Positions 1 to 25,955 of a DNA stretch of 25,955 nucleotides are shown piece by piece. The position numbers were made by a program, and so were the translations under genes. How positions within the stretch are numbered: the first letter of the stretch is position 1; each line of letters begins with the position of its first letter. The stretch is from a virus, in the IMG/VR virus record IMGVR_UViG_3300017710_000044, positions 1 through 25,955 of that record, one strand, 5' to 3'. The notes beneath the pieces are model-generated. The model was not told the DNA's origin. It ran no database searches and worked only from the letters and a program-made list of their open reading frames with translations.

Positions 1-133
1 GAGTCTGTTCGAGATTACCAAACACAGCACCGAAGTGATAAACCAAACCATTCGGAGAGTCGAAAGGTTTGGCATTTTTATAGCAACATTCGGTATCTAT
101 GACACAAGCAATAGTTTGATTAGTCTTAGTCAT
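1..133 (-). CDS. DnaQ-like 3'-5' exonuclease, N-terminal part (cut by window edge)
   Basis: The minus strand reads from an ATG at 131-133 through the left edge, giving 44 residues without a stop. The segment IACVIDTECCYKN has the hydrophobic strand plus DTE of the Exo I motif of DEDD exonucleases, and PNGLVYHFGAVFG follows as the next strand. Family members remove nucleotides 3'-5' from DNA or RNA using two metal ions bound by acidic residues. Only the first acidic motif is inside the window. A purine-rich ribosome site (GAGGGAGAGAAAACAA) precedes the ATG. The upstream 60-residue gene overlaps it by 8 nt, so the two are probably cotranscribed leftward, away from the structural genes. It is likely part of the replication or host-DNA degradation region. 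The assignment rests on one motif plus context. Confidence 0.6.
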   Translation of the reverse strand, partial: MTKTNQTIACVIDTECCYKNAKPFDSPNGLVYHFGAVFGNLEQT

Positions 134-308
134 TTGTTTTCTCTCCCTCTAGTTCAAGAGCCAACGCCCCAACAGTCCAACCTCTATTTAGTCGGCTGTA
201 GTTCCATTGTTCTAACCAAGCATTATTATTATTATCGGCTTTCGCTTTTAATAATGTATCAATTAAAACCTTCTTAGTGAGAGGTTTTTTCTTTTCTTCT
301 TTAGTCAT
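126..308 (-). CDS. Small hypothetical protein, 60 aa
   Basis: Not recognised. The product is 60 residues with a lysine-rich start (MTKEEKKKPLTKK), an Asn run (NNNN) near residue 26, and WLEQWNYSRLNRGW in the middle. No membrane segment, cysteine pair or known motif is visible. A good ribosome site (AAGGA, 9 nt before the ATG) supports translation. Its stop overlaps the start of the exonuclease gene by 8 nt, which fits translational coupling in a leftward operon. It lies 60 nt after the 68-residue gene, with a hairpin between them. Confidence 0.5.
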   Translation of the reverse strand: MTKEEKKKPLTKKVLIDTLLKAKADNNNNAWLEQWNYSRLNRGWTVGALALELEGEKTND

Positions 309-328
309 AATTTTATTCCTTATGATGT

Positions 329-353
329 GGGGCTATTGATAAAGGTTAGCCCC
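329..353. terminator. Inverted repeat between two leftward genes (possible terminator)
   Basis: GGGGCTA at 329-335 pairs with TAGCCCC at 347-353 around an 11-nt loop. On the plus strand the stem is followed by TTAACCTTTTTT, the pattern of a rho-independent terminator, yet no plus-strand gene lies upstream of it here. On the minus strand it sits in the leader of the 60-residue gene and lacks a T-run, so it could instead affect RNA processing or stability. It could also stop stray rightward transcripts from the replication side. Confidence 0.35.
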
Positions 354-368
354 TTAACCTTTTTTCTA

Positions 369-575
369 TCAAGAAACCTTTTGCATTAATGAGAATTCTA
401 TTCTGATTTTTTCATGTCCTTGTTCTGTTAATCTTCTGTATTTATCTAGGCAAAATTGTGAGTCTTTTGTTTGTAATGCTAATATCTCGCCCTCGCCCCA
501 TGCCACAAATAAACGATAAATATAATCATTTAAATGTTTATAGATTGGCTTTGAATTTGTTTTAATTATTTTCAT
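369..575 (-). CDS. Small hypothetical protein, 68 aa
   Basis: Not recognised. The 68 residues begin MKIIKTNSKPIYKHLNDYIYRLFVAWGEGEI and contain no obvious catalytic motif or membrane helix. A strong ribosome site (AAGGGGA) lies just before the ATG at 573-575, which supports it as a real gene. It is the first leftward gene after the divergent control region, so it would be the promoter-proximal gene of the minus-strand operon. I could not place a convincing -35/-10 pair for it. Confidence 0.5.
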   Translation of the reverse strand: MKIIKTNSKPIYKHLNDYIYRLFVAWGEGEILALQTKDSQFCLDKYRRLTEQGHEKIRIEFSLMQKVS

Positions 576-869
576 AATATTCCCCTTTTGTTTAGGTATA
601 TTTTAGCAAATAAAAACAACAATTAAAACAAATATAACCAAACAAACAGTAAATATTTTGAGCCTTTTCCCTACAGTATAAGCCACCCATATGTCAAGCA
701 TATCAATGAAAATAAATTTGTTGACATGGGTTGACATATAGGGTAGGGGTTCTTAGACCTTGATTTTTTCAAAAAATTTTTACCCATCTCCATGTACAAC
801 TTTGAGAAATTTTGAAAAGGATAAAAGACGCTGAGCAAGGCATCATGATGATGCATGCAAAAATATTTC
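576..869. promoter_or_regulatory. Divergent gene-free control region with TTGACAT heptamers
   Basis: About 290 nt without a credible gene separates leftward from rightward transcription. Three copies of one heptamer are visible: ATGTCAA at 691-697 (minus orientation) and TTGACAT at 721-727 and 731-737 (plus). The outer copies extend into related flanks: on the minus strand TTGACATATGGGTGG, on the plus strand TTGACATATAGGGTAGG, an imperfect inverted repeat. An A/T palindromic stretch lies near 764-782. GCATCA/TGATGC (840-854) forms a small hairpin just before the promoter. The arrangement suggests operators for a phage or host regulator, or -35 elements of divergent promoters, but no good -10 box lies at the right spacing for the heptamers. 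Confidence 0.4.
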
Positions 870-898
870 TTGACTTCTGGTGACGATTTTGGTATAAT
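870..898 (+). promoter_or_regulatory. Sigma70-like promoter P1
   Basis: TTGACT at 870-875 and TATAAT at 893-898 are separated by 17 nt, a near-consensus sigma70 promoter. The context TTCTTGACTTCTGGTG recurs at two other unit boundaries (9750 and 13427). The predicted start of transcription falls about 7 nt after the -10 box, at or next to the ATG at 905, so the first transcript would have almost no leader. It should drive the terminase small-subunit candidate and the curli/cyclase cargo block. Confidence 0.8.
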
Positions 899-904
899 TC
901 AAAT

Positions 905-1378
905 ATGAGTAAGCAAATATCAACAAGAATCAGTCCAGAAGGCTTAGAAGTGGCAAACGCTTATCTAGAGTTGGGAAATATCCCGGCTGTATGCGCTCGA
1001 CTCGCTATTGACGAGGGAGAATGCTCAGAAATTCTAGCTAAACGAGAAATTAAACAGTATGTTGACCAAGTATACTTAGATACGGGGTATAGAAACCGTT
1101 TTAAGCTAGCAGAACTACTAGATGATATCATAGACAAAAAGTTTGAGGAAGCACACGAATCAGAAATCTACACAAATAAAGATTTAGCAGATTTGGTTCA
1201 GCTTGCCCACAAAATGAGAATAGATGAAATCAAAGCTCAGACTGATATGGAAAAAGCAAAAGCACAAAATGTAAAAAATCAAACCAATGTTCAGATAAAC
1301 GGAGAAGTTCCGTTTGGACAAGGCAACTATGGCGAATTAATGAAGAAATTATTAAAAGAGCCTTCCTCCGATGTATGA
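905..1378 (+). CDS. Probable terminase small subunit
   Basis: The product has 157 residues. Residues 10-50 form a helical, helix-turn-helix-like segment (ISPEGLEVANAYLELGNIPAVCARLAI). A long helical region with LAELLDDIIDKKFEEAHESE and LVQLAHKMRIDEIKAQTDMEKAKA follows, and the C-terminus is polar. Small terminase subunits have this plan: a DNA-binding N-terminus, a central oligomerisation coil, and a tail that contacts the large subunit. They recognise the packaging site and load the motor. The assignment is by overall pattern and genome type, not by a diagnostic motif. It lies about 11 kb from the large subunit. No Shine-Dalgarno sequence precedes the ATG, and the promoter is so close that a leaderless message is expected. 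It overlaps the next gene by ATGA. Confidence 0.5.
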   Translation: MSKQISTRISPEGLEVANAYLELGNIPAVCARLAIDEGECSEILAKREIKQYVDQVYLDTGYRNRFKLAELLDDIIDKKFEEAHESEIYTNKDLADLVQLAHKMRIDEIKAQTDMEKAKAQNVKNQTNVQINGEVPFGQGNYGELMKKLLKEPSSDV

Positions 1379-1992
1379 AAAATTTAGCATTATTACTACT
1401 AGTAACTTTACCTCTGGCAGCAGAGCATCACGAAATCTGGGTCGACAAAGAAATTTATCAAGTTTGGTACGACGAAGCTCTAGAACAACCTACTAAAGTT
1501 ACATATTGGGTTAGCAACAGACCTAAAAATGCCGACCGTAAAGGCATGAACTTTTATAAAGAACCAGATTTTCATACTTCAGACAATAACGACTACTATA
1601 AAAATGTATGGGACAAGGGCCACATAGCGCCCGCTGCACATTTTTCCGATTCAGAAGAAAATTTAAAGAAAACATTTAGTTATTTAAATTCTGCACTACA
1701 ACATGAGAAATTAAACAGAGGTGCTTGGAGATTCTTAGAAGCACAAGTACGAAAATGGAGCGAAGAAGAGCTTCTTTATGTTGAAAACGAGATATTTTTT
1801 GGTTCAGGTAGTGAAGTTCTACCTACAGGAGCCACTGTCCCAGATGGTTTCCAAAAAACAATAGAATTTACAGAAAGTGGAACACAAAAGTGTTTTTTCT
1901 TTCCAAACGAAGCGCCCACTATGAAGTGGCAAGAGTATGAAGTTGAATGCAATATTCCAGTTTACATACTACCTGAAGGAATACGAGGATGA
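1375..1992 (+). CDS. Exported DNA/RNA non-specific endonuclease (NUC1/NucA family)
   Basis: The product has 205 residues and begins with a signal peptide (MKNLALLLLVTLPLAAEHHE, cleavage near residue 16). The core motif DKGHIAPAAHF near residue 81 corresponds to the family D-R-G-H motif that carries the catalytic histidine of the beta-beta-alpha-metal fold. FSYLNSALQHEKLNRGAWRFLE, about 22 residues on, matches the segment that supplies the metal-binding Asn. The Arg of DRGH is Lys here, a conservative change. Such enzymes cut DNA and RNA without sequence preference using Mg2+. With a signal peptide it would act in the periplasm or outside the cell. It could degrade incoming competitor DNA, extracellular DNA or nucleotide sources. 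It overlaps the preceding gene by ATGA and probably depends on coupled translation, as no ribosome site is seen. Confidence 0.85.
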   Translation: MKNLALLLLVTLPLAAEHHEIWVDKEIYQVWYDEALEQPTKVTYWVSNRPKNADRKGMNFYKEPDFHTSDNNDYYKNVWDKGHIAPAAHFSDSEENLKKTFSYLNSALQHEKLNRGAWRFLEAQVRKWSEEELLYVENEIFFGSGSEVLPTGATVPDGFQKTIEFTESGTQKCFFFPNEAPTMKWQEYEVECNIPVYILPEGIRG

Positions 1993-2285
1993 CGGAGTGG
2001 TTAGGCTTAATAGCTGACTTAGGTACTCCAATTGCAGTAGGTATTGCGGCAGGTATTTTCATATTTTTAATTATGAAGCAGATATTCGGCGGACTTGTCG
2101 ATGATCTTGGTACTTTAAAAATATTTGCAAAAGGCTTAACGACTCGAGTTAAGACCATGAATAATGACATGATAAAGATTGATGCAACTATAAGCAATAT
2201 TATCCATGTTAGCCCTCCTCTAGACAGAATGGCTAGGGCAGAAAACTTTGTAGAAGACGGAACAATAGATACCAGGAGAGACTAA
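1989..2285 (+). CDS. Holin-like small membrane protein A
   Basis: The product has 98 residues. One strong membrane segment (about residues 10-35, GTPIAVGIAAGIFIFLIMKQIF) follows a short N-terminus. A hydrophilic helical region with VKTMNNDMIKIDATISNIIHV comes next. The ribosome site AGGAATACGAGG precedes the ATG, which overlaps the nuclease stop. The following gene is a clear paralog with the same plan (compare NNDMIKIDATISNIIHV with DNDMIRLQEKVNTALHI). The size and layout resemble small phage holins and XhlA/BhlA-type proteins, in which membrane insertion leads to lysis. A role anchoring or gating the curli-type pore encoded next is also possible. Confidence 0.6.
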   Translation: MTEWLGLIADLGTPIAVGIAAGIFIFLIMKQIFGGLVDDLGTLKIFAKGLTTRVKTMNNDMIKIDATISNIIHVSPPLDRMARAENFVEDGTIDTRRD

Positions 2286-2587
2286 TGGAAGATTTAGTTA
2301 CTGCTGTTCAAAACTACGGGTTTCCTGTAGTAGCAATGGTAGGTCTTGGATATTTTGTTTACTTTGTTTGGACTACTATAAATGAAGAAATAGATCCCGC
2401 AATTGAAGAATTGCATATGACACTAATTAGACTCATTGATCAAGTAAGGATGCTTGACAATGATATGATACGTTTACAAGAAAAAGTAAACACGGCTCTG
2501 CATATTAGAGATAATGAAAAGAAGAATGACATACAAGTACAAAGTCATGAGACCAAAAAGGACAACAATGATGCAAAAAGGAATTAG
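2285..2587 (+). CDS. Holin-like small membrane protein B
   Basis: The product has 100 residues. The membrane segment is at about residues 12-32 (GFPVVAMVGLGYFVYFVWTTI). An acidic linker, a predicted coiled helix (LHMTLIRLIDQVRMLDNDMIRLQEKVNTALHI) and a charged Lys/Asp/Asn-rich tail follow. It is a tandem paralog of the gene before it. The ribosome site AGGAGAGACTA precedes the ATG, and the start shares a base with the upstream stop. Its 3' end overlaps the csgF start by about 20 nt in another frame. A holin or antiholin pair is one explanation, since phage holins often occur as pairs. No direct evidence of lysis function is in the sequence. Confidence 0.6.
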   Translation: MEDLVTAVQNYGFPVVAMVGLGYFVYFVWTTINEEIDPAIEELHMTLIRLIDQVRMLDNDMIRLQEKVNTALHIRDNEKKNDIQVQSHETKKDNNDAKRN

Positions 2588-3059
2588 ATTAATTTTTTCA
2601 GTAGCCTTAATTGGAGGAGCTTTATTCTTATTTGTACCTGTCGTACAAGGCGACGAAATAGTACATAAATTTAAAAATCCTTCTTTTAGTGGTATAGGTA
2701 CTGGAGCACATTACTTAACAATTGAAAATCAAGAAAACGCAAGAAAGAAACAAATCGAAGATGCTTTAGAGGCAGCTCGTAAAGCAGCGGAAAGAGAAGC
2801 TGATAATAGTACTCTTGCAAAATTTATTAGAAACCTAGAAAGCAGAATTTATTCGCAAATGGCAAAACAATTAGTAGAATCTATGTTTTCCAATGATGAA
2901 TCTGTAAGGTTTGGCTCCTTCACTCTTGAAGGTAATGTAGTTACCTATGAAGTAATTACAAATACAGACGGCAGTGAATTTATTAGAATGACTATAATCG
3001 GTACAGACGGTACGGAAACAGTCATCGAGATACCAGTAGGAACTGGTACATTCGGATAA
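2568..3059 (+). CDS. csgF: CsgF-like curli assembly factor
   Basis: Starting from the ATG pair at 2568/2571, the product is about 163 residues. It has a signal peptide (QKGIRLIFSVALIGGALFLFVPVVQG, cleaved before DE). The mature N-terminus reads EIVHKFKNPSFSGIGTG, matching the CsgF signature FxFRNPxFGGNP that inserts into the CsgG barrel. A long charged helix, a LESRIYSQMAKQLVESMF helix, and VTYEVITNTDGSEFIRMTIIGTDGTETVIEIPVG follow; the last matches the CsgF C-terminal sheet. In bacteria CsgF caps the CsgG pore on the cell surface and nucleates curli fibres. The central helix is longer and richer in Ala/Arg/Glu than in E. coli CsgF. An in-frame ATG exists at 2514, but the AAGGA site before 2568 and the signal peptide favour the later start. 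Confidence 0.82.
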   Translation: MMQKGIRLIFSVALIGGALFLFVPVVQGDEIVHKFKNPSFSGIGTGAHYLTIENQENARKKQIEDALEAARKAAEREADNSTLAKFIRNLESRIYSQMAKQLVESMFSNDESVRFGSFTLEGNVVTYEVITNTDGSEFIRMTIIGTDGTETVIEIPVGTGTFG

Positions 3060-3062
3060 AGC

Positions 3063-4016
3063 ATGATACGAGTAGCATTAAGTTTACTACTAGTACTTTC
3101 AGGATGCGCTAGTATACCTCAGTGGAGCGACAACCCTCAAGACTGTAATGATGAAGCAGGAAAGTACACAGAAGGGTTCAATAGACACGCTCAGATGGGA
3201 GTGCAAAAAGCACTTGCTAGAAAGTACATCTGTATTAACGACCCCGAGGTAGTGTCTTTACCTTCTTACATTAAGCTACTAGAATTACCTCCCGCAAAGA
3301 AAATGCCAATAGTAGCAGTATATAGTTTTAATGATTTAACAGGCCAAAGAAAGAGTGTACAAAACATTGCAAGTTTTAGTACGGCGGTGACTCAGGGCGG
3401 AGTAGAGATGCTTATTGATGCCCTTAAAACAGCTGGGGGAACAAAATGGTTTAGAGTAGTTGAAAGACATGGAATTGACCATTTAGTTCGTGAAAGACAA
3501 ATAATAAGATCTGGAAGGGAAGATGCTGCTAAAGCTCTAGGAGAAACGGCACCTAAGGTTGGTCCTTTACTCTTTGCCGGAATTATTATTGAAGGTGGTA
3601 TTATTGGGTATGACACCAATATGCTAACTGGAGGAAGAGGAGCCAGAACTCTTGGAATTAGTTTCACAAAACAATATAGACAAGATCAAGTAACTGTCAG
3701 TCTTCGGGCAGTTTCTGTACTTACAGGAGAAGTCCTTTTAAATGTACAGACAAAGAAAACCATACTGTCGTATGGAGCATCAGGAGACATTTTTAGATTT
3801 ATTGAAGAAGGCACTCAACTTATAGAATATGAGGACGGTACTGGAAAAAATGAATCTGTAACTTATGCAGTACGAACAGCTATTGAAGCTGCAGTACTCG
3901 AAATGATCTACCAAGGCCACGACAGAGGCTATTGGCAGATAACGCCAGGACATAGACATCCGCATCAAGATAATGGTACGAATGAATTACATGCTCTGGA
4001 AGGGAGAGAAGAATGA
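3063..4016 (+). CDS. csgG: CsgG outer-membrane curli secretion pore
   Basis: The product has 317 residues. A lipoprotein signal has the lipobox LSGC, with Cys15 as the predicted lipidation site. After a roughly 50-residue insert with two further Cys (28 and 57), the CsgG domain runs from about residue 80 to 295. Diagnostic matches to E. coli CsgG by eye include FSTAV, GARTLGISFTKQYRQDQVTV, TGEVLLNVQTKKTILSY, DIFRFIE, the Ala-Ile-Glu of AIEAAVLEMI and DRGYW. CsgG forms a nonameric 36-strand barrel that exports unfolded curlin across the outer membrane. The loop that lines the pore constriction is altered (Tyr51 and Asn55 replaced, Phe56 kept, E. coli mature numbering). The C-terminus is His-rich (HRHPH). 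It lies directly between csgF and a curlin-repeat gene and overlaps the latter by ATGA, so one operon is clear. Confidence 0.93.
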   Translation: MIRVALSLLLVLSGCASIPQWSDNPQDCNDEAGKYTEGFNRHAQMGVQKALARKYICINDPEVVSLPSYIKLLELPPAKKMPIVAVYSFNDLTGQRKSVQNIASFSTAVTQGGVEMLIDALKTAGGTKWFRVVERHGIDHLVRERQIIRSGREDAAKALGETAPKVGPLLFAGIIIEGGIIGYDTNMLTGGRGARTLGISFTKQYRQDQVTVSLRAVSVLTGEVLLNVQTKKTILSYGASGDIFRFIEEGTQLIEYEDGTGKNESVTYAVRTAIEAAVLEMIYQGHDRGYWQITPGHRHPHQDNGTNELHALEGREE

Positions 4017-4747
4017 GAATACTACTTTTAGGCCTAAGTTTATTTTTTAGTTCTTTAGCATTAGCACAGGCAACAGATGACAACGAAATCTGGATCGATC
4101 AAACAGGTGATACTCTTACTTTGTACATTGACCAAATAGGTTTCGGTAACAAGATAGGACTCGATGATTTTTCAGGTTCAGCAGATTACATGGACATTAC
4201 TGGTGCTTCACTTACTTTTGATTTAGACTTTGCAGGTAACCAAAATTTACTTTTTGGTGCTTTAGTTGCAGACTCCTCGAGTTATACTATTAACTTTATA
4301 GGAGACTCGAACGAACTAGATTGGAGCATTGGCTCTACTGGTTCAGGAGACACGTCTAATTACAATATAGCGGTGACAGGCGATTCTAATACTTGGGATA
4401 TTGACCAAGGATCAGTAGCCAGTGCAGAAAGACTAGACATGGACCTTACCTTAATAGGAAATAGCAATATTTTTGACCTTGACTTTGAAGCAGACGACGC
4501 TACATGGAACTTCGATATAACTGGAGATTCCAACAATGTTAATACTTTACAAAAAGATGGTGCAGATGCGAAAATTGATTTCGTATTAGTTGGAGACAGC
4601 GCAGACATTGATATAAATCAAATATCTGGTACTTGTGCCGCTTCAGGCGGAGGGTGTGCTACACCATCAGGCATCATAGAAATGGAAGTGACAAGCGACA
4701 ATGCAACTATTCAGATCAATCAAAAAGACGCAGCTAACGATTCTTAG
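4013..4747 (+). CDS. Curlin-repeat fibre subunit candidate 1
   Basis: The product has 244 residues, with a signal peptide ending SSLALAQA before TDDNE. The rest is about eight repeats of 21-25 residues. Each has alternating hydrophobic positions, a G-D/N-S-N turn, and a second strand often ending in Gln, for example IAVTGDSNTWDIDQ, LTLIGNSNIFDLDF and FVLVGDSADIDINQ. This is the strand-turn-strand logic of CsgA/CsgB curlin repeats, which stack into a beta-solenoid amyloid. It is much richer in Asp than E. coli CsgA. A Cys pair separated by six residues (CAASGGGC) lies before the last repeat. It has a strong ribosome site (GGAAGGGAGAGAAG). Placement directly after CsgG supports it as an export substrate. 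Whether it is the main subunit or a nucleator cannot be told. Confidence 0.82.
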   Translation: MRILLLGLSLFFSSLALAQATDDNEIWIDQTGDTLTLYIDQIGFGNKIGLDDFSGSADYMDITGASLTFDLDFAGNQNLLFGALVADSSSYTINFIGDSNELDWSIGSTGSGDTSNYNIAVTGDSNTWDIDQGSVASAERLDMDLTLIGNSNIFDLDFEADDATWNFDITGDSNNVNTLQKDGADAKIDFVLVGDSADIDINQISGTCAASGGGCATPSGIIEMEVTSDNATIQINQKDAANDS

Positions 4748-5840
4748 TTTACTGGTTATCAGTGGAGTCTCACATGCAGACTCCATTGGTGACATAGTAG
4801 AAAGTACGGGGCTCTCATCTTTAACGCGACAAACAGGAGAAGAGTTTGTAGTATCTTCCACACTGGTTCCCTCTATAGAAATAATGGATAGAGCAGAAAC
4901 AAAGAATGGAAGAATGTTAATAGAATTTTTAGATAAATCAGAATTAGCACTAACAGAACACACAAGGGTAATTATAGACGAAGTTATATATGACCCTAAT
5001 CCAGACAAGTCCAAAATGGTAATGAAATTTGCTTTTGGCACTGCAAGATTTGCAAGTGGGGTAACAGGTCAAGTTAATAAGAATAATATTGACATACAAA
5101 CACCAACAGCACAGATTGCAATTCGTGGTACTGATTTCACTACTACGATAGATGAACTAGGCAGAAGCTTAGTTATATTGCTTCCTGATGAGTATGGAGA
5201 CCCATCAGGATCAATAATAGTAAGTAATCAAGCAGGAGAAGTCACATTAGATCAAGCATACGCAGCGACTATGGTATCCTCTCTTGATAGTACACCTACA
5301 CAAGCCGTTACACTAAACAATGTTACACCAGGAATTATTGATAATATGTTTATTGTAAATCCTCCTAAAGAAATAAGAGAGACAGTAGAAGAAAGTGTAC
5401 AAAACAACGAAGACTCAGGACTATTAGATATAGACTACTTAGAGTTTAATGAATTAGAACAAGACGCTCTAAAGAATACAGAAGTTGATTTAGAGTTTTC
5501 AGAGTTAGATATAGACTTTCTAGATGTAGACTTTTTAAGAGACTTACTAGATGTCATAGAAGAATTAGATAGAACAACAATAAAGCTAGCAGATAGACAA
5601 GCAAACGCTAGTAGCGACTTCACTTTACGTGGAGCAACAATAGGCAAGAACTCAGACAGCCAATATAATATATTTGTAGAAGATGATGGCGTAGTATTTT
5701 ATAGAGATGTACAAGGCATAATTCGTTTAAAAGTACAAATAGGCAGCAGTGTTAAGCTAGAGACAAGAGTAGAAGGGTACGAAGGACTCATTGATCTAGA
5801 TGGAGGAGAAGACTCATTAATAGTTATTTCTCAAGATTAA
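4701..5840 (+). CDS. FecR-domain periplasmic protein
   Basis: The product has 379 residues. The signal peptide (RSIKKTQLTILSLLVISGVSHA, cleaved before DS) supports the ATG at 4701, although that start lies 47 nt inside the curlin gene in another frame. GGAAG precedes it. Residues about 60-150 form the FecR fold, with GRMLIEFLDKSELALTEHTRVIIDE, MKFAFGTARFASG and TPTAQIAIRGTDFTT, the last a hallmark of the family. An acidic region (about 225-290, with LDIDYLEF, LDIDFLDVDFLRD) and a C-terminal beta-rich segment follow. FecR domains act in periplasmic signalling or bind cell-surface polymers. They are often encoded beside CHASE2 cyclases and CsgG- or OmpA-type genes in bacteria. Here it may link the secretion module to the cyclase downstream. 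Confidence 0.85.
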   Translation: MQLFRSIKKTQLTILSLLVISGVSHADSIGDIVESTGLSSLTRQTGEEFVVSSTLVPSIEIMDRAETKNGRMLIEFLDKSELALTEHTRVIIDEVIYDPNPDKSKMVMKFAFGTARFASGVTGQVNKNNIDIQTPTAQIAIRGTDFTTTIDELGRSLVILLPDEYGDPSGSIIVSNQAGEVTLDQAYAATMVSSLDSTPTQAVTLNNVTPGIIDNMFIVNPPKEIRETVEESVQNNEDSGLLDIDYLEFNELEQDALKNTEVDLEFSELDIDFLDVDFLRDLLDVIEELDRTTIKLADRQANASSDFTLRGATIGKNSDSQYNIFVEDDGVVFYRDVQGIIRLKVQIGSSVKLETRVEGYEGLIDLDGGEDSLIVISQD

Positions 5841-5924
5841 GGTTTATACGTAGAAAGTATGGATTTCCTTTACAAAGATTAGGAAGAATAATAGATATTT
5901 ATATATGAAAACAGGAGTAAGTAG

Positions 5925-6074
5925 ATGTGGAGACTGTGGGCAAAAAGTTTAGGAGAAAAAAATGGAACAACTGACAGAGAGGCTGACAAAATTGCTATTA
6001 TTCGTAGTTGTATCGTGCTACTTAATGCTATTACATGCTGCGTTATTATAGCAGGCAATATACATAATTGGTAA
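5925..6074 (+). CDS. Small membrane protein, 49 aa
   Basis: An ATG at 5925 with GGAG eight bases upstream opens a 49-residue product. It starts MWRLWAKSLGEKNGTTDREAD and continues with KIAIIRSCIVLLNAITCCVIIAGNIHNW. The first half is charged with a LWAKSLGEK motif. The second half is one membrane helix with two adjacent Cys, ending in His-Asn-Trp. I recall similar tiny membrane proteins (RLWAKALGEK followed by a hydrophobic helix ending in HW) in phages of marine bacteria, but no function. The stop falls 4 nt before the next ATG. A competing frame (ATG near 5962, 29 residues) is less convincing. Confidence 0.6.
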   Translation: MWRLWAKSLGEKNGTTDREADKIAIIRSCIVLLNAITCCVIIAGNIHNW

Positions 6075-6078
6075 TAAT

Positions 6079-6297
6079 ATGAAACTAAGAGAAAAGATAA
6101 ATAATAGAATAGATCAAATAGAAATGCTTATGTATGAAAACTACCATTTAAAGAACCCAAATGAAGTGTATAATCAAACACTACAAGTTACTAAGTTTTG
6201 GTCAGTTCTTTCAGAAGAAGACAGAGACTTTCTTCAAGCAGCACAGTCTTCTATTGAAGAAGGATGGAGATGGGAAAAAGATGATAGAGGTAACTAA
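6079..6297 (+). CDS. Hypothetical protein, 72 aa
   Basis: Not recognised. The product is 72 residues, mostly charged and helical, with EDRDFLQAAQSSIEEGWRWEKDDRGN at the end. No signal peptide or membrane segment is present. It starts 5 nt after the small membrane protein gene and overlaps the IscA-like gene by 17 nt, so it belongs to the same operon. The ribosome site is weak. Confidence 0.55.
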   Translation: MKLREKINNRIDQIEMLMYENYHLKNPNEVYNQTLQVTKFWSVLSEEDRDFLQAAQSSIEEGWRWEKDDRGN

Positions 6298-6598
6298 TGA
6301 AGCGTATTCTAAGCTTATACAGAAGGCATTACTACAGGAGAATTTTGTTTTTAGACTTGGTATTACTGGGGGCGGCTGCGGTGGTATGGAGTACATTTTT
6401 GCTTATAATGATAAGAGTTTTCCAAGCGATACTGTGATAGATTGGGGCGAAATAAGATTCCGTATCGATCATAATTCAGTTTCCTACTTGAAAGGCTTTA
6501 CACTAGATTACAAAGTGGAAGGATTAAATGAATCCTTCGTATTTATTAACCCAAATGAAACTTATCGCTGTGGATGCGGTGAAAGCGTGGTATTTTAA
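6281..6598 (+). CDS. A-type iron-sulfur carrier (IscA/ErpA/HesB family)
   Basis: From the ATG at 6281 the product is 105 residues, close to bacterial IscA (107). It has the three conserved cysteines of the family: Cys33 in ITGGGCGGMEY and Cys97/Cys99 in YRCGCGESV. The N-terminus (MIEVTNEAYSKLIQKAL) matches the usual helix. A-type carriers accept and hand over Fe-S clusters to apoproteins. A longer in-frame reading from 6161 exists, but its extra 40 residues overlap the previous gene and lack family similarity; GGAGATGGG precedes 6281. In a phage it may maintain an Fe-S enzyme during infection or help supply Fe-S clusters to a phage protein. It sits within the cargo block, without obvious Fe-S partners in the window. 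Confidence 0.85.
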   Translation: MIEVTNEAYSKLIQKALLQENFVFRLGITGGGCGGMEYIFAYNDKSFPSDTVIDWGEIRFRIDHNSVSYLKGFTLDYKVEGLNESFVFINPNETYRCGCGESVVF

Positions 6599-6783
6599 TG
6601 GAAAATTATTATTTTAAAGACGAACTACTAAGAGTGGTAAATTTATCTCCACCTAAGTTAGATATAAACAAATTGGAAGAAGTACACCCAATGAAACAAA
6701 TAGTCTGGGCAGCAATCATACAGGTTGCAGTTTTCGGTTTTATGTTGTTATCATTTTGGGGAATTAACGGAGTAGTACAATGA
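6598..6783 (+). CDS. Small single-span membrane protein, 61 aa
   Basis: The product has 61 residues. A polar N-terminal half (MENYYFKDELLRVVNLSPPKLDINKLEEVH) is followed by one membrane helix at about residues 33-57 (KQIVWAAIIQVAVFGFMLLSFWGI). It starts on the last base of the IscA-like stop (TAATG) and overlaps the next gene by ATGA, so translation is probably coupled across the three. An internal Met at residue 32 could give a version that is almost only the helix. Function unknown; the holin-like size is noted but not sufficient for a call. Confidence 0.6.
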   Translation: MENYYFKDELLRVVNLSPPKLDINKLEEVHPMKQIVWAAIIQVAVFGFMLLSFWGINGVVQ

Positions 6784-7676
6784 CAAAGCAATGGCACGGA
6801 GGAAAAGGCAGTGTGCAAAGACCTACAAACAAAGATAAGTACAATGATAACTATGATAGAATTTTTAACAAATCTAAAGAAGATAAAATAGAAAAAGCTA
6901 TGGAAGAAGTAAATAAAAAATATCCTGAAACTCTTAAAAGTTTAGGAGAGATAACTGCGCTTGGAACGGTATTCTTTTTATCTATTTTTGCACTAAGTCC
7001 TTCTACTCAAGCAGATGATAACTTAATTCATATTGAGCAGTCAGGAAATAACTTTCAATTAGGGGTTGACCAAGTAGGGTATAATAACACCATTGATATG
7101 TTAGACTCTCAGTCTTATATTACAGCAGGTAGTCTAGATATGTACTTGGTTCAAGTTAACACTACTTCTGGAGCACTTCCTAATTCAATTATATTTGATG
7201 AAGTAAGTGGCACAGGTAATCAAATGAAACTTGCCCAAGGTGCTGCATGGACTACACTTGATTCAGACACTGATTTAACTTGGTGGGTAGATAACTACGA
7301 GAGTGGAGGCCACGATATAGGAATTACTATGTATGGCGACTATAATGAACTAGCGGTTCAACAAACAAATCAAACAGGTGCATCAGATGGTCATACTTTT
7401 GATCTACATTTAGCAGGCGATAATAATAAAACTCAGATAAAACAACAAAGTAATGGAGCAAAGACTATAGACCTTACAATTTACAATGACTATAATGATG
7501 TATTTATCAGACAAAAAGGTGTTTGGGCAGCTCACACGGCAACTATAACACTTGATGGTACTAATCCAACAGATTTAACTTTAAAACAATTTGGAGATAC
7601 AACTCAAACGTACAGTCTAGCACAAAACTGCTATACTACAGGAGGTTGCACGGTAAGTGTGACTCAAGGACAATAA
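6780..7676 (+). CDS. Curlin-repeat fibre subunit candidate 2, with N-terminal phage domain
   Basis: The product has 298 residues. Residues 1-30 (QWHGGKGSVQRPTNKDKYNDNYDRIF) resemble a small conserved protein I associate with marine phages, here fused to a secreted protein. A charged linker leads to a hydrophobic signal-like segment at about 56-75 (LGTVFFLSIFALSPSTQA), then ADDN. The rest is curlin-like repeats, for example IHIEQSGNNFQLGVDQVGYNN, FDLHLAGDNNKTQIKQQ and IDLTIYNDYNDVFIRQK. The block after the cleavage site matches the first curlin gene (DDN-I-I-Q-G, then DQ-G and N-I), and both have a Cys pair near the C-terminus (CYTTGGC here). Repeats are less regular and richer in Asn/Gln/Thr. 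It may be the second subunit, analogous to CsgB beside CsgA. The ribosome site GGAG lies 7 nt before the ATG. Confidence 0.75.
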   Translation: MTKQWHGGKGSVQRPTNKDKYNDNYDRIFNKSKEDKIEKAMEEVNKKYPETLKSLGEITALGTVFFLSIFALSPSTQADDNLIHIEQSGNNFQLGVDQVGYNNTIDMLDSQSYITAGSLDMYLVQVNTTSGALPNSIIFDEVSGTGNQMKLAQGAAWTTLDSDTDLTWWVDNYESGGHDIGITMYGDYNELAVQQTNQTGASDGHTFDLHLAGDNNKTQIKQQSNGAKTIDLTIYNDYNDVFIRQKGVWAAHTATITLDGTNPTDLTLKQFGDTTQTYSLAQNCYTTGGCTVSVTQGQ

Positions 7677-7677
7677 T

Positions 7678-7968
7678 ATGCCTAAGAAAAGAGACCCAAG
7701 ACTAAAAAGAGCAGGAGTACGAGGATTTAACAAACCAAAGAGAACTCCAGGACATAGAACAAAATCACACATAGTTGTTGCCAAAGTAGGTGGTAGAATC
7801 AAAACAATACGTTTTGGCCAGCAGGGAGCTAAGACGGCAGGGAAGCCCAAGGCCGGTGAGTCTGCTCGTATGAAGAAAAAAAGAGCTTCCTTCAAAGCAA
7901 GACACCGCAGGAATATAGCAAAGGGTAAGATGTCCGCAGCTTACTGGGCAAATAAAGTAAAGTGGTAA
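7678..7968 (+). CDS. Basic conserved phage protein, 96 aa
   Basis: The product has 96 residues, strongly basic. It carries PRLKRAGVRGFNKPKRTPGHRTKSHIVVAKV, IKTIRFGQQGAKTAG and a C-terminus ASFKARHRRNIAKGKMSAAYWANKVKW. I recognise this as a family common in marine phages, without known function. The charge and the RH-N-KGKMSAAYWANKVKW ending suggest nucleic-acid binding or a virion-packaged protein. AGGA precedes the start. Its stop overlaps the GTG start of the cyclase by 7 nt, coupling the two. Confidence 0.75.
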   Translation: MPKKRDPRLKRAGVRGFNKPKRTPGHRTKSHIVVAKVGGRIKTIRFGQQGAKTAGKPKAGESARMKKKRASFKARHRRNIAKGKMSAAYWANKVKW

Positions 7969-9746
7969 AAAAGCTTATTGCTTTTACTTTGGTACTGGGA
8001 TTCTTTATATGGAATCCCTATCCTTTAAAAATACTAGAACTTCAATCATTCGATTGGCTTATGAAAACACAGCCTGAAGTTCAAAATCAAAACATAGTAC
8101 TCGTCGATATTGATGAAGAAATCGTCGAGGCATACGGAGGTTATCCACTTCCTAGAACACTTTTTGCAGCCATGATAGAGAGAACTTCCGGGGTACCGGG
8201 GTTCACAATACTCATGCCTGATCCAGACTTGCGAGACAAAGCAAACGATATAGTATTATCTAATGCTCTCAGTGCAAGACCAACAGTGTTAGCTTTTGCA
8301 GCTTCAACACAAGCAACTGAGTTAGGGCCTCATGTAGGCACTGCTCAAATAGGAGGTGATCCAACAAAATGGACGATAAATTATCAGGGAATCCTGAGGC
8401 AGACTACGATATTGTCTCACGCCGCAGAGGGCAAAGGTATCGTAAGCTCAAGGAGCGAGCTAGACGGCGTCGTAAGGCGAATTCCTCTAGTCGTAAGTAG
8501 TAATAACGAAGTATACCCAAGTTTTGCACTAGAAATGTTAAGACTTGGCACAGGAGATATTAGTTACCAGATAAGAACAGGAGAGTACGGGGTTGAGTGG
8601 GTCAGAGTACCTGCGTATAATAAAATGAATACTGATGCAAATGGAAGTATATGGTTAAACACCAATGTAAAGTTCCACAGGCAAACAGCTTCAGAGTTTA
8701 TGAGCAATCCTATGCAAGCACCGTTTGTTATTTTTGGAGTTACTGCAGAGGGAGTGGTTAATCCAGTTCCTACGGCTTCAGGGGCTAAATATCCACATGA
8801 ACTTCAAGCAAATATACTACATAACTTAATTGAAGGAAAAGCACCTTCAGTTCCAAATTGGAGTGCAGGAGTAGAGCTAGGAGCTGCAGTTCTAGCTTTG
8901 CTTCTCCTCCTTCTTACTGTAAGTAGAGTCTATTTAAGCCTACCCACTTTACTACTAGTTATTGGAGGTTCTTTATATGGAGCCTGGTATGCCTTCCAGT
9001 CTTCCTATCTATTTGACGTTTCTGGAATCATAATCATCTCGGTTTTGTTTTGGAGTATCGAAAGTTTCAGGAATTTTATAAAGACCTATTTCGAGAAAAT
9101 GGAAATTAAACGACAATTCGGGACATACGTAAGTCCTGCCTTAGTAAAAAAATTACAAAAAGACCCAACACTACTGAGATTGGGTGGGTCTACAAAACGT
9201 ATGACTTTTCTTTTTTCTGACATTCGAGGATTCACACCAATTTCAGAAAAATATCAATCAGACCCTCAAGGACTAACTAAACTTATAAACAGATTTCTTA
9301 ACAATCAAACAGAAATCATATTAAAACATGGCGGAACAATAGATAAATACATGGGCGATTGTATCATGGCATTTTGGGGTGCACCACTCGATGACGAAGA
9401 TCAAGTTGAAAACGCTACAAAAGCTGTACTTGAAATGAGAATAGCACTTGGAGAATTAAATGAAAAACTTGAGGAAGAGGGACTGGATCAAATCAATACA
9501 GGAGCAGGAATTAACACAGGTTTATGCGTCGTGGGGAACTTTGGGTCATCGACTCGTTTTGACTATTCTGTGCTTGGCGATAGCGTTAATCTGGCTGCAC
9601 GGTTAGAATCCAGCTGTAAAACTTATAATACTGATTTAATTATATCAGAACACAGTCTACTAGATACTTATGAATATGAGTTTTTAGACGAAGTAACGGT
9701 TAAAGGCAAATCCGAACCCGTAAAAATATACACCATACAAAAATAG
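7962..9746 (+). CDS. CHASE2-domain membrane adenylate cyclase (class III)
   Basis: The product has 594 residues, starting at GTG. There is one N-terminal membrane helix (about 4-21) and an extracytoplasmic CHASE2 sensor domain (about 25-295, with QNIVLVDIDEEIVEAYG and PLPRTLFAAMI). Three membrane helices follow (about 302-370), then a short linker and a class III cyclase domain (about 410-594). Catalytic residues are present: metal-binding Asp420 (FSDIRGF) and Asp466 (MGDCIMAF), purine-selecting Lys462 (DKYMGD), and Asn543 and Arg547 (VNLAAR). Ser536 replaces the second purine-selecting Asp, as Thr or Ser does in class IIIb enzymes. It should make cAMP from ATP in response to a periplasmic signal. 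The last cargo gene before promoter P2, it overlaps the upstream stop; no clear ribosome site. Confidence 0.93.
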   Translation: MVKKLIAFTLVLGFFIWNPYPLKILELQSFDWLMKTQPEVQNQNIVLVDIDEEIVEAYGGYPLPRTLFAAMIERTSGVPGFTILMPDPDLRDKANDIVLSNALSARPTVLAFAASTQATELGPHVGTAQIGGDPTKWTINYQGILRQTTILSHAAEGKGIVSSRSELDGVVRRIPLVVSSNNEVYPSFALEMLRLGTGDISYQIRTGEYGVEWVRVPAYNKMNTDANGSIWLNTNVKFHRQTASEFMSNPMQAPFVIFGVTAEGVVNPVPTASGAKYPHELQANILHNLIEGKAPSVPNWSAGVELGAAVLALLLLLLTVSRVYLSLPTLLLVIGGSLYGAWYAFQSSYLFDVSGIIIISVLFWSIESFRNFIKTYFEKMEIKRQFGTYVSPALVKKLQKDPTLLRLGGSTKRMTFLFSDIRGFTPISEKYQSDPQGLTKLINRFLNNQTEIILKHGGTIDKYMGDCIMAFWGAPLDDEDQVENATKAVLEMRIALGELNEKLEEEGLDQINTGAGINTGLCVVGNFGSSTRFDYSVLGDSVNLAARLESSCKTYNTDLIISEHSLLDTYEYEFLDEVTVKGKSEPVKIYTIQK

Positions 9747-9749
9747 TTC

Positions 9750-9778
9750 TTGACTTTAGGTTCATGTTTTGCTATAAT
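9750..9778 (+). promoter_or_regulatory. Sigma70-like promoter P2
   Basis: TTGACT at 9750-9755 and TATAAT at 9773-9778 are separated by 17 nt. The context GTTCTTGACTTTAGGT matches P1 and P3. It begins 3 nt after the cyclase stop codon, in the only real gap of the region, and would give a leader of about 40 nt before the ATG at 9828. It should drive the small-protein run and the large terminase. Confidence 0.8.
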
Positions 9779-9827
9779 TACATCTATAGCGAAATATAAA
9801 TTTCAAAGTTTATCAGGAAAAATAACA

Positions 9828-10025
9828 ATGAACGCAGAAGAGATAGCAGCTGACTTAGCTCAGCACGAGGCTGTATGTGCAGAACGCTGGAAGACTGCGT
9901 TTAATCGTTTTGACGAGATGGACAGCAACATAAAAAGAATAGAAACTATAATTATTTCCGCTGCAGGAACTATAATATGTGGTGCAGCAGGTATTATTAT
10001 TACAATGGTATTTATGCACAATTAG
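9828..10025 (+). CDS. XhlA-like small membrane protein (possible holin)
   Basis: From the ATG at 9828 (AGGAAAAATAACA before it) the product is 65 residues. A polar helix, NAEEIAADLAQHEAVCAERWKTAFNRFDEMDSNIKRIE, is followed by one C-terminal membrane helix (TIIISAAGTIICGAAGIIITMVF) and a short tail. This order, an amphipathic coil and then a C-terminal helix, is that of XhlA-type cell-surface haemolysin/holin accessory proteins. An in-frame upstream start at 9750 would place coding sequence on the promoter and is rejected. First gene after P2. Confidence 0.65.
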   Translation: MNAEEIAADLAQHEAVCAERWKTAFNRFDEMDSNIKRIETIIISAAGTIICGAAGIIITMVFMHN

Positions 10026-10036
10026 GAGACAAAACT

Positions 10037-10210
10037 ATGGAAATGGAATATAAGAAAAAAGACATGAAAGAATCCCCAAAAACTAAGTCAATTAAAGACG
10101 GTGTGTATAAGAATGGGAAAATGTGGTCCTTTGTTAATAGAAAAGGCGAAGAACTGAACTACGAAGACGAGAAAAGCGCAAAAATAGTATATGAGAGGAT
10201 TCATGGCTAA
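10037..10210 (+). CDS. Hypothetical protein, 57 aa
   Basis: The product has 57 residues from the ATG at 10037, which has AGGAGACAAAACT before it. It is charged, with SIKDGVYKNGKMWSFVNRKGEELNYEDEKSAKIVYERIHG in the second half. The pattern of a small beta hairpin (KNGKMWSFVNRKGEELNYED) then helix suggests a compact domain. Not recognised. An upstream in-frame start at 9977 overlaps the membrane protein gene and is less likely. It overlaps the next gene by 8 nt. Confidence 0.6.
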   Translation: MEMEYKKKDMKESPKTKSIKDGVYKNGKMWSFVNRKGEELNYEDEKSAKIVYERIHG

Positions 10211-10340
10211 GAAAATTGAACAGAAAGAAGTTGAAACAACAGAAACTCCTACACTAACTAAAAGGGAGAAGCTTCTTATTGCAAGAAAAAAACAACTTCA
10301 AAGACAAAAGAGACAAAAAATACCTAATATCTTGAAATAA
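10203..10340 (+). CDS. Small basic protein, 45 aa
   Basis: The ATG at 10203 opens 45 residues: an acidic/basic start, then TLTKREKLLIARKKQLQRQKRQKIPNILK, one very basic helix. GAGAGG lies a few bases upstream. It overlaps the preceding stop by 8 nt, and its TAA shares a base with the next ATG (TAATG). Function unknown; nucleic-acid binding is plausible from charge. Confidence 0.5.
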   Translation: MAKKIEQKEVETTETPTLTKREKLLIARKKQLQRQKRQKIPNILK

Positions 10341-10489
10341 TGGATAAAATCCATATTGTAAGGTTGGGTATTTGTCGTACATGCCCAGAGTACAATAGAA
10401 CTTTAAAAACTTGTGCTGTGTGTATGTGTTTTATGCCCTTAAAGACGAGAGTTAAATGGGCAAAGTGTCCTAAGGGACGGTGGAGCTAA
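10340..10489 (+). CDS. Cysteine-rich zinc-binding-like small protein, 49 aa
   Basis: The product has 49 residues and six Cys, arranged as CRTC, CAVCMC and a final KCPKGRW. This is the pattern of short phage proteins with CxxC...CxxCxCF...CPxGKW that probably bind zinc. I know the pattern from many phage genomes but no function. It begins on the final base of the preceding stop codon (TAATG) and ends 1 nt before the next ATG. Confidence 0.7.
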   Translation: MDKIHIVRLGICRTCPEYNRTLKTCAVCMCFMPLKTRVKWAKCPKGRWS

Positions 10490-10490
10490 T

Positions 10491-10661
10491 ATGCCAAAAG
10501 GTAAAGGAACTTACGGTTCAAAAGTTGGAAGACCAAAGAAAAAAAGAAAGGGCGGAAAGAAGAAAAAGTCTATGGGTGGCGGATTAACCGCAGCTCAAAA
10601 GAAACTTCCTAAAGCTTTACAACAAGCTATTCTTAAAAGAAAGAAGAAGGGTAAAAAGTAG
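10491..10661 (+). CDS. Very basic small protein, 56 aa
   Basis: The product has 56 residues, of which about 41% are Lys or Arg. It starts MPKGKGTYGSKVGRPKKKRK and has one helix-like stretch, LTAAQKKLPKALQQAIL, flanked by Lys-rich tails. GRPKKKRK resembles an AT-hook core (GRP). Such tiny basic proteins recur in marine phages, and DNA binding or packaging into the virion is a reasonable inference. It follows the previous gene by 1 nt. Confidence 0.6.
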   Translation: MPKGKGTYGSKVGRPKKKRKGGKKKKSMGGGLTAAQKKLPKALQQAILKRKKKGKK

Positions 10662-10662
10662 C

Positions 10663-10845
10663 GTGGCAAGACGGAGAAAAAGTAGGACTACTCGTAAAAA
10701 GAGAAATGTGCCTACTAATTCAAAATTGTACGCAACAGTGAAAGCCGCTACTAAAAGAAAGTTCGCAGTGTATCCTAGTGCTTATGCAAACGCATGGCTA
10801 GTACGGGAGTACAAAAAGCGAGGTGGGAGATATAGACGTGCCTAG
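10663..10845 (+). CDS. Basic protein with PSAYAN...GGRY motif, 60 aa
   Basis: Starting at GTG 10663, the product is 60 residues: ARRRKSRTTRKKRN, then KFAVYPSAYANAWLVREYKKRGGRYRR. The motif of Pro-Ser-Ala-Tyr-Ala and a final Gly-Gly-x-Tyr is one I recall from small viral proteins in which it is followed by a W-F-x-E-K-W-V-D segment. That second segment is encoded by the next, overlapping gene. Function unknown. It begins 1 nt after the previous stop; GTG starts are used repeatedly in this run. Confidence 0.6.
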   Translation: MARRRKSRTTRKKRNVPTNSKLYATVKAATKRKFAVYPSAYANAWLVREYKKRGGRYRRA

Positions 10846-11146
10846 AGTAACAAGAGCTAAAAGAAGTAATGGTGGATTAACCAAATGGTTCAGTGAGAAA
10901 TGGGTAGACATATCTAGACCTAAAAAAGGTGGCGGGTATAAAACTTGTGGCAGAAAGAAAGCAAAGAAGGGCAGCAAAGGATATCCTAAATGTGTCCCAG
11001 CTTCAAAAGCTGCACGTATGACAAAAGCACAGAAAAGATCAGCTATTCGCAGAAAGCGAGCAGTTAAACAAGGGGTAGGTGGAAAGCCTACTATGGTAAG
11101 AACAATCGCAAAGAGAAAGCGAAAAACAACTAGAAGGAAGAGATAA
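10838..11146 (+). CDS. Basic protein with WFSEKWVDI motif, 102 aa
   Basis: The GTG at 10838, preceded by GGTGGGAG, is preferred over an in-frame GTG at 10823. The product is 102 residues: GGLTKWFSEKWVDISRPKKGGGYKTCGRKKAKKGSKGYPKCVPASKAARMTKAQKRSAIRRKR and a Lys/Arg-rich tail. The order W-F-x-E-K-W-V-D, then C-G-R, then Y-P-K-C, occurs in a family of small viral proteins of unknown function. Two Cys (in TCGRK and PKCVP) could pair or bind metal. It overlaps the preceding gene by 8 nt in the +1 frame. Confidence 0.65.
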   Translation: MPRVTRAKRSNGGLTKWFSEKWVDISRPKKGGGYKTCGRKKAKKGSKGYPKCVPASKAARMTKAQKRSAIRRKRAVKQGVGGKPTMVRTIAKRKRKTTRRKR

Positions 11147-11277
11147 TGATGTTAGATTACATTAAGATAAAGTGGAACCAATTTTTAAATATTGTTACAG
11201 GTAAAGACAAAAATTGGGACGGTCAGGTCGATATTAAAGACAAAATGATCGAAGCTGAAAAGAAATCAAGCAGCTAA
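11146..11277 (+). CDS. 43-aa protein with an EF-hand-like loop
   Basis: ATG codons at 11146 and 11149 follow GGAAGAGATA; the first overlaps the upstream stop. The 43-residue product is MMLDYIKIKWNQFLNIVTGK, then DKNWDGQVDIKD, then KMIEAEKKSSS. The twelve central residues fit the calcium-binding EF-hand loop: Asp1, Asn3, Asp5, Gly6, a hydrophobic residue at 8, Asp9 and an acidic residue at 12. Single EF-hand or dockerin-like loops occur in some small proteins. Calcium binding is an inference from the loop alone. Confidence 0.55.
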   Translation: MMLDYIKIKWNQFLNIVTGKDKNWDGQVDIKDKMIEAEKKSSS

Positions 11278-11305
11278 GAGAGGCTAAAGCCTTATAAGGG
11301 CTAAT

Positions 11306-11491
11306 ATGAAACGAGACGAGAGATTCGTTAGCGATTTAAAAGACTTATCTAAACTCTTAGATGGAGTTGTAAGCAAAACTTACGACAAAATAGAAGAGAA
11401 TAAAAAGATTAGAAAGCTGCTCAATCTTCCAAAAACAGTTCATAATAAAACTAGATTAGCGAACTATCTAGAAGAAAAAAGCGTCTCATAA
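11306..11491 (+). CDS. Small helical protein, 61 aa
   Basis: The product has 61 residues, charged and helical (RFVSDLKDLSKLLDGVVSKTYDKIEENKKIRKLLNLPKTVHNKTRLANYLEEK). Not recognised. AAGGG lies 8 nt upstream of the ATG. It sits between the EF-hand-like gene and a basic protein, in the run upstream of the large terminase. Confidence 0.5.
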   Translation: MKRDERFVSDLKDLSKLLDGVVSKTYDKIEENKKIRKLLNLPKTVHNKTRLANYLEEKSVS

Positions 11492-11522
11492 TTGATACGC
11501 TAAGATATATAGGAGAGAAAAA

Positions 11523-11768
11523 ATGGCACGAACAGGATCATTTTTAACCGGGCCTACTGGTGTACACTCTACACAAAAGACCCGTAAACACAGACTCAAA
11601 AGAGGAGTCACAAGAGATATGAATGCAGCAGCAGGAACTTCAGTTAATACTAAAAGAGCCGGCAGCATGGAAGCATTCAGATACGCGGCAGCACCAAAAT
11701 CTATAGGCCCGAGGTTCGGTAAAACGAAGTCACCCAAGAGAGCTACATTTCCGCGTAGAAGAAGGTAA
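11523..11768 (+). CDS. Basic protein, 81 aa
   Basis: The product has 81 residues, rich in Arg, Lys, Thr and Ala, ending KSPKRATFPRRRR. AGGAGAG precedes the ATG. No domain recognised. The middle, DMNAAAGTSVNTKRAGSMEAFRYAAAPKSIGPRFGKTK, is low in charge, with both ends basic, as in nucleic-acid-associated or virion-internal proteins. Confidence 0.55.
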   Translation: MARTGSFLTGPTGVHSTQKTRKHRLKRGVTRDMNAAAGTSVNTKRAGSMEAFRYAAAPKSIGPRFGKTKSPKRATFPRRRR

Positions 11769-11812
11769 GTATTAGTAATAAATTAGCTTCTAATTGGGTA
11801 AAAATTTTGGTT

Positions 11813-11866
11813 ATGTCGGGCATAGTCGAAAAGAAAAAGAAAAAGAAGCGAAAAAAAGGAAAATAA
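11813..11866 (+). CDS. Possible 17-aa lysine-rich peptide
   Basis: An ATG at 11813 reads MSGIVEKKKKKKRKKGK and stops directly before the next gene. No ribosome site is visible, and the purine-rich end also serves as the ribosome site (AGGAAAATAA) of the next gene. It may be only a leader region that happens to be open. It is listed because its composition matches the basic small-protein run around it. Confidence 0.25.
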   Translation: MSGIVEKKKKKKRKKGK

Positions 11867-12103
11867 ATGGCATTACCACAAATAGATCTAAAGCAAGTAT
11901 GGCTAGACGAAGCTTATATGGCTAGTAACTCAGTAATTGATACACTTCAAGAGAAAGAGGAAGCTGGCAGAATGATTACTAAAAGTGACGCACAGTTTGC
12001 AAAGATTTGTGGGGCATATTTGTACATTTATAAACTAGCCAAAGAGAGTAAATTACTCGAACCAGACGACTTAGAAAACATTTTAACTGAGACAATTCAT
12101 TGA
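11867..12103 (+). CDS. Hypothetical protein upstream of large terminase, 78 aa
   Basis: The product has 78 residues and is helical: LKQVWLDEAYMASNSVIDTLQEKEEAGRMITKSDAQFAKICGAYLYIYKLAKESKLLEPDDLENILTETIH. It has a good ribosome site (AGGAAAATAA), and its stop overlaps the TTG start of the terminase (TTGA). Position and helical character would also fit a terminase accessory or an alternative small subunit, though no DNA-binding motif is seen. It is a rival candidate for that role to the gene at 905. Confidence 0.6.
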   Translation: MALPQIDLKQVWLDEAYMASNSVIDTLQEKEEAGRMITKSDAQFAKICGAYLYIYKLAKESKLLEPDDLENILTETIH

Positions 12104-13404
12104 GTATAGAAATTTCCAGAGCTGATGTAGAATCAGAATATTTGATGGAGTTTGACCCTAATAGTAGGTTTATTAAACTTCCTATAGAAGGGTACATGGA
12201 ACTATTAGGCATAGAACCTAATACGAGCCAACGAGCTATCATCAATGCAATCAACAATCCAAAGTATAGATTTGTAACTGCCGCAGTTTCTCGTAGACAG
12301 GGCAAAACTTACATCTCTAATATTATTGGACAACTAACATGTTTAGTACCTAATTCGCATGTACTGCTAATGTCTCCTAATTATTCTTTATCTCAAATTT
12401 CATTTGATTTACAGAGAGGTCTGATAAAGCATTTTGATTTAGAGGTAATAAGAGACAATGCAAAAGATAAAGTTATTGAGCTATCAAATAATAGCACTAT
12501 TCGTATGGGTTCTATCAACCAAGTTGACTCAGTGGTTGGTAGATCGTACGATCTTATCATATTCGACGAGGCGGCACTCACCGATGGCAGAGATGCTTTC
12601 AACGTCGCACTACGACCTACACTAGATAAAGACAACTCCAAAGCAATATTTATTTCTACTCCAAGGGGTAGGAATAATTACTTTGCAGAGTTTTATTATA
12701 GAGGCTATAATAATGAGTTTCCAGAATGGTGTGCTATTAAAGCAACCTATCACGAGAATCCTCGTGTTTCCGAAGACGACATCAAAGAAGCAAAAAAGAC
12801 CATGTCCGAAGCAGAGTTTTCGCAAGAGTACATGGCAGACTTCAATGTGTATGAAGGACAAATTTGGTCATTCAACTATGAAAAGTGCACTATGGCATTA
12901 GACCAGTTCGACACATCTAGAATGGATGTATTTGCAGGTCTTGACGTAGGCTATAAAGATCCAACAGCTTTCTGTGTAATTGCATATGATTGGGATGAAC
13001 AAAAGTATTATGTTTTAGACGAATACTTAGACGCAGAAAGAACAACTGAACAACACGCTGTGCAAATACGAAAGTTAGTAGACAAATGGGATATCGATTA
13101 TATTTATATTGATTCCGCTGCTCAACAAACAAGATATGACTTTGCTCAAAATTATGATATAACTACTATAAACGCTAAGAAGTCTGTATTAGATGGAATT
13201 GGTCATGTAGCAGGGATAGTAGATAATGACACTTTACTTGTAGATCAAAAATGTCAACAGGTAATCTCAGCGTTAGACCAATATCAATGGGACTCAAATC
13301 CTAATTTAATGAAAGAAAGACCTAAACATGATGGAGCGTCGCATATGGCCGATGCGATAAGATATGCACTATATACATTTGAAACCACAGCCACCTCATT
13401 TTAA
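12100..13404 (+). CDS. terL: Terminase large subunit (packaging ATPase/nuclease)
   Basis: The product has 434 residues from a TTG start coupled to the upstream stop. The N-terminal ATPase has Walker A SRRQGKT (64-70), Walker B LIIFDEAA (about 152-159) and the coupling motif ISTPRG (about 185-190). The C-terminal nuclease has an RNase H-like fold with Asp282 in GLDVGYKDPTA, Asp338 in YIDSA, and the HDGASHMADAIRYAL motif near 410-424, supplying the metal ligands. The protein pumps DNA into the prohead and cuts the concatemer. It is shorter than many large subunits but all motifs are present. Weak GAGA lies before the TTG. It is the last gene before promoter P3. Confidence 0.95.
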   Translation: MSIEISRADVESEYLMEFDPNSRFIKLPIEGYMELLGIEPNTSQRAIINAINNPKYRFVTAAVSRRQGKTYISNIIGQLTCLVPNSHVLLMSPNYSLSQISFDLQRGLIKHFDLEVIRDNAKDKVIELSNNSTIRMGSINQVDSVVGRSYDLIIFDEAALTDGRDAFNVALRPTLDKDNSKAIFISTPRGRNNYFAEFYYRGYNNEFPEWCAIKATYHENPRVSEDDIKEAKKTMSEAEFSQEYMADFNVYEGQIWSFNYEKCTMALDQFDTSRMDVFAGLDVGYKDPTAFCVIAYDWDEQKYYVLDEYLDAERTTEQHAVQIRKLVDKWDIDYIYIDSAAQQTRYDFAQNYDITTINAKKSVLDGIGHVAGIVDNDTLLVDQKCQQVISALDQYQWDSNPNLMKERPKHDGASHMADAIRYALYTFETTATSF

Positions 13405-13426
13405 TAACACCTGTCAAAAATACTTC

Positions 13427-13456
13427 TTGACTTTTGGTGTGCGGATGGGGTATAAT
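13427..13456 (+). promoter_or_regulatory. Sigma70-like promoter P3
   Basis: TTGACT at 13427-13432 and TATAAT at 13451-13456 are separated by 18 nt. The context CTTCTTGACTTTTGGTG matches P1 and P2, and TATAATTCA matches P1. The leader to the ATG at 13475 would be only about 10-12 nt. It heads the HNH-portal-capsid-tail unit. Confidence 0.8.
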
Positions 13457-13474
13457 TCATATTAAGAGTTTGAT

Positions 13475-13846
13475 ATGAAATTTAAGAGAGATTTAGTTAA
13501 ATACGTGCGAGACAAAGCTAAATCACAGTATAACAAAGCAAGCGAGTGTCATATTTGCGGTGAAACCGAAGAATTAGATTTTCATCATTACTATGGACTG
13601 ACTGAATTATTAGAGACTTGGCTAAAGACAAATAATATAACTATTGAAAACGAACAAGATATACTAGAGATTCGTGAGCAGTTTATAGATGAAAACCGAG
13701 AAAAAGTATACATTAAAACGGTAACACTCTGCCATCAACACCATTTACGACTACACTCTATATATGGAAAACGACCCAAATTGATACACGCAGATAAACA
13801 AGAAAGATGGGTAGAGAAAATGAGAGCAAAATATGGCATGGTATGA
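13475..13846 (+). CDS. HNH endonuclease
   Basis: The product has 123 residues. CHICG (about 26-30) and LDFHHYYG, followed later by LCHQHHLRLH, give the HNH arrangement with a Cys-x-x-Cys and a Cys/His metal site plus the catalytic His. The segment between them, LTELLETWLKTNNITIENEQDILEIREQFIDENREKV, is helical. In HK97-type phages an HNH protein beside the terminase and portal genes assists cutting of packaging substrates, and that neighbourhood is exactly seen here. A homing endonuclease is the alternative. It overlaps the portal gene by 14 nt. Confidence 0.8.
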   Translation: MKFKRDLVKYVRDKAKSQYNKASECHICGETEELDFHHYYGLTELLETWLKTNNITIENEQDILEIREQFIDENREKVYIKTVTLCHQHHLRLHSIYGKRPKLIHADKQERWVEKMRAKYGMV

Positions 13847-15047
13847 CAGACTTTTAGGAAGAACAATTGAAGCGGATGAGGAAAAACTCAATCCGTCGCA
13901 GTATGTCATCTCTAGAAACGAAGGTCTTACTGTTGATACTCGAGAAATCGTTACTAATTATAAGCACGCCTATGAGCAGTTAGAAATTGTAAATAGAGCA
14001 GTCAATATGATTGTAGACGATGTTGCACAAATTCCTTATGCCGTAGGAGAAAAAAGAAACGGCACTAATGATATAGTAAAAAACATTAGAAAAACAAAAG
14101 TAAATTTACTACTAAATGTAGAACCAAATCCATTTCAAGATGTGAGTTCTTTTAAAAGAAATCTGATAATTGACCTACTAATTGATGGAAATATATTTAT
14201 TTACTTTGATGGAGCACACCTCTATCATTTACCAGCAGATAAAGTTACAATTCATACTGATGATAATACATATATTAAAAAGTATGAATTTGAGAACACT
14301 ATTGATTATAACGTAAATGAGATTATTCATATTAAAGAGAATAGTTTTAATTCAATCTATAGAGGAGTTCCTAGATTAAAGCCAGCATTTAGAACAATGC
14401 AGCTACTAGGAAACATGAGAAAATTTCAGGATAACTTCTTCAAGAATGGAGCAGTGCCTGGGTTAGTTTTAAAGAGTCCTAATACTCTTTCTGAAAAGAT
14501 CAAAGAAAGAATGTTAGCAGCTTGGAGTATGAGGTATAATCCTTCCTCCGGCGGCAGAAGACCCCTTATATTAGATGGAGGGCTAGAAGTAGACTCACTA
14601 TCTAAGGTTAATTTTAAAGAATTAGACTTTCAAGAATCAATAAAAGCGAATGAGCGTATTATTCTTGAAGCTATGGGCATACCACCAATCTTATTAGACG
14701 GTGGAAATAATGCAAACATTAGGCCAAACCATAGGTTATACTACTTAGAGACTATACTACCTATAGTCGGTAAGATATCCGATGCGTTTGAAAGATTTTT
14801 TGGTTTTGAACTTAATGAAGATGTAACAGGAATTCCTGCTCTACAACCTGAACTAAGAGACCAAGCCGCATATTATGCAACACTTGTGAATACAGGAATT
14901 TTAAGCACAAATGAAGCTAGAGTGGCAATCGGTAAAGAACCAATCAATGGATTTGATGAACCTCGCGTTCCTGTAAATTTAGCGGGCTCAGCAGTAAATC
15001 CAGAGCAAGGGGGACGACCAGAAGAGAGTCCTTCTATAGAGGAATAA
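13833..15047 (+). CDS. HK97-family portal protein
   Basis: The product has 404 residues, similar in length to HK97 gp3. Family features include LEIVNRAVNMIVDDVAQIPY near the N-terminus, DLLIDGNIFIYFDG, IIHIKENSFNSIYRGVPRLKPA, FFKNGAVPGLVL and the helix containing EAMGIPPILLDGG. The acidic C-terminus (PEESPSIEE) is typical. Twelve copies form the vertex channel used for DNA entry and exit and the site for head-tail joining. It lies just after the HNH gene and before the protease-capsid gene, as in HK97-type genomes. Confidence 0.93.
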   Translation: MAWYDRLLGRTIEADEEKLNPSQYVISRNEGLTVDTREIVTNYKHAYEQLEIVNRAVNMIVDDVAQIPYAVGEKRNGTNDIVKNIRKTKVNLLLNVEPNPFQDVSSFKRNLIIDLLIDGNIFIYFDGAHLYHLPADKVTIHTDDNTYIKKYEFENTIDYNVNEIIHIKENSFNSIYRGVPRLKPAFRTMQLLGNMRKFQDNFFKNGAVPGLVLKSPNTLSEKIKERMLAAWSMRYNPSSGGRRPLILDGGLEVDSLSKVNFKELDFQESIKANERIILEAMGIPPILLDGGNNANIRPNHRLYYLETILPIVGKISDAFERFFGFELNEDVTGIPALQPELRDQAAYYATLVNTGILSTNEARVAIGKEPINGFDEPRVPVNLAGSAVNPEQGGRPEESPSIEE

Positions 15048-15048
15048 T

Positions 15049-15315
15049 ATGACTAAAAATATGATGATTAAAGCTGTATCTGATTTCTTCACCGATAAGG
15101 GTGGAGTTATGGATCTAGCTACATACAAATCCTATGGAAGTGATGCTCCTGTTAGAGACTATCTGCTTAGAAGGCAGTTTGGATCTTGGAACAGAGTCCT
15201 ATCCGTAGTGACAAATCGATATCCTGTCCAAGAAGCAGTTGTTGAAGAAGTAAAGGAAGTTAAAAAACCTGCACCTAAAAAAGCTGTGAAAAAGGAAACT
15301 AAAGATGTCGAATAA
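15049..15315 (+). CDS. Small protein with FGSW helix-turn-helix-like motif, 88 aa
   Basis: The product has 88 residues. Residues about 24-55, TYKSYGSDAPVRDYLLRRQFGSWNRVLSVVTNRYP, resemble the short HNH-associated repeat in which a helix-turn-helix is followed by F-G-S-W-N-x-A/V-L. The C-terminus is a Lys/Glu/Pro linker (VEEVKEVKKPAPKKAVKKETK). Placed between portal and protease, it could bind DNA or be a head accessory. Ribosome site GAGGAATAAT. It overlaps the capsid gene by 11 nt. Confidence 0.6.
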   Translation: MTKNMMIKAVSDFFTDKGGVMDLATYKSYGSDAPVRDYLLRRQFGSWNRVLSVVTNRYPVQEAVVEEVKEVKKPAPKKAVKKETKDVE

Positions 15316-17359
15316 AATATTTCATTGGACTAATACTTTTAAAGCCTTAGGCGAAACCGAAGATGGTGGTATAGACATCAAAGGTTCTGCAAGTACTAAT
15401 GCACTAGATAGAGCTGGCGATGTAATTGAAAGTGGAGCATGGACTAAAGGAGGTTTGGAGAATTTCAAATCAAATCCTATTATCTTGTTCAACCATAATT
15501 ATGACAAGCCTATCGGTAGAGCAACAGGTTTAGAAGTGACAGAAAACGGTCTTGAGATATCTGCAAAGATATCTAAAGCAGCCGGTGATGTTAAAGAATT
15601 AGTTAAAGACGGTGTTCTTGGAGCCTTTTCCGTTGGTTTCAGAGTCAAGGATGCTGATTATATGGTAGAAACCGATGGATACAAAATCAAGGACGCTGAA
15701 CTTTTCGAAGTTTCAGTCGTATCCGTGCCTTGCAACCAAGGGGCTACATTTTCTGTAGCAAAATCCTTTGAAAACATGGACGAATATGAAAAGTTCAAGA
15801 AAAACTTTATAAAGGCTAACTCACATGCAACAGCAGACGCTGTGAAAGTTGAGCAGCCAAGCGGGGAGAAATCCCATAAAATGGAGACTGATATGTCAAA
15901 CGAAAAGATGACTCCTGAAGCCGAAGGCTTTGACCTAGATGCATTTGCAAAGGACGCAGCTGAGAAAGCAGTTGCAGAATATGCAATGAAGCAGGCGGAA
16001 GCAAAGGCAGCTGAAGAAAAAGCAAAGGTTGAGACTGCTGAGAAGCAAGCTCAATTTGAGGCTGATGAAAAAGCTGCTCAAGAAGCTAAACAGGACGAAC
16101 AAAAAAGAATTGTGAAGAGTTCACTATCAGGCGCAGAAAGACTCATTAGTGATATCGAGAAAAGAGTCAATGATAAGCATGAAGATTTGAATGAAGTAGT
16201 TAAATCACTTCAGAACGAATTAGCTGAGAAATCAGAAGAAATCATGAATATCAGAGAATCAAAAAGAATTTTCTCAGATAGACAGGGTCAAGGCGACTGG
16301 AAGAAAGCTTTTGAACAAGATATTATGGACGCAAAATTTGCTGGTCTAGCGACTGGTAAAGGATGGAATAACGATTATGCAAAAGGTGTAATGGAAAAAG
16401 TAAACCAACATTCAGGTGTACAAGTATCCTCAGCAGACTTTGAGCAAATTGTTTCAACTCAAATTGAAAGAGATATTCAAAATGAGTTAGTTCTAGCTCC
16501 TCTCTTTAGAGAGATTGCAATGAACTCTGCTAACATGATTATTCCAATCATGCCAGATGCAGGTTATGCTGAATTTACAGGTAACCAAGCAGCTAGTGGA
16601 TCAGCACCTCATGGTAACTTAGACCCAAGAGGCGATGCTTACGATCCAGCTAATGGCGCAGGTGTAAACCTAACTGAAAGAACACTTTCAACTAAAAAAC
16701 TTATTTCTCAATCATACTTAGGTAATGAGACTGAAGAAGATGCAATCATGCCGATTTTACCTTTAATTAGAGAATCAATGGTTAGATCACACGCTAGAGC
16801 AATTGAAAATGCTATCTTAGCTGGTGATGATGCTGACGGTGCTTTTGGTACTAGTGGCGCAGCTTTTGAAGGCTTACTACACTTAGCAAGAAATGACAGT
16901 GACTATACACAATCAGGTACAGCTTTTGCTACTGATAAAATTACAGCACTTGATCTTCTTGAAATGAGAAAGAACATGGGTAAATATGGTGTGAATCCAA
17001 GTGAAGTAGTTTATATTGTTTCACAAAGATCATACTTCGAACTATTAGAAGATGCTGAGTTCCAAGATGCTAACCTAGTTGGCGACATGGCAACTAAGCT
17101 TTCTGGTGAAATCGGACAAGTATTCGGTTCAAGAGTTCTTCTTTGTGATGAATTCGCAACACCAGCAGTAGCTAAGTTCGGAGCTATCGCAGTTAACCCA
17201 AGAAACTATGTATTGCCTAGATTAAGAGGCGTTACAGTAGAATCAGACTACGAAGTAGCTAATCAAAGAAGAGTCCTAGTGGCTTCTCAAAGATTAGGCT
17301 TCATCGACATGATCGATGGTGCAACTTCCAAGTGGGGTTGGATGTACAAAGCTAGTTAA
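15305..17359 (+). CDS. Fused prohead protease, scaffold and major capsid protein (HK97 fold)
   Basis: The product has 684 residues. Residues about 5-155 are a HK97-type prohead protease: DRAGDVIESGAW, His64 in ILFNHNYDKPIGRA and Ser109 in LGAFSVGFR are the likely catalytic pair, with FEVSVVSVPCN after them. Residues about 200-320 are an Ala/Glu/Lys-rich coiled coil like the delta scaffold domain. Residues about 325-684 are the capsid protein, with NMIIPIMPDAGYAEFTGN, LISQSYLGNET and a closing GFIDMIDGATSKWGWMYKAS. In HK97 the protease is a separate gene; here one frame covers all. An internal ATG at 15893 with GGAG 7 nt upstream could release a 488-residue scaffold-capsid product. AGGA precedes the full-length start. 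Confidence 0.9.
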   Translation: MSNKIFHWTNTFKALGETEDGGIDIKGSASTNALDRAGDVIESGAWTKGGLENFKSNPIILFNHNYDKPIGRATGLEVTENGLEISAKISKAAGDVKELVKDGVLGAFSVGFRVKDADYMVETDGYKIKDAELFEVSVVSVPCNQGATFSVAKSFENMDEYEKFKKNFIKANSHATADAVKVEQPSGEKSHKMETDMSNEKMTPEAEGFDLDAFAKDAAEKAVAEYAMKQAEAKAAEEKAKVETAEKQAQFEADEKAAQEAKQDEQKRIVKSSLSGAERLISDIEKRVNDKHEDLNEVVKSLQNELAEKSEEIMNIRESKRIFSDRQGQGDWKKAFEQDIMDAKFAGLATGKGWNNDYAKGVMEKVNQHSGVQVSSADFEQIVSTQIERDIQNELVLAPLFREIAMNSANMIIPIMPDAGYAEFTGNQAASGSAPHGNLDPRGDAYDPANGAGVNLTERTLSTKKLISQSYLGNETEEDAIMPILPLIRESMVRSHARAIENAILAGDDADGAFGTSGAAFEGLLHLARNDSDYTQSGTAFATDKITALDLLEMRKNMGKYGVNPSEVVYIVSQRSYFELLEDAEFQDANLVGDMATKLSGEIGQVFGSRVLLCDEFATPAVAKFGAIAVNPRNYVLPRLRGVTVESDYEVANQRRVLVASQRLGFIDMIDGATSKWGWMYKAS

Positions 17360-17373
17360 TAGCTAACAGACCT

Positions 17374-17400
17374 GGAGGGGAGCGATCCCCTCCAACTTTT
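17374..17400 (+). terminator. Hairpin terminator after the capsid gene
   Basis: GGAGGGG at 17374-17380 and CCCCTCC at 17387-17393 form a perfect stem (8 bp with the flanking T-A) around AGCGAT, followed by AACTTTT. It sits in the 51-nt gap after the capsid gene. The T-run is short, so partial termination is likely. That would leave capsid message more abundant than tail message. Confidence 0.7.
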
Positions 17401-17410
17401 AAGAGGAATT

Positions 17411-18022
17411 ATGGCAAATTTAATAACATTAAATCAATATAAAGATTTTGCTGGCATCACTGGAGTGGGCCAAGATGCAAAGTTGAATGTTATTATACCC
17501 TCTATAAGTCAAGCCGTAAAAACTTATTGTGGTACTTCATTCGTGGACTACTATGGTACAGATAAAGTTGAGTACTTTGACATAAAAGATAATGGGACTA
17601 CTGCTGTAATGGTAGATGAAAGCCCTTTAGTAAGTGTTAGTCAGGTGCAAGAAAGACAGAGTCAAGCAGACGCATATGTTACACTAATCACAGAAAATTC
17701 TGATAGTAGTGGTAAATATGAGTATGTAGTTGATACTGATACTGATTCAATTTTTAGAACAACAGACACTGCGGATAAAGCTTTCCCTAAAGGAAGAAAA
17801 GCAGTAAAAGTAACATATAGAGCTGGTTATAGCGCTACACCTCAAGATTTAAGACTGGCGTGTTTTGACTTAACTAAGTACTATTTAAAAGACGAAAGAA
17901 AAGACAGGCTAAGTATAGCAGGAGCACAGGTACAGAATGCTGTATCAACTTCTCTAAAGGATAACATAGATTTTCCTGATCATATCAAGAGAATACTAGA
18001 TTTCTATAAAGTATATAAGTAA
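17411..18022 (+). CDS. Head-tail connector protein (gp6-like)
   Basis: The product has 203 residues. The N-terminal helical part (ITLNQYKDFAGITGVGQDAKLNVIIPSISQAVKTYCG) and the helix DLRLACFDLTKYYLKDERKDRLSIAGAQ are the pattern of the HK97 gp6/SPP1 gp15 connector family. These start with a short 'LeuxxYK' region, have a beta insert (AVKVTYRAGYSATPQDL), and end in helices. These proteins form a ring under the portal. Position directly after the capsid gene agrees. Ribosome site AGAGGAATT. Confidence 0.8.
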   Translation: MANLITLNQYKDFAGITGVGQDAKLNVIIPSISQAVKTYCGTSFVDYYGTDKVEYFDIKDNGTTAVMVDESPLVSVSQVQERQSQADAYVTLITENSDSSGKYEYVVDTDTDSIFRTTDTADKAFPKGRKAVKVTYRAGYSATPQDLRLACFDLTKYYLKDERKDRLSIAGAQVQNAVSTSLKDNIDFPDHIKRILDFYKVYK

Positions 18023-19425
18023 TGGCTAAGGCTAAATTTACTTCGACTAGAATTACTGTAGGACAGGCGAAGAAGTTACAAGGTTTCTTTGATGAAACTG
18101 ATAAATGGTTAACTAAAACGTCTAACGAAATGAGAGACCAGCTAGAAAGCGGTACTCGTACTTCACTTCAAAACTTTATGATATTTTTTGGACACCCTAG
18201 ATTAAGACCAAAGTTGAGTGATGAAGTTAGGCAAGCAGTAGAATATTATGAAGCAGGCTCAAGAGATGATAGTGTATGGGTATCTACTTCATTATTACGA
18301 AAAGAGTATAACAAGTTTGTAGCAAAAATGCAAGGTGATAACGCAACATTGGCTCACGAAGATTTTAGTGTTATAGCAGGAAATTTATTTATTTGTTATA
18401 ATATGTTAGCTAGATTAAAAGCTATGGATTCAAAGAGTGGTGTTCCTGTAAGGGACACAAGGTCTGCAGGGCAAAGAAGAAGGAGACCAAGTACTGCTGG
18501 ATGGGACCACCTTATTGAAACATTTAGAAGGTTGTACATAACAGCCACTGCAATAGCAGAAAATCCTATACAAAAAGGAAACGACAAATTAGATGTAATT
18601 AGAAACTCTTTAAATAGATACTTTTATGGGCTATCGCAGACACAACATGAATTAACAAAAAGTAAGCATGTTGATATACTTACTGGAAAAGTAGAACAGA
18701 AGATACGTTATAAAGTTCAAAGTAAGGAAGGCAAAGAGGCCGAGAATGCTATAGGTGTTATGGCAACTGCTGTAAAGCAAGGCGGAGCAAAAACAGATTT
18801 TGAAAAAGAGTTAGAGGAAAACTTTATTGATATATTTAATGAGTATGGAGACCAATTTATGTCAATCCAAGGCTCAAAAAGAGTAGATAAAGAAGTTTTA
18901 GACCAAGTGTTTGATACTGTACAAGGAAAGAAAACTTCTCCTTATAGATCAAAGACAAAGAAGAAAGCAACAACAAAAGCTAAGTTTAAAAATCCTATAG
19001 ATAATAAACTTAAAAGAGCAGCAGCAAAAGCTCTAGCTGTAAAAGCTATAAAAAGAGTCCCTAAAAGCAGAAGAGCTACAGGGCAAAAAGAAGAGAAGCA
19101 AGGCGTTAGTGAGAAGGATATATTAAAATTAAAAAGAATTATTAATAGAAGACTTCCAGCCCAAGTTAGAAGAAACATGGGAAGGCCTGCTTTAATAAAT
19201 AGAACAGGAAGATTCTCAAACAGTGTTAAGTTAGTAAACTTAAGACAGGGGCCTAAGACACTAGTAGGTAAATATAACTATCAATTAGATCCTTATGCAA
19301 CGTTTGAAAATACAGGAGCCAGGCAATGGCCCCAAGGATATAATCCTAAACCTCTTATAACAAAAAGTATAAGAGATATTGCCATAAAACATACAGAAGA
19401 AAGATTTACGCTAAGGAGACAATAA
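18022..19425 (+). CDS. Neck/head-completion structural protein, 467 aa
   Basis: The product has 467 residues. The N-terminal two-thirds is helical and not recognised (VRQAVEYYEAG, LLRKEYNKFVAKMQG, AGWDHLIETFRRLYITATAIAENPI). A Lys-rich stretch at about 305-365 follows. The C-terminal part, RRNMGRPALINRTGRFSNSVKLVNLRQGPKTLVGKYNYQLDPYATFENTG and then PKPLITKSIRDIA, matches the pattern of tail-completion or neck proteins (RTGRFxxSV, YxxxPYxTFE, a closing helix). A role at the head-tail junction is inferred from position between connector and tail terminator. It is much longer than HK97 gp10-type proteins. The start shares a base with the connector stop (TAATG). Confidence 0.6.
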   Translation: MAKAKFTSTRITVGQAKKLQGFFDETDKWLTKTSNEMRDQLESGTRTSLQNFMIFFGHPRLRPKLSDEVRQAVEYYEAGSRDDSVWVSTSLLRKEYNKFVAKMQGDNATLAHEDFSVIAGNLFICYNMLARLKAMDSKSGVPVRDTRSAGQRRRRPSTAGWDHLIETFRRLYITATAIAENPIQKGNDKLDVIRNSLNRYFYGLSQTQHELTKSKHVDILTGKVEQKIRYKVQSKEGKEAENAIGVMATAVKQGGAKTDFEKELEENFIDIFNEYGDQFMSIQGSKRVDKEVLDQVFDTVQGKKTSPYRSKTKKKATTKAKFKNPIDNKLKRAAAKALAVKAIKRVPKSRRATGQKEEKQGVSEKDILKLKRIINRRLPAQVRRNMGRPALINRTGRFSNSVKLVNLRQGPKTLVGKYNYQLDPYATFENTGARQWPQGYNPKPLITKSIRDIAIKHTEERFTLRRQ

Positions 19426-19871
19426 TGGCATACAGAACTCAAAGAAAGAAAATTGCTGTCGCTTTAGCTGAAAAGTTAAAAGAAATCGATGGCAGTTATC
19501 CATACAATTCAAATGTATTTGATAATGTAGGCAGCCACTTAGTATTTTTAGATGAAATTCAACAATACCCTAAAGTATGTGTTGTAGCTGGCGATGAAAG
19601 CAGACAATATTTACCAGACGGTTTTAAGTGGAGATTTCTTAGTTTAACAATCAGGGCTTATATTTCCAATGAGGAAGATGCCCAAGAAGAATTAGCATTA
19701 TTAATCGAAGATATCGAAAGGATTATTGACGAGAATGATGCCTTAGTGTATGACGACTCTGTGAGTCCAAACGAACAGACAACATCTATGACGATAGAGT
19801 CTATCGGTACTGATGAAGGAGTAATCGCTCCCTTAGGTATAGGAGAAGTAGTAGTCGAAGTACGATATTAG
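19425..19871 (+). CDS. Tail terminator protein
   Basis: The product has 148 residues, with the alpha/beta plan of tail terminators. There is an N-terminal helix (KKIAVALAEKLKEIDG), a strand and loop region (HLVFLDEIQQYPKVCVVAGDES), and KWRFLSLTIRAYIS, followed by a helix NEEDAQEELALLIEDIERIIDEN. A closing strand, GVIAPLGIGEVVVEVRY, ends the protein. The ring made by this family caps the tail tube at the head end. AAGGAGACAATA precedes the start, and the gene overlaps the neck protein by one base. Position just before the tail-tube gene supports it. Confidence 0.75.
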   Translation: MAYRTQRKKIAVALAEKLKEIDGSYPYNSNVFDNVGSHLVFLDEIQQYPKVCVVAGDESRQYLPDGFKWRFLSLTIRAYISNEEDAQEELALLIEDIERIIDENDALVYDDSVSPNEQTTSMTIESIGTDEGVIAPLGIGEVVVEVRY

Positions 19872-19933
19872 GAAACGAAGACGCTGATTAAAATCACGCG
19901 AAATCCTTTCCAAAGCAATAATAGGAGAAAGCA

Positions 19934-21538
19934 ATGGCTTTAAATCTATCAAGAAATACCAAAGTATTCGTCAGCTCCGTGAATGGAGTTACATCTGCTG
20001 GTGGAAACGTGGCAACACTATCAAATTCGCTATCAGGTACAAACTCAGGACACGCAGTAGGTGACATAGTTACTTTTGGAACTACTAATGGATCAGGTTC
20101 AGGTTTTAAAGCAATCGTAGCCGCAGTAAATAGTGGAGCAGCAACAGAGCTAATTATACCAAATAACTTTAGGGGTACTGGGTATGCAGCGTCTAATACT
20201 GTAACATCTACAGCTTCTAGTGGAAGTGGGGCTAACGGCCTTGTAGCTACAGTAGCAACAATTAGTGCGGGTAAAACAGCCGACAGCTCTAGAACTGGTC
20301 TCGGACTATTCAAAGGTAATGAGAAAGATTCAAATACTTTCAGAATTGGTGTACTAGATGGTTATAGTTTTTCTCAGTCAAGTGAAAGTACAGACGTTAC
20401 TATTAATGAAGCAGGCTCTGCGCCTAAGAGGGGATCACAAAGATTCAATGATTCTTTGGCTCCAGCAGAATGGTCTTTCCAAACTTATGTAAGACCTTTC
20501 AAACACGGTGCAAACAGCTTTAGAGATACAACAGCGCATGACATGGTAGAGAATATTCTTTGGGCAGCATTAGCTGGTCAAGCAATTCCTACTGCGGAAG
20601 ATTCAGGAGATAATGCAGGAGCAACAACAAACTCTGCGATTACCTTCCAAGCAAATGACACGAAAGTAGACTTTGCAAGTTCTAACGCTCACGAACTTTT
20701 GAAACTAACCATTTTCTTTGCATTAGAAAATACAACTTATAGGCTAAATGAGTGCCAAGTTAACCAAGTAGAGATTGACTTTTCAATTGATGGTATTGCA
20801 ACACTAAGTTGGTCTGGAAATGCTACAAGCATTGACCAGGTTAACTCTGCGATCGAAGATCCATCAAAAGCGTTCCATGACAAAATTGGAGTATCTGATA
20901 CAGATACATCTTCAACTTTGACATCTTACGTTGAGAAACTAAACTACGTTGACGTAACGGCGACGTCAGATGCAGATTACTTAAGAAATAAGTTATCTAC
21001 TATGACTTTAGCTCACCAAATGACGGCAGCAAGAGCGTCAGGAGGAGTATTAGATACAGCAGGTGGAACGACTCACGAATACACAGGTATTAATATTACC
21101 GGTGGGTCAATTACAATTGCTAACAATGTAACTTACTTAACTCCAGAAACTCTAGGTATTGTGGATCAGCCAATTGGTTCATTCACTGGTTCAAGAACTA
21201 TTTCAGGTTCTTTAACTTGTTACCTTGATACGGCAGCAGGGGGTTCTAACGAACTGCTTTCTGACTTATCAGCAGCTACAAATCTTGTAAGTAACAAATT
21301 CGACATGAGTTTGTTCATGGGAGGAGCATCAACTGCAAATCCTTTAGTGACCTTTGATATTCCAAGGGCTCACTTACAGATTCCAACAATTGAAACAGCT
21401 GATATTATATCAACTACAATTGAATTTGCAGCACAGGGTACAACTATTACATCAACAGATGAAATGACTGTACTTTACAAAGGGTCAACTGTCCACTCAG
21501 ATTCTGGGTATGACAAGACTACTAGTAACGCTGTTTAA
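19934..21538 (+). CDS. Major tail tube protein
   Basis: The product has 534 residues. After a short start, residues about 20-112 contain two copies of a Gly/Ser/Thr-rich motif (HAVGDIVTFG...GSGSGFKAIVAAV and GYAASNTVTSTASSGSGANGLVATV) that look like a surface decoration insert. The rest is beta-rich with tube-like segments: GYSFSQSSESTDVTINEAGS, APAEWSFQTYVRPF, LNECQVNQVEIDFSIDGIATLSWSGNAT, FTGSRTISGSLTCYLD and IETADIISTTIEFAAQGTTI. Its size, strand pattern and place between the tail terminator and tail chaperones fit a tail tube. Ribosome site AGGAG. No sheath gene is found near it. Confidence 0.75.
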   Translation: MALNLSRNTKVFVSSVNGVTSAGGNVATLSNSLSGTNSGHAVGDIVTFGTTNGSGSGFKAIVAAVNSGAATELIIPNNFRGTGYAASNTVTSTASSGSGANGLVATVATISAGKTADSSRTGLGLFKGNEKDSNTFRIGVLDGYSFSQSSESTDVTINEAGSAPKRGSQRFNDSLAPAEWSFQTYVRPFKHGANSFRDTTAHDMVENILWAALAGQAIPTAEDSGDNAGATTNSAITFQANDTKVDFASSNAHELLKLTIFFALENTTYRLNECQVNQVEIDFSIDGIATLSWSGNATSIDQVNSAIEDPSKAFHDKIGVSDTDTSSTLTSYVEKLNYVDVTATSDADYLRNKLSTMTLAHQMTAARASGGVLDTAGGTTHEYTGINITGGSITIANNVTYLTPETLGIVDQPIGSFTGSRTISGSLTCYLDTAAGGSNELLSDLSAATNLVSNKFDMSLFMGGASTANPLVTFDIPRAHLQIPTIETADIISTTIEFAAQGTTITSTDEMTVLYKGSTVHSDSGYDKTTSNAV

Positions 21539-21540
21539 TC

Positions 21541-22449
21541 ATGTCAGTGTACAACCTTCTTAAAGACGGTTCCGTACACGTGGTATACGGGAGTAATCGA
21601 TACAATGTAAAGGTTACTCCCGAATTATCGTTCTCTCAGACATTTGCGGAAGATGCATATGAAGTTAAGACTTTGCACGATCAGACAAAAATGTTTTTAG
21701 GAACGAGCGTAACCAAAGCAAATCCTGCTGATTTCAGTTTTCAGGTCGCCCTTACAAGAGAAAAGGACGAAAGCATTGTAAAAAGTCTTTTAACCGATTA
21801 TGATACAAGTAGCGGGGAACAATTGTTAAAATCATTTGATCTCTACTTCATTACAGATGAAAGCACCTTCAAGTTAGAGGGTTGTTTAATTACTAATGGA
21901 GACTTTGTAATGGATAGGACAAGACCACTTACATTAAGTGTGAGTGGAAATGCTAAAAAGCTGGAAAGAGTGGGGAATGCTTCTTATAGCCTTCCTGGTA
22001 CCTTGCAATCTGCAAGTGCCACAAGAACTCCCGTCAAAGCCTTGCTTGATGTAGAAGTAGGTGGATCAGATGTAACAAATCTTGTCTCAACTACATTAAG
22101 TGTGCAAAATAATATAGATTGGACTCCATATGAAACCTTGCATAATAGTTTGTCGGTTACAAATGCATCTAATGCAATGTATCCGTCAACATACACATTA
22201 AAAGATAGAGTAGTTTCTGGAAGTATTGTTCAGTATACAGGGGATAATAACTCTACTACTGCTCAATCTTTTAATACTAATACTTCGGTAGCGGTAAAAA
22301 CAATTGATCAAAATAGCACTTTTTTAAACGCTAATTTAACCAGTTGTATGTTTACTAAACGATTAAATGTTGCTGAAGTTTTTACGCAGACTTTTGATTA
22401 TAGATTAATTACTAGTCCTGCAAATTTAGGAAATACAATAACATATTAG
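21541..22449 (+). CDS. Second tail-tube-like protein
   Basis: The product has 302 residues, beta-rich, starting 2 nt after the previous stop. Segments such as VTPELSFSQTFAEDAYEVKTLHDQT, KSFDLYFITDESTFKLEGCLITNGDF and RTRPLTLSVSGNAKKLERVG resemble the tube fold. LSVQNNIDWTPYETL followed by YTLKDRVVSGSIVQYTGD lines up with ITIANNVTYLTPETL and FTGSRTISGSLTCYLD in the upstream gene. A distant paralog is likely: either a second tube component or a distal/adaptor tail protein. No clear ribosome site, so coupling to the tube gene is probable. Confidence 0.65.
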   Translation: MSVYNLLKDGSVHVVYGSNRYNVKVTPELSFSQTFAEDAYEVKTLHDQTKMFLGTSVTKANPADFSFQVALTREKDESIVKSLLTDYDTSSGEQLLKSFDLYFITDESTFKLEGCLITNGDFVMDRTRPLTLSVSGNAKKLERVGNASYSLPGTLQSASATRTPVKALLDVEVGGSDVTNLVSTTLSVQNNIDWTPYETLHNSLSVTNASNAMYPSTYTLKDRVVSGSIVQYTGDNNSTTAQSFNTNTSVAVKTIDQNSTFLNANLTSCMFTKRLNVAEVFTQTFDYRLITSPANLGNTITY

Positions 22450-22460
22450 AGGAAAAAATT

Positions 22461-22907
22461 ATGGATTTAAAAAATTTACTAGTAGACAGTAAAACTGCTT
22501 GGGTAGAGTTTCCTGGCTTAGATGGATTTGAAGTAGAACTTGCAAATCTTTCTAGAAAAGAGCTTGTTGCACTTAGAAAAAGATGTGTAACTAATAAGTT
22601 TGACAGAAAAACTAGAGCGTTTAATGAAGAGCTAGATGAAAGTAAGTTTGTAAAAGAATTTACACAAGCTACTGTTAAAGGTTGGAGAGGATTAAAACTA
22701 GCTATGCTAGAGGATTTGATTCTTGTCGATTTAAAAGGACAAGAACCAGAGACTGAAATGCCTTACAACCAAGAAAACGCACAAGTACTGGTCGAAAATT
22801 CAAGCGAATTTGATAATTGGCTCAACGAGGTAGTCTTCGATTTAGAAAACTTTCGTAGCCAAGAACAAGAAAAAACTACTCCAAAAACTAAAACTGTTTC
22901 TGGATAA
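22461..22907 (+). CDS. Tail assembly chaperone, first product (gpG-like)
   Basis: The product has 148 residues: WVEFPGLDGFEVELANLSRKELVALRKRCV, VKEFTQATVKGWRGLKLAMLEDLILVDLKG, and a polar end, FRSQEQEKTTPKTKTVSG. Such a helical protein between tube and tape-measure genes is the usual first chaperone. It has AGAGGAAAAAATT before the ATG. Near the 3' end six A (22870-22875) lie in-frame as GAA AAA ACT. The frame of the following gene (+1, equivalent to -2) is open from 22846 through this point, so a frameshifted fusion is likely. The chaperone wraps tape measure before tube assembly. Confidence 0.75.
   Translation: MDLKNLLVDSKTAWVEFPGLDGFEVELANLSRKELVALRKRCVTNKFDRKTRAFNEELDESKFVKEFTQATVKGWRGLKLAMLEDLILVDLKGQEPETEMPYNQENAQVLVENSSEFDNWLNEVVFDLENFRSQEQEKTTPKTKTVSG
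22870..22876 (+). promoter_or_regulatory. Candidate programmed frameshift site (A6C)
   Basis: AAAAAAC at 22870-22876 lies where the first chaperone reads GAA AAA ACT. A tRNA-Lys on AAA can re-pair on AAA one base forward or two bases back, and either slip enters the frame of the downstream gene. The fused junction would read about EQEKLLQKLKLFLDNQDVG before MSKDQYLEMM if the slip is +1, with one extra Lys if it is -2. Both frames are open here, and the downstream ATG has only a weak ribosome site. Tail chaperone frameshifts are conserved in long-tailed phages, mostly as -1, less often +1 or -2. Confidence 0.5.
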
Positions 22908-22920
22908 CCAAGATGTAGGT

Positions 22921-23250
22921 ATGTCCAAGGATCAATACTTGGAGATGATGGATCAAATGGGAAAAGAACCCAACTGGGACGAATGTCCTCCAGACTGGGA
23001 AGACTTTCCACAGGTAGTAGTAGATAGTGTAAACATCTTTCATTGCCTGGGTGACAGAATATATCCTGAAATAGGATATATCGGAAAAGATTATACTATA
23101 TGGGACTTTGTATTAAAGCAATATAATATAGACGAACACCAAAAAGATTATGTATTTGACCTTGTATTATGGTTAGATACACGAAAACTGGAAGCCTCAC
23201 AGAAACGATTGAAGGCAGAGTACGATAAGATAAAGCGTAAACACGGTTAA
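22921..23250 (+). CDS. Tail assembly chaperone, second part (GT extension)
   Basis: The product has 109 residues if started at the ATG at 22921. MSKDQYLEMMDQMGKEPNWDECPPDWEDFPQVV matches a pattern I know from marine phage tail-chaperone C-terminal parts (QYLEMxxQxGKEP, then GDR and GYIGKDYT). The helix DYVFDLVLWLDTRKLEASQKRLKAEYDKIKRKHG ends the protein. The open frame extends back to 22846 and meets the end of the upstream chaperone, so it is probably made as the tail of a frameshifted fusion as well as, or instead of, independently. The tape-measure start follows 2 nt after its stop. Confidence 0.7.
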   Translation: MSKDQYLEMMDQMGKEPNWDECPPDWEDFPQVVVDSVNIFHCLGDRIYPEIGYIGKDYTIWDFVLKQYNIDEHQKDYVFDLVLWLDTRKLEASQKRLKAEYDKIKRKHG

Positions 23251-23252
23251 TT

Positions 23253-25955
23253 ATGGCAAAAGGAAAGATAGTAGGACAAATTGACGTTATCATGACATCG
23301 AAAGGTGTCAAACTGGTAGCTAAAGATTTAGAGAAAGTAAGTAAGACTACTAAAGAAGTAGAAAAAAGCCAGAAGAAGCAAACAGAGACTCAGAAAAAGA
23401 GTACAAAAGTAGCAAAGGATTACGATAAACAAAATAAATCTGTTTATCAAGGTAATCTATCTTCGGCAAAGTCTTTCTCAAAAATGAACCAAAGCATTGG
23501 CTCGGACTCTGGTAGTTCCGGGCTTGTCGGTGCCTACGCGACTCTAGCAGCTAACGTCTTTGCGGCTACAGCTGCTTTCAATGCTCTTCGTGCTGCTTCT
23601 CAAGTACAGCAACTTGAAAAAGGGTTAGAAGTTTTAGGAAGAAGCGCGGGGAAAAACTTAACAGTAATGGCAGACGGCTTCAGAGAAGCTGCAGGATTTG
23701 CTGTTAGTTATGACCAAGCTTTAAGAGCTATTTCTGTAGGCTCTTCCGCTGCTTTTAGCGGAACTCAAATCGAAGGACTAGCAGAAGTTGCTAAAGCAGC
23801 TGCTACAGCTCTTGGTAGAGACGTAGGAGATGCCGTTGACAGGCTAACAAGAGGTGCTGCAAAACTCGAGCCAGAAATTCTTGATGAATTAGGTATCTTT
23901 GTAAGACTAGATGATGCATCCGCAAAGTATGCCGCTTCTTTAGGTGTGGCCGCTTCAGAACTTACAAGATTCCAACAAAGACAAGCTTTTGCAAACGAAA
24001 TTCTTGAGCAAGGAAGAAGAAAGTTTGGTCAAGTAGGACAAGAAGTAGAAGCTTCTTCATTCGATAAATTAGCGGCTTCACTAGCAGATCTGTCTAGATC
24101 ACTGCTTGATTTCTTTAACAAAGTCTTAGGCCCAGTAGCATCTTTCTTTTCTCAAAATACAATTGCATTAGCAGGTTTCTTTGCTATGATTACAAAAGGC
24201 ATAATGAATCAAGCGCTGCCTATGTTAAATCAGTTTGCAGCAACCGCACAAAAAGGAGCACAAGAAGAAGTTAGAAGAGCTCAGGCAGCAGCAAGACGAA
24301 TAGATAAAGAAATCAAAGCACAAAGAGGATTGATGCAACCTTTAAAAATGGTTAAAGGAGAGTATGGGGCTTTATTTGAAAAAATAAAAGCAGGTACTGC
24401 AACCGTAAAAGAGCAAGAAATTGCACATAAAAAACTTCAACTTACAATACAAAAAAGACAAGCAAATATTCTAAAAGGCGGATTGAAAAATCTAGCACTT
24501 AAGCAGAAAGAGCTTGCTGCAATTGAAGTTGAAGAACAAGCGCTAAAAGACCTCATGAAGTTAGAAAAACAAAGAGCAGGAAAGATGGGAGATATTCGAA
24601 CCCTTTCTGCAGGCGCAAAGTCAAAAAGAAGCACTCAAGCAGTATTCAGAGAACTAGATAAAGATCAAAGTTTTAAAGGGTACATGAGAGCTTTTGGCCT
24701 ATCAAACCTTGCACAGAAAAAATATAGAAAGAATTTAGGAGATTCAGTAAACTCTGGAAGACTGTTTGGAATGAATTTAGGCTTTATAGGAAAAGCAGCA
24801 AATAGAGCAAGACCTGCAATATTTGGATTCGGTCTTACTACAAAAATAGCAATCAAAGGCATATTTACAGCTATACCAGTTATTGGACAATTTTTGTTTG
24901 CTCTTGATTTACTCATAGTTGGACTAAAGAAAACTATAGGCTTTTTAGGCGGACTAATACCAGAAGCTTCTGCGCTTTCAAAAGCTATGAAAGAATTAAG
25001 TTCTATCACTGAGTCTTTTGCCGAACAAAATTCTAAATCTAATTTAGAGAATAAAAATGCAGCTCAAAGTTTAATTATTGCTGCAAACTCTACTAATCAA
25101 TTAATGGAAGCCACAAAAAAAGCGTCTGAAGCTCAGGCAGAGGCTTTTAAAAACGCTAATAACTTTGGAAAAGCTTTACTAATTATAAAAAGAAGAGCCT
25201 CAGAAGTTGCCGACAGTATTGGAAGAGGTTTTGGTACTGCACTGGATTATATAGACATGCTTTTTTTAATGGTAGAAAGGAGAATGCTCAAGACAATTAA
25301 TAGTCCAATCATAAAAGCTTTTATGAATGTTTATACTGCTCTTTTTAATGCTATGTTTGCCAAAGAAGGAGAAGAATTAGAATATCAAGGATTGTTTGAC
25401 AATACGAAGCTTAAAAAAGAAACAGATAGAATTAACGGAGAAATTGCTGAAATAGAAGCAAGAAGAGATGCATTACTCGATAAAAGTAATCTATCGGGGA
25501 GTCTGTTTAATTTAAGTAGTACAATGCCAGAAGTACAAGCTTTTGAAGAGCTTATGTATGGAGCAGGTGCGGCCACAACAGAGTTAAAAGACTTTCTTGG
25601 TGGAGCAGATGTTACTATAAACTCTTTCTTACAGTCTATGGGAGAGGCCAGCAGTTTAGGAGACTTGCCAGAAGGACTTCAACTTTTAGCCAAAGAGCTA
25701 GATAAAACAGGCAAGCCAACAGAAAGAGCCACTGCTTTAAACAAAATGTTTGAAGATGGAGTACTAGATACAGCAGAAGCACAACAATTATTACAAATTG
25801 CAATGGATGCCGGAACAGCAACTACTGTAACAGCAGGTAAGAGTGCAGAAGAACTAGGACAGCAATTCCAAAACAGTGGAGAAAAAATTAATGAGTTCTT
25901 TACTAGTTTTAGAAAGAAAGCAGCAGTTGGTCCTATGCTTTCTGAACTGAAAGCA
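23253..25955 (+). CDS. Tape-measure protein (start to window edge)
   Basis: An ATG at 23253 opens 901 codons with no stop to the right edge, so the protein is truncated here. The start is MAKGKIVGQIDVIMTSKGVKLVAKDLEKVSKTT, followed by a Lys/Gln coiled region. A small-residue-rich domain (GLVGAYATLAANVFAATAAFNALRAASQVQQLEKG) and the tape-measure pattern SYDQALRAISVGSSAAFSGTQIEGLAEVAKAAATALG come next. Long helical, Lys/Glu/Gln-rich stretches follow, with hydrophobic segments (VASFFSQNTIALAGFFAMIT; FTAIPVIGQFLFALDLLIVGL) that may cross the host membrane on injection. It sets tail length; over 900 residues implies a long tail. It directly follows the tail chaperones, as usual. Confidence 0.9.
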   Translation, partial: MAKGKIVGQIDVIMTSKGVKLVAKDLEKVSKTTKEVEKSQKKQTETQKKSTKVAKDYDKQNKSVYQGNLSSAKSFSKMNQSIGSDSGSSGLVGAYATLAANVFAATAAFNALRAASQVQQLEKGLEVLGRSAGKNLTVMADGFREAAGFAVSYDQALRAISVGSSAAFSGTQIEGLAEVAKAAATALGRDVGDAVDRLTRGAAKLEPEILDELGIFVRLDDASAKYAASLGVAASELTRFQQRQAFANEILEQGRRKFGQVGQEVEASSFDKLAASLADLSRSLLDFFNKVLGPVASFFSQNTIALAGFFAMITKGIMNQALPMLNQFAATAQKGAQEEVRRAQAAARRIDKEIKAQRGLMQPLKMVKGEYGALFEKIKAGTATVKEQEIAHKKLQLTIQKRQANILKGGLKNLALKQKELAAIEVEEQALKDLMKLEKQRAGKMGDIRTLSAGAKSKRSTQAVFRELDKDQSFKGYMRAFGLSNLAQKKYRKNLGDSVNSGRLFGMNLGFIGKAANRARPAIFGFGLTTKIAIKGIFTAIPVIGQFLFALDLLIVGLKKTIGFLGGLIPEASALSKAMKELSSITESFAEQNSKSNLENKNAAQSLIIAANSTNQLMEATKKASEAQAEAFKNANNFGKALLIIKRRASEVADSIGRGFGTALDYIDMLFLMVERRMLKTINSPIIKAFMNVYTALFNAMFAKEGEELEYQGLFDNTKLKKETDRINGEIAEIEARRDALLDKSNLSGSLFNLSSTMPEVQAFEELMYGAGAATTELKDFLGGADVTINSFLQSMGEASSLGDLPEGLQLLAKELDKTGKPTERATALNKMFEDGVLDTAEAQQLLQIAMDAGTATTVTAGKSAEELGQQFQNSGEKINEFFTSFRKKAAVGPMLSELKA

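Follow-up and report, generated by a model that had tools for sequence, protein, structure and literature searches.

The window analysed here, that is, the whole stretch of DNA under study, is a 25,955-base viral contig. Its plus-strand block opens with the gene for the small terminase subunit (TerS) and continues with the large subunit (TerL), the portal, a protease-capsid fusion, head-tail and tail genes up to the tape measure (Table 1). Besides a T5-type TerL, the window encodes T5-type capsid and tail proteins, a portal approximately 40% identical to those of T5-like phages and a p140-type baseplate tube protein, and on these genes we assign it to the T5-like siphoviruses, relatives of the Demerecviridae. 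Because TerL, the portal and the p140-type protein are T5-like, the window is not of the podovirus or myovirus type to which the known carriers of the module described below belong. An Rfam search of the window yielded no match, and the search for a host clue through tRNA genes returned a single tRNA-Ala in a relative, for which the two genomes compared gave nothing informative.

Table 1. Positions of the module genes, flanking genes and promoters in the window
Feature	Position	Strand	Evidence or context
Promoter 1, sigma70-type, TTGACT-N17-TATAAT	870..898	+	ahead of TerS
TerS, terminase small subunit	905..1378	+	phrog_3802 E=4.5e-38; opens the plus-strand block; upstream flank of the module
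sm1, small membrane and coiled-coil protein 1	1989..2285	+	phrog_18771 E=1.5e-18
sm2, small membrane and coiled-coil protein 2	2285..2587	+	phrog_18771 E=1.9e-28
CsgF	2514..3059, likely start 2568	+	Pfam PF10614 E=3.2e-13
CsgG, outer-membrane lipoprotein pore	3063..4016	+	Pfam PF03783 E=5.3e-54
Cur1, curlin-like repeat protein 1, predicted exported substrate	4013..4747	+	Curlin_rpt E=0.0076
Secreted FecR-domain protein	4701..5840	+	Pfam PF04773 E=1.1e-7; phrog_37870 E=3.6e-62
IscA-like A-type Fe-S carrier	6161..6598, likely start 6281	+	Pfam PF01521 E=1.9e-10
61-aa membrane ORF	6598-6783		overlaps the Cur2 start; IscA abuts it
Cur2, curlin-like repeat protein 2, predicted second substrate	6780..7676	+	Curlin_rpt E=0.036
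AC, CHASE2 sensor and class III adenylate cyclase	7962..9746	+	Pfam PF05226 6.7e-30, PF00211 3.6e-22
Promoter 2, same type as the TerS promoter	9750..9778	+	directly after AC, ahead of the TerL segment
TerL, terminase large subunit, T5-like	12100..13404	+	48-49% identity to T5-like phages over 98% of the length; downstream flank
Promoter 3, same type as the TerS promoter	13427..13456	+	ahead of the portal and capsid genes

A module of eight genes (sm1, sm2, CsgF, CsgG, Cur1, FecR, Cur2 and AC) spanning positions 1989-9746 lies between TerS and TerL, heading the block of structural (packaging, head and tail) genes; a secreted endonuclease (Pfam 8.5e-23) is also encoded between the two terminase genes. 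An earlier note, made from the sequence alone, had described a phage-borne set for curli-type export, its substrates and signalling, and that description was right. The curli genes stand as it listed them, but it overlooked the sm1/sm2 pair that precedes csgF, and it did not recognize the phage as T5-like. Its co-directional reading frames and the overlaps of CsgG with Cur1 and of Cur1 with FecR were all found again, whereas the overlap it ascribed to IscA and the second curlin belongs instead to the 61-aa membrane ORF.

Both components of the pore, CsgG and CsgF, exceed their Pfam cut-offs. The CsgG profile matched the solved Escherichia coli CsgG over its full length (E=4e-94), as expected of a type VIII secretion system (T8SS) pore, and the lipobox (LSGC) has an invariant cysteine at position 15. 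The mature N-terminus of CsgF carries the invariant F-x-x-P-x-F motif of a T8SS CsgF partner; a single-sequence search of solved structures with CsgF gave no match. The lack of CsgE was borne out in 31 viral records and the three nearest cellular genomes, in a search that recovered the E. coli control. According to literature cited by Zaragoza-Solas 2020 (PMC7029224), CsgE is accessory rather than essential, and the pore, CsgF and exported repeat proteins are held sufficient for curli without it.

The two proteins that the earlier note named curlin-repeat proteins fall short of the Pfam Curlin_rpt cut-off when the window's own sequences are searched, but their families do match it: 17 of the 28 Cur1 relatives (best 8.6e-6) and 12 of the 27 relatives of Cur2 (best 8.5e-16). 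In both families the G..N and Q columns are invariant and regularly repeated. Judged by these profiles, Cur1 and Cur2 are probable relatives of curlin-repeat proteins, sub-threshold singly and clear as families. In Cur2, an N-terminal extension precedes the signal or transmembrane segment. The AlphaFold2 models are all-beta (mean pLDDT 84.1 for Cur1 and 83.7 for Cur2), and neither matched a solved structure at E<=0.001. The nearest solved structures to the Cur2 model are the SufB/SufD beta-helices (best E 0.04, probability 0.99, TM 0.53), and the beta-helix matches of Cur1 are weaker than those of Cur2. Thus, the beta-solenoid fold anticipated for the two proteins is in keeping with their all-beta models and weak beta-helix likeness, but not backed by a significant structural match.

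The FecR-domain protein and the CHASE2 adenylate cyclase, both recognized previously, likewise exceed their Pfam cut-offs. The former consists of a signal peptide followed by PF04773 at residues 65-152 as its sole Pfam domain. An iron regulator of the anti-sigma type was considered for this protein and rejected, as it has no cytoplasmic anti-sigma N-terminal domain; given the signal peptide and the periplasmic FecR domain only, a periplasmic partner of CHASE2 is the more plausible role. The cyclase has the residues of class III adenylate cyclases, with the metal-binding Asp420 and Asp466, the substrate Lys462 and the transition-state Arg547 invariant in 57 of 57 relatives and the transition-state Asn543 conserved in 53.

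The products of sm1 and sm2, approximately 97 aa each, have a single transmembrane segment and a coiled coil. In nearly every locus, sm1 lies directly 5' of sm2 and csgF, and csgF was the next gene after sm2 in 74 of the 75 listed loci with enough downstream sequence, in a scan that started from sm2. Among named phages, the pair is confined to curli carriers, bar one weak partial match to sm2. By this linkage, sm1 and sm2 are dedicated members of the module, a status that they lack in the cited papers. The published label of histidine kinases does not hold for them: no kinase domain was found in Pfam and no histidine is conserved, the highest share of histidine in any column being 44% among 78 sm2 and 5% among 77 sm1 sequences. 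In contrast to these core genes, the IscA-like carrier is a variable passenger, since it is present in few loci and at differing places.

Parts of such modules have been described before. CsgG and CsgF were reported in pelagimyophages, with 'sibling capture' proposed (Zaragoza-Solas 2020; PMC7029224), and in the OM43 phage Melnitz, with a proposed role in lysis (Buchholz 2022; PMC9004378). In podoviruses and myoviruses, Wittmers 2022 (PMC9599517) described one or two 'histidine kinases', CsgF, CsgG, CsgA/B, FecR, a second CsgA/B and an adenylate cyclase, with no CsgE. The combination of two substrates and a cyclase, which the earlier note considered unusual, is therefore published both as a set and as an order, and HTVC008M and Melnitz carry it in that order. 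The window shares the genes, their order and the absence of CsgE with the pelagiphage systems (HTVC023P-type podoviruses and HTVC008M-type myoviruses) but differs from them in its T5-like carrier, the site between TerS and TerL, a small pair that is not histidine kinases, the IscA gene and 61-aa ORF inserted before Cur2, and the extension of Cur2. With E. coli curli (CsgA-G) it has in common the CsgG fold and lipobox, CsgF and predicted repeat substrates, whereas it lacks CsgE, CsgC and CsgD, adds FecR, the CHASE2 cyclase and sm1/sm2, and has diverged substrate repeats. Finally, T5-like siphoviruses share TerL, portal and baseplate tube protein with the window, but CsgG was absent from all named T5-like phage records searched. 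The T5-like phages are a third lineage carrying the module, beyond podoviruses and myoviruses, and one absent from the cited papers; the open-access literature searched makes no mention of a T5-like carrier.

The nearest cellular CsgG proteins, 54-56% identical, come from metagenome-assembled genomes of Caulobacteraceae and from Hyphomonas sp. TMED17 (L168-L170), where ordinary bacterial-type genes flank an operon in the order CsgF, CsgG, one or two curlins, FecR and CHASE2 cyclase. Like the module in the window, this operon lies on one strand and is without CsgE; unlike it, the operon has no sm1/sm2, and its curlin genes precede FecR, with none between FecR and the cyclase. Hence, as far as gene content tells, FecR and the cyclase belong to a cellular operon and the small pair alone is a phage addition. 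Their occurrence in cells contradicts the abstract of PMC9599517, although that paper itself notes the likeness to alphaproteobacterial operons. The placement of the Caulobacterales CsgG in the tree is weakly supported and does not show which way genes passed between phages and cells. The cellular operon is rare: of 200 genomes sampled from the Caulobacterales, a single one gave a strong match to FecR of the module type.

Exact TTGAC-N17-19-TATAAT sites occur three times in the window against 0.07 expected. The three promoters are near-identical (TTGAC-N17/18-TATAAT), and other T5-like loci have like sites at corresponding positions. The one at 870..898 probably drives TerS and the module. In a 102,910-base T5-like relative (G072), the structural genes and the module are on the plus strand, and replication and most other genes on the minus strand. 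The single type of promoter, the position between TerS and TerL and the strand layout of G072 make it likely that the module is co-transcribed with the virion genes, and its expression may be expected to be late.

The prevalence of the module was assessed on contigs not selected for it, namely the best 80 T5-like contigs (TerL identity 79-100%) of a TerL scan with at least 599 matching stretches in IMG/VR. Note that the lists give the nearest matches first, that scan E-values refer to candidates only and that the contigs are fragments. Within the best 80, AC was carried by 25 of the 25 contigs that extend at least 3.4 kb upstream of TerL, and CsgG by all 8 that extend more than 8.6 kb; an empty TerS-TerL site was found in none of the T5-like contigs examined. 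The same gene order recurs in dozens of contigs independent of one another, and each of the eight genes is under purifying selection (median dN/dS 0.03-0.15). Recurrence of the order and selection on every gene place the module far beyond chance.

The CsgG sequences of T5-like phages are scattered among those of T4-like phages in the tree, the label 'T4-like' being given by gp23 in long records, with many short contigs left without a label; the podovirus label of one locus (L070) is not proved, because the portal family used as a marker, PF12236, matched nowhere. The AU test rejected one common origin for the module of the T5-like phages: a tree constrained to unite their CsgGs is 182 log-likelihood units worse (p=1.5e-7). 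Sequence comparisons indicate that the module recombines gene by gene. Compared with a T5-like locus (L012), the window's cyclase is 82% and its Cur2 31% identical, whereas compared with a T4-like one (L019) the values are 40% and 67%. Cur2 is the gene most often exchanged, its identity falling to 32% between some modules with CsgG at least 95% identical, and in three loci (L137, L142 and L148) it is placed between sm2 and csgF.

We consider it probable that the module is a functional, CsgE-less type VIII (curli-type) secretion system that exports two curlin-like proteins and is made with the virion genes. Transcribed with TerS from the phage's own strong promoter at the head of the packaging, head and tail block, it would yield a lipoprotein, CsgG, forming the outer-membrane pore with CsgF seated in it. 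Cur1 and Cur2 would cross the inner membrane via Sec and leave through CsgG to build a beta-repeat, curli-like surface fibre, with Cur1 as the conserved subunit and Cur2 as the exposed, exchangeable one. The CHASE2 cyclase may pair with the periplasmic FecR-domain protein as a sensor that reports export or assembly and makes cAMP, and the sm1/sm2 coiled-coil pair in the inner membrane could help to keep the machine in place, gate it or time its action, perhaps taking over the job of CsgE in E. coli. An adhesive fibre would coat the infected cell or, once it has lysed, its debris and the progeny, most likely favouring aggregation or the encounter with new hosts. That the minimal set of pore, CsgF and two repeat proteins with signal peptides is complete and kept together speaks for export; counting against a fibre are the absence of clumping in a culture of the related phage Melnitz (PMC9004378), the sub-threshold curlin matches of the window's own proteins and their failure to match a solved structure at that E-value limit. 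Only tentatively do we suggest the more specific version, in which sm1/sm2 are a phage-specific inner-membrane pair standing in for CsgE and linking the FecR-CHASE2-cyclase sensor to the pore, in a late 'infected-cell fibre' machine shared by repeated exchange.

The same outer-membrane export would also suit a fibre or pore that blocks the adsorption of competing phages (superinfection exclusion) instead of promoting aggregation, as proposed earlier (PMC9599517), and the swapping of Cur2 between otherwise near-identical modules is what an exposed antagonistic part should display. However, the operon position and promoters common with the packaging genes suggest synthesis at a stage when exclusion would be of little help, and we regard this use as doubtful. 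Rather less probable is a role in uptake, in which a host short of nutrients would, during infection, take up iron chelates, cofactors or larger solutes into its periplasm through CsgG and CsgF, the curlin-like proteins being plugs or regulators and FecR/CHASE2 sensing the solute. This proposal (PMC7029224, PMC9599517) draws on the missing CsgE gate and the FecR domain, but the cellular relatives also lack CsgE, FecR is without the anti-sigma arrangement of iron regulators, and two signal-peptide substrates and CsgF, superfluous for a pore, are retained under purifying selection in nearly all loci.

Lysis, suggested for Melnitz (PMC9004378) and listed among the possible roles in the earlier note, would make CsgG and CsgF a gated pinhole for depolarising the membrane and timing the release of progeny. 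The small single-TM protein encoded 3' of the cyclase (9828-10025) would fit such a device. However, CsgG is an outer-membrane lipoprotein pore, whereas pinholins work in the inner membrane, and two substrates and a cyclase would be left unexplained. Moreover, the module-bearing relative G072 has, outside the module, genes for a lysozyme (Pfam 3.7e-52) and an Rz-like spanin (phrog_739 1.3e-9) of its own, which makes a lysis role unlikely in the T5-like lineage; overall, we hold this explanation to be highly improbable.

The phage curli module is thus no oddity of pelagiphages but a core, repeatedly exchanged set in at least three lineages of tailed phages, and in one of them, a marine T5-like lineage, it is fixed within the block of structural genes. 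Its wide spread and fixation argue for a general benefit. With sm1/sm2, the set gains a component mislabelled in earlier work, and FecR and the cyclase, hitherto a 'phage addition', become members of a cellular operon. If the fibres are made, phages would produce amyloid-like surface structures in plankton otherwise without them, and cell aggregation could be driven by viruses. If, in addition, sm1/sm2 couple the pore to the sensor as suggested above, unrelated ocean phages would be turning dying cells into adhesive particles for the transmission of their progeny.

In the window, the gene between TerS and sm1, the first of the two small genes upstream of csgF in the curli-type module, overlaps both neighbours and encodes a secreted DNA/RNA non-specific endonuclease with a signal peptide; among the loci searched, it was found only here and in the near-identical contig L005. 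On the other side of the module, 3' of the cyclase gene, lies the gene for a small protein whose C-terminus bears a membrane segment; this protein is kept across the T5-like loci. Its architecture resembles that of holin/XhlA, and it matched no family of assigned function.

Coordinates of genes and segments in the window and in relatives
Feature	Record	Coordinates	Match
Endonuclease	window	1375-1992	Endonuclease_NS, 8.5e-23
IscA-like Fe-S carrier	window	6281-6598	
Fe-S assembly gene beside the module	L328	6818-7544	
Cur2 N-terminal extension	window	6780-7010	
Small membrane protein	window	9828-10025	
Cytochrome c domain gene	L327	13600-14037	2.4e-7

In some T5-like phages, including the window and loci L012, L031 and L088, the N-terminus of the curlin-like protein Cur2, before its signal/TM segment, is a fused copy of a small phage protein of the cytosol (KQWHGGKGS/SKGSxRRP...NWDKIF). 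The same protein is a free-standing gene in L144, L161, L029 and L033. Possibly, the extended Cur2 instead initiates at an internal start codon.

A 1,499-base record labelled Salmonella phage S.Kent (OR851715.1) encodes a CsgG 43% identical to that of the window and is probably a scrap of host or environmental DNA. Contigs binned to unrelated bacteria (L165, L166 and L167, from Flavobacteriales, Sphingobacteriales and Planctomycetaceae MAGs) contain the module in its phage form, sm1/sm2 included, and are probably misbinned phage contigs. Two very long viral contigs carrying the module, L265 (216,820 bases) and L266 (339,794 bases, with pieces of the T4-like marker gp23), may represent jumbo phages or assembly artefacts.

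In the T5-like relative G072, a cytochrome c domain gene lies close to the lysozyme and spanin genes, and a NifU/IscU-type scaffold (1.2e-37) is located beside the module. Together with the IscA-like carrier adjoining the module, this scaffold indicates that some carriers bring Fe-S assembly genes to the site.

Follow-up and report, generated by a model that had tools for sequence, protein, structure and literature searches.

A shared first repeat and predicted disulfide staples in the two curlin-like proteins of a virus-borne curli module

Type VIII secretion (curli) modules are already known from podovirus and myovirus pelagiphages, as reported in the accessible parts of PMC9599517 and PMC7029224. 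There the genes run in the order CsgF, CsgG, CsgA/B repeat protein, FecR, second CsgA/B and adenylate cyclase, with CsgE unrecognised, and the first and second CsgA/B repeat proteins are named as such in PMC9599517; neither the first repeat (R1) nor cysteines are described in those parts of the two accounts. In a methylophage paper (PMC9004378, in the portion at hand) the subunits went unrecognised and a pore role was proposed. What marine phages use curli genes for is an open question in these papers (sibling capture, phage exclusion, uptake or lysis timing). Our literature searches found nothing joining curli and CsgG with a marine siphovirus, nor anything on a phage-encoded curli CsgA with cysteine, and the main text of PMC3521004 does not contain the words cysteine, disulfide or N-terminal.

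The window analysed here is the whole stretch of 25,955 bases taken from an IMG/VR virus record. Between about 2.5 and 9.7 kb, Pfam matches define a module that opens on the plus strand with CsgF (2514..3059; PF10614, E 3.2e-13) and CsgG, the outer-membrane secretion pore and an apparent lipoprotein (3063..4016; PF03783, E 5.3e-54), which also matches E. coli CsgG structures at E about 1e-46. On the same strand follow the curlin-like fibre subunit CurA (4013..4747, 244 aa), a FecR-domain protein (4701..5840; PF04773), the second curlin-like subunit CurB (6780..7676, 298 aa) and a CHASE2-adenylate/guanylate cyclase (7962..9746; PF05226, PF00211), with the gene of an A-type Fe-S protein (6161-6598) ahead of CurB. 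Both curlin-like proteins are thus encoded together with CsgG and CsgF, as curlin subunits are, and the same order recurs in loci that were fetched via CsgG alone. This csgF-csgG-curlin-fecR-curlin-cyclase module is the one already published for pelagiphages (PMC9599517, in its accessible part). However, those reports concern podoviruses and myoviruses, whereas the TerL of the present virus is nearest to that of T5-like phages. In a collection of 50,697 phage records the sole matches to CurA were four Melnitz OM43 myophages (MZ577095-MZ577098, 29.5% identity), whose curlin associated repeat protein is a distant relative, and CurB had no match. The new element, phage curlins with predicted cysteine staples, is best filed as a variant on the known curli module.

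By pairwise and profile comparison CurA and CurB are homologous almost end to end. A phmmer search of one whole protein with the other gave 26.5 bits one way and 28.4 the other, two-sequence BLASTP an E of 2e-6, and profile-profile alignment an E of 1.7e-17 over 173 columns. The sequence-only reading had contrasted a matching N-terminus with diverging middles; the middles have diverged, but they are not unrelated, since the profile homology spans those 173 columns. Signal peptides of all curlins were judged by eye, that of CurA being MRILLLGLSLFFSSLALAQA (4013..4072, plus strand), and we number CurA residues from its last Ala (4070); CurB has a long N-terminal part ahead of its hydrophobic segment. 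Against the gathering cut-off of 20.7 bits, whole-protein scores for the curlin family PF07012 were 16.6 (CurA) and 14.5 (CurB) in one scan, and 20.6 (21.4 with neighbouring matches summed) and 15.1 in another.

For the mature chains, AlphaFold2 models made from alignments of 58 rows (CurA) and 64 rows (CurB) reached pLDDT 85.8 and pTM 0.82 for CurA, in a solenoid-like model, and pLDDT 84.5 and pTM 0.87 for CurB, with strand-arc-strand repeats in both. Foldseek found no PDB match to either model at E 0.001 or better, with generic beta-helix matches above that value, so it is the repeat motif in the sequence and the pattern of strands that underlie the fold call. Among PDB sequences phmmer found nothing useful for CurA itself, and the best match of its profile was a weak one, to E. 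coli CsgA (8enq, E 0.0073). With CsgA and CsgB of E. coli the two proteins have in common the curlin repeat motif, the CsgG and CsgF partners and the presence of two subunits; they differ in having no N22 segment before R1, degenerate inner repeats and cysteine pairs, and to our knowledge E. coli CsgA has no cysteine. The Degenerate (D) class curlins set out in the accessible part of PMC10192328 resemble CurA and CurB in having repeats where motif a or b is incomplete and the arcs are longer; CurA and CurB differ in their conserved cysteine pairs in the arcs. In that same part a natural cysteine pair is not mentioned, and the disulfides described are engineered ones.

Each curlin does have two cysteines near its C-terminus, as had been noticed from the sequence. 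In CurA these are C189-x6-C196 (about 4634..4657, plus strand), which in the model lie in the loop that joins strand 179-186 to strand 200-208, that is, before the last repeat and not within it as had been supposed. In CurB they are C207-x5-C213 (about 7629..7649, plus strand), flanking the last beta-arc, with C207 ending strand 199-207 and C213 just ahead of strand 215-220; this pair lies past the end of the interval 4070-7130 of the sequence-only reading. The pair of CurA and that of CurB are not aligned counterparts, and the profile alignment stops ahead of both.

To follow both features through relatives we used two kinds of sets. Open reading frames cut by a locus end, shorter than 190 residues or exactly duplicated were left out before counting, while near-identical rows stay in, which reduced all fetched sequences from 186 to 125 CurA and from 135 to 90 CurB, and those fetched via CsgG from 72 to 57 CurA and from 43 to 34 CurB. 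As the other loci had been found through curlin peptides, conservation was scored only on the 57 distinct CurA and 34 distinct CurB fetched via CsgG; cysteine counts use both sets. Among these CsgG-fetched sequences exactly two cysteines fall within the last 75 residues in 55 of the 57 CurA (4 to 11 residues between them; the exceptions are two divergent CurA, L196 and L197, without cysteine) and in 34/34 CurB, always as C-x5-C. The number of cysteines in the mature chain is even (0, 2, 4 or 6) in every distinct CurA (125/125) and CurB (90/90). For comparison, 1 of 104 bacterial open reading frames near CsgG genes, picked by a loose motif and including some non-curlins, had exactly two cysteines among its C-terminal 75 residues, and some of these frames hold an odd number. 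In locus L214, outside the counted sets, the second curlin counts five cysteines if read from an assumed start, an apparent exception to the even numbers, and one of the five probably belongs to the signal peptide.

The alignment columns tell a similar story. In alignments of rows with less than 88% mutual identity (A2, 58 CurA; A3, 64 CurB), every cysteine column is matched by another, at a distance of 3 to 12 columns, with equal counts: 64/64, 6/6, 4/4, 3/3 and 1/1 in CurB, in the same rows, and in CurA a column of 53 whose partners are split into 31 and 22, followed by 4/4 and 3/3. Besides the usual sites there are thus six extra or moved ones; in CurA, the four rows that carry the 4/4 pair have no cysteine in the usual column, so the pair has moved there. 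On the best CurB tree the cysteine labels take 7 changes, a rough number given the long branches, and the well-supported branches force fewer. Single-cysteine intermediates are absent from A2, A3 and the counted CurA and CurB sets. Cysteines hence come in pairs across the homologues, the pattern expected of a disulfide-bonded protein, and even counts in 215/215 distinct sequences together with paired columns and no single-cysteine intermediate are what local disulfides predict. That the pairs are such local disulfides, as had been suggested for the pair in each curlin, is supported as a prediction from these counts and columns. Disulfide formation would require an oxidising periplasm in the host. 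In the genus around one assembly labelled Pelagibacter, 8/8 genomes have DsbB, so a host of this sort would provide such a periplasm.

An alternative would be that the cysteines serve as metal ligands, or as links between adjacent subunits or fibres, instead of bonding within the chain. One of the extra pairs is a CxxC (A3 columns 118 and 121) and the module includes the A-type Fe-S protein gene, both of which would fit metal binding, but the distance between paired cysteines ranges from 2 to 11 residues, no companion ligand was noted, and the Fe-S gene was seen in just 26 of 204 scanned sources, many of them truncated. We regard this explanation as unlikely.

The other shared feature is at the opposite end of the mature chains. 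The predicted mature N-termini match as had been proposed, TDDNEIWIDQTGDTLTLYIDQIGFGNKIGLDD against ADDNLIHIEQSGNNFQLGVDQVGYNNTIDMLD, with 14/32 residues identical and no gap. When CurA and CurB are compared without gaps in stretches of 31 residues, this block scores highest (BLOSUM62, 74); the next-best pair elsewhere scores 44, and the maximum over 500 shuffles of CurA was 48. The curlin repeat is defined in the accessible part of PMC10192328 as N-x5-Q, arc, x5-Q, arc, N. The block of CurA (4070..4168, plus strand) has N5-x5-Q11 and L16-x5-Q22, with the next repeat starting from N27, and that of CurB (7011..7109, plus strand) has N4-x5-Q10 and then Q21, with the next repeat from N26. Inspection, Pfam and profile comparison all find in both the N-x5-Q / x5-Q form of about 22 residues, and the PF07012 domain matches fall on the block in both proteins. 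Judged by this motif spacing, the Pfam match and its onset only 2-3 residues past the apparent cleavage site, the block is one canonical curlin repeat, R1, and no analogue of N22. A profile of CurA R1, searched against 60 bacterial curlins, gave weak matches to ordinary and often internal repeats, so that it looks like a generic curlin repeat.

The sequence-only reading had suggested that the block could be a secretion or docking signal, by analogy with E. coli. There N22 is a degenerate segment ahead of R1 and outside the amyloid core, and N22-like segments are the exception among curlins (PMC10192328, accessible part); its CsgG-binding residues are V3, Q5 and Y6 (PMC6957492). CurA and CurB have no degenerate segment of some 22 residues before R1, and no counterparts of V3, Q5 and Y6 occur in the 2-3 residues ahead of it. 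A docking signal in the E. coli N22 form is not supported, the block being itself a curlin repeat.

R1 had also been expected to be better conserved than the repeats, which is the case for CurA, where it ranks first of 195 windows of 31 residues (mean information 3.19 against 2.65 in the rest, 57 sequences), and holds in part for CurB, where it ranks 33rd of 191 (2.72 against 2.52, 34 sequences) and the C-terminal 40 residues, with the cysteine arch, reach 3.12, above the R1 block. Core-facing positions of CurA R1 are more conserved than outward ones (3.70 against 2.69), as expected of a folded repeat. The exceptions are D4 and E6, which point outward in the repeat register and are conserved like core residues. 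Across 55 viruses, covariation between the R1 of CurA and that of CurB was weak (partial r 0.11, with 16/1000 permutations as high), and R1 identity was nearly equal within the same virus (0.338) and between different viruses (0.329), which gives no support for a specific contact between the two R1 repeats.

It could be argued that CsgG recognises the first mature residues (DDN plus the beginning of R1) as a secretion tag, common to both subunits because they share one pore. There is little or no variation at D4, N5 and E6 of CurA and at D3 and N4 of CurB, D4 and E6 do not face the core, and of the four E. coli CsgG residues that make up the pocket for V3 of CsgA (PMC6957492), three are retained in the aligned phage CsgG (I121 = I174, L172 = L225, W237 = W291). 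However, the residues that hold CsgA Q5 are altered (T31, G32 and D238 align with K79, K80 and Q292), an N22-like segment is lacking, N5 and Q11, which are invariant, belong to the ordinary curlin motif, and Sec export alone may account for acidic residues past the cleavage site, so that such a tag seems to us rather improbable. Duplication of a single gene, with R1 under no special constraint, might by itself account for the likeness of the blocks; this would agree with homology over 173 columns, but is very hard to reconcile with an R1-R1 score far above any other and with R1 being the most conserved window of the CurA family across viruses.

The explanation that we consider probable is that CurA and CurB are paralogues, both curlin subunits in a type VIII secretion module carried by the virus, with R1 as first repeat and end face and the cysteine pairs as local disulfide staples. 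Directly supported within it are the homology, the identity of R1, the conservation, the pairing of the cysteines, the module context and the strand-arc-strand models. Each chain would be exported by Sec, pass through CsgG-CsgF and fold outside as a flat two-stranded beta-solenoid that may go on to form fibres. Unlike the inner repeats, which would have drifted, R1 would have retained the canonical N-x5-Q / x5-Q pattern, and would be one end face of the solenoid, likely the contact for the next subunit. R1 and the cysteine-bearing C-terminal arch would then be the two solenoid ends that stack into a fibre, head-to-tail stacking of curlins being described in the accessible part of PMC10192328, and the disulfides would staple beta-arcs, the most constant of them near the C-terminal end.

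If the subunits are indeed disulfide-stapled and assemble through R1, these modules would be under selection for the fibre and not for the pore only, which would argue against the pore-only proposal in the accessible part of PMC9004378. The paired cysteines, through sensitivity to reductant, provide a simple handle to test fibre making during infection. A wider claim, for which we see the chances as evenly balanced, is that module viruses have evolved a distinct class of extracellular curlins in which disulfide-stapled beta-arcs, gained and moved repeatedly and always as pairs, lock the fibre after passage through CsgG. We also considered whether only phages gave rise to the cysteine pair. In Caulobacteraceae, two copies of the module on chromosomes have a cysteine pair too, in the first curlin only, and their CsgG nests inside the phage clade in a tree that leaves aside the most divergent phage CsgG rows, which lack an anchor motif.

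The TerL of the window (12100-13404) is closest to those of T5-like phages (48.8%), and its type was found in 3 of the 34 module-bearing records tested, at 76-89% identity, which suggests that the module is also carried by a third phage lineage, beyond the podo- and myoviruses.

Two Caulobacteraceae MAG contigs (fetched as loci L211 and L212; also L313 and L314) carry csgF-csgG-curlin-curlin-fecR-CHASE2 cyclase, flanked on one by glycosyltransferase genes and on the other by phosphoesterase and TetR genes. No match to fecR or the cyclase was detected in 11 other fetched Caulobacteraceae csgG stretches, two of them ending at contig ends. PMC9599517, in its account of the pelagiphage module, places FecR and the cyclase outside bacterial T8SS operons. 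The CsgG of both module contigs was nested within the phage clade, in a tree built without the most divergent phage rows, which lacked the anchor motif.

Within the window, two tandem small proteins of the phrog_18771 family (1989-2587), in neither of which a Pfam domain was found, occupy the site where the pelagiphage module described in PMC9599517 has a histidine kinase. An A-type Fe-S assembly protein is encoded inside the module (6161-6598); such a gene lies upstream of csgF in some other loci and was not found in most of those scanned. The second curlin-like protein, CurB, has 77 residues ahead of its mature chain (6780-7010, starting MTKQWHGGKGS), resembled by a stand-alone small ORF at 3554-3748 of another locus (L153), and this part has the look of a small phage protein that was joined to the front of the signal segment. 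Several very basic small proteins are encoded at 7678-7968, 10663-11146 and 11523-11768.
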